Below, piece after piece: positions 1-64,000 of a stretch of 64,000 nucleotides of DNA. The translations under genes were made by a program, and so were the position numbers. This DNA comes from Thermoplasmatales archaeon ex4572_165 (GTDB lineage Archaea; Thermoplasmatota; E2; DHVEG-1). Numbering within the stretch: the first letter of the stretch is position 1; every line of letters starts with the position of its first letter. The stretch covers positions 1 to 64,000 of the forward strand of contig NJDG01000001.1 in the NCBI GenBank assembly GCA_002254885.1, read 5' to 3'. The notes below the pieces were generated by a model. That model ran no database searches. It saw only the letters and a program-made list of their open reading frames with translations, and was not told the origin of the DNA.

Positions 1-111
1 ACGATTTGTTACAAAGATCATAAACTAGTTGTTCGAAACATCAAGAGATATGATTATGAAATTGACGAAACAGTAAATGATATTGACCTTTCAATCATTA
101 AATCAAGTTAG
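1..111 (+). CDS. 3' end of an unknown gene (partial)
   Basis: The frame is open from the first base of the window to a TAG at 109-111 and gives 36 residues, hydrophilic and ending in IIKSS. The start lies outside the window. I do not recognise the family. Just downstream, in another frame after an A-run, a short open stretch (116-151) reads KVYDAL and then stops. A similar tail is found on the minus strand near 23 kb, so this end may be frameshifted. It may be the remains of a mobile or repeated gene, but too little is visible to decide. Confidence 0.3.
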   Translation, partial: TICYKDHKLVVRNIKRYDYEIDETVNDIDLSIIKSS

Positions 112-117
112 ATAAAA

Positions 118-147
118 AAAAGTGTACGATGCGCTGAGTACTTCCAC
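118..147 (+). repeat. 30-nt repeat, copy 1 (inverted copy at 22989-23018)
   Basis: By hand alignment, 25 of 30 positions match the reverse complement of 22989-23018, including the uninterrupted block GATGCGCTGA. In the frame starting at 122 it reads V-Y-D-A-L-S-T-S-T-stop; the other copy reads V-Y-D-A-L-N-S-S-S-stop. Differences fall as one synonymous change and two similar residues, so this looks like the C-terminal tail of a gene family rather than a DNA-binding site. The gap from 152 to 508 shows only AT-rich sequence with TATA-like stretches, presumably the promoter region of the downstream chemoreceptor. Confidence 0.5.
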
Positions 148-508
148 ATAGTGTTAAAATGTCAGAATGAAAAAATGAAATATCAAGTCATTTGATATCT
201 GAAATGAAAATGTATTAAGTGGTAATTTTTCCACAAATCGCAATATCTATATATAATATAATAGTTCTATTTTTCCATTAATAGTTGGATTGGGCTGCAA
301 AATTGATGGATAGTAAATTTCATCTACAAACGTATTTGATTATTTTATAAGTCAAATAAAACAATCTCTATCTAAAAAGATCTTGAATAATTTGATATAA
401 GGTTGGGTTTAATGGTGACTTACTATGTTTAGTTTTCTTAGCTTATGAACTATATATGCTACTTCAATTAAATAGATAAAAGATTAAAAAAATAAGAGGA
501 TGGGAAAA

Positions 509-2959
509 ATGGAAGGCAAACTGCGAAAAAAATTTCAATATAAACATGCAGGAACTAATAGATCAACAAACAAAATAAAAGGAATATCTCTAAAGATTAA
601 AGTTATAAGTCTGTTTCTGGCGATGAGTCTTATACCACTTTGTATTGTTGGAGCGATGGCTTACTCAAATGCTAGTAGTTCTATGCATGAATTGAATTCA
701 CAAAATCAAGCAGCTTTAGAAAACACAGCTTATGCACAACTTGAAGCGATTGGTGAAACAAAATATTCGTGGATCAGTGACTTTTTTAATGAACGTCTTG
801 GAGATGCATCAGTTCTTGCAGAAAACCCTACAGTTATTACTGCATTAACTGAAATTGATGAGGCATATTCAGAAGTAAGACATGTCGATGGAGTTAGTAC
901 TCGCGACCTATATTCTGCAGGCAATATAAAATATAAAGCTGTTTATGATGAATATTATGATTATTTTCGACATTATATAGATCAACATGGATATTATAAT
1001 TTATTATTTATTTGTGGAGAAGGAGAAGTTATTTTCTCAGTCACTAGGGACTCTGATTTTGGTACAAATCTTAACGATGCAAATACTCATCTTAAAACAA
1101 TATGGAAAACTGCAATATCTGGTGCTGTAATCAGCGACACGGATTCTTATGCACCCAATAATGATAATGCTGCATTGTTTACTGTTGCCCCTATAAAAGA
1201 CAGTAATGGTGCAAACATTGGTCATGTTGCTCTTCAAATCGGTCAAGAGGCAATAGACGTAATCATGCAAAAAGCAAATGGACTTGGAAACAGTGGAGAA
1301 ACATACCTTGTTGGAAGTGACTATCTATTCCGTAGTAACTCAAGACTTTCCACAACAGATACACTTCTTGATTCAAATATTCAAGTTCGAACTACAGGTG
1401 TTGAATCAGCATTTGACTCAAAAAATAAATATTCAGAAAGAACCCCATATGGCGATTATACAAGTAAAGTTGATGCTGATACAAAAGGAAGATTATATTC
1501 AGCAGAACTTGGTGGAGTTCCAGTCCTAGGTTATTGTATTTATATGGAATTAATGGATTGGGTTATGGTTGCAGAAATTGATGAGTCGGAAGCTTTTGCG
1601 GCCTCATTTGCAGCAGCAACAGAAGCTGAGGTTGCGGCAACTAGTCTTTTAACAAACACCATTCTTGTTACTTTAATTGCAGCTGTTGCCATAACATTCG
1701 TTGGTTTGATTATCACAAGAAGTATTGTCAATCCAATTAAAACCATTGCAAATGAAGCAATGAAAATGGCTGAAACAGGTGATCTGAGTATTCGAGCAAC
1801 CGTAAAAACAAAAGATGAAATTGGACAGATGGGAAATGCAATTAATGCAATGCTTGAAAATGTTGCAGAACCAGTTTATCAACTTTCAAATATTGCTAAA
1901 ACTATCGCTGATGGTGACCTTCGTCAAAAAGTTGAGATAAACGCAAAAGGGGATATCAACACTCTTATTGGTTCATTTAAAAAGATGACTGGAAATCTGA
2001 AAAATATAGTTGTAACAATTAAAGAGGGGGCAAATGAAACTGCTGCTGCTGCTGAAGAACTATCATCTTCTGCTGAGGAAGTAAATGCATCGGTTGAACA
2101 AACTGCTTACACAATCCAGCAAATAGCGGAAGGTTCAAGCACTACTGCAAATCAGACAAATGTTGTTCTTAAGGAAATCAAGAAAGCTAGTGAATCTGCT
2201 CAGAGTGGTAAGATAGCTGCTGCTGATGTTAGTAAAAAGATGGGTATCATTAAGATAACAACAAAGGATGGTGTAGATAAAATTGAGGCTCTTGGAGAAA
2301 AATCCAAGGAAATTGGCAATATTGTTAATACAATAAACCAGATTTCAGAGCAGACTAATTTGCTTGCTCTTAACGCTGCAATTGAAGCAGCTCGTGCTGG
2401 TGAATCTGGCCGAGGTTTTGCAGTAGTTGCTGATGAAGTTCGTAAACTTGCAGAGGATTCTGGTAATGCAACGAATCAAATCCGAGATCTTATTTCAGAT
2501 ATTCAAAGTGAAATTGATGGTGCTGTTAAAAGTATGGCAGATAATTCAACGCAAGTTGATGAGGGAAGTGAAGGGATTCAGGAAGCAGTTAAATCATTTG
2601 AGAATCTTCCATCAATTGTAGAATCGGTGAATGATGCTACTAATGAAGTTGCTTCTGCTGCTCAGGAAAATGCATCCAGTAGTCAAGAAGCTTCTTCTGC
2701 TATGCAGCAAGTATCAGCTTCAATGCAGCAAGTATCAAGTTCTGCTCAGCAGTTATCATCTGTTGCTGACGAGATGAAAACTATTGTTTCCCAGTTTAAG
2801 CTTGATGATTCAGATCAAAAAACAAAGAAACATGAATCTGAAATGAAGGCAATACAGAATAATTATCAACTGGATCTTGAGCCTTCATTGAATGAAACAT
2901 TGGAACCGCAGGAAAAAACAGAAATCACAAATATAAATTCATCGGAAGAAGAATTATAG
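509..2959 (+). CDS. methyl-accepting chemotaxis protein with extracytoplasmic Cache-like sensor
   Basis: Transmembrane chemoreceptor that signals through CheW/CheA. Counting from an upstream ATG at 500: TM1 about residues 33-55, a roughly 310-residue extracytoplasmic sensor of double-Cache character, TM2 about 382-408, HAMP about 409-462, then the long cytoplasmic coiled coil. The signalling tip near residues 600-653 carries the hallmark [20 protein letters not shown] and [14 protein letters not shown]. Flanking stretches rich in Ala, Ser, Glu and Gln are the expected methylation regions. No C-terminal NWETF-like tether is present. GAGG (496-499) abuts ATG 500 but sits 9 nt before ATG 509, so 509 is the better start. 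The cheW gene follows after 21 nt, so the two are probably co-transcribed. The ligand cannot be told. Confidence 0.95.
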
Positions 2960-2980
2960 ATATTTGATGAGGTGGATAAT

Positions 2981-3586
2981 ATGACATCAGGTGTGAAAAA
3001 TGAAGAAAAAGTTAATGGAGATGACACTTTTGGAGAGCAGCAGCTTGTTATTTTCAAGGTTGCTGGTGAAGAGTTTGGCGTGAATATCAATGAAGTTAAA
3101 GAGATCATTAGATGGGAAGAAGTAACACGTATTCCAAACTCTGAGGCCTATATTAAAGGGGTTATTAATCTTCGAGGTAATATCATTGTTGTAAATGATC
3201 TTGCGGTGAAACTTGGCCTTCCTTCAAAAACGATAGATGATGATACAAGAATTCTTGTTGTAGAAGTTGGAGAGAACACAGTGGGAATGATTGTTGACTC
3301 TGCAACCGAAGTGATACGTCTTTCTGGTGACGATATTCGTGAAACACCTTCATTGATTACAAGCACTATTGATCACGATTTCATTGAAGGTGTTGGTCTT
3401 CTTGATGAAAAAAGACTTCTAACATTATTGGATCTTAGACAGGTATTGGAATCCGAAGATTTTGAAAAAATCCTACAAAATCAACGAAATGTAGAACAAA
3501 ACATTCAGAATACTAAGGATATTAAAGAAGGTGAAGGAAAAACTAAGACAAATAAGAAATATAAGGATAAACAAGAATTGGAATAA
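2981..3586 (+). CDS. cheW: CheW-like coupling protein
   Basis: Adaptor linking chemoreceptors to CheA. The CheW fold is clear: QLVIFKVAGEEFGVNI (strand 1), IKEIIR-type segment, RIPNSEAYIKGVINLRGNI (the canonical PxxPxxxxGVxxxRGxxxPV region), DTRILVVEV, VGMIVDSATEVIRL and a closing GVGLLDEKRLLTLLDL. About 50 charged, Lys/Glu/Asn-rich residues at the C-terminus lie beyond the domain. GAGGTG at 2969-2974 is spaced 6 nt from ATG 2981, favouring it over the in-frame GTG at 2972 that overlaps the ribosome-binding site. It lies directly behind the chemoreceptor. No cheA, cheY, cheB or cheR is in the window, so the rest of the system is encoded elsewhere. Confidence 0.95.
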   Translation: MTSGVKNEEKVNGDDTFGEQQLVIFKVAGEEFGVNINEVKEIIRWEEVTRIPNSEAYIKGVINLRGNIIVVNDLAVKLGLPSKTIDDDTRILVVEVGENTVGMIVDSATEVIRLSGDDIRETPSLITSTIDHDFIEGVGLLDEKRLLTLLDLRQVLESEDFEKILQNQRNVEQNIQNTKDIKEGEGKTKTNKKYKDKQELE

Positions 3587-3668
3587 ATGAAAAATGTTGT
3601 AGTTTTTGAAAAGCATTTTTTAAAAATGAAATATTAATGTAAAACAAGAGATATTGAATGGATGATTT

Positions 3669-4187
3669 ATGATATTCCCCAATAAAGGCATTTCAAAAGC
3701 TATCATATCTGATCGTTCATTAAAAGTTGGGGTTAGCTTTGGTTTGACCTCTGGTGTGATTACCACTCTTGGATTAATGATTGGGCTATATTCAAGTACA
3801 AATTCTTCGTTAGTTATAATTGGAGGTATTTTGACAATATCCATTGCAGATTCATTATCGGATGCTTTGGGGATACATATATCTGAAGAATCTGAAAATG
3901 TTCACTCCGAAAAAGAAATTTGGAAATCTACAATTGCTACATTTTTATCAAAATTTATCTTTGCATTAACATTTATTCTTCCAATTTTTATATTTCCAAA
4001 ACTCTCAACTGCTATAATTATAAGTATAATTTGGGGATTAACTCTCCTTATTGTTCTTAGCTACTTTATAGCAAAACAACAGAAAATTAAACCCTGGAAA
4101 CCAATTTTAGAACATTTACTAATTGCAGTAATAGTAATCATATTAACTTATTTTGTTGGTTGTTGGATTTCGACTACATTTACTTGA
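3669..4187 (+). CDS. VIT1/CCC1-family (DUF125-like) membrane transporter
   Basis: A 172-residue protein with about five hydrophobic segments. The N-terminal half matches the VIT1/CCC1 pattern of iron/manganese transporters: GLTSGVITTLGLMIGL (TM1), then IIGGILTISIADSLSDALGIHISEESE, where family members have a polar A-D-x-x-S-x-G-x-x-x-x-x-SE stretch in the ion path. The cytosolic ferritin-like or long linker metal-binding region of plant and yeast VIT1 is missing, so this is a short version. Family membership would imply divalent metal export or sequestration; substrate specificity is not visible. It stands alone downstream of cheW (82 nt gap) and converges with the unknown gene on the other strand. 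Confidence 0.7.
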   Translation: MIFPNKGISKAIISDRSLKVGVSFGLTSGVITTLGLMIGLYSSTNSSLVIIGGILTISIADSLSDALGIHISEESENVHSEKEIWKSTIATFLSKFIFALTFILPIFIFPKLSTAIIISIIWGLTLLIVLSYFIAKQQKIKPWKPILEHLLIAVIVIILTYFVGCWISTTFT

Positions 4188-4281
4188 TGACTATTATCCT
4201 TTTTGTGTAATTAGTTAAATTTTGTCTATTCCAAATATTCATATCAGAAATTAAAAAAGACGTACATTTATCTTTTATGAA

Positions 4282-5499
4282 TCATACTTTTAATTGTAAT
4301 TCGATTACATGAAGATTAATTCCAAGTGTATCAAATTCTTTTAATATCTCTTTTCCCAGGTATCTCTTGATCTCATTAATATATTTCATTTTATGTTCAA
4401 TGTTGAGATCTTTTCCTGCATTTCGAATGATGTCCCTTAAAGCTTTTCCAAGTTCATATGGTTTATAATCATTGATTTGCTCATCAACTATTATTGCATC
4501 CATTCCTTTGCAGTATTGATTTTTGTTTATAAGGATCGTTTTTAGTATTTCATGTTTTTCTTTTTGAAAATTAATAATATCATCTATAAGAGAAACTGCA
4601 AATCCTACTGATGTCCTATGCCCTATAAATTGTATGATGGATTGTAATATCTTTTCTGTTAGCTCTTTTTGTGAACTGTGTTCTGTTATATGTTTTAAAC
4701 TATCGAAATTCACACCTATCCGATCTAAAATCGTAAGTTGTGATCTTCCGATGCGTTGTTTAAATGATTTCTCAAAATATGTGTTTTCTGTTTTATATTG
4801 CATTGTTTGTTTTGTTTTTCTTAGAAGTGATTGAATTGATTCACCGATCTTTAGAGACCATACTTCATTTATATCAGGATAAACACGAATTTCAAGGGAT
4901 TCTTTTGAATTAGTTAATTTTGATATTTTCACATATTTAAGAAACGGGTATCTTCTTTCAACAGCTGAAACAATTGAGAATAAAATTTCAATGGTTTCGC
5001 TATTTTCATATTTTGTATTAAGTATTTTTACTAATGTAATAAGGACATCTTCAATTAGATCAGTATTATCTACATGATACATTTCTTGTTGTTCAAGTAT
5101 GTAGCTTGATTGCAAGAGGTCAAGGTTGATTCCACCTTCTGAGAGATCTCGTACAATAACTGCACCTAATGATTTTTTGAATTCACGAATAAAAAAGAAG
5201 TTTGCAACATCACCAAGTGTTTTAATTGATGAAATGAATAATTGATTAATTGATTTATAGCACTGATCTGAGGGTATTGAGTTTATTTCAGTATCTATTT
5301 GTAGATGGTTAAAATCATCATTGGATCTATTGTCAATAATGTGAATATATTGAAAAAAATCATTTTTCGTTTTAAGTTTTTTTACAACAGTGTCGATAAC
5401 ATCAATTGCGAAATCTTCATCAGTTCTTCTTTGAATTCTATAAAGTAAGTTTTGTAAAAAAGCATGGGTTATTTGATAATTTGAAGGTTTTGATGACAT
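4282..5499 (-). CDS. unknown soluble protein paired with a receiver protein
   Basis: A 405-residue protein of a family I do not recognise. No signal peptide, membrane segment or metal motif is visible. It is predicted mostly helical with scattered strands; the middle has repeated acidic-hydrophobic helices and the C-terminal 70 residues (from about 335) are rich in Lys, Ile and Glu. No His-box, N-box or G-box of a histidine kinase is seen. It starts 5 nt after the stop of the stand-alone receiver at 5505-5876, so the two are almost certainly translated from one mRNA. By context it may be the partner or effector of that receiver (inference only). Confidence 0.75.
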   Translation of the reverse strand: MSSKPSNYQITHAFLQNLLYRIQRRTDEDFAIDVIDTVVKKLKTKNDFFQYIHIIDNRSNDDFNHLQIDTEINSIPSDQCYKSINQLFISSIKTLGDVANFFFIREFKKSLGAVIVRDLSEGGINLDLLQSSYILEQQEMYHVDNTDLIEDVLITLVKILNTKYENSETIEILFSIVSAVERRYPFLKYVKISKLTNSKESLEIRVYPDINEVWSLKIGESIQSLLRKTKQTMQYKTENTYFEKSFKQRIGRSQLTILDRIGVNFDSLKHITEHSSQKELTEKILQSIIQFIGHRTSVGFAVSLIDDIINFQKEKHEILKTILINKNQYCKGMDAIIVDEQINDYKPYELGKALRDIIRNAGKDLNIEHKMKYINEIKRYLGKEILKEFDTLGINLHVIELQLKV

Positions 5500-5504
5500 A
5501 CTGA

Positions 5505-5876
5505 TTATTTAATGAGATTATCAATTGTTTTTTTAATAGTATTTATTTCGAAAGGTTTTGTGATATATGCATCTGCATTTTTTTTTCCAAATCCAACACT
5601 GAATCCATCTGCTTTTGCGGTAAGAAAAACAATTGGAATATTACTCCAATCTACATTTTCTTTGATTTTTGCAAAAAGATCCCATCCGCTGATATCTGGC
5701 ATCATGATATCAAGTAATATTAGATCTGGTTTCTTGTTTTTTTCCATTTGTTCGAGAAATTTGGATCCATTTTCAACTAAGTTTAATTCATATTTATCAT
5801 TAAATATTTCTAAACCTCTTTTTAAAGTATGGAGAATGTCGACATTGTCATCTACAATTAATATTTTTTTCTTCAT
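5505..5876 (-). CDS. stand-alone response-regulator receiver domain
   Basis: A single REC domain of 123 residues with no output domain. Acidic pocket D10/D11 (VDDN), phospho-acceptor D56 in LILLDIMMP, switch residue T86 in VFLTAK and K107 in ITKPF are all present, so it should be phosphorylatable. Stand-alone receivers are common in archaea and can serve as phosphate shuttles or bind effector proteins. It is first in a two-gene unit with the 405-residue unknown protein and lies downstream of a large kinase cluster on the same strand, separated by a likely terminator. It resembles the receiver at 30207-30578 more than the one at 6214-6582. Confidence 0.92.
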   Translation of the reverse strand: MKKKILIVDDNVDILHTLKRGLEIFNDKYELNLVENGSKFLEQMEKNKKPDLILLDIMMPDISGWDLFAKIKENVDWSNIPIVFLTAKADGFSVGFGKKNADAYITKPFEINTIKKTIDNLIK

Positions 5877-6070
5877 ATATTACCTCTTTTCGTATTTTTT
5901 TTTATTAAATATTATTTTTTGATGCTCTTAATTCTCCTTATTGTTCTTATTTAAATAATACATGGCATTATTCCATTATGTCAATTTAAAAAAAGGTTGA
6001 CTTGGATATGCTTAACCATACTTATCTATTGATAACTTTTGTTAGGTTGTTTATTGATAATAATCAAAGC

Positions 6071-6124
6071 AAAAAAATAGGAGTTGCCAAAAAAATCTCA
6101 AATTGGTGTTATTCAACCCCCTAT
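6071..6124 (-). terminator. hairpin followed by T-run (minus strand)
   Basis: On the minus strand ATAGGGGGTTG (6124-6114) can pair with CAACTCCTAT (6086-6077), with one G-T pair and one bulged G, around a roughly 27-nt loop, and is followed at once by seven T residues. This fits an intrinsic terminator for the minus-strand kinase/receiver unit ending at 6214, or a T-run terminator of the archaeal kind. The remaining parts of the 5877-6213 gap are AT-rich, and I see no further gene. Confidence 0.45.
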
Positions 6125-6213
6125 TTCTCCTAAATATTACTAAGTGGAATCTACATTATACATGGGTCAAAACAAATAATTTAACTGTCTTTGTAGATTA
6201 TTAAAATTGTTTA

Positions 6214-6582
6214 TCAATTTGATACATATTTATCTACAATTGCTATAAGTTCATCAGCTTCAAATGGTTTACTTAGATAGTCTGCGATAAATTCCTTCAA
6301 TGAATCAAATTGTTCATCTGCTTCATTCTTTGCAGATAACATTGCAATTATATTTCCTTCATGTAGATTTTGATCAACTATTGCTTGAATTGTTTCCCAT
6401 CCAGTCATAATGGGCATCATGATATCCATGAGAATAATACCTTTGTATCCATTTTTTAAAATCTCAAGACAATTTTTTCCAGATTCTGCAAGGGTAACTT
6501 GATATCCTGCATCCTCAAATACCATTTGTACACTCATCCGAATGGAACTGTCATCATCCACAACTAAAACTTTTTTATCCAT
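6214..6582 (-). CDS. stand-alone response-regulator receiver domain
   Basis: A 122-residue single receiver domain. Acidic residues D10/D11 (VVDDD), acceptor D53 in ILMDIMMP, S83 in MLSAK at the switch position and K105 in YLSKPF are intact. No DNA-binding or enzymatic output domain is present. It is the last gene of a unit that begins at 10562 (sensor, histidine kinase, receiver), 43 nt after the kinase stop, so the kinase at 6626-8575 is its most likely phosphodonor. A hairpin with a T-run follows its stop codon. Confidence 0.92.
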   Translation of the reverse strand: MDKKVLVVDDDSSIRMSVQMVFEDAGYQVTLAESGKNCLEILKNGYKGIILMDIMMPIMTGWETIQAIVDQNLHEGNIIAMLSAKNEADEQFDSLKEFIADYLSKPFEADELIAIVDKYVSN

Positions 6583-6625
6583 ACTCCTTCTACCTCCATG
6601 TTCATTTTATGTAATTTTCATATTT

Positions 6626-8575
6626 TTATTGATCCGTTCCTTTTGGTATTGTCAAATAAACTGTCGATCCCTTTCCGATACCTGTACTTTCAATCCAAAT
6701 TTTTCCCTGATGTTTCTCTACAATTTTTTTACATATTGAAAGTCCAAGTCCTGTACCTGTAAAATCATGTCTACTTTCATCGGCTTTGTAGAACTCATCA
6801 AAAACATGATTTACTTGTTCCTCTGTCATACCCATTCCTGTATCGTTTATACTAATTTGAATCATATTGTCTTTTGTTTCTTCTGCATTAATCGTAACAG
6901 TACCACTATCCTTATTGAATTTAACTGCATTACTTACTAGATTGAATAATAATTCTTTAAAATGTTTTGTATCAACTTTAAGATGTATATCATCTATAAT
7001 TTGATTTTCTATTTGAATATGGTTGGTTTCATAATTAAAACTTATACTTTCAACAATACTATTTACCTCATCTGCAAGATTGATATCATCTTGCTGAAGT
7101 TCAAGGGTTGGTGAGTTCATACGAGCAAGTTCTAAGGTGTTTTTAACTAATATTTTCATATATTTAACTTTTTCAATACAAACAGTTAACATTTCTTTGA
7201 TTTTTTCATCTTCACATTTTTTTTGTATCAATGGAAGTAATGTGTTCAATGGAGTAATTGGGGTTTTAAGATCATGACTGAGTTGATTAATAAACTCATC
7301 TTTTATCTCAATAAGTCGATGTACTTCCTTTGTTCGTTCATCTACTTTATATTCTAAATTTTGATTGATATCAGAAAGTTGTTCTCGGATAACATCAAGC
7401 TCTTGATTCATTGCTTGTAATTCCTCAGTTGAAATTGTTAATTCCTCGTTTTTTTCTAATATCTCACTTTTTGCCTTCTCCAGATCTTGAACAGTTTCAT
7501 GCATATCTTCCATTATATTTAGAGTTGCTAGTTCTGTGTTTCTTAGATCTCTCATTTTTTCTTCTTTTTCAATTTTAATTTTATTTTCATGTGTAATATC
7601 ATTTGCAATTACCATTATATTATTTTCATCTCCCATTTTAATTGGTATATACCTGTTATGGAAATACTTACCATTTCTTTCATCCTTATTTTCCTGCATT
7701 TTTCCACTATTTAATACTTTGATCGCGATATCATTTCTTTCTTTGTAAATATCTGGTGGCAGTAAATCACGTATGTTTTTTCCAATTATTTCTTCAGGGG
7801 ATAAGTTAAAATTATTTGCCATTTGACCATTTGATTCAATTATTGTTCCATCTTTTGATAACAGGCAAATTGAGGCGGGCATGCTGTTGAAGAGTTGTCT
7901 GTATTTTTTTTCTGAGGTTTTCAGTTTTTGTTCAAGAGTGAAAAATGAAGAAATTCCATCACTTTTTGAATTAATTGTTTTAAATGGATTTACAAAAAGA
8001 AATAGTATGAAGATATTTGCAAGTGGATAACTTACCATAGGTAAAAAATTAATATTTCTTGCCATACCTATACCGCCTAACATAAAGAAAAAAATGACGG
8101 TTAGATAAATTAAATATGATCGATCATGTGTTTTTATTAACCAATAAACAGAACCGACAATAAGTTCTATGCTAATAATTTGTCTTATAGGTGTTAAAAT
8201 AATATTAGAATTAATTGGCATCCATGCAAATACAAAACAAAGAAGATTTAAACCAACAAAAACACTAAACTTTTTATCATAAATTTCTTTTGTTTTAAAA
8301 AAACGGCTGTTTAAAGCAATAAAAAGAGCAATGAGAAGAGGAATAGCAGTCCAGTTATATACATTATATCCCAAGATACCTTGTTCAATATTATTGTATC
8401 CAAATAAGCAATAAACATGAGAGATAGTTGATGAAATAAATGCTATTACAAAGATGAGTTTTTTCTTTTCTTTATCTTTTAAATAAAGAAATAAAAAAAT
8501 CATGCCGATACACACACTAACTATTATATTGACCAACCAAAATATAGATTCAATCGCTAAATTAATGAAAATCAT
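6626..8575 (-). CDS. membrane histidine kinase: 7TM-like region, PAS, HisKA, HATPase
   Basis: A 649-residue sensor kinase. Residues 1 to about 205 form a multi-span membrane region resembling histidine-kinase 7TM sensor modules. A PAS domain follows (about 226-340), then a long coiled coil (about 345-425), the HisKA helix with LSHDLKTP (phospho-acceptor His near 434), and a HATPase domain with N-box NLVSNAVKF, G1 DTGMG and G2 GTGLGLSICKKI. All catalytic motifs are intact. The first 14 nt overlap the end of the upstream sensor gene, implying coupled translation, and a receiver follows. The transmitter resembles that of the kinase at 23347-26019 (same LSHDLKTP box and ESRHD segment before the G2 box). 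Confidence 0.93.
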   Translation of the reverse strand: MIFINLAIESIFWLVNIIVSVCIGMIFLFLYLKDKEKKKLIFVIAFISSTISHVYCLFGYNNIEQGILGYNVYNWTAIPLLIALFIALNSRFFKTKEIYDKKFSVFVGLNLLCFVFAWMPINSNIILTPIRQIISIELIVGSVYWLIKTHDRSYLIYLTVIFFFMLGGIGMARNINFLPMVSYPLANIFILFLFVNPFKTINSKSDGISSFFTLEQKLKTSEKKYRQLFNSMPASICLLSKDGTIIESNGQMANNFNLSPEEIIGKNIRDLLPPDIYKERNDIAIKVLNSGKMQENKDERNGKYFHNRYIPIKMGDENNIMVIANDITHENKIKIEKEEKMRDLRNTELATLNIMEDMHETVQDLEKAKSEILEKNEELTISTEELQAMNQELDVIREQLSDINQNLEYKVDERTKEVHRLIEIKDEFINQLSHDLKTPITPLNTLLPLIQKKCEDEKIKEMLTVCIEKVKYMKILVKNTLELARMNSPTLELQQDDINLADEVNSIVESISFNYETNHIQIENQIIDDIHLKVDTKHFKELLFNLVSNAVKFNKDSGTVTINAEETKDNMIQISINDTGMGMTEEQVNHVFDEFYKADESRHDFTGTGLGLSICKKIVEKHQGKIWIESTGIGKGSTVYLTIPKGTDQ

Positions 8576-10562
8576 CCCCTTTCTCTTCGTTTACTTTTGA
8601 TTTTAGTTCATTTATTTGAGTTTTAAGATTAATCATTTTCATTTCCCGACCAACAATTATTTTCTTAAAATCTTCCAATTCTTTAATTTTTTGTTGAAGA
8701 TCATTAGTCCTATCCTTTATCTTTTGTTCAAGAGTTTCACTACTAATTCTAATGCTTTTTACCATTTCATTAAATGAAGATGATAATTGACCGATTTCAT
8801 CATTTGTTTTTATTTCAACTTGAATATCTAGATTTCCTGCTTCAATTTTCTTAACAGATTTACTTAAGTTTTCAATGGGTTTGGATATGTTTCGTGAAAT
8901 TAATACCGCAAGGATTATTGTAAAAATTAATAGAATAATTGATAAGGAGATATTGACAAGATTTGCATTTTGAGCAATCATTGCACTTTTTGAAATATCA
9001 ATTAAGGCAAAAATTGTTCCAACTTCTCTATTACCCGCGTCAATTAATGGGAAACCTCCACATACATATGTTTTTTGCTCATGTTGAATTAAACTTGGAG
9101 TATAATTTCCCTTAATGACTTTGTCAACGTTTTCAGATATAAAACATGATACGCAGGGTTGATCTAATTCAGACATTTCATCCACTGTTTCCATAATTAT
9201 TAACTTATCTTCCAGATCGTCCCAATTATTTCTTAACCCCTGAGCCTCTCTAAGTGATCCCCATTTATCCTCATCCAAATATTGTTTATCAAGGATAATG
9301 GCGAATTCTGCAGATCTATCTTCCTTAAAATGTGTAAAGAAATGATCGATTTCTTTTCCAAGCTCAACAAAGCCAATATGTTGACTTCCATTGTAGTATG
9401 GTTTTACTACTCTAAGAGCAAACGCCGTTTTTCCAAGTTCCAATCCATATGAAATATTCATTGTAGCATTTGCAGCCCAATAAGTAAATCGAGTTATTTC
9501 ATCACCATATTTATCTTTATTATGCAACCGAACAAAACAAGTTCCATTTGTTTCAATAAAATAAAAATGAGTATCTTCAAATTTTTCTTTTAATTTTTGA
9601 AATAATGGTTGACCATAATCATATAGCTTTGTTCTATTTTTCTCCAGATAACAATTCATTAATGACTTATCCTGAACAATAACTTCTAATGCTACATTTA
9701 ACCCTTGCATCTCATGTTCAACGACAACATTAAATTTATCTTGCATCAATTCAATCTCATAATCTGCCTGATTTTTTAAATGTTCATCTTGATAATAAAA
9801 ATTAACGACAGAAAAAACAAATGTTAATGATACTATAATTACCAAAAACGAAATAGTTATCTTTTTCTGTATACTATAAGATTTTGAACGAATAAACGAA
9901 TATTTAAAAATTGAAAAACAAATAATAATGGCAGTTATTGTAGTAAGTGATGAAGTAAATGGTATTACTTCAAAATTTAAGATTGGGAAAACTGTCTCGG
10001 TGGTTAAGCCACCAATAAAAGGTATCGTTATTGCTATAAATAGAAGTACTGTTTGTTTCTTCAATTCTTTTGTAGATGTTTTTTTATTATACAAATACAA
10101 AATAAATAGGCTGGATATAATTAAAATCAAGACATATATGGAAAGTAAAACATACAATGGGCCTATGTTACAGGTAAAACCCCAATATGCGCGATACATG
10201 GTAGTTGTGATTAGTGTTGTTGTGTACTCAATAAATATTAAAAAGAAACCAGATAAATAGATTAAAGATAAGAATATTTTATTAAAAGCAAGTTTATTTT
10301 TTGAAAAAATTAGAACGAAATGAAATAAAGATACACTCGTTAATACTGTACCTATTGTTGCTATGTTATTCCAAAAAAATGCCTCTGAAACAGAAATTGC
10401 ATTAAAAGTAAAATAATTACATAAACTCCAAATTCCAAGAGAAAATGAAAAAAATCCAAAAAAACGGTTAAGATTGTTTTTTGGATTAATATACAATACA
10501 AAAAAACAAGTAATAAAATTTGCAAATATGGCAATTAACGGAAGTATTGAATAAATATTCAT
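8562..10562 (-). CDS. kinase-less membrane sensor: 7TM-like region, Cache-like domain, HAMP, coiled coil
   Basis: A 666-residue membrane sensor with no transmitter. Residues 1-225 hold about seven hydrophobic segments like the 7TM sensors of histidine kinases. A TM segment (about 235-255) leads into a large extracytoplasmic sensor of the dCache_3 type, recognisable by FVRLHNKDKYGDEI and GLELGKTAFALRVVKPYY. A second TM (about 535-560) is followed by HAMP (about 560-615) and coiled coil. The C-terminus carries the tail VGREMKMINLKTQINELK, also seen in the protein at 10637-12958. Without HisKA or HATPase it must act through a partner; the overlapping downstream kinase (14 nt overlap) is the obvious candidate. 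Confidence 0.88.
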   Translation of the reverse strand: MNIYSILPLIAIFANFITCFFVLYINPKNNLNRFFGFFSFSLGIWSLCNYFTFNAISVSEAFFWNNIATIGTVLTSVSLFHFVLIFSKNKLAFNKIFLSLIYLSGFFLIFIEYTTTLITTTMYRAYWGFTCNIGPLYVLLSIYVLILIISSLFILYLYNKKTSTKELKKQTVLLFIAITIPFIGGLTTETVFPILNFEVIPFTSSLTTITAIIICFSIFKYSFIRSKSYSIQKKITISFLVIIVSLTFVFSVVNFYYQDEHLKNQADYEIELMQDKFNVVVEHEMQGLNVALEVIVQDKSLMNCYLEKNRTKLYDYGQPLFQKLKEKFEDTHFYFIETNGTCFVRLHNKDKYGDEITRFTYWAANATMNISYGLELGKTAFALRVVKPYYNGSQHIGFVELGKEIDHFFTHFKEDRSAEFAIILDKQYLDEDKWGSLREAQGLRNNWDDLEDKLIIMETVDEMSELDQPCVSCFISENVDKVIKGNYTPSLIQHEQKTYVCGGFPLIDAGNREVGTIFALIDISKSAMIAQNANLVNISLSIILLIFTIILAVLISRNISKPIENLSKSVKKIEAGNLDIQVEIKTNDEIGQLSSSFNEMVKSIRISSETLEQKIKDRTNDLQQKIKELEDFKKIIVGREMKMINLKTQINELKSKVNEEKGDDFH

Positions 10563-10636
10563 TTTCTACACCAACATATTCTCTATTTTTTCCTCAAAGA
10601 TTTATTATTAAAGTTTGTTCATTATTAAATCTGATT

Positions 10637-12958
10637 TTATTTTTTAGATTCTAATTCCTTAATTTTCTCCTTTAAATCTCTCATTTTAATTTCACGCCCT
10701 ATCATGACCTTTTTCCATTTAGAAAGCTCATCGATTTTCTCTTCAAGATTATTTTTATATGTGATTCTTTCGTAAATATTCCCTACCTCAATAGCCACAG
10801 ATTTTAGTATTTCTTTCTCTGAATTATTAATATTGTCATCCTTGATTTTTCCAAAATTTAACGCCCCAATCACCTTGTCTTTACAGGGAACTGGAATGCT
10901 AGCAACGGATCTAAAACCAGATATTTTTGAAAATTCAGGTTGTAATTTATCATATCTATCTGTGAAAATTGATTTTTTATTAATAAAAATTTCATCATAA
11001 GGGGAAGTATTAATTTTAATTGTTTTAATTGAATCAAAAAACGTTTTATTAATATTTTTTGAAGAAATAATCGATGCTGTTTTACCCTGATCATCAACAA
11101 GATATATACTACCTGCATCAAAATTCGTTTTCATTAACAACTCATCAATGACATCTTGAAAAAACTGTTCAATAGAACTATTTTTACCACCTTTTGAAAT
11201 CATTGAATTTAACAAATCAGATTTTTTAATCTGACTTTTTATTATCTCTTCTGATTTTTTTTGTTCTGTGATATCTCTGTCGATTCCACGATATCCGATC
11301 AATTTGCCTTTTTTATCTAAAATAGGTTTTCCATTTGTTAAAAAATAAAGTTTATTTCCATTTTTTGTAATAATGCATTTTTCTAAATTTTCAATATCTT
11401 TGTTTTTTGAAAAAATTGCTTTAAAAATTGTTCCAACGCGTTTTGCTTCATTTTCATCCATCAGTTCAAAAGGTGTTTTGCCGATTAATTCAGTAGCTTT
11501 ATATCCGGTTATTTTTTCACATTTTCCAGATATATAAGTATATCTTCCATCTTTATCAGTTTCCCATATCCAATCACCACTTACTTCTGAAATATCTCTA
11601 AAACGTCTCTCGCTTTCGGCTATCTTTTCCTCAATTTTTTTAATCTTAGTGATATCTCTAAAATCCTCAATTATTCCAATAATCTCCCCATTACTGTCTT
11701 TATAAGGGGAAACCATCTCAAGAGTCGAAATATAGCTACCATCCTTTCTTTTTCTTTTACATTCCTGCTGGTATTTCTTCCCGTTCTTTAAAATTTTGAC
11801 CATTGAACAGTTTTTTGTGCCACATATATCTTTGGCGCCAAACATTTTCTGACAGTTCATCCCAATGCTTTCTTTGATGTTGAAACCAGATAGATTCGAC
11901 ATAGCTCTATTTATTTTTTTTACATTGAAATCTCTTCCAACGATACGCATTCCATCTGCTGCACTGTTAATAAAATCCTCATTTTCTTTTTCACTTTGTA
12001 TTAGTCTTTCTTCTGTATTTTTTATTTTAGAAATATCGGATAAAGAGCATATAACTCCTGTTACTTCCCCTTCTTCACCTCTTAATGGTGACTTTACTAC
12101 ATTTATCCACTTAATTTCACCTTTATCTTTAACTTTCAATTCTTTTCTTTGTTGTTTTCCACCCTTAATTACGGATTTATCTTCAAGATGATATTGTTTT
12201 GCTTCTTTTTGTGGAAATAAATCAAGGTCTGTTTTTCCAATTATTTCTTCTTCTTTCTTTCCAACAAATTCACAGAATGTTTTGTTGACAGTACGATAAA
12301 TTAAATTAGTATCTTTTAAATAAAACATATTTGGTGTATTGTCAAATATTGTTTCTAATAGATTTTTTTGTTTTTTCAATAAATTTTCGGTTTCCATTTG
12401 TTCTGTGATATCATGAAACATTTTAAACTTGAATTTTGTCCCATCTGACCTCACAATTGGCATATCAAATAAATCATAGTATTTGTTGTTTTTAGATGAA
12501 TGCCACATCGAATGCATGGTTTTACCTTCTAAAACATCTGCATTCTTACACCATGGGCAACTCTTGTTTCTATCATGGAAAAACTCATAACATTTGCGAT
12601 TATTAACTGGTCCAAACTCACGCTTGATTGTGGAATTAATATATTGAATATTATACTGCTGATCTACAATATATATTCCATCATCAATCCTATCAAAGAT
12701 ATTTTTTCCTATATCTATATTAAAATTATCAAAAAATGAGGAGAATTTTTTCTTACTTTGTTTCTGATCTGAAATTTCTTTCATCATATTGTCTTCTACA
12801 TTATTATCTTCTGAAAAAGCAAATGTTTCATATGATATATTTTCTGAGGATTCCTCAACTGACTCTAACTCTTCATAACTATTCTGTATTTTATTCTGTA
12901 AAAAGCCAAGTTTTTCAGATTCTCGAAGTTGTTTTATAATTTCAGGTTCATCAACCAT
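10637..12958 (-). CDS. multi-PAS/GAF sensor without kinase domain
   Basis: A cytoplasmic 773-residue sensor: N-terminal motif shared with neighbouring sensors (IIKQLRESEKLGFLQ, residues 6-20), four PAS domains (about 88-195, 200-315, 325-445, 455-570), a GAF domain (about 600-735) and a C-terminal coiled tail IGREIKMRDLKEKIKELE. PAS1 holds a Cys cluster (C-Y-E-F-F, then CPWC) and PAS3 another (C..., then CGTKNC), suggesting metal, haem or redox sensing. There is no His-box or ATP-binding domain. It overlaps the upstream kinase gene by 8 nt, so the kinase at 12951-15041 is the probable signalling partner. The next gene downstream is 74 nt away. Confidence 0.9.
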   Translation of the reverse strand: MVDEPEIIKQLRESEKLGFLQNKIQNSYEELESVEESSENISYETFAFSEDNNVEDNMMKEISDQKQSKKKFSSFFDNFNIDIGKNIFDRIDDGIYIVDQQYNIQYINSTIKREFGPVNNRKCYEFFHDRNKSCPWCKNADVLEGKTMHSMWHSSKNNKYYDLFDMPIVRSDGTKFKFKMFHDITEQMETENLLKKQKNLLETIFDNTPNMFYLKDTNLIYRTVNKTFCEFVGKKEEEIIGKTDLDLFPQKEAKQYHLEDKSVIKGGKQQRKELKVKDKGEIKWINVVKSPLRGEEGEVTGVICSLSDISKIKNTEERLIQSEKENEDFINSAADGMRIVGRDFNVKKINRAMSNLSGFNIKESIGMNCQKMFGAKDICGTKNCSMVKILKNGKKYQQECKRKRKDGSYISTLEMVSPYKDSNGEIIGIIEDFRDITKIKKIEEKIAESERRFRDISEVSGDWIWETDKDGRYTYISGKCEKITGYKATELIGKTPFELMDENEAKRVGTIFKAIFSKNKDIENLEKCIITKNGNKLYFLTNGKPILDKKGKLIGYRGIDRDITEQKKSEEIIKSQIKKSDLLNSMISKGGKNSSIEQFFQDVIDELLMKTNFDAGSIYLVDDQGKTASIISSKNINKTFFDSIKTIKINTSPYDEIFINKKSIFTDRYDKLQPEFSKISGFRSVASIPVPCKDKVIGALNFGKIKDDNINNSEKEILKSVAIEVGNIYERITYKNNLEEKIDELSKWKKVMIGREIKMRDLKEKIKELESKK

Positions 12959-15041
12959 ATTTCACTTTATCCTCCACCAAATTTTTAATTGAAATATAGA
13001 ACCTTGAACCCTTTCCAGGACCATCACTTTCCACCCAAATGCGGCCTCCATGTTTATCAACAATTCGTTTGCAAATTGAAAGACCAAGACCACTACTTGT
13101 CATTCCTTCTCGTGGTGTACCGATTTTATAAAATTTTTCAAAAACATTCTCCTTTTGTTCATCTGTTAAACCACATCCAGAATCAACAAAAGAAAGGACT
13201 ATTTCATCATCTTTGCAGTCTGAATGGATTTTAAGATTACCCACACTATCATCCGGAGTATATTTTACAGCATTGGTTATAAAATTACTGACAAGATCAT
13301 AGAATTGATTCTTATCATAATAAACAGAACATGTTTTATCAATTTCAATTTCAACTTTAAAATTATGCTCATTAAATAAATTCATATTTTCATCAATGAT
13401 GCTTTGAATTTCATCTTTTAAAAGGAACTTAACAGGTTCAATTGTCATTGTGATATCATCGAGACGAGCAAGTTTTAATGTCTCATCAATGATATTCTTC
13501 ATTCTTCTTGTATTTTTAATTACATGAAAAATCATATCTTTTAATTTAGGATCTTCGATCTTTTTTTCAACAAGTGGAAGAAGAGTAAAAATCGGAGTCA
13601 TGGGGTTTTTTAAATCATGACCAAGCATATGAATAAATTCATCTTTTTGAATAATCAGTTGATTAATATCCTGTGTTTTTTCTTCAACTTTCCTTTCTAA
13701 TTCTTCATTAACCGAACTGAGTACTTCATGAGCATCTTTTAATTGATTATAGGTTGCATAAAGTTTCTCTTCTGCATTCTTACGTTCAGTTATATTGGTC
13801 AGAGAACCTACTATACTCATTGTAACACCATTTTTTACAATAGGTGTCTCTCGTACTTCCACCCAGATTTTTTGACCTTTCGCCCCCTCCAGTTCCAATC
13901 TGTAGGGTTCCTGTCGTTTTCCAGTTTCTATTGCTCTCTTTGTTATCGCGAATCCTTCGTTATTAATGGGATTATCGGTTATAAATTCTGTCCATCTAAC
14001 CATCGCTTCCTCAGGTTCACATTGAAGTAATTCACGGCATTGTGGACTGAGATAAGTTATTTCCTGTTCCGGCGTGTGAGCATAAAAGAGGTTGGTACTG
14101 TTCTCTAGGATATTACGAAGTTTCTCTTCTGTACTTTTTCTTTTGCTTATATCAATAAGTGAAACAATACGTTTGGTACTATTAGGAATCATAGAAATAT
14201 TAACAATAACAGTTTTTAAATCACCATTTTTTTTAATAAAATCACATTCATATTCTGAATGTGGATTTCCGGTTCCTTGTGATCTTTGTTTATGATATTG
14301 CATCATTCGTTTTTTACTTTCTTCTGAGACAAAATCATACCAATGCATCTTTCCTTCAATTTCTTGCTTTTTATAACCACTAAGTTTTTCAAAAGAACAG
14401 TTACATTTAGTGATAATACTATCTTCCCCAAAAATACCCATAGAAGTACCCGTATTTTCAAAAACAATATAATACTTTTCTTCTGCTTTCTTACGATCTG
14501 TGATATCAAAAATGAATCCATCTAAAAATATTAATTCATCTTTGTCATTTTGTACACAATTTCCCTTTTCATAAACCCATTTTATAGTTCCTTCTTTATT
14601 TACAATCCGATATTCTACAACATATGGCTGTTTGTTGTTTACACTCTCTTGAACAGCTTTATCCACTCGTTCTATATCGTCTGCATGAATAATACTGTTG
14701 TAACTACGAACATTATTGTTTGTGAAATCTGAGATAGGATAACCTGTAATTTTCTCTACTTCACCATCAATGTACTCTATGGTTCTATCTTTATCATTGA
14801 CACAACGAATGATAATACCCGGAACATTGTTTGTATTCAAAATAATTGTTTCAAATCCTTCTTCATTTAATTGTAGATTATCTTTACAAACTTCCTCAAC
14901 AGGATCCATCTCTTCGTAACCATCATGAATTTCACTCTGCAATAAACCGAGTTTTTCATCTTCACGAAGTTGTTCAATAATCTCAATTCCACCAAATATT
15001 GAATCCTTTTTTTGTTGATCTATCTCATTTTTTTTCCACAT
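12951..15041 (-). CDS. cytoplasmic multi-PAS histidine kinase
   Basis: A 696-residue soluble kinase without membrane segments. Order: N-terminal motif IIEQLREDEKLGLLQ (about residues 21-35), three PAS domains (about 55-180, 190-305, 312-425), coiled coil, HisKA with LGHDLKNP (His near 475), and HATPase with N-box NFITNAVKYTP, G1 DSGCGL and G2 SGLGLSICKRI. The transmitter belongs with that of the kinase at 26016-28562 (same HDLKNPMTPIFTLLP and FYKxGTPR features). It overlaps the upstream PAS-only gene by 17 nt and the downstream PAS/GAF gene by 8 nt. The three gene products are therefore likely made together and may form one complex. Confidence 0.93.
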   Translation of the reverse strand: MWKKNEIDQQKKDSIFGGIEIIEQLREDEKLGLLQSEIHDGYEEMDPVEEVCKDNLQLNEEGFETIILNTNNVPGIIIRCVNDKDRTIEYIDGEVEKITGYPISDFTNNNVRSYNSIIHADDIERVDKAVQESVNNKQPYVVEYRIVNKEGTIKWVYEKGNCVQNDKDELIFLDGFIFDITDRKKAEEKYYIVFENTGTSMGIFGEDSIITKCNCSFEKLSGYKKQEIEGKMHWYDFVSEESKKRMMQYHKQRSQGTGNPHSEYECDFIKKNGDLKTVIVNISMIPNSTKRIVSLIDISKRKSTEEKLRNILENSTNLFYAHTPEQEITYLSPQCRELLQCEPEEAMVRWTEFITDNPINNEGFAITKRAIETGKRQEPYRLELEGAKGQKIWVEVRETPIVKNGVTMSIVGSLTNITERKNAEEKLYATYNQLKDAHEVLSSVNEELERKVEEKTQDINQLIIQKDEFIHMLGHDLKNPMTPIFTLLPLVEKKIEDPKLKDMIFHVIKNTRRMKNIIDETLKLARLDDITMTIEPVKFLLKDEIQSIIDENMNLFNEHNFKVEIEIDKTCSVYYDKNQFYDLVSNFITNAVKYTPDDSVGNLKIHSDCKDDEIVLSFVDSGCGLTDEQKENVFEKFYKIGTPREGMTSSGLGLSICKRIVDKHGGRIWVESDGPGKGSRFYISIKNLVEDKVKYG

Positions 15042-15705
15042 CTTTATTACCTTCTGAGATATCCTGATACATCAAGGAAATTCCATTGACATCACTTGAT
15101 TCATTACGAACGGGATGTGCAATAGAACCAATAAAATTTCCATATTCATCAAAAAGTGGATTGGAAGAAAGTAAAATATCCACAAGTGAATTTTCTTTTG
15201 TAAAAGCTTTTACTTCATTATTTATACGTTCTTCCTTTATTCTATTTAAATAGATCTCTTTCAGATTCTCAGGAACTGTTGGATTGAATTTTCCTATAAC
15301 TTCTTCTTCGGTCCATCCAAAAAACTCCTCACTTGCTTTATTCCAACTAGTTATAATTCCTCCCAGATCCAATGTTTTCATTGCAGAAGGTGATGAATCG
15401 ATAACATTTTGTAGTGTATCAACTGAATCTTTACTATCCATATCTACTAATTCATTAGTTAAGGAAATTTCTTCATTTTCTACAACTTCATTGGTTAAAG
15501 AAATTTCTTCATTTGAAATATCATTTTGTTGTTTTTTAAAATCATCAAACCATGAAGATGTGTTAATATTCACATTTTTAAACAAATGAAAACGTTCCAT
15601 TTCCCTTAGTTCGCTTACAATATCATCACTTATATAACCATCAAATGTAGAACGATACAATGATTTTTTAAAAAGATGATCCTTCCAAAGAACCAATTTT
15701 TTCAT
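15025..15705 (-). CDS. small single-PAS protein
   Basis: A 226-residue protein with one PAS domain (about 100-222; VIDSSPSAMKTLDLGGIIT, then the EEFFGWTEEEVIGK segment) and no catalytic domain. The N-terminus has a weaker version of the motif of the neighbouring sensors (IVSELREMERFHLF, about residues 29-42). A degenerate repeat NEEISLTNEVV/NEEISLTNELV lies between them. It is the first gene of the overlapping three-gene unit 15705-10637, and its last 17 nt overlap the kinase gene. It probably supplies a sensing or docking module to that kinase. A divergent gene starts 144 nt away, so the AT-rich gap 15706-15849 should hold promoters for both. Confidence 0.82.
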   Translation of the reverse strand: MKKLVLWKDHLFKKSLYRSTFDGYISDDIVSELREMERFHLFKNVNINTSSWFDDFKKQQNDISNEEISLTNEVVENEEISLTNELVDMDSKDSVDTLQNVIDSSPSAMKTLDLGGIITSWNKASEEFFGWTEEEVIGKFNPTVPENLKEIYLNRIKEERINNEVKAFTKENSLVDILLSSNPLFDEYGNFIGSIAHPVRNESSDVNGISLMYQDISEGNKDVEKK

Positions 15706-15849
15706 TTAATGCACCATCCTCTCATATAATTAATATTAACTAATAGATGCTAATTAATATTAAATATTATAAGCTTTCGATATTCAGTAAGTTTTTGTGA
15801 TTAGTTAAATTTATAATATTCTAGTTGTTTCATATAATGAGGAAAAAAT

Positions 15850-16188
15850 ATGGGTTGTCCATTATTTGTCGATTACACAAGAGAATGTGTTGAGGATATT
15901 AGAACGCTACCGCCAGATATATATAATTATTGTCAATCTAAGGATTATCAAAAATGTCCTTTTTATATAAAGAAACAAAATCTAAAAACAGCATGTGAAT
16001 TTGTCGATAAATGCCCTTTTTTCAATAATTTTAATATGAATAGTTTTGATGAATTCATGAACATTACTAAAAATTATTGTTTATCTGAAAAACACGAAGA
16101 TTGTGAACGATATAAATTAAAAATGTCAGGTAAAAATGTACCAATTGAATTACGACCAGATGGTGAAATAATCGAATTGAGATTATAA
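15850..16188 (+). CDS. small cysteine-rich protein
   Basis: A 112-residue soluble protein with eight cysteines spread along the chain (near residues 3, 13, 28, 36, 49, 55, 73 and 80), several in CP or YC contexts (GCPLF, KCPFY, KCPFF, YCLSEKHEDC). The C-terminus ends in VPIELRPDGEIIEL, which lacks Cys. The spacing does not match a ferredoxin or a classic zinc ribbon. A metal or Fe-S cluster site is likely, but its type is open. It is transcribed divergently from the three-gene PAS-kinase unit, so it could be a redox partner or a target of that system (inference). I cannot name the family. Confidence 0.75.
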   Translation: MGCPLFVDYTRECVEDIRTLPPDIYNYCQSKDYQKCPFYIKKQNLKTACEFVDKCPFFNNFNMNSFDEFMNITKNYCLSEKHEDCERYKLKMSGKNVPIELRPDGEIIELRL

Positions 16189-16267
16189 CATTATTTTTTT
16201 CATAAATGAAAAAATTCTTATCATTTCATTTCTGCCTCTACTAAAATCTATTTTTATCAAAACATGG

Positions 16268-16558
16268 TTATTTATTTTTTGATATCAAATCCTGCCAAAA
16301 CCGTAAGGGTAATCCTTTTTCTAAATAAACATGTGAAATATCTGGATTTTTGGAACTTGTTAATTCAACAAACATCTCCCTCTTAGGAGTTTTATTTATT
16401 CCCGTTCGCCAGTGTGCATTACATTGCTCACATTCCATTTGAAAAATACGATGAGTAATCCAACTTTCATAATAAACAGTTCCTTGACAAAAAGGACAAA
16501 TTGGAAGTTCAGAAGACTGAACAAGTTTCTTATTATTTACAGGATTCTCTTCTGACAT
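16268..16558 (-). CDS. small zinc-ribbon protein
   Basis: A 96-residue protein starting at MSEENPV; the frame runs open to an upstream ATG at 16630, but the extra 24 residues look like untranslated AT-rich sequence. Two CxxC pairs, CPFC and CEQC, about 24 residues apart, form a probable zinc ribbon with an aromatic stretch between them (VYYESWITHRIFQME). The rest is short and basic. Zinc ribbons of this size often bind nucleic acids or act as transcription-associated proteins, but nothing fixes a role here. It stands alone between the Cys-rich gene and the RHH gene. Confidence 0.65.
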   Translation of the reverse strand: MSEENPVNNKKLVQSSELPICPFCQGTVYYESWITHRIFQMECEQCNAHWRTGINKTPKREMFVELTSSKNPDISHVYLEKGLPLRFWQDLISKNK

Positions 16559-16755
16559 ATAAATAATAAAATGATTTTTTCTTATAAAGATTCTTCCCAA
16601 TGAAATGTTAATTTCATTATTTAAAATCATTAGAAGATGTTAGATATAGATTTTAGATCTTTTTAATTTGTGATATAATAAAAAAAAAATTAGATTTAAA
16701 ATATGGAAATCATATTATCGAAATGAAAATAATCACATCATGGTAATATCTAATG

Positions 16756-17112
16756 TTATCTCCATCTGCGTGCTCTCATACGAACTATTGGATCTTCTGA
16801 AATGGATGATATTTTTTGTGATAATTGCTCAAATCCATCTATGGTATTGATATCAAAGACTCCAAGTTGCTGCCCTAGTTTATTAAGCACCTTTATTTTT
16901 CCTTCTGAAATTGGAGTTGACATAGTGTTTTCATGCATTCTTGAAGTAATATCTGTTTCAAGATCTGTTGGATCCATTGATGTTACATGATCTTTGAATT
17001 TTGCATGAAGCAAATCTGAGACATATGCTGAACGGTCCCCTGTTGTATTTTCTTGATCTATCCGGTCAACAATTTCAGCAGGTAACTCTAAAAATATTGT
17101 TTTTTTATCCAT
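16756..17112 (-). CDS. ribbon-helix-helix DNA-binding protein
   Basis: A 118-residue protein. Residues 3-40 have the pattern of a ribbon-helix-helix domain: a short strand KTIFLELP, then helices EIVDRIDQEN and DRSAYVSDLLHAKF. Such domains dimerise and bind DNA as repressors, partition proteins or antitoxins. The remaining 75 residues are hydrophilic and end in RMRARRWR, with no recognised fold. No toxin gene is adjacent, so an antitoxin role is unsupported. The neighbouring gap 17113-17298 is AT-rich and could hold its own operator and the nucS promoter. Confidence 0.7.
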   Translation of the reverse strand: MDKKTIFLELPAEIVDRIDQENTTGDRSAYVSDLLHAKFKDHVTSMDPTDLETDITSRMHENTMSTPISEGKIKVLNKLGQQLGVFDINTIDGFEQLSQKISSISEDPIVRMRARRWR

Positions 17113-17298
17113 CAGATTAGTGATATTGTCATACCTTTATTAGCTTTTAGAAAAATTAATAACAACAAAAAAATTCATCAAAATCGAATTTAGTTATAAA
17201 AATTCAACATATATAGTGAATAATATAATTTAAAAAATGGATGTTTTTTTTAATACAAATATTATCTCAAATGTATAACAGGATGGCTGAAAGATACA

Positions 17299-18060
17299 GT
17301 GAAAATATTATCACACCCAACAATAGAAGAATGTCTTGAAGGAGTTAAAATACATCATCAAAAAAAACCTGAAAAAACATTCCTTCAAATAATTGGCCAC
17401 TGTCAGGTTGATTATCATGGACGTGCTCGCTCATTTCTTGATTGGGGTGATCGAATTATACTCATTAAACAAGATGGAAATGTTCTTGTTCATCAACCAA
17501 TTATGCGTGAACCAATCAACTGGCAACCTGCCGGGTCAAAAACACAATTCCACATTAAAAAAGACTTGTTCATCGTATCTGTTACACACAAAAAACCTGA
17601 TGAAAAAATGAAAATTATTTTTAAAAAAATTGATCTAGTTACAATCGCGAGTCTTTCGGATACTGCAAAAATAAATATTTGTGGGATGGAAACGGATGTA
17701 GTGAAAACAATTATTGAAAACCCTTCATGTGTCGAAGAAGGATTACGCATACAAAAATGTGAGAAGCAAGTTAAATCAGGAATGATTGATCTTTATGGTT
17801 TTGATAAAGATTTCACCCCTGTAGTTATTGAAGTAAAACGGAGTCAAGCAACAATTAATGCTGTTCATCAACTTCGCATGTATGTTAAAGACATTAAACA
17901 AGGAAATAATGAAGTTAAGGTTCGTGGAATCCTCTGTGCACCACATATTCCAGATATGGTACGTCATCTACTCAATGATTATGATCTTGAATGGATGGAA
18001 GTGGATCATGAAATTGTTCTTCCTGATGATTTTCAAAAGACTTTAGCAGATTTTAAATAA
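17299..18060 (+). CDS. nucS: endonuclease NucS/EndoMS (mismatch- or flap-specific)
   Basis: A 253-residue RecB-like nuclease of the NucS family, which cleaves mismatched duplexes or branched DNA and acts with PCNA in archaea. The N-terminal dimerisation domain (about 1-115) is followed by the nuclease domain with SGMIDLYGFD and VVIEVKR (catalytic D, E-x-K) and a later QLRMYV helix. The C-terminus ends QKTLADFK, which fits a PCNA-interacting QxxLxxF box. The start is GTG at 17299; no ATG lies in frame nearby. It converges with tmk (10 nt between stops). Confidence 0.93.
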   Translation: MKILSHPTIEECLEGVKIHHQKKPEKTFLQIIGHCQVDYHGRARSFLDWGDRIILIKQDGNVLVHQPIMREPINWQPAGSKTQFHIKKDLFIVSVTHKKPDEKMKIIFKKIDLVTIASLSDTAKINICGMETDVVKTIIENPSCVEEGLRIQKCEKQVKSGMIDLYGFDKDFTPVVIEVKRSQATINAVHQLRMYVKDIKQGNNEVKVRGILCAPHIPDMVRHLLNDYDLEWMEVDHEIVLPDDFQKTLADFK

Positions 18061-18070
18061 AAAATAATAT

Positions 18071-18664
18071 TTACTTATCTGAAAGAATTACATCAAGACA
18101 ATGTTTTGTGATATCTTCAACAGATTCAGTCGCATCAATACAATTAAACCTCTTATCATCAATAAGCTTTTGATAGTTTTTTGCTACTTTTTCAAGAAAA
18201 GCAACTTTTTCAAAAGGGATCAGTTCTTCTCTATCTTGAATTCGTTTCATTGCAATTTTAGGTTGAATTTCAAATAGAAATGTAATATCTGGAATCGGGA
18301 AACGATTTTTAGATAGTTCCATAAGCCACTTGATAGGGTTATCTATGGAGTCTTGAAGTTGAGCACCTTGATAGGCATATGTTGATTCTGCATATCGATC
18401 GCAAAGGACAATATCATATTTTTTAAGCCAATTCAAGATTTCTTTTCCATGAATAATTCGATCACTAATAAAAGTAAATGATGTAACTATGGGGTCTGTG
18501 TGTGTTGCTATACATTCTTGAACACATTTTCCAACCCATGAATCCGTTGGTTCACGTGTAACAATAACAGAATAATTTTTATCAATTAACTCATCAAAAA
18601 CCTCATTGATAATAGTTGTTTTTCCAGAACCATCAATACCTTCAAATGTTACAAATCGCTTCAT
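18071..18664 (-). CDS. tmk: thymidylate kinase
   Basis: Phosphorylates dTMP to dTDP for DNA synthesis. The 197-residue length is typical. The P-loop GIDGSGKTT (residues 9-17), TREPTD, the DRYAESTYAYQGA motif that holds dTMP, and a basic lid-like segment (MKRIQDREE) are in the expected order. It follows priL on the same strand after 111 nt, and nucS converges from the other side. This makes a small DNA-metabolism cluster: primase subunit, nucleotide kinase and repair nuclease. No feature suggests inactivation. Confidence 0.95.
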   Translation of the reverse strand: MKRFVTFEGIDGSGKTTIINEVFDELIDKNYSVIVTREPTDSWVGKCVQECIATHTDPIVTSFTFISDRIIHGKEILNWLKKYDIVLCDRYAESTYAYQGAQLQDSIDNPIKWLMELSKNRFPIPDITFLFEIQPKIAMKRIQDREELIPFEKVAFLEKVAKNYQKLIDDKRFNCIDATESVEDITKHCLDVILSDK

Positions 18665-18775
18665 AATCCTTCAAATCCTCATAGACAAAAAAAATCCCAG
18701 TCATTTAATTAAAACCCGCAATAATCATTAGAATAATAATGTTTTCGAAAAAAAATGTATTTAGGAGTGTAAATA

Positions 18776-19831
18776 TTATTTCGCTTTTTCTTTTCTATCA
18801 TTTTTTCTTTTTTCATTCTTCCATTTCCATCGATAATAACTTGTCGGATGAACTATCCTTTTACACATCTCATCAACCTCTTCTGATGGACACAATCCAT
18901 ATGTCTTTAATTTATCACATCCTGGAGGTTTATATGATGTAGAACCAGTTTTACCTAGAATATGCTCTATTTGATAACGTGTTTTATCTTCCTCAAAATC
19001 TGGTGATTTACTAAACAATTTAATAATTTCATCCGTAGAAAGATTCAATGAATTAAAAAAAGCTACTAACGCAAAACGTCCCATATGTGCAACATTCTCA
19101 CCTGCTTGAATTAGCGAAAGAATGTTCTTCAAACAGGGTGGAAGATACTCAACATTCAGTTTTCCCAAAGGTAATACCTCATGTTTTTTCCTTTGAGTTA
19201 ACACCTTATTTTTGATACGAGAAATATCTTCTGAAAAAACAGAAAGAGCTTCCCTATGAGGAGACCTATTTTCTAATTCTTCATTGATCCTCTTTCGTAG
19301 AACCTCCTGTAATATTCTGGATAAATCTTTTTTTGAAATCGAAATAAAACCATTATTCATTGTCCGGTTAATCATTTTCCATTTTTTATATCGAGTTGGT
19401 GCATATGTTAAATAATGTGTGAAAAGAATCTGTGATTGATCCGGATCATCAGAATGCTCAACTATTAGATTAAATTCTTTTGCAACATCAAAAATAAATG
19501 ACACTGGTTCCTTTAATAGATTTTTATACATATGAACTGCTTCACTTAATGCATAACTTCTAGTAAAAAAATCATCTTGTATGCAAACTGTTATCATCCG
19601 TGCCAATGGATATGAAAACAATTCCATTATTCTTTCAGATTCAGTTGAAAGCACCCTATTTCCAATATCTTTTTTTCTAAGAACATTTTCAAGACGTTCA
19701 ATCGCAATATATCTAGCAGATTCAAAAAGAGGATCTGTTAGTAATTCATGAACTGTTGCACCCTCATTTCTTACATAAATCTTTGCATCTTTTAGAAATG
19801 GAAATTTCGCCAGCGTCAATAAATTCATCAT
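18776..19831 (-). CDS. priL: DNA primase large subunit PriL
   Basis: The 351-residue regulatory subunit of archaeal-eukaryotic primase. It contacts the small subunit PriS and carries a 4Fe-4S cluster that supports primer initiation. The four conserved cysteines are at about 233 (PPCLKNI), 305 (PPGCDKL), 314 (YGLCP) and 323 (MCKRIVHPTSYYRWK), the classic C-terminal PriL arrangement with the HP-x-S-YYR motif. The N-terminal helical half (FLKDAKIYV to about 200) also fits. The C-terminal 15 residues are a strongly basic tail. PriS is not in this window. Confidence 0.93.
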   Translation of the reverse strand: MMNLLTLAKFPFLKDAKIYVRNEGATVHELLTDPLFESARYIAIERLENVLRKKDIGNRVLSTESERIMELFSYPLARMITVCIQDDFFTRSYALSEAVHMYKNLLKEPVSFIFDVAKEFNLIVEHSDDPDQSQILFTHYLTYAPTRYKKWKMINRTMNNGFISISKKDLSRILQEVLRKRINEELENRSPHREALSVFSEDISRIKNKVLTQRKKHEVLPLGKLNVEYLPPCLKNILSLIQAGENVAHMGRFALVAFFNSLNLSTDEIIKLFSKSPDFEEDKTRYQIEHILGKTGSTSYKPPGCDKLKTYGLCPSEEVDEMCKRIVHPTSYYRWKWKNEKRKNDRKEKAK

Positions 19832-19933
19832 ATGAAATTCAATAGAATATGAAAATAAAGATTAATGAAACTTTCTCATGAATTTATGGCTAAAATACAA
19901 AATGTAAAAATCTCATTTCGGAAATCTTTTCGA

Positions 19934-19944
19934 TTATATATAAA
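19934..19944 (+). promoter_or_regulatory. TATA box of small downstream gene
   Basis: TTATATATAAA is a strong archaeal TATA-box match. A start of transcription about 25 nt downstream would leave a short leader containing GGAG (19977-19980), spaced 6 nt from the ATG at 19987. This pairing of promoter and ribosome-binding site is the main reason to believe the 48-residue gene that follows. Confidence 0.5.
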
Positions 19945-19986
19945 TACTGAATGCTACCAATTAATTAATAACATTGGAGTAGAACC

Positions 19987-20133
19987 ATGAAAATAAATAA
20001 ACGTCTAACCCATAATAAAAAACCAGAACTCCCTTTTCAACCAATGGATAATGACTCCCCATTGGAATGGGATCATCTAGGGAAAAACCTAAAAGATTTC
20101 TGGGCTGATTTATTCAAAGAAATTATTGAATAA
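19987..20133 (+). CDS. small 48-residue protein
   Basis: An ATG with GGAG 6 nt upstream and a good TATA box opens a 48-residue frame. The N-terminus is basic (MKINKRLTHNKKPE) and the C-terminus is an acidic amphipathic helix (WDHLGKNLKDFWADLFKEI). There are no cysteines and no membrane segment. I do not recognise it. The helix could be a docking peptide. It precedes a 4-TM membrane protein by 65 nt on the same strand, so a joint transcript is possible. Confidence 0.5.
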   Translation: MKINKRLTHNKKPELPFQPMDNDSPLEWDHLGKNLKDFWADLFKEIIE

Positions 20134-20198
20134 ATACACTATGGGAAATAATCAATTTAAGAAAAAAGTAATTCAGAGGGAACCATATATCATAATAT

Positions 20199-20750
20199 AT
20201 GCATCTTACATTCTTTGATACATATATTCATAAAAATAACATTATAAAAATCCTTATTTTCTTGTTGATATTATTTCCAATTATGATGGTTCTTGTTAAT
20301 TACGCTTTTGAACTATCAAATTACCCCGTTAGTTTCATGGAAAGTCAATTGTCATTTAGCGGTGAAGAAATAAGATCTCATTATGAACAAATGACAAACT
20401 CAGACATTCAACAATATATCTATGCTCAACTTGTCGATTATGTTTATATCATTGTCTATGGCTCCCTTACATTTTTTTTAGGCTTATATATTGGTAGACA
20501 ATTATTCATTGCATCTAAAATACGGTTTTCAGCTTATATCATTGGACTAGGCGGATTAACAGCAGGATGTTGTGATGCAATCGAAAACATATTTATCATC
20601 CTTATGGCAACAAGACCAAATGATTTTCCGAATATCTTTGCAATTCTTCATTCCATTTTTGCATCAATAAAATTTGCATTACTTGGAATTTTTATCATTG
20701 GGGTTGTGTTGATTTTAACAATAATAATTTACCGAAAAATAAGGAGGTAG
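20199..20750 (+). CDS. four-TM membrane protein of unknown function
   Basis: A 183-residue integral membrane protein with four clear hydrophobic segments (about 16-38, 78-102, 108-132 and 150-178). A roughly 40-residue polar loop lies between TM1 and TM2 and holds SGEEIRSHYEQMT. TM3 contains GCCDAIENIF, with buried acidic residues in a D-x-x-E-N pattern that I associate with a family of uncharacterised small membrane proteins. No enzyme motif is evident. The C-terminus is basic (YRKIRR), consistent with a cytoplasmic end. tRNA-Met follows about 100 nt downstream. Confidence 0.75.
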   Translation: MHLTFFDTYIHKNNIIKILIFLLILFPIMMVLVNYAFELSNYPVSFMESQLSFSGEEIRSHYEQMTNSDIQQYIYAQLVDYVYIIVYGSLTFFLGLYIGRQLFIASKIRFSAYIIGLGGLTAGCCDAIENIFIILMATRPNDFPNIFAILHSIFASIKFALLGIFIIGVVLILTIIIYRKIRR

Positions 20751-20847
20751 GTATGTTATTAGCATATATCACATGAATTGGTCTGAAAAGATAAATTATA
20801 CAAGAAAATAAATACTATAATTTTATTACTCGATTTAGGTTTTTCAT

Positions 20848-20921
20848 GGGCTCGTAGCTTAGTCTGGTGGAGCGTCTGGCTCATAACCAGATGGTCGCCG
20901 GTTCAAATCCGGTCGGGCCCA
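20848..20921 (+). tRNA. tRNA-Met (CAT anticodon), probably elongator
   Basis: A complete cloverleaf with no intron. The acceptor stem GGGCTCG pairs with CGGGCCC (one G-T pair), followed by discriminator A; the anticodon arm CTGG-CTCATAA-CCAG shows CAT; the T arm CCGG-TTCAAAT-CCGG is intact. CCA is not encoded. It lacks the A1-U72 pair and G-C triplets of an initiator tRNA (which is found at 38261-38335), so it is an elongator Met tRNA, or possibly the Ile2 tRNA whose CAT is modified. A T5 run directly after the gene may end transcription. Confidence 0.93.
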
Positions 20922-20922
20922 T
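20909..20922 (+). repeat. tRNA 3'-end sequence with exact inverted copy at 22747-22760
   Basis: CCGGTCGGGCCCAT at the 3' end of the tRNA gene recurs exactly, in inverted orientation, as ATGGGCCCGACCGG at 22747-22760. The part in between holds the AAA ATPase and a small ORF. Part of the match is the self-complementary GGGCCC. Copies of a tRNA 3' end flanking an accessory patch recall integration sites, but true att copies are direct repeats. Confidence 0.45.
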
Positions 20923-20928
20923 CTTTTT

Positions 20929-20966
20929 CAACAGGAGAAACAACTCGAGATAGTGCCTTTTTTGGC
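20929..20966 (+). repeat. imperfect direct repeat, copy 1 (copy 2 at 22773-22812)
   Basis: CAACAGGAG (20929-20937) and GAGATAGT (20947-20954) recur at 22773-22781 and 22791-22798 with exactly the same 18-nt offset; a TTTTTGGC block follows both, 2 nt further out in the second copy. The nine bases between the blocks are not conserved. A 15-nt match to the start of this copy also occurs at 30881-30895 outside the patch, so the CAACAGGAG part alone is weak evidence. Confidence 0.4.
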
Positions 20967-20999
20967 CTACAATCTATTTTACCTTGCTTTCCTCCATTT

Positions 21000-21164
21000 T
21001 TAAATTTCCCGAATTTTCATTAGCAACTTTCGACCATCAGGTAATGATATAATTTGCTGGTGTATGATAGACCTTAGAAGATAATCCTTTTTTATCAAAG
21101 GGGAAATATTGCCTTTCAAGGCCTCCTTTTTTATCCTCTTTAATTCAAATGTAACCAGTCCCAT
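21000..21164 (-). CDS. possible small 54-residue protein in accessory patch
   Basis: A minus-strand ORF from an ATG at 21164 to TAA, with natural-looking composition: MGLVTFELKRIKKEALKG, NISPLIKKDYLLRS, then IISLPDGRKLLMKIREI. It is basic and would fold as helix plus short strands. No ribosome-binding site is obvious, so the ORF could also be the remains of a longer gene. It lies between the tRNA and the ATPase, in otherwise featureless sequence (20922-21360), and is the only frame there that reads like protein. Confidence 0.35.
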   Translation of the reverse strand: MGLVTFELKRIKKEALKGNISPLIKKDYLLRSIIHQQIISLPDGRKLLMKIREI

Positions 21165-21360
21165 CTTTGTTAATTACAATTAGGAGATCAAGAGTTTTTA
21201 TGCATCTGCATAACTATACGTATCTGCAAGTAGGACAATCAAGGATGTTGTTATTTGCGCAGATGTTAATATATGTGTAGAATGCATCTTCAAGTAAAAA
21301 CTCCATTATAGTATTTTACACAGGGAAAGTTTATTAATAAGTTTCCTTATCTATAATACT

Positions 21361-22677
21361 ATGGATAAATCGTTGGCAGTTGAATTGATACAAAATTTCA
21401 TACAAAAACCCCTTCCAAACCTAATTAATCGAGACCTAGAAACTCCTCAACTATTAAAACAAAAAGCAAATATTATTATTGGTCCACGAAGAGCGGGAAA
21501 AACATATTTTCTTTTCAATGTAATCCAAAGAATGAACAAAGAAAAAAATCAGATGCTGTATATCAATCTTGAGGATGACCGATTACTCCCATTAACACCA
21601 AATGATATGGATCTACTATTAAAAACATATTATGAAATCTATCCCGAAACGAAAGATACATCCCTCTATTTATTTCTGGATGAAGTACAAAATCTGCAAG
21701 AATGGGAACGATTTGTTAGAAGAATTCTTGATACTGAAAACATTTTCGTTTTTCTCACAGGTTCATCCTCGAATATATTTACAACTGAAATTGCAACTCA
21801 CATGCGAGGGAGAAGCCTTTCGTATACTATTCTTCCCTTTACCTTCGAAGAATTTTTACGATCAAAAGATAAACATCCCGGAAAGCACCCTTCAACTACA
21901 CAACGATCTTGGACACTTAAACTATTATCAGAATATTTAACTTTTGGAGGATTTCCTGAAATAACTCTTGTGGATTCAGAACGAACCAAAATCAAAATAC
22001 TCAAAGAATACGTTGAAGTTATGCTTCTTAGAGATATTATTGAACGTCATGCCATTCATAACATCAAAGTTCTTCGTATGCTTTTCTCAGCAATTATTGA
22101 ATCATTTTCCAAAACCTTTTCCGTTCATAAATTTTATAATTCTCTTAATTCACAAGGAATAAAGGTAAGTAAAAATACGCTTTATGATTACCTTTACTAC
22201 CTCGAAGATTCCTATGTTGTTTTACCGGTGAAACGATTTAGTTATTCCCACCGAAAAATCAAGCAGAGCCTTCCCAAAACATACCTTATGGATAATGGAT
22301 ACATTCTTCAACATAGATTTAGACCAACAGAAGATACTGGTCGTTTAATGGAAAATGTGGTTGCCATCGAATTATTCCATAGGAAAAAACATGATCCAAG
22401 ATATCAGTTTTTTTATTGGAAAAACCCTCAAGGTATTGAAGTCGATTTTATCGTCGTAAAAGAAAACAGATCATACGATCTTATACAAGTGGCTTATGAT
22501 ATCGACAAAAAGGAAACTCATGACCGCGAAATAAGTGCATTGTTAAAAGCATCTGAATCAATTAACACAAAAAATCTCCATATTATTAGCTGGGATACTG
22601 AAAAACAAATCAGCATTAATGAAAAGAAAATCCATGTTATTCCTCTCTGGAAATGGCTTCTAAATGAAAACAAATAA
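21361..22677 (+). CDS. AAA ATPase with C-terminal DUF4143 domain
   Basis: A 438-residue protein of the widespread archaeal/bacterial AAA_14-DUF4143 family. Walker A GPRRAGKT (about 41-48), Walker B LYLFLDEVQNL (about 102-112) and sensor-like FLTGSSSNIF are intact. The C-terminal half carries the DUF4143 pattern, ending with YWKNPQGIEVDFIVV, which looks like a degraded PD-(D/E)xK nuclease core (E-V-D-F). Function is unproven; family members are common in mobile and accessory regions. Transcription appears leaderless or nearly so, with an AT-rich TATA-like stretch about 30 nt upstream. It sits alone inside the repeat-flanked patch after tRNA-Met. Confidence 0.88.
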   Translation: MDKSLAVELIQNFIQKPLPNLINRDLETPQLLKQKANIIIGPRRAGKTYFLFNVIQRMNKEKNQMLYINLEDDRLLPLTPNDMDLLLKTYYEIYPETKDTSLYLFLDEVQNLQEWERFVRRILDTENIFVFLTGSSSNIFTTEIATHMRGRSLSYTILPFTFEEFLRSKDKHPGKHPSTTQRSWTLKLLSEYLTFGGFPEITLVDSERTKIKILKEYVEVMLLRDIIERHAIHNIKVLRMLFSAIIESFSKTFSVHKFYNSLNSQGIKVSKNTLYDYLYYLEDSYVVLPVKRFSYSHRKIKQSLPKTYLMDNGYILQHRFRPTEDTGRLMENVVAIELFHRKKHDPRYQFFYWKNPQGIEVDFIVVKENRSYDLIQVAYDIDKKETHDREISALLKASESINTKNLHIISWDTEKQISINEKKIHVIPLWKWLLNENK

Positions 22678-22772
22678 GGAGCCATCTAAAAAATTATTAT
22701 AAATTCAAGGGAGTGAAAATGAATGAAGAAGTCAGTAAAAGTAATAATGGGCCCGACCGGCTCCTTAAAATC

Positions 22773-22812
22773 CAACAGGAGGGATTGATTGAGATAGTAT
22801 TGAGTTTTTGGC
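22773..22812 (+). repeat. imperfect direct repeat, copy 2, with local inverted repeat
   Basis: This is the second copy of the CAACAGGAG-N9-GAGATAGT-TTTTTGGC arrangement. In addition TTGAGATAGT (22789-22798) is followed by its exact inverse ACTATCTCAA (22813-22822), and ACTATCTC occurs again at 22836-22843. The 82-codon frame that crosses this region (22713-22961) is best seen as chance. Confidence 0.4.
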
Positions 22813-22897
22813 ACTATCTCAAAATTGTCGTGTCAACTATCTCACTAAACTTTTTTTCTTTTCTTTATACTAAATTCACGATTATTGTTAGTTTAGT

Positions 22898-22937
22898 CTC
22901 ACATATCAATATAATAAAATGTGAGGAGGTTTTTTTT
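22898..22937 (+). terminator. hairpin plus T-run
   Basis: CTCACAT (22898-22904) pairs with ATGTGAG (22919-22925) across a 14-nt loop; GAGG and eight T residues follow. It fits an intrinsic terminator for transcripts coming from the AAA ATPase gene. The rest of 22678-23346 holds the repeats above, the decayed gene tail at 22985-23155 and AT-rich sequence. Confidence 0.45.
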
Positions 22938-22984
22938 GGAATTAAAATAAGAATTAGATGAAAAAAGTATGAAAATATCATAGG

Positions 22985-23155
22985 TTAACTGGAAGAGTTC
23001 AGCGCATCATACACTTTTGTATCTTCTAAATCAATTTAAAAAATCATCAATTGTTTATTTTCTAAACTCCCATTTAGCTGATAGGTAGTTTTCATCGCTA
23101 TCATATCTCCAATACATTCTTTATCAACTTTGACCTGTTTATCAAACAGCAATAT
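22985..23155 (-). pseudogene. decayed 3' end of an unknown gene; includes 30-nt repeat copy 2
   Basis: On the minus strand one frame reads LLFDKQVKVDKECIGDM, continues through SLENKQLMIF, meets a TAA, then goes on in the same frame as IDLEDTKVYDALNSSS before a second stop at 22985-22987. The tail TKVYDALNSSS matches KVYDALSTST at 119-151 at both DNA (25 of 30) and protein level. No start or upstream domain survives. The family is not recognised; transposase tails sometimes end in a similar way, but that is a guess. Confidence 0.4.
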
Positions 23156-23346
23156 TTATTCGTGTAATATACAAATCTTATGAACTGTATCTTACCATTT
23201 ACAAGTAAGGGTTCACTCAAAACTATGAATTGTTTTAAACTGTGAACCGTAAATATTCAATTTTTTAGTTAAAGTTTTATACAAACAAGTTATTTGATTG
23301 AAGTCTCTTATGCGGGTTAATTTCGGATTGAATGCAGGTTTGACAT

Positions 23347-26019
23347 ATGGAAAATAAACCAAAAATTGTATTGGATTTATTGAAAGAAGAGAAACTTGGT
23401 AAACTTAGAGCCATCTCACAAGATGTTCATGAAGAAATTGAGGTTTGTGATAATTGTTCAGAGGATTTTTCTGTGAATAAATCCAATGAGATGAATCATA
23501 ACATTAATGAAGAAAAGATTTTGAATTTCAAGGATAATGAAACTAACTTGCAAATATCCTCAGATAACAAATATCGTTTAATCACCGAGAATACCAGCGA
23601 TCTAATTTCTATGACCACGTTTTCAATGAATCCAGTTTATACTTATATTAGTCCTTCAAATACCAAATATTTAGGATATGAACCAGAAGAATTGATTGGT
23701 AAAAATAGTTTTGATTTTTTACACCCAGATGATAAAAAGAATTTAACACCCCTAATTAAAAAATATATTTCAATGAAAGCCAAAAAAATATTAACTGGAA
23801 AAGAACATGAAATTGTTGAAAAAGTTGCTTTTCGAGTAATAGATAAATCAGGAAAATGGCATTTTCTAGAAAGCACTGTAAATATCGTTGGTAAAGAATT
23901 GCTTTTTATTTCAAAAGATATCACTGAACAAAAAAAGATTGAAGAAAAATTGAAAATTAGTGAGCTGAAATATAGTCATCTTGTCGAGGGAACTGATGAT
24001 TTTGTTTCAATCTTCAAGGCTGATGGAGAAATTACATATGTTAATCATGCAGCTAAACGAATTTTAGGTTATTCTGACAGCGAATTCATTGGACAATCCA
24101 TATTTGATTTTGTTCATTCTGAGGATCTGGAAAAAACTAGGAAAAATTTTATTGATTGGACTGACACACATGTTCAAAAAGTTAGTTATGAAAACCGTCT
24201 GGTGGGAGATGATGGTAAAATTCATTTTATGCTTTGGACAATAAATATTCACTATAATGAGCATGGTGATTTGGAAAAAGTTCATGGTATTGCCCGTGAC
24301 ATCACTGACCGTAAGAAACTGAATGATCGATTTAAAATGATTGCCAGAGTATCCACAGACCTCATCTATGAATGGAATATTAATAATGATACTTTGGAAT
24401 GGATTGGTGATTTTGATAAAGCTCTTGGTTATAAAGAAGATGAAATACCAAATGATATTGATGCATGGTTGAAACTTATTCATCCAGATGACGTGAATAA
24501 ATTAAAGGATTTTATTGAACAACATAGGACAAGTACTATCCCCCTTAATGAAGAATACCGGCTTAGAAAAAAAGATGGCACGTGGCTTTACTGGAAAGAT
24601 AAAAGCATTCCAATCTTAGGTGAAAATGGTTTACCTGTCAAATGGATAGGTGGTTGTAAAAATATTACAGAACGTATAGAATCCAAAGAAGCGAAGAAAT
24701 ATGCTGATTCGGTTTTAGAAAAACGCAATTATGCATCTCGTATTTTATTTGATACTTCAATTGAGGTTGAAAAGTCAAACAGTAAAGAAATATTTGAAAT
24801 TTTATGTCGTAATCTTCGGAAAATATCAAATGCAAAATATGCAGCCTTAGCATCATTTAATTCAAAAACAAATTGTATTAAACTAGAAGCTGTTGATATT
24901 GAAGGTGAGGATAATTGTTCCTTAAAGTCCAAAGATTTTGAAAAAGCTATTGAGATTACACCTGATGTAGTTGAGGATATCAAACAGGAACAAGTCAGAA
25001 AATGTGAGGATCATCATAATTGTCTTGTGAGTCTTTTCCCAGAAATCATTATCGATTTTAAAGATTATTCATTTAATAATTCAGTATGCTATCGTTTATC
25101 GTGTGTGCGTGAAGATAATCTTATTGCAGTATGTATGATTCAGTTACCAGATCAAAACAGATTAATAATGAAAGATATGATTGATACTTACATAAATCTC
25201 ACGGGTATGATTATCGAAAGAATAAATAATTTAAATTATCTTACAAACTCAGAGGAACTTTATCGAAATCTTTCAGAAAATCTTGAAAAAACAGTAAATG
25301 AAAGAACCATTGAAGTAAAAAAACTTCTTACCATGAAAGATGAATTTATCAACCAACTCAGCCATGATCTTAAAACACCCTTAGTTCCTCTTGTTACATT
25401 AACTCCATTGTTGAAAAAACGTACAGATGGAAAATCAGAAACATTAGAGATAGTAGATGCTATTGAAAAAAGTACAAGACAAATGAAAGATATGGTGGAT
25501 AAAACGCTGCAATTAGCTAGACTTAATTCATCTAAATTAGAACTTAATTTTGAGTGGACCAATCTTTTTATTGAATTGAAAAATGCGATTAAAAATAATC
25601 AGTATCTATTTGATGAAAATAATATTGATCTTAATAACTTGGTCGATGAAGAAATAAATGTTCAGGTAGATAAAAACCAGCTATATGAAGTGTTAAAAAA
25701 CCTATTTACAAATGCGGTTAAATACTCAAAGGACAATAAAGGCAATATTATTATTAATGTCGATCAAGGAGAAGAAGAAAATATTGTTGTTTCTGTGAAA
25801 GATGATGGAATTGGCCTGACAAATGAACAACAGACACTAATTTTTGATGAGTTTTATAAGACTGATGAAAGCCGTCATGATATTGCCTCATCTGGCCTGG
25901 GTCTTTCTATATGTAAACGGATCATTGAATTACATGATGGAAAAATATGGGCAGAAAGTGATGGTCTTGGAAAAGGTTGCACGTTTTATTTTACATTAAA
26001 AACAGGAGGGAAAAAATGA
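23347..26019 (+). CDS. cytoplasmic multi-PAS/GAF-like histidine kinase
   Basis: An 890-residue soluble kinase. Order: N-terminal motif IVLDLLKEEKLGKLR (residues 7-21), PAS1 (about 77-200), PAS2 (206-325), PAS3 (330-446, with YEWNINNDTLEWIG), a GAF-like domain with several Cys (about 455-635), coiled coil, HisKA with LSHDLKTP (His near 673), and HATPase with N-box NLFTNAVKYS, G1 DDGIGL and G2 SSGLGLSICKRI. PAS1 and PAS3 are closely related to PAS1 and PAS2 of the next gene, down to near-identical DNA around 23750 and 26410. The stop overlaps the next start as ATGA, so the two kinases are translated together. Confidence 0.93.
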   Translation: MENKPKIVLDLLKEEKLGKLRAISQDVHEEIEVCDNCSEDFSVNKSNEMNHNINEEKILNFKDNETNLQISSDNKYRLITENTSDLISMTTFSMNPVYTYISPSNTKYLGYEPEELIGKNSFDFLHPDDKKNLTPLIKKYISMKAKKILTGKEHEIVEKVAFRVIDKSGKWHFLESTVNIVGKELLFISKDITEQKKIEEKLKISELKYSHLVEGTDDFVSIFKADGEITYVNHAAKRILGYSDSEFIGQSIFDFVHSEDLEKTRKNFIDWTDTHVQKVSYENRLVGDDGKIHFMLWTINIHYNEHGDLEKVHGIARDITDRKKLNDRFKMIARVSTDLIYEWNINNDTLEWIGDFDKALGYKEDEIPNDIDAWLKLIHPDDVNKLKDFIEQHRTSTIPLNEEYRLRKKDGTWLYWKDKSIPILGENGLPVKWIGGCKNITERIESKEAKKYADSVLEKRNYASRILFDTSIEVEKSNSKEIFEILCRNLRKISNAKYAALASFNSKTNCIKLEAVDIEGEDNCSLKSKDFEKAIEITPDVVEDIKQEQVRKCEDHHNCLVSLFPEIIIDFKDYSFNNSVCYRLSCVREDNLIAVCMIQLPDQNRLIMKDMIDTYINLTGMIIERINNLNYLTNSEELYRNLSENLEKTVNERTIEVKKLLTMKDEFINQLSHDLKTPLVPLVTLTPLLKKRTDGKSETLEIVDAIEKSTRQMKDMVDKTLQLARLNSSKLELNFEWTNLFIELKNAIKNNQYLFDENNIDLNNLVDEEINVQVDKNQLYEVLKNLFTNAVKYSKDNKGNIIINVDQGEEENIVVSVKDDGIGLTNEQQTLIFDEFYKTDESRHDIASSGLGLSICKRIIELHDGKIWAESDGLGKGCTFYFTLKTGGKK

Positions 26020-28562
26020 GTAAAGAGAAGATTTTTAGGGTGAATGAACCGGACATTGTTAAAGAGATGAAAGAACAAGAAAAAATTGGTATGTTAAACT
26101 GTAGGATACAAGACCTGTATGAAAAGCAGGAGCTGATGGAAGAGACCTCTGACAATGTACCCGATGAAACAGTTTCATTCATTGAAGATGACATCAGAGA
26201 TACATCTAATAATTATCCCTCAAAAGATTTTTATCGCTTAATAGCCGAAAACACCAGTGATTTAATATGTACTACAACATTTTCAATGAAGCCAAAATAT
26301 ACCTATGTTAATTCTTCATATAAAAAAATACTTGGATATGAGCGTGAGGAACTAATTGGTAAAAATCCATTTGATTTTATTCATCCAGAAGACAAAAAAA
26401 ATCTGACTCCCCTCATTAAAAAATATATTTCAATGAAAGCTAAAAAACTTTTTACCGGAAAGGAAAATGAAATTGTAGAGAAATTTGAAAATCGTATGAT
26501 GGATAAAGAAGGAAATTGGCTTTATTTTGAGAATACAGCGAATCTTCTGGGTAATAAAATATTAATTTTTTCAAAAAATATCACTGAAAAAAAGAAAGTT
26601 GATGAAAGATTTAGAATGATTGCTAATGTATCTACTGACCTTATTTATGAATGGGATGTTAAAAATGACACATTGGAGTGGTTTGGTAATTTTGATGAAA
26701 TTCTTGGTTATACAGAAAGTGAAATTCCTCGAAATATTGATGCATGGGTGAAACTTATCCATCCAGATGACTTGATTAAATTAAAAGATTCTATTGAACT
26801 ACACCGAAAAAGTATCATTCCAATTTACGAGGAGTATAGAGTAAAGAAAAAAGATGGTACATGGCTTTACTGTGAAGACAGAGGTACACCCATCCTAAAC
26901 GAAAAAGGGTTACCAGATAAATGGATTGGTGGTTGTTCAAATGTTTCTGAACGTAAGAATGCAGAAACAATGCTAATTGAAAGAGAAAAGGAACTTCGTT
27001 TTATAACTGAATCATCTTTGGATATCATATTTACTCTGACAAAAAATGGTAAAATTACATATATAAATCCATCATCAAAAGAATTTTTTGGCTTGGAACC
27101 ATTTGAAATGATAGGTACTTCTTTTACCAAGTATGTAACTAAAGGAGAACTACCAAAATGTTGGAAAGCACTAAAAGATGTGATTTTTTATAAAAATATT
27201 TTATGTTTTGAAACCTATGTAAAACATTGCAATGGTAGTCTTACACCCATTGAAATCAATGGGCAAACGGTAGATCGGAACGGTAAACTTGTTATCCAAG
27301 GAACAATAAGAGACATCTCAAATCGTAAGAAAAATGAGGGTGAAATTCGAATATTTAATAAAATTATTGAAACGACAAGTCAATCTGTCATTGTTACAAA
27401 TATCAAAGGAACAGTTCAATATGTCAATCCAAGCTATTGCGCTTTCAGTGGATTTTTAGAAAACGAAGTTATCGGTAAGTCCATGTTTCGTTTTGCTTGT
27501 GCGAAAGGTGCAATAAGTCTAGCAAAAGATGTAATTCCTGCCCTGCTTAAAAAAGGACATTGGCGAGGTGAGATGTCTGTTATCAAGAAAGATAAACAAA
27601 TTGTTCCGGTAGATTTAATTTGTTCTTTACTTACCGATGAGAAAAACAAGCCTGAACGTTTTGTTGCGATTTTTTCAGATATCACTGACCAAAAGCAGGC
27701 AGAAGAAGAACTGAAAGAGGCGCATCAGATACTTCAGACAGTGAATAAAGATCTTGAAAGGAAAGTAGAAATAAAAACCGAAGAGATACAAAATCAGAAT
27801 GATAATTTAACCTCGATGAATGAGGAGTTAAATTCAACTCAACAAGAGTTAAAAGATAATGTTGATAAGGTTGAAAAACTTGTTGAGCAGAAAGATGAGT
27901 TTATTCATATGTTGGGTCATGATCTTAAGAATCCTATGACTCCGATTTTTACTCTTCTTCCCATTATTGAGAAAAAGCTTGATGATGAACAATCAAAGAA
28001 TATGATTCATGTTGTTATTCAAAGTACTAAAAAGATGAAAGAGATTATTGATGAGACCTTGAAACTTGCTCGTCTTGATGATGTAGGTCATACTATTGAA
28101 CCTGTTGATATTGTTCTTTTCGATGAGATTGAATCTATTATTGAGAGTAATAAGGTTCTTCTGGATGAAAATGAATTTATTATTGAAAATAATATTGATA
28201 ATAAATTACATGCTATGGCTGATAAATTCCAATTTGGTGAACTAATTAACAATTTCATTACAAATGCAATAAAATATACACCAGATGAACAAAAAGGCAT
28301 TATAAAAATCAATGCCACAGTTAAAGATGATTTTGTAGAAGTTTCCTTTACAGATAATGGTGTTGGTATGAGTGAAAGTCAAATCAGTCATGTTTTTGAT
28401 AAATTCTACAAATTTGGAACACCACGAAATGGAATGAACAGCAGCGGCCTGGGCCTTGCCATATGTGAAAATATTGTTAATAAACATGGCGGACAAATCA
28501 GAGTAGAAAGTCCAGGACCAGGCGAGGGTAGCACATTTTATTTCACATTGAAAACAAAGTGA
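26016..28562 (+). CDS. cytoplasmic four-PAS histidine kinase
   Basis: An 848-residue soluble kinase starting at MSKEKIF, with GGAGG at 26005-26009 and an ATGA overlap with the upstream kinase. N-terminal motif IVKEMKEQEKIGML (about residues 12-25), PAS1 (about 72-190), PAS2 (198-315), PAS3 (323-440), PAS4 (444-560), a coiled coil (575-625), HisKA with LGHDLKNP (His near 634), and HATPase with NNFITNAIKYTP, DNGVGM and SSGLGLAICENI. The sensory half resembles the preceding kinase, but the transmitter resembles the kinase at 12951-15041. The gene is therefore a mosaic. All catalytic boxes are intact. Confidence 0.93.
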   Translation: MSKEKIFRVNEPDIVKEMKEQEKIGMLNCRIQDLYEKQELMEETSDNVPDETVSFIEDDIRDTSNNYPSKDFYRLIAENTSDLICTTTFSMKPKYTYVNSSYKKILGYEREELIGKNPFDFIHPEDKKNLTPLIKKYISMKAKKLFTGKENEIVEKFENRMMDKEGNWLYFENTANLLGNKILIFSKNITEKKKVDERFRMIANVSTDLIYEWDVKNDTLEWFGNFDEILGYTESEIPRNIDAWVKLIHPDDLIKLKDSIELHRKSIIPIYEEYRVKKKDGTWLYCEDRGTPILNEKGLPDKWIGGCSNVSERKNAETMLIEREKELRFITESSLDIIFTLTKNGKITYINPSSKEFFGLEPFEMIGTSFTKYVTKGELPKCWKALKDVIFYKNILCFETYVKHCNGSLTPIEINGQTVDRNGKLVIQGTIRDISNRKKNEGEIRIFNKIIETTSQSVIVTNIKGTVQYVNPSYCAFSGFLENEVIGKSMFRFACAKGAISLAKDVIPALLKKGHWRGEMSVIKKDKQIVPVDLICSLLTDEKNKPERFVAIFSDITDQKQAEEELKEAHQILQTVNKDLERKVEIKTEEIQNQNDNLTSMNEELNSTQQELKDNVDKVEKLVEQKDEFIHMLGHDLKNPMTPIFTLLPIIEKKLDDEQSKNMIHVVIQSTKKMKEIIDETLKLARLDDVGHTIEPVDIVLFDEIESIIESNKVLLDENEFIIENNIDNKLHAMADKFQFGELINNFITNAIKYTPDEQKGIIKINATVKDDFVEVSFTDNGVGMSESQISHVFDKFYKFGTPRNGMNSSGLGLAICENIVNKHGGQIRVESPGPGEGSTFYFTLKTK

Positions 28563-29098
28563 GCAAGATTTGATAAAACAGGAATATTCAAACCTGATGA
28601 ATCTAAACAAAAAAAATATAGTAAACTTTGAAAAATAAGAGAAAGAGATTGATGCTTAAAAAATCAAAATATGTTTTTTGTTTACATTTGCAACGATCAA
28701 TTAAAAGACCCAATTATTCAACCTAAGTTAGATCCGTTCATTTTCATCACCTTTAATATTCACATTTTTTTATTTTAAAATAATTGGAAAATGATATAAT
28801 ATACAAAAAAATTCAGAGTATCCTTCCAAAATTGGGGTTAATAGATAAAGGGAGGATGGTCTGGAGACACGAAAAAGGAGGCAAAATAAAATGAAAAATA
28901 TAAGGGGGTCACCCTTTTTCTTACTCTCTCACCTCTCCAGACCTCAAAATATCATATTATTAAATGTTGCTTAAATAGTTTTTGCAATTTATAAAAATTA
29001 TGCAACAAAATCCTATTAATAATATACTTAATTATTATGAAAATAACAATAAATCTAATAAAAATCCATCATAAGTTCATTAATTATTATATCAATTT
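28563..29098. other. convergent intergenic region holding hairpin element A
   Basis: This 536-nt gap lies between the convergent ends of the kinase and radical-SAM genes. It is AT-rich except for the GC-richer element at 28851-28944. A TATA-like GATATAATATAC lies about 60 nt before that element on the plus strand. I see no convincing gene beyond the 27-codon frame inside the element. Confidence 0.6.
28858..28943 (+). ncRNA. candidate structured element A (partner at 61295-61379)
   Basis: GGTCTGGAGA (28858-28867) is perfectly complementary to TCTCCAGACC (28934-28943). Inside it GAAAAAGG (28871-28878) pairs with CCTTTTTC (28913-28920). The enclosed core has AAGGAGGCA (a perfect ribosome-binding site), an ATG at 28891 and ATAAGGGGG. 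The element near 61.3 kb has the same core words in the same order but a different, also perfect, 10-bp stem. This suggests a conserved RNA or DNA fold. The frame from ATG 28891 reads MKNIRGSPFFLLS and runs 27 codons. The plus orientation is inferred from the AGGAGG-ATG. Confidence 0.45.
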
Positions 29099-30145
29099 TT
29101 ATGGGATGATCTCAGTTGTATTGTTAAATAAAGGATATCTTAATTTCTCTACATATTTCTCATAAATTGGTTTATATTTCATCAGCTCATGGATTAAAAA
29201 ACGAGTAACATGACACATCTCATCAAAACCTTCTTGACCCCAAAGTCTTTCTTTATGAGCAAATAAACAACGTCCACCACATAAATAATAATCATCACAT
29301 TGAATACAAGGTTGACCAATATCAATCGGTTTAAACCCCGTTTCAATATCGCCTAATATGTTCCATGTATAATCAGGGGCAATTGGACACGCAAGAATTT
29401 TGCCATCTGTTGTAACTGTTACAGACTTAGTACCAGATTGACAAAACAGACCAGATCCACCATGAAGCATACGACTAACGATACCTAAAAATGGAACAAT
29501 ACCTAAAATATTGCCGTCTTTCATTTCTTCAACCCAATATTTCACCAAGCTTTGAATACCTGGAAGATAACTAGATTTAACCCATTCTTTAAACTCAGGT
29601 AGATCCCACATAGCACTCCAGATCATATCAAGCTGCCAATGAACAAAAGGGAATATCTTTAGCAGATGCATTACATCCTCATAAATATCTGATTTAACAG
29701 ATACAGACATACGTGCAATAATTTCACCATTGAAATCACGATCATTTAAATAATCAACAGCAGATATTACTCTATCATAACATCCCTTTTCCCGATAATA
29801 ATCAGTTATTTGTTTTCCGCCATCAATTGAAAGAAGAATACTATCAAAACGATGGATTGTATCATCTAATGTCTCAATAAAATAACCATTAGTATTAATA
29901 ACAAAATGCTTAGCATTTAAATTCTCAACATATTCCTTAACATTCATAGGTTTCAGTAGAGGCTCCCCACCATAAAATGCAACAACCGCATTATTATCCC
30001 TTTTTAATAATTCCTGTAAATCAGAAATAGAATATGTAATATCTGCAGGCATTCCATGTAGACTTCCCCCACAATACTTACAACAAAGATTACATAATGG
30101 AGTAGTCATAATAATATATAACATATCACAAGGAAAACATCTCAC
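29099..30145 (-). CDS. radical SAM/SPASM protein, probable peptide-modifying enzyme
   Basis: A 348-residue radical SAM enzyme. The SAM-cluster motif is C18-NLC-C22-KY-C25 (CxxxCxxC), followed by YGGEPL and LLSIDGG. The C-terminal part has a SPASM-like cysteine set: FCQSG, ILACPIAPD, PCIQCDDYYLCGGRC and EMC, able to hold auxiliary Fe-S clusters. Size and layout recall the archaeal AF1577-type family of putative peptide-modifying radical SAM proteins. No obvious precursor peptide lies next to it. The start may be GTG 30145 or ATG 30124; the latter leaves a more usual short leader before the first Cys. It is 61 nt downstream of a stand-alone receiver on the same strand. Confidence 0.85.
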   Translation of the reverse strand: MRCFPCDMLYIIMTTPLCNLCCKYCGGSLHGMPADITYSISDLQELLKRDNNAVVAFYGGEPLLKPMNVKEYVENLNAKHFVINTNGYFIETLDDTIHRFDSILLSIDGGKQITDYYREKGCYDRVISAVDYLNDRDFNGEIIARMSVSVKSDIYEDVMHLLKIFPFVHWQLDMIWSAMWDLPEFKEWVKSSYLPGIQSLVKYWVEEMKDGNILGIVPFLGIVSRMLHGGSGLFCQSGTKSVTVTTDGKILACPIAPDYTWNILGDIETGFKPIDIGQPCIQCDDYYLCGGRCLFAHKERLWGQEGFDEMCHVTRFLIHELMKYKPIYEKYVEKLRYPLFNNTTEIIP

Positions 30146-30206
30146 ACTATAAAAAACTAAAACCTATGGAAAACAACAAAAAATATGATACTTAAAGATA
30201 ATCTTA

Positions 30207-30578
30207 TTATTTAATCGCAGATTTTATCCGTTGATGTAGATCTTCAAGATTAAATGGCTTTTCAATATAATCTTCTGCTAGAAAACCGCCTGCATTTTTT
30301 GCCACTTTGTCTGTTCTTGCAGTTAGAAATACAACAGGTATTCCATTCCATTTATTATTTTCCTTGATCTTATCAAATGTTTTCCAGCCACTCATACCTG
30401 GCATCATAATATCAAGTAAAATAAGATCTGGAGACTCTGTTTCAAGAAGTTCAAGACATTTTTCCCCACTATCAACTCCTTGAATCTGAAAATCCGTATC
30501 AATGTCTTCAAGCCCATTTTTCACAGAAAATAATACATCCGGATTGTCATCAACAATCATGATCTTTTTTTTACTCAT
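30207..30578 (-). CDS. stand-alone response-regulator receiver domain
   Basis: A 123-residue single receiver. D10/D11 (VDDN), acceptor D56 (LILLDIMMP), T86 (VFLTAR) and K107 (YIEKPF) are intact. It resembles the receiver at 5505-5876 along its length (both share DLILLDIMMP, SGW and the IKEN segment). There is no output domain. It precedes the radical SAM gene on the same strand, so the pair may be co-transcribed. Nearby candidates as phosphodonor are the two kinases at 23347-28562, on the other strand. Confidence 0.92.
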   Translation of the reverse strand: MSKKKIMIVDDNPDVLFSVKNGLEDIDTDFQIQGVDSGEKCLELLETESPDLILLDIMMPGMSGWKTFDKIKENNKWNGIPVVFLTARTDKVAKNAGGFLAEDYIEKPFNLEDLHQRIKSAIK

Positions 30579-30993
30579 GTAATTTTCACCTCAGCAATAT
30601 ATTGCTATTCATCCAAACCCCCATATAGTATTACATGTTAATTATCTTTTTTGATAAAAAAGAAAATATTGTACAAAAATACAAACGTTATTTAGACCTC
30701 ATGAAATAAAAACATACAAACATCTTAAAATCCTCAATTTTCCATATTTCAAACAGATTTAACCCCCTTTCCATTATTTATATTCTATTTTTGATACAGT
30801 CCTACCTCCATTATCATCAGGAAAAGGTCCTTGTTTTTTAATAAAAGGTTTTTTGACATTTTACGAAATTTTTTTTATGATTTCAACAGGAGAAAAACTA
30901 ATTATTTTTAATAACAGCGGAAAACTCATGTTTACATGTAAATACGTTTATGACAGTGTTTTTTAATAACCCAACATATATGTCCCTGTTAGA
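30579..30993. other. divergent intergenic region upstream of rqcH-pelota
   Basis: A 415-nt AT-rich gap between the receiver gene and rqcH, transcribed away from each other. It contains TTTCAACAGGAGAAA at 30881-30895, the same 15 bases as just after tRNA-Met, and a perfect palindrome at 30931-30942. T-rich tracts near 30850-30880 could be transcription stops. No protein-like frame is visible. Confidence 0.5.
30931..30942. promoter_or_regulatory. palindrome upstream of rqcH
   Basis: TTTACATGTAAA is a perfect 12-bp palindrome, 52 nt before the rqcH start and just upstream of the likely promoter (AT-rich TTTTTTAATAA at about 30960). The place and symmetry suit an operator for a dimeric regulator, but palindromes of this size occur by chance in AT-rich DNA. 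Confidence 0.3.
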
Positions 30994-32997
30994 ATGCAAC
31001 GACAACTCTCATCATTTGACATCAACGTTATGGTTTACGAACTACAGGAAATCATCGATAGTCCAATTGATAAAATATATCAATTATCTAAAAATGAAAT
31101 TCTAATTAAAATAAAAAATAAAAATACCAACAAAAAAGAATCATTATTAATACGAAACGGAAAATTTTTAGCACTTACAGATAAACAATTAAAGACACCT
31201 AAAACCCCTTCAAACTTTGTAATGGCTTTAAGAAAATATCTAAAAAATGGTCGGATATTAAGAATATATCAACATGAGTTTGACAGAATACTGAAAATTG
31301 AAATAGGGAAAAAAATTGGAAAATTCACCCTTGTAATTGAATTCTTTTCAGAAGGAAACATCATTCTTGTAGACCCAAATGGAAATATCATTATTCCATT
31401 TATTCGTCAATCATGGTCTCATCGAAAAGTAAAAGGTAGGCAAACCTACGTTCCACCACCCTCTCAAATTGATCCATTCACCTTATCAAACACTCAATTC
31501 ATTGAAATAATAAAAGAAAGTAATGCAGACATTGTAAGAACATTAGCAGTAAAACTTAATCTCAGTGGCCCTATCGCAGAAGAAATCTGTTTTAAGGCAA
31601 AAATTCAGAAAAAAAAACAGACATCACAATTAGATGAAAGTGAATATGACAGTTTATTTAGCACACTAAAAGATTTTTTAACTATTTTTGAAAAAAACAC
31701 CTATCAACCAATGTTGATAAAAAAAGAAGAAAGTATAATTGATATTCTACCTATCCCATTTCAAAGTTATGACCAAAAAGAAATGATTCCAACCAAGCAT
31801 TTTACACGAGGTCTCTCAAACTTTATTGAAGATGAAAAAACACTTAAAGAGGAAGAACAAGTTGAAACAAAAACTGATAAAAACCTTGGTAAATTTAACC
31901 GAATACTCCTACAGCAACAAGAAAAAATTCAAATATTAGAAAAAAACATCGAACAAAAAAAACGAGAAGGAGAAATCATATATCTACATTATAACAAAGT
32001 AGATACGTTTCTAAAAGCCATTCAACAATTAATGAGCAAAAAAGAAAAAAAGGAATCAATTGAAAAAATCAATTCATTGAATTTCGTAAAAATATTTGAT
32101 CCTTTAAAAAACAAACTCATAGTCTCCCTTCCAGATGCAAATAATGTTCCTACAGATGTCTCACTTCAATTCCGAAAAAGTATCACTGAAAACGCAGAAA
32201 ACGCATATGATGAAAGTAAAAAATCACTAAAAAAGAAACATGGTGCAGAAAAATCAGTTAAGAAAACCCAGGAAACATTAAATGAGATTAATTTAAAGAA
32301 ACAAAAAGAAGAAGAAAATCAAGAAGAGAAAACCCGTTTTGTAAAAAAGAATAAAAAACATTTCTGGTTTGAACGATACCGTTGGTCTATCTCATCAGAA
32401 GGAAATCTCATCACCGCCGGAAAAGACGTAAAAACAAATGAACAGCTAATAAAAAAACATTTAGAAACAGAAGATCGATATGTTCATGCAGATATCCATG
32501 GAGCACCAAGCTGCATTGTAAAAAGAAAATCATTAGATGATAAACCCCTTGATATTTCAGAAGAAACATTGGAAGAAGCATGTATACTTGCAGCATGTTA
32601 TTCACGGGCATGGAAACAATTCACAGAAGCGCAATCCTACTGGGTACTTCCTCAGCAAGTCAGTAAAACACCCCAATCCGGAGAGTTTGTTCCAAAAGGT
32701 GCATTTATTATCAGGGGAAAACGTAACTACCTTAAATGTATCCTTGAAATGGGGGTTGGACAGCTTAACCTTGAAAACGAGAAACGATGGATCGGTGGAA
32801 GTGCTCAATCTATAAAAAAATGGTGCCACCCATATATCATCATTAAACCTGGGGGCATGTCTCGAAAAGATTTTTCACATATGATTGCGAAAAAAACAGA
32901 TTCAAGCAGCGATGAAATAAATCAGGTTCTTCCACCTGGTGGCATCAGTATCACCCAATCAAAAGGAATCCAAATAGAAAAAAAAGAGGTAGGTTAA
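30994..32997 (+). CDS. rqcH: RqcH/NEMF-family (NFACT) ribosome quality-control protein
   Basis: A 667-residue homologue of RqcH, Rqc2 and NEMF, which bind peptidyl-tRNA on split large ribosomal subunits and can extend the stalled chain. The NFACT-N domain (about 1-170) includes HEFDRI with D97-R98, the pair needed for tail synthesis in studied homologues. A helix-hairpin-helix stretch and a long charged coiled coil follow (about 300-455). The NFACT-R domain then begins at WFERYRW (about 455) and contains EDRYVHADIHGAPSCIVK. The C-terminal extension is full length. The pelota gene begins 4 nt after its stop, so the two rescue factors share an operon. Confidence 0.95.
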   Translation: MQRQLSSFDINVMVYELQEIIDSPIDKIYQLSKNEILIKIKNKNTNKKESLLIRNGKFLALTDKQLKTPKTPSNFVMALRKYLKNGRILRIYQHEFDRILKIEIGKKIGKFTLVIEFFSEGNIILVDPNGNIIIPFIRQSWSHRKVKGRQTYVPPPSQIDPFTLSNTQFIEIIKESNADIVRTLAVKLNLSGPIAEEICFKAKIQKKKQTSQLDESEYDSLFSTLKDFLTIFEKNTYQPMLIKKEESIIDILPIPFQSYDQKEMIPTKHFTRGLSNFIEDEKTLKEEEQVETKTDKNLGKFNRILLQQQEKIQILEKNIEQKKREGEIIYLHYNKVDTFLKAIQQLMSKKEKKESIEKINSLNFVKIFDPLKNKLIVSLPDANNVPTDVSLQFRKSITENAENAYDESKKSLKKKHGAEKSVKKTQETLNEINLKKQKEEENQEEKTRFVKKNKKHFWFERYRWSISSEGNLITAGKDVKTNEQLIKKHLETEDRYVHADIHGAPSCIVKRKSLDDKPLDISEETLEEACILAACYSRAWKQFTEAQSYWVLPQQVSKTPQSGEFVPKGAFIIRGKRNYLKCILEMGVGQLNLENEKRWIGGSAQSIKKWCHPYIIIKPGGMSRKDFSHMIAKKTDSSSDEINQVLPPGGISITQSKGIQIEKKEVG

Positions 32998-33001
32998 GCT
33001 C

Positions 33002-34051
33002 ATGAAAATCATTTTCTCAGATTTAGATCATGGTGAACTGAAAATCATGCCTGAAAATCTTGATGACATATGGCATCTCTATAACACAATCCAAAAAGGA
33101 GATCTAGTCCAAGCCTTAACATATCGAACCGATGATCAAGCAACAGATAAAATCCGATCTAAAAAATCAGGGAAGAAAAAGATGAAGCTGGGGATTCGTG
33201 TTGAAGAAATTAAATTCCATGAATTCTCCGATAGACTTCGAATTCATGGCATCATTGAAGAAGGACCACAAGACAAAGGATCATATCACACATTCAATGT
33301 TACCGCAGATAATCAAGATAAAATTACTATTGTCAAAGAAGAATGGAAAGCATTTGAACTGGAACGAATAAAAGAAGCAGTTGAACAAACAAAACAAGGA
33401 CTTGTTTTATTTATATGTCTTGATGATGACTCTGCAACTCTTGCTAAACTACGGCAAAGTGGAGTTCAATTAATTGCAGAAATTGAATCACATCGATCTG
33501 GGAAACAATTTGAATCAGTAAATGTTGAAAAAGAATATTTCGGTGAAATCATTTCAATGTTAAAACAGAATAAATCAGAAAATACACCCCTCATAATTCT
33601 TGGACCAGGTTTTGCAAAAGATCATTTATTAAAATATGGAAAAGAAAAACATGAAGGATTATTTGAATCTTGCATGGTCCATACCACCGGTCAAGAAGGA
33701 ATGAATGGAATTCATGAAGCGATTAAATCTGGTGTAATCGAACATATTGCAAAAGAAAACCGTGTAATCTTTGAGACAAAACTAGTAGAAACATTATTCC
33801 AAGAGATAAAAAAGGATGGACTAGCAAGTTATGGCTCTGATGAGGTACGCCTTGCATTAAAAAATGGAGCAGTGGATCATCTTCTTATAATTGATAGCTG
33901 CATTCGAAGTAAAATAGGAGAGGAACTAATAAAACATGCTCAAAATCAACAAAGTAAATTTACCATTATCAACTCAATTCATGATGCAGGAAAAAAACTA
34001 GATGGAATCGGTGGTATTGGAGCAATATTACGCTTCAAATTTCAAGGATAA
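33002..34051 (+). CDS. pelA: Pelota (Dom34) ribosome rescue factor
   Basis: A 349-residue archaeal Pelota. It enters the A site of stalled ribosomes and, with an EF1A/ABCE1 partner, splits them. The three domains are visible: an N-terminal Sm-like domain (MKIIFSDLDHGELKIMPEN, with the DDIWHLYNTIQKGD segment), a central domain with VLFICLDDDSATLA and LGPGFAKD, and a C-terminal L30e-like domain with ALKNGAVDHLLI and GIGGIGAILRF. It lacks the GGQ of release factor eRF1, as expected. It is directly coupled to rqcH (4 nt), placing ribosome splitting and nascent-chain tagging in one transcript. Confidence 0.96.
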   Translation: MKIIFSDLDHGELKIMPENLDDIWHLYNTIQKGDLVQALTYRTDDQATDKIRSKKSGKKKMKLGIRVEEIKFHEFSDRLRIHGIIEEGPQDKGSYHTFNVTADNQDKITIVKEEWKAFELERIKEAVEQTKQGLVLFICLDDDSATLAKLRQSGVQLIAEIESHRSGKQFESVNVEKEYFGEIISMLKQNKSENTPLIILGPGFAKDHLLKYGKEKHEGLFESCMVHTTGQEGMNGIHEAIKSGVIEHIAKENRVIFETKLVETLFQEIKKDGLASYGSDEVRLALKNGAVDHLLIIDSCIRSKIGEELIKHAQNQQSKFTIINSIHDAGKKLDGIGGIGAILRFKFQG

Positions 34052-34069
34052 AAAAAAGGAAAAAAAGGT

Positions 34070-34834
34070 TTAGATCATTCCTCGACCATAACCAAGATTA
34101 ACATAAAAATTTCCGACATTATGCCCATATTCACTATCGCCGGTATCTTTGATATCTTCATCATCATCCGATCCATCATTTGGATCGTTATCACCAGTTT
34201 CAAGCTCATAGGAATAATAAGTATATCTAGCAGTGAGTGAAAAATCATTTCCTTTATCTTTAAAGAATTTTAGAGGCCTGAACATTTTTTCACCAATTGA
34301 AACAGATACAACAACATCAAAACTTGCAGTATTCGTACCAGAAATTTCATCCTCGATAATATCCTTTGCATCCTGAGCGCTATGTGCCTCAATGCTATCT
34401 GATGGTGGGCGACTATTTATTGAAAAGAAAAAGCTATCACTACCATTACCAACAAAATCCTTAATTGAAGGACTACCTCCACTAGTAGCTATTTCAGCAG
34501 ATAATAAATCAAGACCTTTTTCCCTTAAAAGACCATATGTATTATCATCTTCCCATTCAATCAATATTTCAACATTAGCTAATACGGTATTTGCTTTTGA
34601 TGAAACTGTATGAACTCCTTCATAGGGGGTCTTTTTTCCAGCATACAAATCACCATCAAATGGTTTTTCATCAGTTAGTTCTATCCAAGTATATGAATAT
34701 GTTTGATAATCCATGTCTTCTGCAATCCCTGAATCATTTGCATCACTATCGTACAAAGCAATACCTGCCCCAGCAACAACAAGAATGACAACGCCAATAA
34801 TTAAAATAATTTTATCATTTTTCTTTAAATTCAT
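34070..34834 (-). CDS. membrane-anchored extracytoplasmic protein, unknown
   Basis: A 254-residue protein with a short basic N-terminus and a single hydrophobic segment (residues 9-28, IILIIGVVILVVAGAGIALY). The large extracytoplasmic part is acidic and rich in Ser, Asp and Tyr, probably beta-rich (YQTYSYTWIELTDEKPFDG, VSSKANTVLANVEILIEWED). A low-complexity acidic stretch (NDPNDGSDDDEDIKDTGDSE) precedes the C-terminus. There is no lipobox and no catalytic motif. It lies between pelota (convergent) and the caspase-like lipoprotein (same strand, 151 nt). I do not recognise the family. Confidence 0.7.
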   Translation of the reverse strand: MNLKKNDKIILIIGVVILVVAGAGIALYDSDANDSGIAEDMDYQTYSYTWIELTDEKPFDGDLYAGKKTPYEGVHTVSSKANTVLANVEILIEWEDDNTYGLLREKGLDLLSAEIATSGGSPSIKDFVGNGSDSFFFSINSRPPSDSIEAHSAQDAKDIIEDEISGTNTASFDVVVSVSIGEKMFRPLKFFKDKGNDFSLTARYTYYSYELETGDNDPNDGSDDDEDIKDTGDSEYGHNVGNFYVNLGYGRGMI

Positions 34835-34985
34835 TTAAACACCTAAACATATTATTCGATGATTTGTATTATTCTATTAATATAAGTATAACTCCACCTT
34901 TATTAAATTTTTTGATTAATAATATGTTTTTCCTAGAAAAACCTAGTGTCTTTTCTTAAAAAAAATATTAAACATCCTATATCAT

Positions 34986-36287
34986 TTAAAGAATCAAACC
35001 TGATTTGCTTCTCAGATTTCCCCAATTTGGATATTGGTCATTAATTTGAGGTTCCATTGATTTATAGGCATCTAATGATTCATCTTCACGTAAAACATAT
35101 CGTGCGTAAAAAAATGCCTCTTCAACAGATACTTTCCTATCTCTTCGTGTAAGTAAATCTGGTGGTTTACCTATTGATAATAAACCTGGTTGAAAACCAT
35201 CTGCTTCTTTTGTTTTTAAACCTTCAAACCAAAGATAAGAAAAAAGAGGTCCTTTTGTGGTACTTGCAAACCCTGATCGGTATTTACTAGCACCAGACAT
35301 CACAACTCTACCCGGTCCAGTGATCCGAGAATGTAATAATATAAATGTTGGTAAATTATAAATGGTTTTATCTGCAAACCCTCCACTAAAACATGCATCG
35401 ACAATAATTGTTGTTTTATCTGCCCTTAAACTATAAAGCATATCCCCCAGCACCCTATCAGAAAGACTACCGTCCCATAAAAACAGAGTACTCCTCTCCA
35501 TTATTTTACCTCCCGTCCATTTGTTGTTGTCATCACCAGCACCATGACCTGCAAACCAAAGAAACACCTCACTATCAGGTTGATGACTAGCACCCTCAAC
35601 AACTTGATGAATTATTGTTTGTACATTTTCTTCTGTTGCACCACTATAATGAACATCATACTGATGTGTTCGTTGTTCAACGGGTTCTATCCTCCGACCA
35701 TAACCATTATCATCTCGAATCCAACCATCATCAAACAAGATGAAAATATTTGATGTTGGAAAATTCAATTCTTCAATAAAATATGCTGCCATATCCTCTG
35801 CTAAATACAACCCGCCATTCCCTAGTTTACTATCATTATCAGTAGGATAATTTCCTGCAAACACAAATACCGCCCATTTAGATTCATCTGATTCAGAGGT
35901 TTCAGGATTTTGAATTTGAACAGTTACCTCATCAATTTCAGAATAGGAATTTCCATCCCATGACCTTGCATAAATGGTTGTTGAACCATCTTTATATTCA
36001 TATGTATTCAAATCATAACTCCATTCGTCTGTACCATCAACTTCAATCCAATCGCTACCATTGATTTTTATCTCAATTAATGAAATCTGGTTATCGCCAT
36101 CTTTATCAAAAGCAGTTCCTGTAATCTTGACAATACTTGTAATATATTGATTGATTGTAGGATAAGTAATCATCACTTGAGGAATATTGTTTTTTTGATC
36201 ACCATTCTCAATACATCCTGAAAGAATAGGAATAAGGAATAAGGAAATAAATCCAATAACAAATAATTTTTTACTCATAAGGTGCAT
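34986..36287 (-). CDS. secreted caspase-like (clan CD) peptidase, lipoprotein
   Basis: A 433-residue protein with a lipoprotein-type signal (ILSGC, lipid-accepting Cys near residue 25). An Ig-like domain follows (about 36-128; VKITGTAFDKDGDNQISLIEIKING, then YARSWDGNSYSE), then a caspase/legumain-like domain (about 138-350). The catalytic pair is visible: H248 in WFAGHGAG and C299 in IIVDACFSGG, in the order and context of clan CD peptidases. The C-terminal 80 residues are unassigned. A few clan CD families (C11, C13, C14 and C25) fit; the short DACFSGG block favours C13/C14-like. It should act at the cell surface on proteins. The gene appears monocistronic. Confidence 0.82.
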   Translation of the reverse strand: MHLMSKKLFVIGFISLFLIPILSGCIENGDQKNNIPQVMITYPTINQYITSIVKITGTAFDKDGDNQISLIEIKINGSDWIEVDGTDEWSYDLNTYEYKDGSTTIYARSWDGNSYSEIDEVTVQIQNPETSESDESKWAVFVFAGNYPTDNDSKLGNGGLYLAEDMAAYFIEELNFPTSNIFILFDDGWIRDDNGYGRRIEPVEQRTHQYDVHYSGATEENVQTIIHQVVEGASHQPDSEVFLWFAGHGAGDDNNKWTGGKIMERSTLFLWDGSLSDRVLGDMLYSLRADKTTIIVDACFSGGFADKTIYNLPTFILLHSRITGPGRVVMSGASKYRSGFASTTKGPLFSYLWFEGLKTKEADGFQPGLLSIGKPPDLLTRRDRKVSVEEAFFYARYVLREDESLDAYKSMEPQINDQYPNWGNLRSKSGLIL

Positions 36288-36429
36288 AGCAGTCTAAATA
36301 ATAAATTATATTTAATATTATATATATCTTGCTTTACATTCTTCCACATTTTATTTAACAAGAATTCAAAACATTTATGACAGTATCATTGATGCATCTT
36401 ATGTTGAAAATTCTGAGGAGATGGTTTTA

Positions 36430-37449
36430 TTGAAAACCAAAACATATGCGGAAAGCGGAGTAGACATCCATAAAGAAGAAGAAGCAATAAATGAGATCAT
36501 TTCAAATTTCACTATGAAAAGAAAAGGCATAGGTAAACCATTAGGGGGACATTATGCAGGAATGATTGAATTTCATGATCATGCCCTTGTATTATGTACC
36601 GATGGTGTTGGAAGTAAAGTTCTCCTTGCATCCATGATGAAAAAATGGGATACAATTGGTATTGATTGCATTGCCATGAATGTAAATGATGCAATCTGTG
36701 TTGGTGCTGAGCCCCTATCTTTTGTTGATTATCTTGCTATTGATGATCCAAATCCAAAGATCACAAATGAAATTGGCAAAGGCCTTGCAAAAGGAGCAGA
36801 GCTTTCAAATATCTCAATAATAGGGGGAGAAACCGCATCTCTACCTGAAATCATCAATGGCTTTGACCTTGCAGGTACATGTCTTGCTTATGTAGATAAA
36901 AACAAGATAATAACAGGTGAAACAATTGAACCAGAGGATAAGATCATTGGTTTATCTAGTAGCGGAATTCATTCAAATGGATATACACTTGCAAGAAAAA
37001 TCATCGAAGAATCAACATTTTCTTTTCAAGATCCATTTCCTGATACTAAAAAATCAATAGGAGAGGTATTGCTAACACCAACGAACATCTATGTAAAGGA
37101 AATCGTTGCACTTTTAAAAGAAATAAAGGTACATGGACTCGCACACATAACAGGAGGAGGTCTGAGAAATCTACTTAGATTAAAAAAGAATGTAAAATTT
37201 GTCATCAATCATCCATTTCCACCAAATGATATATTCACATTCCTTTCTAAACAAGGAGAAATTAAGCCAAAGGAAATGTATCAAACATTCAACATGGGCT
37301 TAGGTTTTGTCATAGTTGTCAAAGAATCTGATGTGGACCAAACAATGAAGATTTTAAAGAAACATTCACATGCAGACGTTCAATTGATTGGGCAAATAGA
37401 AAAAGGCGAGGGTGTGACCCTTCCATCTGAGAACATAAGTTATCCGTAG
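36430..37449 (+). CDS. purM: phosphoribosylformylglycinamidine cyclo-ligase (AIR synthetase)
   Basis: Fifth step of purine synthesis, ATP-dependent closure of the imidazole ring to AIR. It has the family landmarks TYAESGVDI at the N-terminus, GGHYAGMIEF, the ATP/substrate segment TDGVGSKVLLA, NDAICVGAEPLSFVDY, SIIGGETASLP, GLSSSGIHSNGY and HITGGGLRNLLR. Its length of about 340 is normal. GAGGAG (36415-36420) abuts an ATG at 36421 but is ideally spaced (9 nt) from the in-frame TTG at 36430, which also gives the usual short N-terminus; TTG is my choice. The stop is followed directly by the end of a convergent gene. No other purine gene is nearby. Confidence 0.95.
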   Translation: MKTKTYAESGVDIHKEEEAINEIISNFTMKRKGIGKPLGGHYAGMIEFHDHALVLCTDGVGSKVLLASMMKKWDTIGIDCIAMNVNDAICVGAEPLSFVDYLAIDDPNPKITNEIGKGLAKGAELSNISIIGGETASLPEIINGFDLAGTCLAYVDKNKIITGETIEPEDKIIGLSSSGIHSNGYTLARKIIEESTFSFQDPFPDTKKSIGEVLLTPTNIYVKEIVALLKEIKVHGLAHITGGGLRNLLRLKKNVKFVINHPFPPNDIFTFLSKQGEIKPKEMYQTFNMGLGFVIVVKESDVDQTMKILKKHSHADVQLIGQIEKGEGVTLPSENISYP

Positions 37450-38193
37450 TTATAAAAATAAGAGGAAAATCAAACCAACTAGTATTGGTTGATGAAAAAA
37501 ATAAACATATAATGAATTCCTACCAAGATAACAAATATGCCCTATACCAAAATGATCCGAATAATCATTCAATCCATATCTTCTTTTACCACCCTTATAG
37601 ATATAATTGCCCATTGCAATCCCTATAAGCACAACTCCGAACCATGGGATAAGAGGGAAATAATCTATTGTAAAAAATTGTTTTGGAACAAAACCAAATG
37701 GAAGAAGCCAAGGAAAATCAAACCTAAATAAATTCAAATAGCCCCCAATAAAAATAATTATTGATCCTGTTATAATATTAAACAGACGATATCGTAAAAA
37801 TGGAATAGATAAGATAATTGAAACACCAATACAATGTAAAATACCAAATAAGACAAAACCCTCAGGGATATACCAAAGAGTGAAAAGCGTAATTATCATA
37901 CCTAATCCAATAATTTTAGCTCCTCGTTTTACATATTTCATTGAAAGAACCGATGAGGAGTTTTTTTGATTTGATTTATTATAACTTATCGTAAGTGAAA
38001 CACCAACAAGAAAAACAAAAATTGATGCAGTACCATAAGATAAATATGAAAAATAACCAGAATACAAACGATAATTTGTAACCGAATAATGATTCAGATC
38101 ATATAAAAAATGAAAAAAGACCATGAGAATGATTGCAATTCCCCTTAAAAAATCAATCTCCCAGAGTCTACCATTCGAATTTCGAATAACCAT
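37450..38193 (-). CDS. DUF1624/HGSNAT-like multi-span membrane protein
   Basis: A 247-residue membrane protein with about seven hydrophobic segments. The N-terminal motif RLWEIDFLRGIAIILMVFFHFLYDL is the signature of the DUF1624 family, related to heparan-alpha-glucosaminide N-acetyltransferase and other membrane acyltransferases; the His in the FFHFLYD segment is the probable catalytic residue. The C-terminal GRNSLYVYFFHQPIL is also typical. A surface glycan acyltransfer role is plausible, but the substrate is unknown. Its stop abuts that of purM in convergent orientation. Confidence 0.85.
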   Translation of the reverse strand: MVIRNSNGRLWEIDFLRGIAIILMVFFHFLYDLNHYSVTNYRLYSGYFSYLSYGTASIFVFLVGVSLTISYNKSNQKNSSSVLSMKYVKRGAKIIGLGMIITLFTLWYIPEGFVLFGILHCIGVSIILSIPFLRYRLFNIITGSIIIFIGGYLNLFRFDFPWLLPFGFVPKQFFTIDYFPLIPWFGVVLIGIAMGNYIYKGGKRRYGLNDYSDHFGIGHICYLGRNSLYVYFFHQPILVGLIFLLFL

Positions 38194-38260
38194 AAAAAAC
38201 GCTATAACGAATCTGTTTTTATTATTTAAATCAATACAATTTATTTAAAAAGAATTTGAG

Positions 38261-38335
38261 TAGCGGGGAGTGGATTCGAACCACTGATCTACGGGTTATG
38301 GGCCCGTCGGGATCTCCTGGCTACCCCACCCCGCT
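38261..38335 (-). tRNA. initiator tRNA-Met (CAT)
   Basis: A complete minus-strand cloverleaf. The acceptor stem AGCGGGG/CCCCGCT begins with the A1-U72 pair of archaeal/eukaryotic initiators. The anticodon stem ACGGG/CCCGT has the three consecutive G-C pairs, around loop CCCATAA. The T arm AGTGG-TTCGAAT-CCACT is intact. CCA is not encoded. It stands between the DUF1624 gene and the broken C25 peptidase gene. Confidence 0.95.
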
Positions 38336-38524
38336 ATATGAAATAAAGTTAAATTTCACCTAACAACTCAGGCTTTTAGGGATAGTATTTCACATACTTA
38401 AAGGTATCACATCAATCATATTTCCTCCAACAAGATATAAATTTGATTGTATTTACAGAAATATAAAAAATATCATCCAAAAACGATGTTTTTGAAATAA
38501 AGTAATAGAATGTTTTTTCTATTT

Positions 38525-40521
38525 TTATCTAATCCAAAGATAAACTGTCATATCCTCTCTTACTGATTCGCCATAGTATCCATTTGCAATAACTGATAAT
38601 GTATAAAATCCTTTAACAGGAGTATCAATATTCCATGAAAATGGTTTTTTGGTATCAACATGTTGAGATTGATTATTAATGAGAAACTCAACTGAATAAA
38701 CATTTCCAATAGGATCTGATTCAACACTTGCTTCAACCGTAATTTTACCAAGAACAATTGGATAATTAATAAACGGTAAGCTAAACAATGAAGAACCTCT
38801 AAAATAGACGGCCCCATTATCTGCAGGTTTGGTAATTGTTAGGCTTAATTCAACAGGTTCTTGATTTGGGCTTTTAATTGATATTTCAGGGTCACCAAAA
38901 AGATTTGTTTCATAAAAAACCCAGCGTATCCCATTTTCATTTATCTGCCAGATATTATCTTCTTTTGAATAATGATTTGCTCGACCTATCTCTCGAATAT
39001 TCTCTTGATATAATGCTTTGAAAAATGATTCATCAAGATCCAATGAAGGTGAATCAAGATTGTTTTCACTTCCAAGACCATATCTTGAATTCATAATTGC
39101 TGCAAACGCACCAAAAGGAGTTTCAACAGTTAGTCTCTCAGCAATGCAATCATACCCGCTTGGATTATCAAATCCACCCGCCATACAACCATGCGAATAA
39201 AGGAAAAATGGATTTGTATTTGTAAGATAATCAACATCACTATTATGCATTTTAAGATTATAGCCATAATATGAATGTCCATCATGATTTATGATATGAG
39301 GCGTTGCATTATTGATTAATTCAATCATGTCATATTTATTCCATTCATAAGGAAGATCTCTATCATACAAACATACCAGGTTATACATCTCAGGGATAAG
39401 TGGTTTAATGACATCCTTATAATTTCCACCATATGCAGATATCCCTGGAAATCCAAGATATTCTCCAACAAATAAAATTTTTGAAATATACGGGTGATGA
39501 GAGTTTTCATAATACAACGTCTTTGATACAAAATTAGCTACTTCCTCAATTGAATCAACACATGCCCTTCCAACATAAACCTCCGCCATTAAATCAGCTT
39601 CATCTTGTTCCTCCACATCATTTCTATCCGAAATGGATTTGAAGGATTATTATCTCCCCATGTACCATTTATAGAATACGCAGGATTAGAAATAATATCT
39701 TCAACAGTAAAAATCGAGGCTGTATACCCTTTATCAATTTTTGAGTTTATCAATGTTTGAAAATTATCTTCTAGTCCCGAATTTGCTAATTCTTCATTTG
39801 TGATTATTATATATGAGAATCCTGCAGATACTTGTTCTGTATTAACAATAGGATAAGTATCAATACAAGATGGATTTTCAACCATTGAAACGATACTATC
39901 AACATCAGAAGGATTGGAACGAATTACTTTTGAATATTCTCCATTAATCGTACCTATATTAACCTTTATTTGAGGATAATATGTTAATTGTTTAAGTTGC
40001 TCATCATATTTAATTGGATGGATGTTTAGAAAGAGAATTGAAAAACCCTTGGATTTTTGAATGGTAACAAAACGTACTATATCTTCTTCATCATTGGTCT
40101 TTTGTATTTCCATCATATTTTTTTCATTTAAGGTTTGAGATATTGGAACTAAACAAGTGCCAAGTTCAGGGTTTATCTCTTCATAAATTATTGGATCTTT
40201 CATGATTTCAATTGAAATATCTCCAAGAGTTCTTCCATAGGGAAGTAATATTTTAATAGGTTTTACTGGAAGGATTGGTTCGCCAGTATTATGTATTTTT
40301 GGCAGATCTTGAATCGTAATTGATTGTATAGCATTCCCGGTTTCATCAGAAGTCTTAATAGTTGGTAGATTAAATGAAAATTCTAAATCAATTTGATTGA
40401 ACGATTCATCCATGTTATTTAAATCAGTAGTTATCAACCCATTTGCAAAAGAAGAAATGACCAATAAATAAACAATAAACATTATTATATATAATTTATA
40501 ATTTTTCATATTTCTAACCAA
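38525..40521 (-). pseudogene. C25 (gingipain-like) peptidase, frameshifted and internally deleted
   Basis: Two frames make one broken gene. 40521-39589 encodes a signal peptide, the propeptide (from about residue 30 to 215) and the start of the catalytic domain (FSYIIITNEELA, then TVEDIISN). 39616-38525 carries the rest, with catalytic-type His in INHDGHSYYG and Cys in YSHGCMAGGFD, then an Ig-like tail. Near 39625-39635 the frame shifts. Comparison with the homologue at 62601 shows that about 96 residues between two similar N-G-T/S-W/Y segments are also missing, including the core strand EYVLLGGD. It probably arose by recombination between the short repeats. An active enzyme is unlikely. An assembly error remains possible. 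Confidence 0.8.
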
Positions 40522-40618
40522 CTTTTCAATAGTACTTATTCTTTATATCTATTAAAATATAAAAATTTATCTTTCGAAAAATTAACCAAAAGAACAAGAA
40601 AAAACGTAAAAGATGAGT

Positions 40619-41701
40619 CTAGTTTAATTCATTCTGTAATTCCATGAATAATTTCTTTGATTTTTTATTTAATTTCGTTGGTGTTTCCACCTGAATTTCA
40701 ACATAAAGATCTCCAAGTCCAGAACCTCTAAGTTTCGGCATCCCTGCTCTTTTAATTTTAATAATATCACCATGTTGTGTTCCCTCTGGAATCTTTAATG
40801 TCTCCCTAGAATCACCAATTGTGCTAATTGATTTTTTTGTACCAAGAGCCGCTTCAGGAAATGAAATAATTTGTTTCTTGTGAAGATCTGAACCATGTCG
40901 ATTGAAAATATTATGTTTTTTTACATGAACAACAATATATAAATCCCCTGTTCCACCAGGTCCAGATTCACCTTCCCCATGTAAGCGAAGTTGTGATCCA
41001 TCATCAACCCCTTTTGGAATTTTAAGTTTAATAGACCTGGTAACTTTCATAGTTTTTCGACCATTACATTTAGGACATTTCTTTTCAATTACCTCACCTA
41101 ATCCCCCACATTTATTACATGGTGCGACCTGAGTAAACATGCCAAAAGCTGTCCTTCTTGTTTGTTTCACTTGTCCATTTCCTCTACATTGAGGACATGT
41201 TTTTGGTTTAGTGCCAGGTTTTGCCCCAGTTCCATGACACCTATCACATGCCTCAGTCCGAGGGACACGAATATTTTGCTCCAATCCATGATATGCATCT
41301 TCTAATTTTATCTGAATATCATATCGAAGATCTGCACCACGATAATGTCTTTGTTGATTGGAGAAACCCCTATTGCCCCCAAAGAATTGACTGAAGATAT
41401 CGTTCATATCAAAGCCCGTTCCTCGAAAGATGTCTCCGAAATCTGCCCCTCTGAAAATATCTTCTGAACTGTATTGTTGATCTATTCCCGCATGACCATA
41501 TTGATCATACATCTGACGTTTCTTTTCATCAGATAATACGGCATATGCTTCTGAAATTTCTTTAAATTTCTCTTCTGCTTCTTTTGAAGGATTTTTATCA
41601 GGATGATACTTCAATGCAAGTTTCCGATAAGATTTCTTAATATCTCTTTTATCTGCATTTTTTTCCATACCAAGTATTTCATAATAATCTCTTTTTGCCA
41701 T
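40619..41701 (-). CDS. dnaJ: chaperone DnaJ (type I Hsp40)
   Basis: A 360-residue co-chaperone of DnaK. The J domain is complete with HPD at 33-35 (KYHPDKNPS). A Gly/Phe-rich linker follows ([17 protein letters not shown] to GGNRGF), then four CxxCxGx-type zinc-binding repeats ([32 protein letters not shown]), two C-terminal peptide-binding domains ([17 protein letters not shown], then [19 protein letters not shown]) and a short helical end. The complete zinc-finger set marks it as type I. dnaK and grpE are not in the window. Archaeal dnaJ is thought to come from bacteria. The gene is alone between broken C25 and the prepilin peptidase, all on the minus strand. Confidence 0.95.
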
Positions 41702-41766
41702 GCTATAACCGCCTGAGAATAAATAACTTATATATGACTTTTTTTAATGAATTTCTTAAAAAAAAA

Positions 41767-42498
41767 CTATGTTAACAATATAAACATTATGTTTGTCAGA
41801 ATATCACCTACAAAAAATGCGGTTACAAAACCAGCAAGAAGAGGTATCATAAATGGTATTTTAGGGGTGACCCATATCTCTTTATATCCTTTTTTTTCAA
41901 AAAGAGTCAACTGATCAGATGCATCAAATGCATGTGGAACATAAGAGAATCGTAATTTTCCATCTATAATTCTTTCTAATGGCCAAACGAAAGTTTCCTT
42001 TGCCTTTTTAATTGTAACTTTATATCCTATAAAACAATGAGGAAATTTAATATTTTTCTTAATGATATTTAAGATTAATAGAGAAAGTGGAATGCATAAA
42101 AAAAGAAGAATAGAATTTGAAAAAACTACCCATGAAAAAGGCATAATTGACCGAAATACTGGAAAAGTTGAACCTGTTTGAAAAGGAAATAAAGGCGTTA
42201 AAATCGCAAGTGCCATTATTGCTTTTGCATCAGCTCCTCCAAAGATTAGACGTAGTTGGAAAAAAAGATACATAAGACCAATCATTATCGGAATGAATAT
42301 TAGATACATGATTTGATCTCCAAAACCATCTATCATGAAGTGGATACCAAGTAACACACATCCAATAACCCCCATAATTATCCATAGTATATTTGGAGCT
42401 CTTCTTGTTTTTATATCTGTATAAGATGCATAAAACAAGATTGAAAAACCAGTAAAGAATCTAATTACATCAAGAAATGAAATTACCTCAACCATCAA
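41767..42498 (-). CDS. archaeal prepilin peptidase (A24 family)
   Basis: A 243-residue aspartic membrane peptidase that processes type IV pilin-like signal peptides. It has about six membrane segments. The two catalytic aspartates are D28 in YTDIKTRRAPN and D90 in FGGADAK (the GxGD site, here GGAD). A roughly 50-residue soluble loop (FIGYKVTIKKAKETFVWPLE to LFEKKGYKE) comes before the last TM pair, typical of archaeal versions. Natural substrates would include the pilin-type N-terminus at 48226. It lies on the opposite strand from the pilus-like genes, about 1.2 kb upstream of them. Confidence 0.87.
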   Translation of the reverse strand: MMVEVISFLDVIRFFTGFSILFYASYTDIKTRRAPNILWIIMGVIGCVLLGIHFMIDGFGDQIMYLIFIPIMIGLMYLFFQLRLIFGGADAKAIMALAILTPLFPFQTGSTFPVFRSIMPFSWVVFSNSILLFLCIPLSLLILNIIKKNIKFPHCFIGYKVTIKKAKETFVWPLERIIDGKLRFSYVPHAFDASDQLTLFEKKGYKEIWVTPKIPFMIPLLAGFVTAFFVGDILTNIMFILLT

Positions 42499-42587
42499 TA
42501 ATTTGATATTTTAAAATTCTTTATAAACCTAATGGAAAAAATAATAATCATATATTGTAATTCTAAACTTATTGAGTGATACATTAT

Positions 42588-43535
42588 ATGAAAAATGAAC
42601 AACAGATTTACAGAAATCTTCAGATTCATCTGGATAAATTACCCATTGGCTTTCCACCTACAAAATCAGGTGTTGAACTTGAGATATTAAAACATTTTTT
42701 TACACCTTTTGAAGTTAAGCTTGCTCTTTGTTTGACTTTATCCAAGACTTCAATTCTAAAAATTAAAAGACGGATGTATAAAAAATATAATGAGGAACTA
42801 GATGAACAACAATTAACAAAAAAGCTAGATAATCTCTATATGAAGGGATCCATCAATCGAACTATTAAAAATAATAAAAAATTTTACAGCAACAGCATGC
42901 TAGCAATTGGAATGTTTGAATTTCATGTTATCCAGGTGGCAAATTGTGTATGCAAACAAGGTTCCGCTCTAATAGGAAAACCATGTAAACAGACAGATAA
43001 CATCGAAATCTGTCTCATTTTCAATGGAACAGGATATCAAGAAAGAGGCCAATCTAGAAAAATCTCAAAAGATGAATGTTTGAAAATTCTTGATCAAGCA
43101 GAGGAACGAGGGCTTGTACTTCAACCAGGTAATACATATGAACCGTTTTGTATCTGTTTATGTTGCGGTTGCTGTTGTGAAGTATTGACAACAGCTAAAA
43201 AGTTTGATAAACCCGCAGAATTGTTTGCAACAAACTACTATGTTGACATTAAAACTGAGGCTTGTATAGGTTGTGGTATCTGTATCAAACGATGTCAAAT
43301 GGATGCTCTTACCCTAATAGATAATAAAGTAATGATTAACCTGGATCGCTGTATTGGATGTGGTTTATGTGTAACAAAATGTCCAAATGATGCACTCTAT
43401 TTAACAAAAAAGGATCATGAGACAGTGCCTCCAAAAAATATTGTTAAGCTATATCTTTCAATTCTGTCCAATAAAGTAGGAAAGAAGAAGATGATGCTTA
43501 ATATGTTGAAGCTATTGATTGGAAGACAAATTTAA
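42588..43535 (+). CDS. winged-helix/ferredoxin protein with two 4Fe-4S motifs
   Basis: A 315-residue protein starting at ATG 42588 (an in-frame GTG lies 12 nt earlier). The N-terminal part resembles a winged helix (FTPFEVKLALCLTL to LYMKGSI). The middle has many cysteines (NCVCKQG, KPCKQ, CICLCCGCCCEV). The C-terminus has two classic 4Fe-4S motifs, CIGCGICIKRC and CIGCGLCVTKC, each followed after a gap by a conserved-type Ala-Leu segment. It may be a redox-responsive or electron-transfer protein. Similar ferredoxin proteins with the same layout occur in archaea and anaerobic bacteria, but I know no assigned role. Divergent from the prepilin peptidase. Confidence 0.8.
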   Translation: MKNEQQIYRNLQIHLDKLPIGFPPTKSGVELEILKHFFTPFEVKLALCLTLSKTSILKIKRRMYKKYNEELDEQQLTKKLDNLYMKGSINRTIKNNKKFYSNSMLAIGMFEFHVIQVANCVCKQGSALIGKPCKQTDNIEICLIFNGTGYQERGQSRKISKDECLKILDQAEERGLVLQPGNTYEPFCICLCCGCCCEVLTTAKKFDKPAELFATNYYVDIKTEACIGCGICIKRCQMDALTLIDNKVMINLDRCIGCGLCVTKCPNDALYLTKKDHETVPPKNIVKLYLSILSNKVGKKKMMLNMLKLLIGRQI

Positions 43536-43696
43536 TATTAATAGTCATCAATTATTATTAAATAATTAATAAAAAATCAATCTTAATATTATAGAAATAT
43601 TTATAAAATTATTATACACTACCTTTTTTCAGCAAATATGATGGATTTGGGATGTAATAATTCAAAATTTCATTGTTATCCTAGGAGTGGATATAT

Positions 43697-44536
43697 ATGA
43701 ATTCTTATAATGGAAATAAGGAAAAAAATAAAAAAGTAACATTTCAAGAGGGAAGAGATATTACTAAGAAATCCAATGTTCAAAATTCCGATTATGGATC
43801 AATTAGTAACGAAATAGATTCAATTATAAAAGAATCATCTCACAATTTAAATATTGAAACAAAAGAAAATAGGCTGAATAATCAGAATGTAAATGTCAAA
43901 ACAACAACCAACAAACCAAATAAAAAGGAAGAACAAGTTCAAATATTACAACAATCCAGACCAACAACAGAACATAATAATGAAACAAAAATCGAAGAAG
44001 ATTTATTTGAGATTACATTAAAAAATGAAAATAAAAAAACAAATAAATTTCCTAATATAAAAATTAAAAAGAAAGATCAAGAACATCTATTTCCAACAGA
44101 GAATAAATCTACATTAGATTCCATTAACAATAAAAAGAAAAGCAGAATCTTTAAAACAAATCCTACAACCCCTAAGAATACAAGCATACAAAAAAAACAA
44201 GAGATCAATCAAAAAATACCAAAATCCAAAAAGAGTTCACTAAACCTCTTTTCAAAAAACAAAAAACAAAAAGATAATACAAAAATTCAAAGTGATACAC
44301 CTCAAAAGTCACCAGCTTTTGAAAATCTTATTGAAAAACCATTAAACAAAAACGATCCGACATACCAAGCAATGGACAACAATAACCAAACCATCAACAA
44401 TGACATTCATAGATTATTAACAATCACCGATGATTTACTTGGAAAACTACCCGAAGAAGTAATAACAGAATTTGCATCAACCAACGATTTTGAATTATAT
44501 AAACAAGTTATGAATAAATATCAGATTGGAAAATAA
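43697..44536 (+). CDS. low-complexity Lys/Asn-rich protein preceding pilus ATPase
   Basis: A 279-residue protein that is disordered for most of its length, dominated by Lys, Asn, Gln, Ser and Thr. The last 60 residues look folded (IHRLLTITDDLLGKLPEEVI, then DFELYKQVMNKY), a short helical module. AGGAGTGG lies just upstream of the ATG. It is 17 nt from the ATPase gene and probably in the same transcript; the ATPase begins with a similar charged leader. It may be an accessory or scaffold for the pilus-like machine (inference from position). Confidence 0.7.
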   Translation: MNSYNGNKEKNKKVTFQEGRDITKKSNVQNSDYGSISNEIDSIIKESSHNLNIETKENRLNNQNVNVKTTTNKPNKKEEQVQILQQSRPTTEHNNETKIEEDLFEITLKNENKKTNKFPNIKIKKKDQEHLFPTENKSTLDSINNKKKSRIFKTNPTTPKNTSIQKKQEINQKIPKSKKSSLNLFSKNKKQKDNTKIQSDTPQKSPAFENLIEKPLNKNDPTYQAMDNNNQTINNDIHRLLTITDDLLGKLPEEVITEFASTNDFELYKQVMNKYQIGK

Positions 44537-44553
44537 GAAAAAGAGATGAGTGG

Positions 44554-46240
44554 ATGGGATTACTCGAACAAGCACAATTACAAAAAAATCAATATGATGA
44601 AGAAGATCAATCAACCAATATTAATATAGACTCATTTGATGAAATTCAAGGTTCAGGACTTCTTGCAAAAGCAAATCTATCTAAAATAAAAAAACCCATA
44701 CCTTCACCAAAAAAAGTAGAGAATCGATCAGAATTACTTAAAAAATTTTATGAACCTCATGACCTCATTGAAGAACAAACTGGATTTGGCTGGGACGGAC
44801 TTGGAAAAAGAAGAATTATTAAACTTAAAGAAACAAGTGAATATTTATACCAAGTTATTGAACCTGAATTAAAGGATTACGAATTTGAAATTAAAAAAGA
44901 AATTGCTCATCTTTTTAAAATGCTGGCCGACATTAATGTCAGTGGAGACGACGAGGATGAACAGAAAAAATATCTTCAAGAAATCCTTGATCAAATAGTT
45001 AAAGATAATGATATTAAATTTTACCCTGTTGAAAAAAAAGAAAAAACAGATAAAAAATCTTTTTCAGAAATATTCCAATTTAAAAAGAAAAACAAGGGAA
45101 AATCTAAGAAAAAATCATCAACTTCACCTATTGAAAGCATAAAAAAGATTTTTGATAAAAAACAACATGCTGAAGAAAAAGAACGATTAAATCGAATTGC
45201 AAAAGAATCAAAAAAGAGAATTTATTATCATTTATTCCGAGAATTCGTAGGATATCATAGAATTGATGTCATTATGAAAGATGAAGGAATTGAAGATATC
45301 TCATGTGATGGACCAGATGTTCCCATTTTTTTATATCATAAAAAATATGATGAAATTACAACAAATGTACAATTCGAATCACCCGAAGAACTCAACTCAT
45401 TTGTAGTCAGACTTTCACAGATCTGTGGAAAACAAATATCCATTTTTTCACCAATTGTTGATGGAAAGCTACCTGATGGTTCTCGATTGCAGGCAACACT
45501 TGCACGAACGGTTACAAAAGGATCAACATACACAATCAGGCGATTCAGTTCAAATCCTTTAACACCAATTGATCTAATAAAATATCAATCCCTATCTCTT
45601 GACATGGCTGCATATTTCTGGTTAGGCATCAGACGATAAAACAGGTAAAGACATTGACATGTTTGATCTTATCCGTGCAGCTTTACGACAACGTCCAAAA
45701 GTAATCATGGTTGGAGAAGTTCGAGGTAAAGAAGCATATAGCTTATTTCAGGCAATGTCAACAGGTCACACCGCTTATTCAACTGTACACGCAAGTGACA
45801 TTCACACACTCATTCAACGTTTAGAAAATCCGCCAATTGATCTTCCCCGTGCCTTACTCACTTCTTTGGACATTATTGTTTTTCAAAATGCAATTGAAAT
45901 TGGTAAGAAATCTGTCCGAAGAATGACAAGTGTCACCGAAATCATTAAACTGGACTCAGAAACAAATCAACTAATTTTTATGGAACCTTACCGCTGGATA
46001 TCTAAAACAGATGACAGGTTTGAAATCAGAACTGGAAGTAAAATCCTTAATGATATTCGCTTACAGAATAATTGGAGCGAACAAGAGCTAGATGAAGAAC
46101 TTGAAAGACGGAAAACTATTCTCCAATGGATGATTCACACAGATAAACGAGATTATCGAGTTGTAGGAGATATTGTTTTTGATTATGAAAAACATCCAGA
46201 AGAACTTCTATTAAAAGCAAAACAGGAGTTGAACGCCTGA
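44554..46240 (+). pseudogene. type II/IV secretion-type ATPase (TadA/FlaI-like), Walker A region deleted, frameshifted
   Basis: Two frames, 44554-45639 and 45626-46240, make one ATPase. The first has a charged leader, N-terminal domain and IEDISCDGPDVPIFLYH, then SPIVDGKLPDGSRLQATLAR and YTIRRFSSNPLTPIDL, ending at LSLDMAAYFWL. The second begins ASDDKTGKDIDMFDL and has RAALRQRPKVIMVGEVRG (Walker B), the His box STGHTAYSTVHA and the C-terminal domain. In intact relatives 60-70 residues with the Walker A P-loop (GxASGKTT) and Asp box join these parts. They are missing here, and the frame changes between 45620 and 45640. The protein cannot bind ATP normally, so the pilus-like system may be dead or driven by another ATPase. 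A misassembly would look the same. Confidence 0.85.
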
Positions 46241-47100
46241 AATCAACGACATATAGTCGCTTTTGTAGAAGATTATTTGCAGACCTCTTTGAAAAATTAA
46301 ATATTAGCGAAACCAGTAGAAATCGATTACTTGAAAAAGCAGAAATTCACATGCTATACAAAGAATACTATTCAATGGTATTAATGAATATTATTTTTGG
46401 TTTTATTGTATCTTTTATATCAACCCTTATATTCTACATTCTTGTACCTCATCCTATCACCGCTTTAATTATCTTGATAGTTACTAGTCTTGTTCCAATG
46501 ATCATTGGTCTTATTTATCTGTCACTTCCAACATCAAAGGCAAAAACAAGAGGGAAAAACATAGACAGATATCTTCCATATGTAACCAATTTTATCAATA
46601 CTATGTCAGTTGCAGGAATCAACCCTGCAGAGATATTTGAAACACTATCAACAATTGAGTTGTATGGTGAAGTACAAAAAGAGGCGAAAAAAATTACAAC
46701 TGAGATTGAATTAATGGGAATTGACACAATTACCGCCCTTCAACATGCAATTAAAATAACCCCCTCAGATAAATTCAAAGAGTTTCTTCAAGGAATCCTA
46801 GGTGTTATTCAGTCAGGTAGTCAACTTGGACCTTATTTTGATCGATGTGTTGAAAGATACATGGAAGAAGATCTTGTTGAAAGAAAAAGAAACCTTGAAT
46901 CACTTGCCATCATGGCTGAATCATTTGTCGTAACAGTTATTGCATTTCCATTATTTCTTGTAATTATTATTTCAATCATGGGTATGACAAGTGGTGGAAT
47001 AAGTTATGAATTTATGTTCATTCTTGCCTTTTTAGTTCTGCCAATGGCATATTTTGGATTTTATGTCATGATGAAATCAGGTATGGGAGAAAGCGTATGA
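46237..47100 (+). CDS. TadC/GspF-type membrane platform protein 1
   Basis: Inner-membrane platform protein of the pilus-like system. The first ATG (46351) gives 249 residues, but the frame is open upstream and the extra part (YSRFCRRLFADLFEKLN) looks like a real family N-terminus. The likely start is a CTG at 46237, overlapping the ATPase stop as CTGA, with GGAG at 46225-46228. It has TM segments at the N-terminus (two, after ATG 46351) and two more at the C-terminus; between them is the T2SSF cytoplasmic domain (YLPYVTNFINTMSVAGINPAEIFETL). The next gene overlaps by ATGA. Confidence 0.82.
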   Translation: MKSTTYSRFCRRLFADLFEKLNISETSRNRLLEKAEIHMLYKEYYSMVLMNIIFGFIVSFISTLIFYILVPHPITALIILIVTSLVPMIIGLIYLSLPTSKAKTRGKNIDRYLPYVTNFINTMSVAGINPAEIFETLSTIELYGEVQKEAKKITTEIELMGIDTITALQHAIKITPSDKFKEFLQGILGVIQSGSQLGPYFDRCVERYMEEDLVERKRNLESLAIMAESFVVTVIAFPLFLVIIISIMGMTSGGISYEFMFILAFLVLPMAYFGFYVMMKSGMGESV

Positions 47101-47999
47101 AAAATGTTTTCAAAACAAAAAAATATACGTTTTCAAATGTCTACGGATCAAATATCACATTTTATATTGTCATCGCATTATCAAGTATAATTACCATTCT
47201 TTTATTCACATTTGGATTCTTTTCATTAGTTGGTGTCATTCAAACAGATCAATTAGGTTTGAATGGTTTTGATCTTATGGTGTTTGGTGTTTTATCTGGA
47301 ATTGGACCAGCAGGATTTTATACATATCTTAATACAAAAAAGAAAAAAGATATAGAATATATACTCCCAGATTTTCTTAGAGAAATTAGCAGTTCAACCG
47401 CATCAGGTATGACCGTTTTTGATGCCATCGATGCATCCTCAAAAGGAGATCATGGAAAATTAACAAAAGAAATTGTGAGAATGTCTTCACAATTATCATG
47501 GGGTATACCTGTTCAACAAGCATTGAACAATTTTGCAAAACGAATTGGAACAGACTCAGTAAAACGAATGGTAATAACCATAAATAAAGCCCTTGAAATA
47601 GGGGGAAATACATCTGCTGTTTTTGAGGCAGCTGCAAAAGAAATCGATCAGACAAAACGCGTGGAAATGCAAAGATTAGCAGAGATGAGCATGTATAGTA
47701 TTGTTATCTTTGTTAGTTTCTTTGTGTTCCTTGCAGTCATTCTCATTATTAATAAAACAATCTTTCAGGCAATGTTTGATTTACAGGATCAAATGGCAGG
47801 TCAATCAATTGGAAACATGCAAATCGCATATATTGACCAGGAATTATTGAAATATACCTTTTTTTCTTTTGTTATGGTGCAAAGTATCGGAGGCGGACTA
47901 CTCGGCGGTTTCATGATGGACGGTCGTTTATCCTCAGGCGTTCGTTTTGGATTTATTCTTGTATTGGTTTCCTTTTTCACGTTTAAATTTATTTTTTAA
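47097..47999 (+). CDS. TadC/GspF-type membrane platform protein 2
   Basis: A 300-residue second platform protein. Two N-terminal TM segments, a T2SSF cytoplasmic domain with EYILPDFLREISSSTASGMTVFDAI, and three C-terminal TM segments (with GGGLLGGFMMDG between them). Paired TadB/TadC-like proteins are typical of archaeal pili and Tad systems. The 4-nt ATGA overlap with the preceding gene shows coupled translation. Unlike the ATPase it appears intact. Confidence 0.87.
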   Translation: MKNVFKTKKYTFSNVYGSNITFYIVIALSSIITILLFTFGFFSLVGVIQTDQLGLNGFDLMVFGVLSGIGPAGFYTYLNTKKKKDIEYILPDFLREISSSTASGMTVFDAIDASSKGDHGKLTKEIVRMSSQLSWGIPVQQALNNFAKRIGTDSVKRMVITINKALEIGGNTSAVFEAAAKEIDQTKRVEMQRLAEMSMYSIVIFVSFFVFLAVILIINKTIFQAMFDLQDQMAGQSIGNMQIAYIDQELLKYTFFSFVMVQSIGGGLLGGFMMDGRLSSGVRFGFILVLVSFFTFKFIF

Positions 48000-48225
48000 A
48001 TCAACCTTTTTTTATTTTCCGATGAATTAATAAATTGTAATAAATGATAACATTACAGTATCTAGCAGGTAAAATATAATATTTCAATTTATTTTTTAAT
48101 TAATAATATAATATTGTATTACACACTCTCTTCTACTAGATACCCCCAATCTTTTTTCATTTTGTAAAAATGACAAGAATAGTATTTATAAAATAAAATA
48201 CAAAAAAAGGTAAAAGGATAGAGAG

Positions 48226-50136
48226 ATGCATAAAAATTCAATCACATCCAATACCATTGCTGTATCAGAAATAGTGGGAGGCATGCTACTTTTATTCATA
48301 GCAGTTCTTTCTTTTACCGCAATATATTCATTTGTTTTACCACTTCCTGAACCAGATGTAGATTCCTATGTAAAATTGCAAGGATATGTGAATACAAACA
48401 ACATAATTATTCTAGAACATATCGGTGGAGAGGAATTAAAATCATACTGTATCGACGTTAAATATGTAAATAATACTCTTATTGAAACAATAACTCCTGA
48501 ATTGGAATGGGAGATTTTTAGTATCGGTGATAAACCATATCCTATCAACTCAACAGTCAAATTAAACAGTTCAGACGATAAAATTAAGATCGTAGTAAGA
48601 AAAACAGATGAGGATCGAGAAATCATATTTGAAGGGATTTTACAGGGAAGAACAATAAATTCACAACCTGCAAATGATTCAAACTCCCCATATCTTATAT
48701 CAAGTCTACTTACTGATACTACAAATGAGGACCTTATTTGTTTTAATAAAACATCAACAGGAGAAAAAATCAATCTTTCATTTTCATCAACAAGTAATGT
48801 TTATAATTGGAAGGTAGATGGCTCTTCAATTTTTAATATACTATATAGCTTTGATATTAACAATTCGATTAAAGATTTCTCTAATAATAACAATACTGGA
48901 TCCAATCTAGGAGCAACGTGGACTAACCGAGGAAAGATCGCAGGTGCATATATTTTTGACGGGGATGATTTTATAACTATTCCTTATTGTTTTTCATCAT
49001 CAACTATTGGGGATATGACAATTGAGGCATGGATTAAGACAAACCAAACCGATGGAACCATTTGTAGTTTTAATCGATCGGATTATTTTTCATTATCAGC
49101 CACAGATGGAAAAATTAGGTGGTCTTCCACCGCAAATGGAAATACTTTTGATCTAATAGGTTTAATTGATGTTTCAGATAATAATTGGCATCATATCGCT
49201 GTAACATATGTCCAAAGCACAGCGGCATCAACAATATATGTTGATGGAATTCTTGATATATCTTCATCTGATTTTACACCTGGAGAGGCATTAGGTTCAG
49301 GAAGTCAAATCAGCGGTTTTATCGGAAGAGAAAAAGGCATTTACACGTCAAGTGGAACACAAAGTATTTTCATTGATGATTTTGAAACCGATAAAGGCTG
49401 GACCGTTTATGATAATGTAAATGATGGTGAATGGGATAGAGGTATCCCTATCGGAGGTGGTGATCGTGGTGATCCCCCAACTGATCATGATGGTTCGGGC
49501 AATTGTTTTCTTACAGATAATGTAGATGGTAACTCTGATGTGGACGATGGAGAGACTTTTTTAATCTCGCCATTATTTGATCTAAGTTCATATGAAAGTG
49601 TTAGTATCAACTACTCTGTATGGTATACAAATAATGATGGAGATAATGACAATAGAGATTATTTCTATGTTTCAATATCAAATGACAATGGATTTAGTTG
49701 GCATACGGCCCACACTATTGGACCTGATACACCAGATCCTATTCAATGGTATGAATATGAGTTTCAAGCAGAAGATTTCATTGCTTTAACAAATCAAGTA
49801 AGGTTCCGTTTTGAAGTTTCTGATACTGATGGTGGATCTGTTGTTGAAGCAGGTGTAGATGCGATAAATATATCTGGTGTCGCAGCAGGTGGTGCTGGAA
49901 ATTTTACAGGCATCATTGATGAATTGAAAATCTATAAAAGATCACTCTCTGAGGAGCAGATCTATCAGAATTATTTAATTGGAAATACTGGTGAAAGTGA
50001 TATTAGTGTACTTGTTTCTGAGGAAACTATCACCGGTCAATCTTGGCTATGTGAAGTAACGCCAGTTAATCAAAACATGTATGCTTCTTCTGAAAATTCA
50101 AATCAAATAAATATAAATCCATATGGAGGTGGATAA
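48226..50136 (+). CDS. pilin-type surface protein with LamG domain split by a MAM/jelly-roll-like insert
   Basis: A 636-residue protein. The N-terminus TIAVSEIVGGMLLLFIAVL is like the DUF1628 class of archaeal pilins, a hydrophobic stalk that could be assembled into a fibre after prepilin cleavage. A beta-rich region follows, then a LamG/concanavalin-like domain from FDGDDFITIPY. It is interrupted at FIGREKG by about 170 residues (FIDDFETDKGW to VDAINISG), resembling a MAM-type jelly roll, and resumes with FTGIIDELKIYKRSLSEEQI. It would bind carbohydrate or surfaces. It is followed with no gap by the next gene, whose ribosome-binding site GGAGGTGG is made by its last codons. Confidence 0.75.
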   Translation: MHKNSITSNTIAVSEIVGGMLLLFIAVLSFTAIYSFVLPLPEPDVDSYVKLQGYVNTNNIIILEHIGGEELKSYCIDVKYVNNTLIETITPELEWEIFSIGDKPYPINSTVKLNSSDDKIKIVVRKTDEDREIIFEGILQGRTINSQPANDSNSPYLISSLLTDTTNEDLICFNKTSTGEKINLSFSSTSNVYNWKVDGSSIFNILYSFDINNSIKDFSNNNNTGSNLGATWTNRGKIAGAYIFDGDDFITIPYCFSSSTIGDMTIEAWIKTNQTDGTICSFNRSDYFSLSATDGKIRWSSTANGNTFDLIGLIDVSDNNWHHIAVTYVQSTAASTIYVDGILDISSSDFTPGEALGSGSQISGFIGREKGIYTSSGTQSIFIDDFETDKGWTVYDNVNDGEWDRGIPIGGGDRGDPPTDHDGSGNCFLTDNVDGNSDVDDGETFLISPLFDLSSYESVSINYSVWYTNNDGDNDNRDYFYVSISNDNGFSWHTAHTIGPDTPDPIQWYEYEFQAEDFIALTNQVRFRFEVSDTDGGSVVEAGVDAINISGVAAGGAGNFTGIIDELKIYKRSLSEEQIYQNYLIGNTGESDISVLVSEETITGQSWLCEVTPVNQNMYASSENSNQININPYGGG

Positions 50137-52143
50137 ATGAACAAAATATTCAATAGTAAAATACAGGCAGCCATTATCATAACCGCAATTGTAATGATTG
50201 GATCAATCATGTTAAATCAAGATAATGTAAAAGCAGGATCATATAATGGTGAAGACCTTGCACTTGCAATCTTAGCCAATGAATCCTGGCTAATTGATTC
50301 ATCATATTTTGATACAGATGAATCAGGGACAAGTCAATCAATCATATTATCTTCCCTTGGACCAATGACTCCAACGGATGGATCAACATTTGTCTTATTT
50401 AGTTCAGGGGTTGCAGGAGCAACTCCAGCTACTACAAATGAGGGAAATCCTGGAGATGAACGAGGTTCATGGTTTAGTGGAGGAAAATATGGAATGCCCA
50501 GAGATCAAGCTACACTAACAATGACTTTACAGGTACCAGATGGAATGCGATATCTCTATTATGATGTTCAATTTCTAAGTACAGAATACCCCGAATGGGT
50601 CGGAACACAATATAATGATAAACTAACAATAACTGTTGATTCGCCATCTAATGGTGTCACAAGTTATATTTTTGATATCAATAGTGGTTACTTTGTTTTT
50701 GTTGATGAATTATTACCCGAAGTAGCAGGAACAGGATACAATGTTTATGCAACACAGGGATCTTCTGGCGGTGTAGATTGGGTTGACACAACATACCGAA
50801 GTGGAAAAGCAGATGCAGGTGCTTCTAGTCTAACTAGAATCGGTGGTACAACACATCCTGTATCGCCCCTTGAACAAATAACCGTAACAATTGACATCCA
50901 TGATACCGGAGATAATATTTTAGATAGTACTGCATTCATCGATAACATTATGTTTTCCGGATATTCAAAAGCAAACATCGTTGCAAGAAAAACGGTTCAA
51001 GATTTAAATGATGCTGATGTCGAACCTAATGATATTCTCCAATATACTGTTACAATTAGTAATACTGGAAATTGGTTACAACGAGATAATGATGGTCATG
51101 AATTTGAAGATAACATTCCATTAAATACTACTTATGTAGGAGGATCAGCTTCTGCATCAAGTGGAACCATTCAATATCTTTCAAATGAAAATAAAATTGT
51201 TTGGGATGGTTCAATTAATTCAGAAAGTAGTATCTCTCTATCATTTGAGGTTCGAGTAAATGATTCCTTACCAAATGGTTCTCTTATTCGAAATCAAGGA
51301 GTTGTATATTGGGATAGTGATGGTAGCTATCCATATAATAACGATGCTGTTGAGTTAACTGACGATCCATATAGTGATGATGGAATTGATCAAGATAACG
51401 ATAGCGATACCAATGATGATGATCCGACGGATCTTTATGTCGTCTCATTTGAAACTCCAGCTCAAGTTACGGAATCATTTTCAGATGATGAAAATGGAGG
51501 ATCAGCAACAGAATCCTATATGGATAGAAACTGGTTTTCTACAAGTTCAGAATCAGGAGAAAGCAATTTCGAAGTCGTCGATGGATATTATGATGATACA
51601 CCTAAATCATTTAAAACAAAGATAAGAGCCGCAGGTAGCCCACAATATTGGTATTACAACTTAACAAATCTTGAAGGAGTATTAACCTCCTGGCAAATTA
51701 ATTTCAAATGTGGAAATGCTACTGAATCATCTGAATTAGTATTGGATTTTACAAATAGCGAGGATGAAAGCATCGCAAAACTCATGTTTGCATATATCAA
51801 GCAAGGGACTAATCCACCGGTTGACTGGGTTGTAAAACTCTATTACTGGAGTCCTTCATCAGCCTCATGGCTACAGTTGGAAACAAGTACTGGATACCTT
51901 TACAATCATTGGTATACTCTAAACATTGATATCCTGGATGCGTTTCATTTACGTTATTCTCTATATGTAAAAGGATTAGGTCTTGTTGATACAAAGGATG
52001 ATCTAAGTATGGATGAGCTTATCACTTCATACATACCAGGGTCACAACAATCAAATCTTGCATACATTAAATGGGAAACTTCGATGAATCCAATTGTATG
52101 CCCAATGTTTTTCTGGGATGAACACATAATAGAACTATCATAA
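50137..52143 (+). CDS. secreted protein with choice-of-anchor-L-like and DUF11-like domains
   Basis: A 668-residue protein with an N-terminal hydrophobic segment (IQAAIIITAIVMIGSIM), probably secreted. Residues about 35-275 resemble the choice-of-anchor L module (DLALAILANES, GSTFVLFSSG, YLYYDVQFLSTEYPEWVG, STAFIDNIMFSG). A DUF11-type domain follows (ARKTVQDLNDADVEPNDILQ, then TISNTGNW) with acidic Asp-rich stretches that may bind Ca2+ (DDGIDQDNDSDTNDDDP). The final 200 residues look like a lectin-type beta-sandwich. There is no C-terminal anchor. It starts immediately after the LamG pilin-type gene, so both are surface products of the same operon. Confidence 0.75.
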   Translation: MNKIFNSKIQAAIIITAIVMIGSIMLNQDNVKAGSYNGEDLALAILANESWLIDSSYFDTDESGTSQSIILSSLGPMTPTDGSTFVLFSSGVAGATPATTNEGNPGDERGSWFSGGKYGMPRDQATLTMTLQVPDGMRYLYYDVQFLSTEYPEWVGTQYNDKLTITVDSPSNGVTSYIFDINSGYFVFVDELLPEVAGTGYNVYATQGSSGGVDWVDTTYRSGKADAGASSLTRIGGTTHPVSPLEQITVTIDIHDTGDNILDSTAFIDNIMFSGYSKANIVARKTVQDLNDADVEPNDILQYTVTISNTGNWLQRDNDGHEFEDNIPLNTTYVGGSASASSGTIQYLSNENKIVWDGSINSESSISLSFEVRVNDSLPNGSLIRNQGVVYWDSDGSYPYNNDAVELTDDPYSDDGIDQDNDSDTNDDDPTDLYVVSFETPAQVTESFSDDENGGSATESYMDRNWFSTSSESGESNFEVVDGYYDDTPKSFKTKIRAAGSPQYWYYNLTNLEGVLTSWQINFKCGNATESSELVLDFTNSEDESIAKLMFAYIKQGTNPPVDWVVKLYYWSPSSASWLQLETSTGYLYNHWYTLNIDILDAFHLRYSLYVKGLGLVDTKDDLSMDELITSYIPGSQQSNLAYIKWETSMNPIVCPMFFWDEHIIELS

Positions 52144-52176
52144 AAATAAAAAAAAAGAAGAAGGTGAGAAGGAAAA

Positions 52177-52893
52177 ATGGCAAGGGAATTCACTCGTAAT
52201 TTATTAATAATGGGCTTATCTATCATGGTCGGAATTGTAGTTATAACATTTTTCTTAGCAGATGTTGTGTATCAATCTCAGATTCAGCAATTAAACTCAG
52301 AACACGTATCAGAAATCGAAAATATTGAAGAAAACAATATCTTTTTTACCTCTAGTTTTCTTGAATCCTCCGTTCTCCTTGATTCAGCAAGGGAAGATAG
52401 AGCATTTGGAAATTATCATTTTGATCTTGCACACTTATTTTTCACAAGTGCTCTTTCTGAAAGAAACGAGACAAAAATGGATGCGTATAGACTAGATTGT
52501 GAAAAGAACTGTTCAAAAGCCCTTCCAAAATATGAATTATCAAGTCAGAATTTTATACTTGCTTCATCTTTTTTCGAATCAACAAAACAATACACAAATT
52601 TTCAGAGTTACGATACATTACTTTCAATGTATGTAAATCTTACAAATTCCGGAGCGAAATTAACATTACTTCGATATAATGCAACAATATATCTAAAAAT
52701 GATTGCAGAAAACATTACATTTGTAAACAACTCCGCAGTACCATTAATGGATAATTTATCTGATATAATGGATCTGTTCAATCAAACAATGATGGAATAT
52801 GGTGGAGAACTTGGAAATTATGAGGAAATTCAAGATGAAATAGATGAATATAACATTGAAGGATTTAGTCCAATTAGAGAACAAGTCCCCTAA
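52177..52893 (+). CDS. single-TM extracytoplasmic helical protein
   Basis: A 238-residue protein with an N-terminal membrane segment (LLIMGLSIMVGIVVITFFLADVVY) and a mostly helical extracytoplasmic domain. Two Cys (DCEKNC) are in a C-x-x-x-C arrangement near residue 109. Many N-glycosylation-type N-x-S/T sites are present. The gene has a GGTGAG ribosome-binding site and follows the secreted protein by 33 nt, so it ends the surface operon begun at 48226. Function is unknown; the pilus context suggests an accessory or minor component. A tRNA gene lies 105 nt downstream. Confidence 0.72.
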   Translation: MAREFTRNLLIMGLSIMVGIVVITFFLADVVYQSQIQQLNSEHVSEIENIEENNIFFTSSFLESSVLLDSAREDRAFGNYHFDLAHLFFTSALSERNETKMDAYRLDCEKNCSKALPKYELSSQNFILASSFFESTKQYTNFQSYDTLLSMYVNLTNSGAKLTLLRYNATIYLKMIAENITFVNNSAVPLMDNLSDIMDLFNQTMMEYGGELGNYEEIQDEIDEYNIEGFSPIREQVP

Positions 52894-52998
52894 TCTCACC
52901 CTATTTCCCAATTAAAAGAGGGATAATTTTAATAGGAATATCGACATTGCCAGGGAAAAAGTTAAAGAAAGGGACGCAATTACCCTTTTGAAATAAAT

Positions 52999-53071
52999 GC
53001 CCTGGTAGTGTAGTGGCCTATCATCCTAGCCTGTCGAGCTAGGGACTCGGATTCAAATTCCGGCCGGGGCG
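52999..53071 (+). tRNA. tRNA-Asp (GTC)
   Basis: Acceptor stem GCCCTGG pairs with CCGGGGC (one T-G pair) with discriminator G, as in Asp tRNAs. The anticodon loop CTGTCGA gives GTC; the stem CTAGC/GCTAG is perfect. T arm CCGGA-type with TTCAAAT is present. No intron and no encoded CCA. Confidence 0.95.
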
Positions 53072-53141
53072 CTTTTAATTTTCCTTTTGGATTTTCACGA
53101 TAACTATATATGAAATAAACAGGTAAAGAATATTACATTGG

Positions 53142-54920
53142 ATGGTGATAATGATGTTGCATTCGCGTCAATTTAGGCTATTGATAATATTTAGTGTATT
53201 GTTAAGCATCCTTTCTTTTTTCGCTTTTATAACATCTGCTGAAACCATTATTGTTGATATCGGCGGTGGAGGAGATTATACATCAATTCAAGATGCAATC
53301 GATGCAGCTAATGTAAGTGATATTGTTCATGTAAATAGTGGAACATACAATGAGAATATTATTATCAATAAATCTTTAACATTAATCGGAGAGGGAACTA
53401 GCAATACAATAATTAATGGAGTGGGTAGTTATACCATCAAAATTTCATCAACAAACAATGTAACAATTTCAAATTTAAATATTAACAATTCCGGAAAGGA
53501 TTTATCCCCCCTTTTTTTGAGAATTGCATCTGATTGTATTATTTCAAGCAATATTATCAGAAATGGCGACGGTAATGGATTATATTTAGTGAACTCAAAT
53601 AACAATATTATTAGAGACAATACTGCGATTGAAAGTAATAATATTGGGATTTACCTTCATAATTCAGATGGCAACGAAATCAGTGGTAACAACATTCAAA
53701 ACAATAATGTTAATGCGATTTATTTATCTTCAACATCATCTGATAATTATATTTATTTAAATGATTTTTCAGATACTATCGGATCTCATGGAGACGATCG
53801 AGGAAACAATTACTGGTATTATAATCAACAAGGAAATTATTGGGATGATTATAACGATTATGATAGTGATGAAGATGGAATTGGTGATTCGCCATACATG
53901 ATTGATTCAGATAGTCAAGATATTTATCCACTTGGTGATTTCTTAAGTTATAATAATCCAGTTGCATATATTGATTCAATTAGTCCAAATCCTGCAATAG
54001 CTGGAAATACTGTTTCATTTCAAGGTCATGGGGTAGATGATGGAACCATATTGATGTGGGAATGGAGCTCCTCAATTGATGGAGTGTTTGGGACTTCAGA
54101 AGATTGTTCAACCTCCAGCCTCTCCAGTGCCACTCACACTATAAGATACCGCGTTAAAGATAATCATGACCAATGGTCATCATATGATGAAAGATCTCTT
54201 TCAATCTCATCTCAAAATCAAGATCCACCAGATGGGCCACCAAGTGGTCCGCCTGGTAACTCAAGCCCAATTGCATCAATTGTATCAGTTAACCCTCTTG
54301 AATCAACTCAGGGAAGTGAAGTTTTCTTTCATGGATATGGATCTGGAACAGTTCAAGAGTATCAATGGACATCTTCAATTGATGGGGATTTAAGTCAACA
54401 ATCCTCTTTTTCAGATACAACCCTATCCATTGGAGCTCATACAATTATCTTCAAGGTGAAAGATACAAACGATGTATGGTCTGAAGAAGACAGCATTATA
54501 ATCATAGTTCAAGAGGCCACATCAGATAACATAAAACCTATTTCATATCCTCAAAGTCCAGGTGAAGGACAAGTGAATGTATCAGTTCTACTGGATGCAT
54601 CATTAAGTTATGATCCTGATGGAAACATTACAACATATCAATGGGATTTTGGAGATAACACAACAGGGACCGGAAAAATAATATCACATGTTTATTATGA
54701 AGTTGGAGAGTATATCATTTCATTAACCGTGACCGATGATGATAATGCTGAAACAACAAATACCACAATTATATCAATAGTACATACACCCTCACAGGGT
54801 AACACAAATGAAACTGATTCTAACAAAGATGAAAATTCAACCCCTTCATTTGAATTAATCAGTCTAATTTCATCATTATTTATTGTTTTATATATCTTTA
54901 ATAGAAAACGATATATCTAA
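53142..54920 (+). CDS. surface protein: right-handed beta-helix plus PKD domains, sortase-like C-terminus
   Basis: A 592-residue secreted protein. Signal peptide (about 10-31), then a NosD/pectate-lyase-type beta-helix (about 35-265) with DYTSIQDAIDAANVSD and repeated N-N-x-I/N-x-N-x-x-G coils. Two or more PKD-like domains follow (PVAYIDSISPNPAIAGN, IASIVSVNPLEST, YPQSPGEGQVNVSVLLDASLS and YQWDFGDN). The end is TPSFELI, a hydrophobic segment and NRKRYI, resembling the TPGFE-hydrophobic-basic signals of archaeosortase substrates. The start may be ATG 53142 or one of the in-frame ATGs at 53151 and 53154. A Ser/Pro-rich stretch (DPPDGPPSGPPGNSSP) links the PKD domains. Confidence 0.8.
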   Translation: MVIMMLHSRQFRLLIIFSVLLSILSFFAFITSAETIIVDIGGGGDYTSIQDAIDAANVSDIVHVNSGTYNENIIINKSLTLIGEGTSNTIINGVGSYTIKISSTNNVTISNLNINNSGKDLSPLFLRIASDCIISSNIIRNGDGNGLYLVNSNNNIIRDNTAIESNNIGIYLHNSDGNEISGNNIQNNNVNAIYLSSTSSDNYIYLNDFSDTIGSHGDDRGNNYWYYNQQGNYWDDYNDYDSDEDGIGDSPYMIDSDSQDIYPLGDFLSYNNPVAYIDSISPNPAIAGNTVSFQGHGVDDGTILMWEWSSSIDGVFGTSEDCSTSSLSSATHTIRYRVKDNHDQWSSYDERSLSISSQNQDPPDGPPSGPPGNSSPIASIVSVNPLESTQGSEVFFHGYGSGTVQEYQWTSSIDGDLSQQSSFSDTTLSIGAHTIIFKVKDTNDVWSEEDSIIIIVQEATSDNIKPISYPQSPGEGQVNVSVLLDASLSYDPDGNITTYQWDFGDNTTGTGKIISHVYYEVGEYIISLTVTDDDNAETTNTTIISIVHTPSQGNTNETDSNKDENSTPSFELISLISSLFIVLYIFNRKRYI

Positions 54921-55070
54921 ATCAAAAGTACACATTCAATGTTTAAAATCCATTTTTGTTACAAAATATTTATATATGATGGAATATAAAATTAATAGTG
55001 ATGTATGGGAATAATACGTGGGCAGTAAAACAATGGGGGCTTTTTTTTGAACATTATCAATCTACAAATT

Positions 55071-55454
55071 ATGACAAATGCAATTAAAAATAAATTAAAA
55101 ATAAAAGATCAGAAAGCAAAAAAAATAGCAATTTTTGTTATGGATACCTTTGGATACGAGACAAGAATTATTGATAATATTCTAAAACCTTCTGAAAGAC
55201 AGCTCTTTTATATGCTTGAAGCAGAAGGATTTTTAACAACAGGGCGAGAAAGATCTCGTCTGCATGATGGGCGAGAATGGATGACGCATTATTGGACACT
55301 CAAACAAATAGAGATCCATAGATTCGCTAAAAATAAAATGACGCGGAAATTTAAAGATAAGATAATAATGCATACTGCAAAATTATCCAATCCATCAGTA
55401 TATAATTCATTAAGCGAGGACATCTGGCTTACAAGAAAAATCCTCAATCATTAA
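55071..55454 (+). CDS. DUF6015-like small archaeal protein, probable winged helix
   Basis: A 127-residue protein from ATG 55071 (a TTG lies 24 nt upstream in frame). It is basic and helical, with the segment VMDTFGYETRIIDNILKPSERQ, then FYMLEAEGFLTTGRE and REWMTHYW, which resembles the archaeal DUF6015 family of Thermoplasmata-type genomes. The layout suggests a winged helix-turn-helix for nucleic-acid binding, but function is unassigned. It stands alone. An AT-rich TATA-like block precedes it near 54970-54990. Confidence 0.7.
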   Translation: MTNAIKNKLKIKDQKAKKIAIFVMDTFGYETRIIDNILKPSERQLFYMLEAEGFLTTGRERSRLHDGREWMTHYWTLKQIEIHRFAKNKMTRKFKDKIIMHTAKLSNPSVYNSLSEDIWLTRKILNH

Positions 55455-55511
55455 TTATACTGAATCCTTTTACAGAGTTAGCCAGATTTTTTTATTATTT
55501 CCCATAATTAA

Positions 55512-58500
55512 TCATGATTGAATACTGATATGCTTTGCATAGCCAATAAACATGTTTCCATTGAAAAAGAAACATCCTTTAAATGATGATGCGACACCTA
55601 ACTGCTCACCTTTAATTGATTGAATTGAACGTGTAGGATTTATAACATAACAAGTACCATCAAGAGTATTCCATTGGAATGTTCCCACATACATATTCAA
55701 GATGGGTTTTTGGATTAAATCCAATGAGGTGTCAATGAATTGTTGTTGATCATTTTGAAATGTTTTATCAAATCCTATAAGGATGCAATCATCAAGCTCA
55801 ATTTGTTTTGATTTCTGCCAGTTTTTCACATATATCCATACCTCATGAATCCAAGTTTGTCCGCTTTCATCATAGGCTTGTGCCCTTAGCATCACATTGA
55901 CTCCCACCTGTGCAATATCGCCCTCAGAAATCATCTTGTTTCGTATCTGTTCAACATTACAATACCATTCATAAGGAGGTTCAGTATCAACATATGGAAG
56001 TTCAGGTCGTTCACCAAATGGCTCTATATCAAATTCAACACGATCAATACCTACATTATCTGAAGGATTGACTCGTACCCAAAATGGAACCTCAACCTCT
56101 TCCTCATTTGCAGGAGATATAATCTCAATATATGGCCTATCTGCATCAATTTTAATGTTACGGGTGTTTTCAATTTTGTTTTTATTTTCAGTGTTTCCTG
56201 CTTTATCAACAGACCAGAAATTAACTGACCATTCACCCATCCAGTTTGAACTCTGGGAAACGCTCAATTGAAGACCACTAGCCTCATTATATTCTTGAAC
56301 CTGACCATCATTTAACGTATAATATATCGCGTTAATTCCACTGCCTGTATCCTCTGGATAATCCTCTGCAATAAGCCAAAGAGTGACACTTTCACTGATA
56401 TGCCATTCATTTAACCCTGTTACACCATCAATATTTTGAACTCTTGTAACAGGTGGATGTTCATCTTCTCCAACATATTGAACAGACCATTTGTTCATTG
56501 TTGGAGAACTAGATGGATTTAGCCTACTGAAACTTGCTTTTAGTCGTATGGATGATGCTTGAATTCCTGAAATACTGCTACCCGATGAAATATCCCTCAT
56601 GATAACAATAGAGGGGTCAGATACATCAACAATATCAAAAGATACAGCACCAGTTTTTTCTGCTGAAAACTTATACCAAGAATCAAGGTTTTCAGGTTGA
56701 ATTGGCTCTGATGTAATACAAGCCTCTAAGATACAGCTTTTTTCATCACCAAAAATATATGAGATATCAGAACCACTTGGTGTATTAAATGACCAAGCAT
56801 TTGAATAGACATCAGGAAGGTTCAATCCCTCATATGGGTCGATATAATTGATACGTGTGTCTTCCCATGCAACAAATATCTTCTCACCACTTGAATCAAT
56901 ATTTGCCCAATCCGCAGGATCAGATTCGCCATCAGATAATTGTAAAACATATGAATTCACATCACCGCTTGATGAAACAAGTTTACCCCAAATATCTCCG
57001 CCTCCATTATAGACAACAAAAAAGGATGAACTTAGATGAGGGACAACGTTTGTTCTTTCATATGCGCCATTAGCAACTTTAAATGTATCTACAATACAAT
57101 TACCATTTTCATCAAGAATTTTACCCCAAATATGTCCATACCAATCATCATTACTTAGATCATCCTCCTGCCAAGTGATTAAAAAACGTTGCGTTAAATC
57201 ACAATATGCAACACAAGGAAAATTATAGTCTGTTCCCGCAATTCCCTGAGGTGAAAGTCTTTGTGCATCACCAAGAGGATCACCATTTATAGTAAAGAGT
57301 TGACCCCAAATATCAAAGGGACCAAGTTCGGGATCAATTCCCTCTTCCCATACAATCATATAATGATTATTGACATCATCAAAGCAGACCCATGGTTCAC
57401 ATTGTGAATTTGGCCTATTTGAAATGATTTTTTCACCACCAATTGGATTTCCATTTATATCAAATAATCTACCATAAATATTGTAATTTTCTGTACCTTC
57501 TCGACCATCTTCCCATATCACAAAAAACCGTTGGTTATCATCATCAAATACGACAACAGGATCTGCTTGATTACCCGAAGACAAACAAATATCAAAAGAG
57601 ATTACATCCGAAATTGAATCCGCATCAGTTGGAACAATAACTCCTTTTATGTCTCTGCTGATCACATCATTAGGGATGTTAAAATATTCATAACATACAA
57701 AAAATATTTTCTCCCCTCCAACCTGACCGTAAGCACCACTAGGATTTTCACATCTAAATGAGTTTGTTGCCCCGTCAACCCAAGGTGTAAGATCTAATCT
57801 TTCCCCCAGAACATCTCCATCTTCTGAATAAAAACAAGCTCTTATCTGCTGTTTAAAAATCATCCCAAGAGGTAAATACATAGGAATTCCCTCTTCCCAA
57901 CAAACAAAAAACTTATTATCACCCCATGAAACATCTGGATCCCATGCTCCTTCACTTTCCATGTGATATGTTACCTGATTATCATGTGGATAATATTTCT
58001 GCCAACTATTTTCATCAAATACGGACCAATAATCACTTTGATCGGTTGCAGACGGATTTCCATAGAAAAGATGTATCGCACTTTCTCCATCAGGTAATGA
58101 TGCTATACGAACCCATATGATAACATAAGGATCATTTGGTTCAGGGTTTATTTCCTCAATCCAATATGAAAGCCAATAAGCATCATCATTGAATTTGAAT
58201 CTAAGGTCACTATAATCTGATTTCATATCGCTGTCATAATCAATTACAAGCTTAATGACACAATCATCCATTTGATAAGCACTTTGAATGGTGATTTCTT
58301 TCATACGACTCCAATCTGCATTTGTCCATTGTGGATATGTACCATACATCTCAACAATTCCATCATGCACAATGAAATGTTCTGAGTAGCTTTCATCAAT
58401 TTTTTGTGCATTATCAAACTCATCTTCCCAAGTATAATAATTTTGATCATTGGATACATTCAACTGATCTTTGTGATTATACAACGATTGCTGAGTGTTT

Positions 58501-58592
58501 TCATTTGAAAACATAGACATAGCAGTGCTAGTAAGCAGCAAAAAAACTAGAACTGTAATTAATACTGTTTTAATTTTTATATTATATTTCAT
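55512..58592 (-). CDS. large secreted protein with DUF2341-like and beta-propeller-like repeats
   Basis: A 1026-residue protein from ATG 58592 (GGAGG about 10 nt upstream; an in-frame TTG at 58601 overlaps the previous gene). Signal peptide with LITVLVFLLLTSTA. Order: a DUF2341-type lectin-like domain (KEITIQSAYQMDDCVIKLVI, then RIASLPDGESAIHLFYGNP), about eight repeats with FFVIWEDGR / IWGKLFxxxGxxxG features, likely a propeller (about 200-620), an Ig-like region, an OmpL47-type segment (INAIYYTLNDG, WSVDKAGNTENKN) and another Ig-like domain. No anchor at the C-terminus. Probably an extracellular binding protein, co-transcribed with the 874-residue gene before it. Confidence 0.8.
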   Translation of the reverse strand: MKYNIKIKTVLITVLVFLLLTSTAMSMFSNENTQQSLYNHKDQLNVSNDQNYYTWEDEFDNAQKIDESYSEHFIVHDGIVEMYGTYPQWTNADWSRMKEITIQSAYQMDDCVIKLVIDYDSDMKSDYSDLRFKFNDDAYWLSYWIEEINPEPNDPYVIIWVRIASLPDGESAIHLFYGNPSATDQSDYWSVFDENSWQKYYPHDNQVTYHMESEGAWDPDVSWGDNKFFVCWEEGIPMYLPLGMIFKQQIRACFYSEDGDVLGERLDLTPWVDGATNSFRCENPSGAYGQVGGEKIFFVCYEYFNIPNDVISRDIKGVIVPTDADSISDVISFDICLSSGNQADPVVVFDDDNQRFFVIWEDGREGTENYNIYGRLFDINGNPIGGEKIISNRPNSQCEPWVCFDDVNNHYMIVWEEGIDPELGPFDIWGQLFTINGDPLGDAQRLSPQGIAGTDYNFPCVAYCDLTQRFLITWQEDDLSNDDWYGHIWGKILDENGNCIVDTFKVANGAYERTNVVPHLSSSFFVVYNGGGDIWGKLVSSSGDVNSYVLQLSDGESDPADWANIDSSGEKIFVAWEDTRINYIDPYEGLNLPDVYSNAWSFNTPSGSDISYIFGDEKSCILEACITSEPIQPENLDSWYKFSAEKTGAVSFDIVDVSDPSIVIMRDISSGSSISGIQASSIRLKASFSRLNPSSSPTMNKWSVQYVGEDEHPPVTRVQNIDGVTGLNEWHISESVTLWLIAEDYPEDTGSGINAIYYTLNDGQVQEYNEASGLQLSVSQSSNWMGEWSVNFWSVDKAGNTENKNKIENTRNIKIDADRPYIEIISPANEEEVEVPFWVRVNPSDNVGIDRVEFDIEPFGERPELPYVDTEPPYEWYCNVEQIRNKMISEGDIAQVGVNVMLRAQAYDESGQTWIHEVWIYVKNWQKSKQIELDDCILIGFDKTFQNDQQQFIDTSLDLIQKPILNMYVGTFQWNTLDGTCYVINPTRSIQSIKGEQLGVASSFKGCFFFNGNMFIGYAKHISIQS

Positions 58593-58594
58593 GT

Positions 58595-61219
58595 TTACCA
58601 ATCCTCCACATTTTCATACCATTGAGTCTCCCCATTAAGATTTGTCCAGAGTAAATCAACATCAAAATCATCTGCACTCACCTCATAATCAAGCCACATA
58701 TATGGCAAAAGCCTATCTCCCTTCCACCATTCAAAATCAAGATAGAATTGAAGATTATCAAACGTTATGTTAACCCCATATTGATCTTGATATGTCAGAT
58801 AAAAATCAAATTCTTTTATCATAGCTTGATCATTATTTTTATTAATTGAAAAAAAACCAGGATCAACATTTCCAGATCCAGTTTCTTCACCTTGTTTTAA
58901 CTGCCAATCCATATCAATTTCAACTACATCTGAAATTGTTATCCCTCCATCGATCTGAAAAACAGAACTGTTAAGAGCAAACTGACTGAAATCAATTGTG
59001 AAATCATCCTCTTGATCAACAGCTATCTGAAACGATCCGGTTTTTCCAAAAATCCAATCAAGATTCAACGATGTGGTTTTTCCTTTGTAATCAAGATCTA
59101 AGATTAGACCTTTCAGGGTGTCAACCATCCCATTAAATCCAATATCATTTATTTTCAATTTATCTCCACTGGTATCAATATCCCAATTTGCCTGTAAATT
59201 ATCTGCAGATACCTCATCAATTAACAATGAAATTGAATCGCCTGTGTCTGTATTATACACTTCAAGTTCATTGCCAATAATCCCCTCAGATGTATCAAAG
59301 AAAAAATAGCCATTAGTATCAACCTTAAATCTTGTATCAATATGGCCATTTCTTATCGTTACAATATCATGAATATGAAACCCTTTATAATCAAGATTTA
59401 TCTCAATTGGATCAGGAGGGCCAGAAGACCCTCGCCATGTATATACATGCCCTTGGAGTTTATTCCAATATAATTTTCCATTTACATCTGAATATGCAGG
59501 AATATCAGTAACTCTTAAAACAGGAATCTTCTCATCAGGAAGGAAAACCTGGATGTCATCAATATTAGCACTACAATTATGTTTAATTTTTCCAAATACA
59601 TAATTTTCATTATTCTGTAAATTTGTAAGATCAAGGTTTAATGTTGCCTCTGCTTCAAATCTTGTATCCATTGGAATTCCTTGGGGGATAGTGATAAATA
59701 TTTTATCCTCATAGGACGCCTCTGTTTTTGGATAATAAACATTAAGATTTCCAATTTGAGAACTCATTGAAATATCAATATATCCACCAACATAAGCATA
59801 TAATATCGGAGATGGAATAAGCATGAAGTCAAGGTCCCATGCAATATCTACTCTTTGAGGAATATCACATAATTCAATTTTTTCTTCAAACATTGGAGAA
59901 TTCAATAATATGCCAATAGTGAAGCTATGGCTTGCAGTGTAGCAAATATTTCCACCCAATAATTCAAGATCCCCTAACATATCAATATTAAAACTCATCC
60001 AACGGCCAGATCTTCCAAGAGAATCATCAATTGAATCTAACAAAATACTGAGTGCCAAATTTTCCCCAATTCCTTTTAAAATATTTGATGTGAAAGTAAT
60101 TTCCGTTTGGTCATATCTCTGACTGGCTTCATCAAAATAACAAAAAATTTGACCATTAATTGGGACGAGTTTTGTTTTCATATAAACCGCAGGTTTTATT
60201 TCAGTTGAAATTTCAATATCATATGATGGATTTGTTGATCCGCTTTTATATGATTTAAATCCATAAAGCGATTCAAATGAAGATTGTCCCTTTGAAGAAC
60301 CTGGGTCAATAATATGTTGAAAAATGCTTGGGCTGAACAGCTCATCTCTTCCAAACGAAAAACGTTTTTCAATGTATCTGGGAATCTGCTCACCTTCTTC
60401 TGAACGGTAACCCATTCCAACAGATATGTAATCGTTTTCATCAATTGGTATTGGTTGTATTTGTTTTTTTGGTTGGGAATCTAAAATATTTTCTTGAATG
60501 AAACTAAAAATTTTACTGAAAAATTGATTGGATGTATGTTTTTCAACTATCTGATTCTCCATGCTTAATATTTTATTTAATAATGCATTAAATAACCATG
60601 AAGATTTAATCACATCAGGATTATCACCATTTTTGTTTTTGCTTTTACTCTTAAATAAACCATAATTGATATGAAGTTCCGACCAAACAGTTATTGATGC
60701 ATCTGAATCTTCAATATAGCTTCCTGTTTCAAGTTGTCTAAAGCGAATCCGTTTTTCTAATGAGTCAACGTCATTGCCATCTGCATCTTTTAAAACAGAC
60801 CAATAAAAACCAGCAATCACCTCGATATCGTCCTCATTATCACTATCAATATCAAAACGAAGACTTTCACCATATTCAGGATGTTTTAAAAATTTTTCAC
60901 CAAAATCAGTAATGGATACTGGAACCAGTTTTTCAAAGGTCTGACCCTCATATTCAATGACGATCCACCATTCGAGGAGATTTGCATTCTCATATTTCCA
61001 TGGTAAATCTACATCACAATTATAATTTTGATTTATACTATTTACATCATTTGGCATATATGTAGAATAAATATCAAGCAGATCATTCTGATTAATTTGA
61101 TTTTCTGAGGTTATTAAAGAATAACTGCTGATATCTTGTATATTACCTGCTCCAATAGAACTTGCCATGATTGAACATAGCATGATACCTGCGACAATAC
61201 ATACATTTTTTATATTCAT
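58595..61219 (-). CDS. large secreted protein of unknown fold
   Basis: An 874-residue protein with a signal peptide (VCIVAGIMLCSIMASSIGA). No domain is recognised. It is rich in beta-type patterns with repeated W-x-I/L-D-x-D and EIDMDWQLKQG-like strands in the second half, where alternation of hydrophobic and polar residues is regular; it may be a long beta-solenoid or barrel. Charged linkers lie near residue 200 (KSKSKNKNGDN). Start is ATG 61219 with GAGGTGA a few nt upstream. The next gene's ATG follows its stop by 2 nt, so the two secreted giants form an operon. The upstream region contains element B and the divergent Lrp-type gene. Confidence 0.7.
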   Translation of the reverse strand: MNIKNVCIVAGIMLCSIMASSIGAGNIQDISSYSLITSENQINQNDLLDIYSTYMPNDVNSINQNYNCDVDLPWKYENANLLEWWIVIEYEGQTFEKLVPVSITDFGEKFLKHPEYGESLRFDIDSDNEDDIEVIAGFYWSVLKDADGNDVDSLEKRIRFRQLETGSYIEDSDASITVWSELHINYGLFKSKSKNKNGDNPDVIKSSWLFNALLNKILSMENQIVEKHTSNQFFSKIFSFIQENILDSQPKKQIQPIPIDENDYISVGMGYRSEEGEQIPRYIEKRFSFGRDELFSPSIFQHIIDPGSSKGQSSFESLYGFKSYKSGSTNPSYDIEISTEIKPAVYMKTKLVPINGQIFCYFDEASQRYDQTEITFTSNILKGIGENLALSILLDSIDDSLGRSGRWMSFNIDMLGDLELLGGNICYTASHSFTIGILLNSPMFEEKIELCDIPQRVDIAWDLDFMLIPSPILYAYVGGYIDISMSSQIGNLNVYYPKTEASYEDKIFITIPQGIPMDTRFEAEATLNLDLTNLQNNENYVFGKIKHNCSANIDDIQVFLPDEKIPVLRVTDIPAYSDVNGKLYWNKLQGHVYTWRGSSGPPDPIEINLDYKGFHIHDIVTIRNGHIDTRFKVDTNGYFFFDTSEGIIGNELEVYNTDTGDSISLLIDEVSADNLQANWDIDTSGDKLKINDIGFNGMVDTLKGLILDLDYKGKTTSLNLDWIFGKTGSFQIAVDQEDDFTIDFSQFALNSSVFQIDGGITISDVVEIDMDWQLKQGEETGSGNVDPGFFSINKNNDQAMIKEFDFYLTYQDQYGVNITFDNLQFYLDFEWWKGDRLLPYMWLDYEVSADDFDVDLLWTNLNGETQWYENVEDW

Positions 61220-61294
61220 CAAATCACCTCGTATTGTTAATCCAATAATTATTTGTATTAATCACTAGATACATATTCTCATAATGTTGAATTT

Positions 61295-61379
61295 GAAAAA
61301 GGGGGCATTGGTTCTGGTCAAAAAAAAAAATACCAAGGAGGCATAATGATAAGGGGGCGACCAGAACCACTTTTTTTCA
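61295..61379 (+). ncRNA. candidate structured element B (partner at 28858-28943)
   Basis: TGGTTCTGGTC (61309-61319) is perfectly complementary to GACCAGAACCA (61359-61369). The outer GAAAAAG (61295-61301) can pair with the CTTTTTTTC after it. Between the arms are AAGGAGGCA, an ATG at 61346 and ATAAGGGGG, the same words as in element A with a shorter spacer; the stem sequence is different. The frame from ATG reads MIRGRPEPLFFIS and stops. The element is in the divergent gap 61223-61524 between the secreted-protein operon and the Lrp gene, about 80 nt from the former and 145 nt from the latter. No other gene is visible in that gap. Confidence 0.45.
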
Positions 61380-61524
61380 TATCCTAATCTAAGAAAAAAA
61401 CCGAGTATTTTATTATATCCTCGAATTATCTTCTCAGTCATATTATATAAATGAGGTGTTTGTACTTAAAACATCTTACAAAATATATGTTCATTTTGCG
61501 CAATAATTATATATAATGTAGAAT

Positions 61525-62508
61525 ATGAACAAGATTATGGATTTTTTAGATGTGAAAGACCGGAAAATTCTATACGAATTAGATTTTAATTCACGACAGT
61601 CAAATAGTAAAATTGGGAAAAAAGTCGGGCTTCACAAAAATGTCGTAAATTATCGCATAAAAAGAATGGAAAAAAATGGAATCATATCAAACTATTATAC
61701 AATGATAGATACATTCAAAATTGGATACAATAGCCTTCGCTTTTACATATCATTTCAAAATGTTACACCCGAAAAACGCGAAGAAATAATTGCATATTTT
61801 GTAAATAATAAATATACTTGGTGGGTTGGATCTTTTGAAGGAGAGTATGATCTTGCAGTACTTATCTGGATTAAAGACCTTCATGACTTCTATGGATTCT
61901 GGGAAAAAACCTTAAGAAAATATCATAGTTATTTTCAAAAACAAAAATTTTCACTATACTGTCAACTCCGAGTTTTTAGACATAGCTTCTTAATGAAAGA
62001 TGATTTTAAGAAAACAGATAGAGACAAATATGAAATAACAGGTGGCGGCAAAGAAGTAAAAACAGACGAACTAGACTTCAAAATATTAGAATTATTAGCC
62101 GTGAATTCACGGATTCCGACAATACAAATTGCAAAAAAAACCGATTCATCCATTGACACCATCATCAATAGAATGAAAAGACTAGAAAAACTTGATGTCA
62201 TACAAGGATATCGAGTTAATATCAACTATGATAAACTAGGATATCACCTCTTTAAGGTAAATGTTACACTAAATGATTATTCCCAAAGAGGAAAAATCAT
62301 CAATTACATCAGAAACAATCCAAATTTAATAATGATTGATAAAGCAATTGGCTACTATGATCTAGAACTTGATTTTTTATTAAAAAATCTAAATCATCTA
62401 CGAATAATCATGGACAATCTAACAAGAGTTTTTCCAAAAGAAATAAAGAATTTTGCATTTGCTCATGATCCAATATATCACAAAATGGTATATATGCCAG
62501 AAATATAA
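61525..62508 (+). CDS. tandem Lrp/AsnC-like transcription regulator
   Basis: A 327-residue protein made of two Lrp-like units. Unit 1: helix-turn-helix (about 8-56; DVKDRKILYELDFNSRQSNS, IGKKVGLHKNVVNYRIKRME) and a ligand-type domain (about 60-165). Unit 2: a second helix-turn-helix (about 183-232; DELDFKILELLAVNSRIPTI, AKKTDSSIDTIINRMKRLEK) and a second RAM-like domain to the end. Lrp proteins respond to amino acids; a double version in one chain would act as a built-in dimer. It is divergent from the secreted giants and may regulate them (inference). Confidence 0.88.
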   Translation: MNKIMDFLDVKDRKILYELDFNSRQSNSKIGKKVGLHKNVVNYRIKRMEKNGIISNYYTMIDTFKIGYNSLRFYISFQNVTPEKREEIIAYFVNNKYTWWVGSFEGEYDLAVLIWIKDLHDFYGFWEKTLRKYHSYFQKQKFSLYCQLRVFRHSFLMKDDFKKTDRDKYEITGGGKEVKTDELDFKILELLAVNSRIPTIQIAKKTDSSIDTIINRMKRLEKLDVIQGYRVNINYDKLGYHLFKVNVTLNDYSQRGKIINYIRNNPNLIMIDKAIGYYDLELDFLLKNLNHLRIIMDNLTRVFPKEIKNFAFAHDPIYHKMVYMPEI

Positions 62509-62600
62509 AATAATAACCATTTATAATTCTATATATTAGAAAAATTATATATTAGATATAAAACATTATCTTTTTATCATTACGACATGTGGTCTAAATC

Positions 62601-64000
62601 ATGAGAATCCTTAATATTCTAATTATAATCAGTCTTTTAATTTCATTACCAATAACCCATTCAAATAGCGAAAATTCCGAGGATCAAGAAATATACAAAT
62701 ATATCATAATATGCCCTTCAACATTTGAACATAATTTTAAAAATCTCATCAAATATAAATCCAATTACATTACGTCTAAAATAATAACAATAGAAGACAT
62801 CGTTTCAAATAAGGATTTTTGGGTTAATGGGACATATGGTGATGCAACAAATAATTCAAATGGCAATCCTTGGATAATAGATGATCTAGAAGTATATCAA
62901 AACTTTTCATTGTTTAATGATACACAAGCAAAAATCAGAAATTTCATCCGATTTGCATATGATATATGGGAAACTGAATATGTCTTACTAGGTGGAGATC
63001 ATGAACATCTACCAAGCAGAAGATTCTATTGTTATGTGTCAAATTGGACAAATACAGTTAAAATAAAACCAATTCAATCAGCCATAATTTCAGATCATTA
63101 TTTTTCAGCATTAAATGGTTCATGGAATAATGATTGTGACCTTAGATTTGGTGAAGAAAAAGCAGATTCAATTGCAGAAGAAGCTGATTTCAAATCAGAA
63201 ATTTTCATAGGCAGAGCACCAGTAAATGACAAAAATGATGTGAATATTTTCGTTCATAAAGTAATATCATATGAAACAACAGAAAAACCAAAAGGAGTTC
63301 AATTACATCAATCATACATACAACCAAGTAAAATTCCAGATACAACCCACGTTGTTGAAAATTGTGCAAAATGGATACCTGAACATTATCAAATTGAACG
63401 ATTGTATGAACAAAACGAAAAAGTTACAAAAGATCAATGGATTAATACATTTCACAATAATGAAAAATTTCTTTTTTATCAAGTTGGCAATGGATATAAT
63501 GATGAACTATTCTCATGGTATCAATTATCATGGGATGGAGCTCAAAGAGAAATATTTTCTGTGTTAGATGTAGGTGAATTACATAATTCATTCTATCCAA
63601 TTCACATATCTATCTCATGTCAAACAAGTGATTTCAGTGAAAATGAATGTCTGGCAGAAGAACTCTTATTGACACAAAGAGGGGGAGCATCTGCATGCAT
63701 TGGAAACACAGAAGTGGGATGTTTAAATATAACCGATGCAACAAAATATTCGTCTGAATTCTTTGAAAGAATATTCTATGAACTCTTTGAAAATGAAACA
63801 AAGAACCTTGCTAGAATACTGCAAAATGCAAAAGAATTTTTTATTAATCGCATTTTTTCTGAAAATCAATATCGATGGTGTTTTTATGAGCTCGTTCTTT
63901 TAGGAGACCCTGAAACGCCATCTCTTGAAACAAGAGAAAATATTAACAACGATTTTAAAACATTTTTTGTTGATGATGATTATATATTCAATCAACCAGG
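62601..64000 (+). CDS. C25 (gingipain-like) homologue, right-edge partial, catalytic His replaced
   Basis: The frame is open from ATG 62601 to the window edge (466 codons seen). Signal peptide RILNILIIISLLISLPITHS, then directly the catalytic domain, with no propeptide like that at 40521. Core strand EYVLLGGDHEHLPSR, IFIGRAPVND and YELVLLGDPETPS are present. In place of the GHG/GHS catalytic-His segment the chain has FYQVGNGYNDE (Asn for His). The Cys segment is SISCQTSDFSENECLAEELL, where C occupies the expected site. So the nucleophile is kept but the base is not, and the protein may be inactive or a binding domain. No ribosome-binding site is seen; leaderless start is likely. Confidence 0.8.
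   Translation, partial: MRILNILIIISLLISLPITHSNSENSEDQEIYKYIIICPSTFEHNFKNLIKYKSNYITSKIITIEDIVSNKDFWVNGTYGDATNNSNGNPWIIDDLEVYQNFSLFNDTQAKIRNFIRFAYDIWETEYVLLGGDHEHLPSRRFYCYVSNWTNTVKIKPIQSAIISDHYFSALNGSWNNDCDLRFGEEKADSIAEEADFKSEIFIGRAPVNDKNDVNIFVHKVISYETTEKPKGVQLHQSYIQPSKIPDTTHVVENCAKWIPEHYQIERLYEQNEKVTKDQWINTFHNNEKFLFYQVGNGYNDELFSWYQLSWDGAQREIFSVLDVGELHNSFYPIHISISCQTSDFSENECLAEELLLTQRGGASACIGNTEVGCLNITDATKYSSEFFERIFYELFENETKNLARILQNAKEFFINRIFSENQYRWCFYELVLLGDPETPSLETRENINNDFKTFFVDDDYIFNQP

Follow-up and report, generated by a model that had tools for sequence, protein, structure and literature searches.

A candidate minus-strand small RNA gene in a Thermoplasmatales archaeon, and an apparently undescribed family-wide class of predicted RNAs with C-rich loop and tail

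The 64,000-nucleotide stretch of DNA analysed here (the window) carries two hairpin elements in the same general layout (Table 1). Element A (28858-28943) is a perfect 10 bp inverted repeat of GGTCTGGAGA with a loop of 66 nt, while element B (61309-61369) is a perfect 11 bp inverted repeat of TGGTTCTGGTC with a loop of 39 nt. A lies between convergent genes, and a gene of 875 aa is located 73 nt downstream of B on the same strand as B. Two 9-mers, AAGGAGGCA and ATAAGGGGG, are each present in the window as exactly two copies (one per element, same strand), and both loops contain an ATG. These positions, repeats, shared words and convergent neighbours of A agree with a preliminary description of the locus. 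The two inverted repeats are the most GC-rich of the window and are among only about ten noncoding inverted repeats with at least six G/C per arm in about 1.15 Mb of genome, two others of which are tRNA genes. Since the ordered AAGGAGGCA/ATAAGGGGG pair, at that spacing, is found nowhere else in the genome and repeats with such GC-rich arms are so rare, the likeness between A and B is not attributable to chance. The stem sequences had been described as different: the arms do differ and each pairs perfectly with its partner, but they are not unrelated, as GGT(T)CTGG is common to both. Elsewhere in the window, positions 29099-30145 encode a radical SAM/SPASM protein (TIGR04084, AF0577 family, well above the cut-off), which adjoins tandem PAS histidine kinases. 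Nested intergenic inverted repeats (TAAGGAGCC, TTGAGATAGT) with GGGAGTGAAAATG in the loop follow a gene end at 22675-22844; their membership of the class described below is doubtful.

Table 1. Coordinates and predicted parts of elements A and B in the window, and of related H1 candidates
Feature	Position	Strand	Remarks
Predicted small RNA A	28845..28944	-	~100-105 nt; sister species G001 has homologues C and D; covariance model R1
BRE/TATA-like promoter block of A, GCAAAAACTATTTAAGCAA	28967..28985	-	Conserved with C and D; spacer to hairpin not conserved
A closing stem, 5' arm GGTCTGGAGA	28934..28943	-	Opens conserved GGTCTGGAGAGGTGAGAGA, which runs on to ~28925
A closing stem, 3' arm TCTCCAGACC	28858..28867	-	Inverted repeat and A/C/D alignment
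A loop motif GCCTCCTT	28875..28882	-	Complementary to Shine-Dalgarno AAGGAGGC; conserved in B, C and D
A second loop motif CCCCCTTAT	28900..28908	-	Common to B only
A C-rich tail ATCCTCCCTTTAT	28845..28857	-	Putative 3' end or terminator; class-wide tail (Y)CCCTCCC after stem
Predicted small RNA or leader B	61295..61378	-	A-like layout; stem directly before C-rich tail; fold z = -4.66
B stem, 5' arm TGGTTCTGGTC	61359..61369	-	Inverted repeat
B stem, 3' arm GACCAGAACCA	61309..61319	-	Inverted repeat
B loop CCCCCTTATCATTATGCCTCCTT, complement of AAGGAGGCATAATGATAAGGGGG	61335..61357	-	Sequence
B tail ATGCCCCCTTTTTC	61295..61308	-	Part pairs with GAAAAAAAG (61370-61378) as outer stem
Possible B TATA box TATAATAAAA	61408..61417	-	Sequence only; outside the strong-hexamer list
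H1 candidates beside sepF-like gene	L249 1692-2060 and syntenic loci	convergent	Six genomes

In the sister species (G001), one strong relative of A (element C) was obtained by BLAST and a second (element D) by pattern search. The covariance model R1, built from A, C and D, scores these training sequences at 104.9, 92.3 and 117.7 bits, respectively, and recovers an untrained, diverged fourth copy (E, 40.2 bits) from the same species; the genes flanking the four copies differ, placing them at different loci. Beyond E, the R1 search of other genomes gave nothing convincing, and matches below 31 bits in other genera were rejected as they resemble AT-rich chance matches. As R1 finds only E besides A, C and D, the A subfamily is known from two of the three species of one genus. 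The exact core pattern, searched in 60 relatives, was confined to the own genome; across all GTDB contigs it gave 79 matches, which come from unrelated phyla, stand at chance level and include no recognisable member, and 27 matches in viral contigs were all devoid of the stem. The comparison with Rfam, which had been proposed at the outset, yielded only tRNAs at the gathering score and, near A, nothing except a sub-threshold miRNA match beside it.

The alignment of A, C and D contains, on the minus strand, a conserved CAAAAATTATTTAAACAAG block (TTATTTAAACAA-type) 33-36 nt upstream of the stem, an intervening spacer of low conservation and, at the end, a conserved C-rich stretch (CTCCCTTTA); no matching conserved block is seen in this alignment on the other side of the hairpins. 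An archaeal BRE/TATA promoter is expected to look like such an upstream block, and RqcH in this genome, like RNA polymerase subunit D in the sister species, marks the organism as archaeal. The preliminary description had proposed a structured RNA or DNA hairpin: a structured RNA is supported for A, but the strand first described is the wrong one, because the conserved promoter lies on the minus strand. With a minus-strand promoter, the functional loop is GCCUCCUU, and AAGGAGGCA-ATG is its complement instead of a ribosome-binding site held in a hairpin. A count of G-U against A-C pairs (17 to 15) does not decide the strand. We infer that A is transcribed from the minus strand by its own archaeal TATA promoter (~28967-28985), starting a few nt upstream of 28944 and ending at the C-rich/U tail (28845-28857). 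The resulting RNA of about 100 nt would fold into one long closing stem and a large loop, exposing C-rich anti-Shine-Dalgarno-like motifs in the loop (GCCUCCUU) and in a single-stranded tail (CCUCCCUUU).

A wider class of similar layout is found between genes across the archaeal family by covariance searches, and comprises a TATA box, 25-35 nt, a G-rich stem arm, a U/C-rich loop, the complementary arm, 2-6 nt and a C-rich tail. A point against reading these elements as RNA genes is that the U-tracts of many loops could themselves stop transcription. In the own genome (G000), the descriptor "GC stem then CCYCCYTT" fits 5 of 43 noncoding sites, namely A, B and three new ones, compared with 0/58 and 0/56 for GGAGG control descriptors. 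Two structure models with seed loops trimmed to 24 nt, R2 (five sequences) and the broader R3 (eight seeds), recover untrained elements both within this genus and from further genera of the family; the E-values of the covariance models are rough, the gene calls are simple longest-ORF calls and the genomes compared are mostly incomplete assemblies. Further copies in related genomes, on which the preliminary description had made its proposal depend, are thus available. R3 misses A, whose loop is long; layout and promoter link A to the wider class, and homology links it to C, D and E. B was itself a seed of R2 and R3, so that its match to these models is a seed match; the search returned no homologue of B and no strong TATA hexamer upstream of it, and its tail is resembled by that of one element of the sister species (G001:C70). 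B is a probable small RNA gene. Several further R2/R3 matches (L310, L313, L314, G027:C22, G027:C27, G028, G056 and G068), located in ORFs or devoid of a TATA box, are not confidently counted as members. Single elements of fitting layout occur outside the family in G074 and G038. The former (L324, G074:C38, 3489-3549) has a TATA box, a GGGACGAGG stem, TTTGCCTCC within its loop and GCCTCC within its tail, and is much like A.

Two subfamilies, H1 and G1, each occur in several genera. H1 (with a GGATCTGG stem) is present in G001 (two tandem copies), G002, G011, G016, G021, G024, G030, G035, G067 and probably G015. In G001, G011, G015, G016, G021 and G035, its neighbour in convergent orientation is a gene of ~124 aa that is homologous across these genomes and whose G001 copy matches SepF. 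The tandem H1 copies have a single difference in 75 nt of the RNA part, while their upstream regions are more diverged. G1 is present in G000, G002, G007, G018 and G027 (syntenic in G000 and G002). Three loci with other intergenic or RNA features were also recorded: consecutive C-rich motifs (TGCCCCCC, CCTCCCC and GCCTCC) with an adjoining hairpin and TATA-like box in an intergenic region of G001 (L162, G001:C67, ~21640-21690), a tRNA-Trp gene whose long insertion, which carries a 10-bp inverted repeat, is probably an archaeal tRNA intron (L190, 6641-6760), and a perfect 16-bp inverted repeat, TCAGCGGTCTGAAGTT, between genes (L216, 2205-2302).

Covariation of the stem had been claimed from A and B, although two copies cannot demonstrate it; with the further members it is observed, and the pairs are conserved. 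In the eight seeds, all 10 pairs of the closing stem have changes on both sides, and 97.5% of its cells are paired, against 65% in shuffles and at most 64% in slid controls; these figures are inflated, as the seeds were chosen for having stems. Better support for the stem, at the sequence level, is provided by related H1 and G1 copies, in which pairing is kept despite sequence change (for example, GGAATC/GATTCC versus GGATC/GATCC).

The strand can be assessed independently by the TATA box, which is part of neither R2 nor R3. As no clean TATA matrix could be learned from 28 regions upstream of tRNA genes, plain strong hexamers (TTTAAA, TTTATA, TATATA and TATAAA) starting 30-48 nt upstream of the stem were counted for 34 intergenic matches, A, B, C and D included. 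A strong hexamer is present on the predicted strand in 24/34 and on the opposite strand in 7/34, its positions peak sharply at -36 to -31, and the background is ~0.14 per 24-nt intergenic stretch. The Fisher p value of 7e-5 for this excess counts orthologues as independent and is hence too small. By subfamily, the hexamer occurs in all 11 H1 and all six G1 members and in two of the three A/C/D members (A's own ATTTAAG being outside the list); since most of the single weak matches have none, the weakest matches are doubtful. The homologues, the minus-strand promoter block, the covarying stem and tail of the class and the synteny of two subfamilies, taken together with the variable orientation of neighbouring genes, argue that A is very probably a stand-alone small RNA gene, and the earlier view that it is not a leader holds.

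As to function, the 16S rRNA 3' end of the sister species reads ATCACCTCCT, so that AAGGAGGC holds a perfect Shine-Dalgarno word, of which the minus-strand loop GCCUCCUU is the complement. The loops of A, B and C complement the whole SD-spacer-AUG arrangement, with GCCUCC as the loop motif. The exposed C-rich loop and tail may pair with Shine-Dalgarno/start regions of mRNAs, covering their ribosome-binding sites and blocking translation, a mechanism that we regard as an attractive proposal falling slightly short of an even case. With a cut-off of -14 kcal/mol, target prediction gave 306 start regions for the A loop (ten shuffled loops: mean 217, maximum 271), 240 for the B loop, which is not above its controls (219), and none for the A tail; only 285/1035 start regions are SD-like. 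The prediction weakly supports anti-SD action for A, and not for B.

A serious rival to anti-SD action, although on balance an unlikely one, accepts the RNAs as real and assigns to their C-rich loop and tail the role of protein-binding sites, the RNA being a decoy or scaffold. In CsrB/RsmZ decoy RNAs of bacteria, a repeated short motif (GGA, bound by the protein CsrA) is exposed in loops; the repeated exposed motif is a likeness to the present class, which differs in being C-rich and archaeal. Several subfamilies carry the same C-rich motif twice, in loop and tail (UUCCAUCUCUCC in H1, GCCUCC or CCUCC in A/C), and CCTTTCTTCCCTCCC is invariant in seven aligned G1 sequences (six from G1 genomes and G001:C120) even though the G1 loop has no CCUCC; with a weak anti-SD target test, these features suit protein binding. 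On the other hand, A, B and C each have a loop that mirrors an entire SD-spacer-AUG arrangement, and the loci are in general without a linked protein gene.

A cis-acting role, as 3' UTR hairpins or terminators or, for B, as the leader of the 875-aa gene, is improbable: CCYCC and a T-run do follow some gene ends directly and B precedes a gene of the same orientation, but the orientation of neighbours is inconsistent (the upstream gene is on the other strand in 15/31 cases and the downstream gene in 18/31), and the elements carry a TATA box of their own, the distance of which is constant. Hardly any weight is given to a plus-strand leader or small ORF with the Shine-Dalgarno AAGGAGGCA and ATG held in the hairpin, for even though AAGGAGG perfectly matches the 16S anti-SD and each of A, B and C has a short ORF opening with the ATG, this ATG is missing from D, the encoded peptides are not related to one another and none is conserved, that strand has no conserved promoter and the TATA excess is on the other one. 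Equally implausible is a dispersed MITE-like mobile element whose ends would be the inverted repeat: A, C, D and E do occupy different loci, but the conserved unit in the A/C/D alignment is not bounded by terminal inverted repeats and exceeds both arms (by 30-40 nt and ~11 nt), the stem sequence varies between members with pairing kept, the H1 and G1 subfamilies consist of syntenic orthologues, and no insertion element was found.

The preferred reading as a whole (A as a small RNA gene, B of the same layout, a family-wide class and anti-SD blocking of translation) is held with moderate confidence. Its closest parallel is the alpha-r14 family (CuckooR/NfeR1) of Alphaproteobacteria, in which a constant C-rich anti-SD motif (CCUCCUCCC) lies in unpaired regions of RNAs whose stems differ strongly, and which acts on translation start regions to block translation (PMC10746234). 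The predicted RNAs resemble them in having an unpaired C-rich anti-SD motif and variable stem sequences. Unlike the bacterial alpha-r14 RNAs, with three hairpins each bearing CCUCCUCCC, they are archaeal, have one closing stem, an archaeal promoter and no Rfam match, and carry GCCUCC/CCUCCC in loop and tail; the three-hairpin arrangement of alpha-r14 is not found. Among archaea, sRNA162 of Methanosarcina mazei is an intergenic sRNA that acts in trans by masking a ribosome-binding site and has homologues only in Methanosarcina (PMC3510493); its layout (191 nt, three stem-loops, pairing via a single-stranded linker) differs from that of A and B.

These elements apparently constitute a class of archaeal small RNA genes undescribed so far. 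A strand-blind reading of a Shine-Dalgarno-like word can hide an anti-SD RNA. For the archaeal sRNAs studied best, homologues are limited to close relatives. More speculatively, the family may hold several sRNA genes of one plan (own promoter, covarying stem, C-rich loop and tail) that form a global post-transcriptional system built on a partner protein of its own or on shared anti-SD action, of Hfq-/Csr-like scope and without a known archaeal parallel. Conservation of a structural class across many genera of a single archaeal family, with syntenic members beside a sepF-like gene, would open post-transcriptional control in archaea to comparative study.
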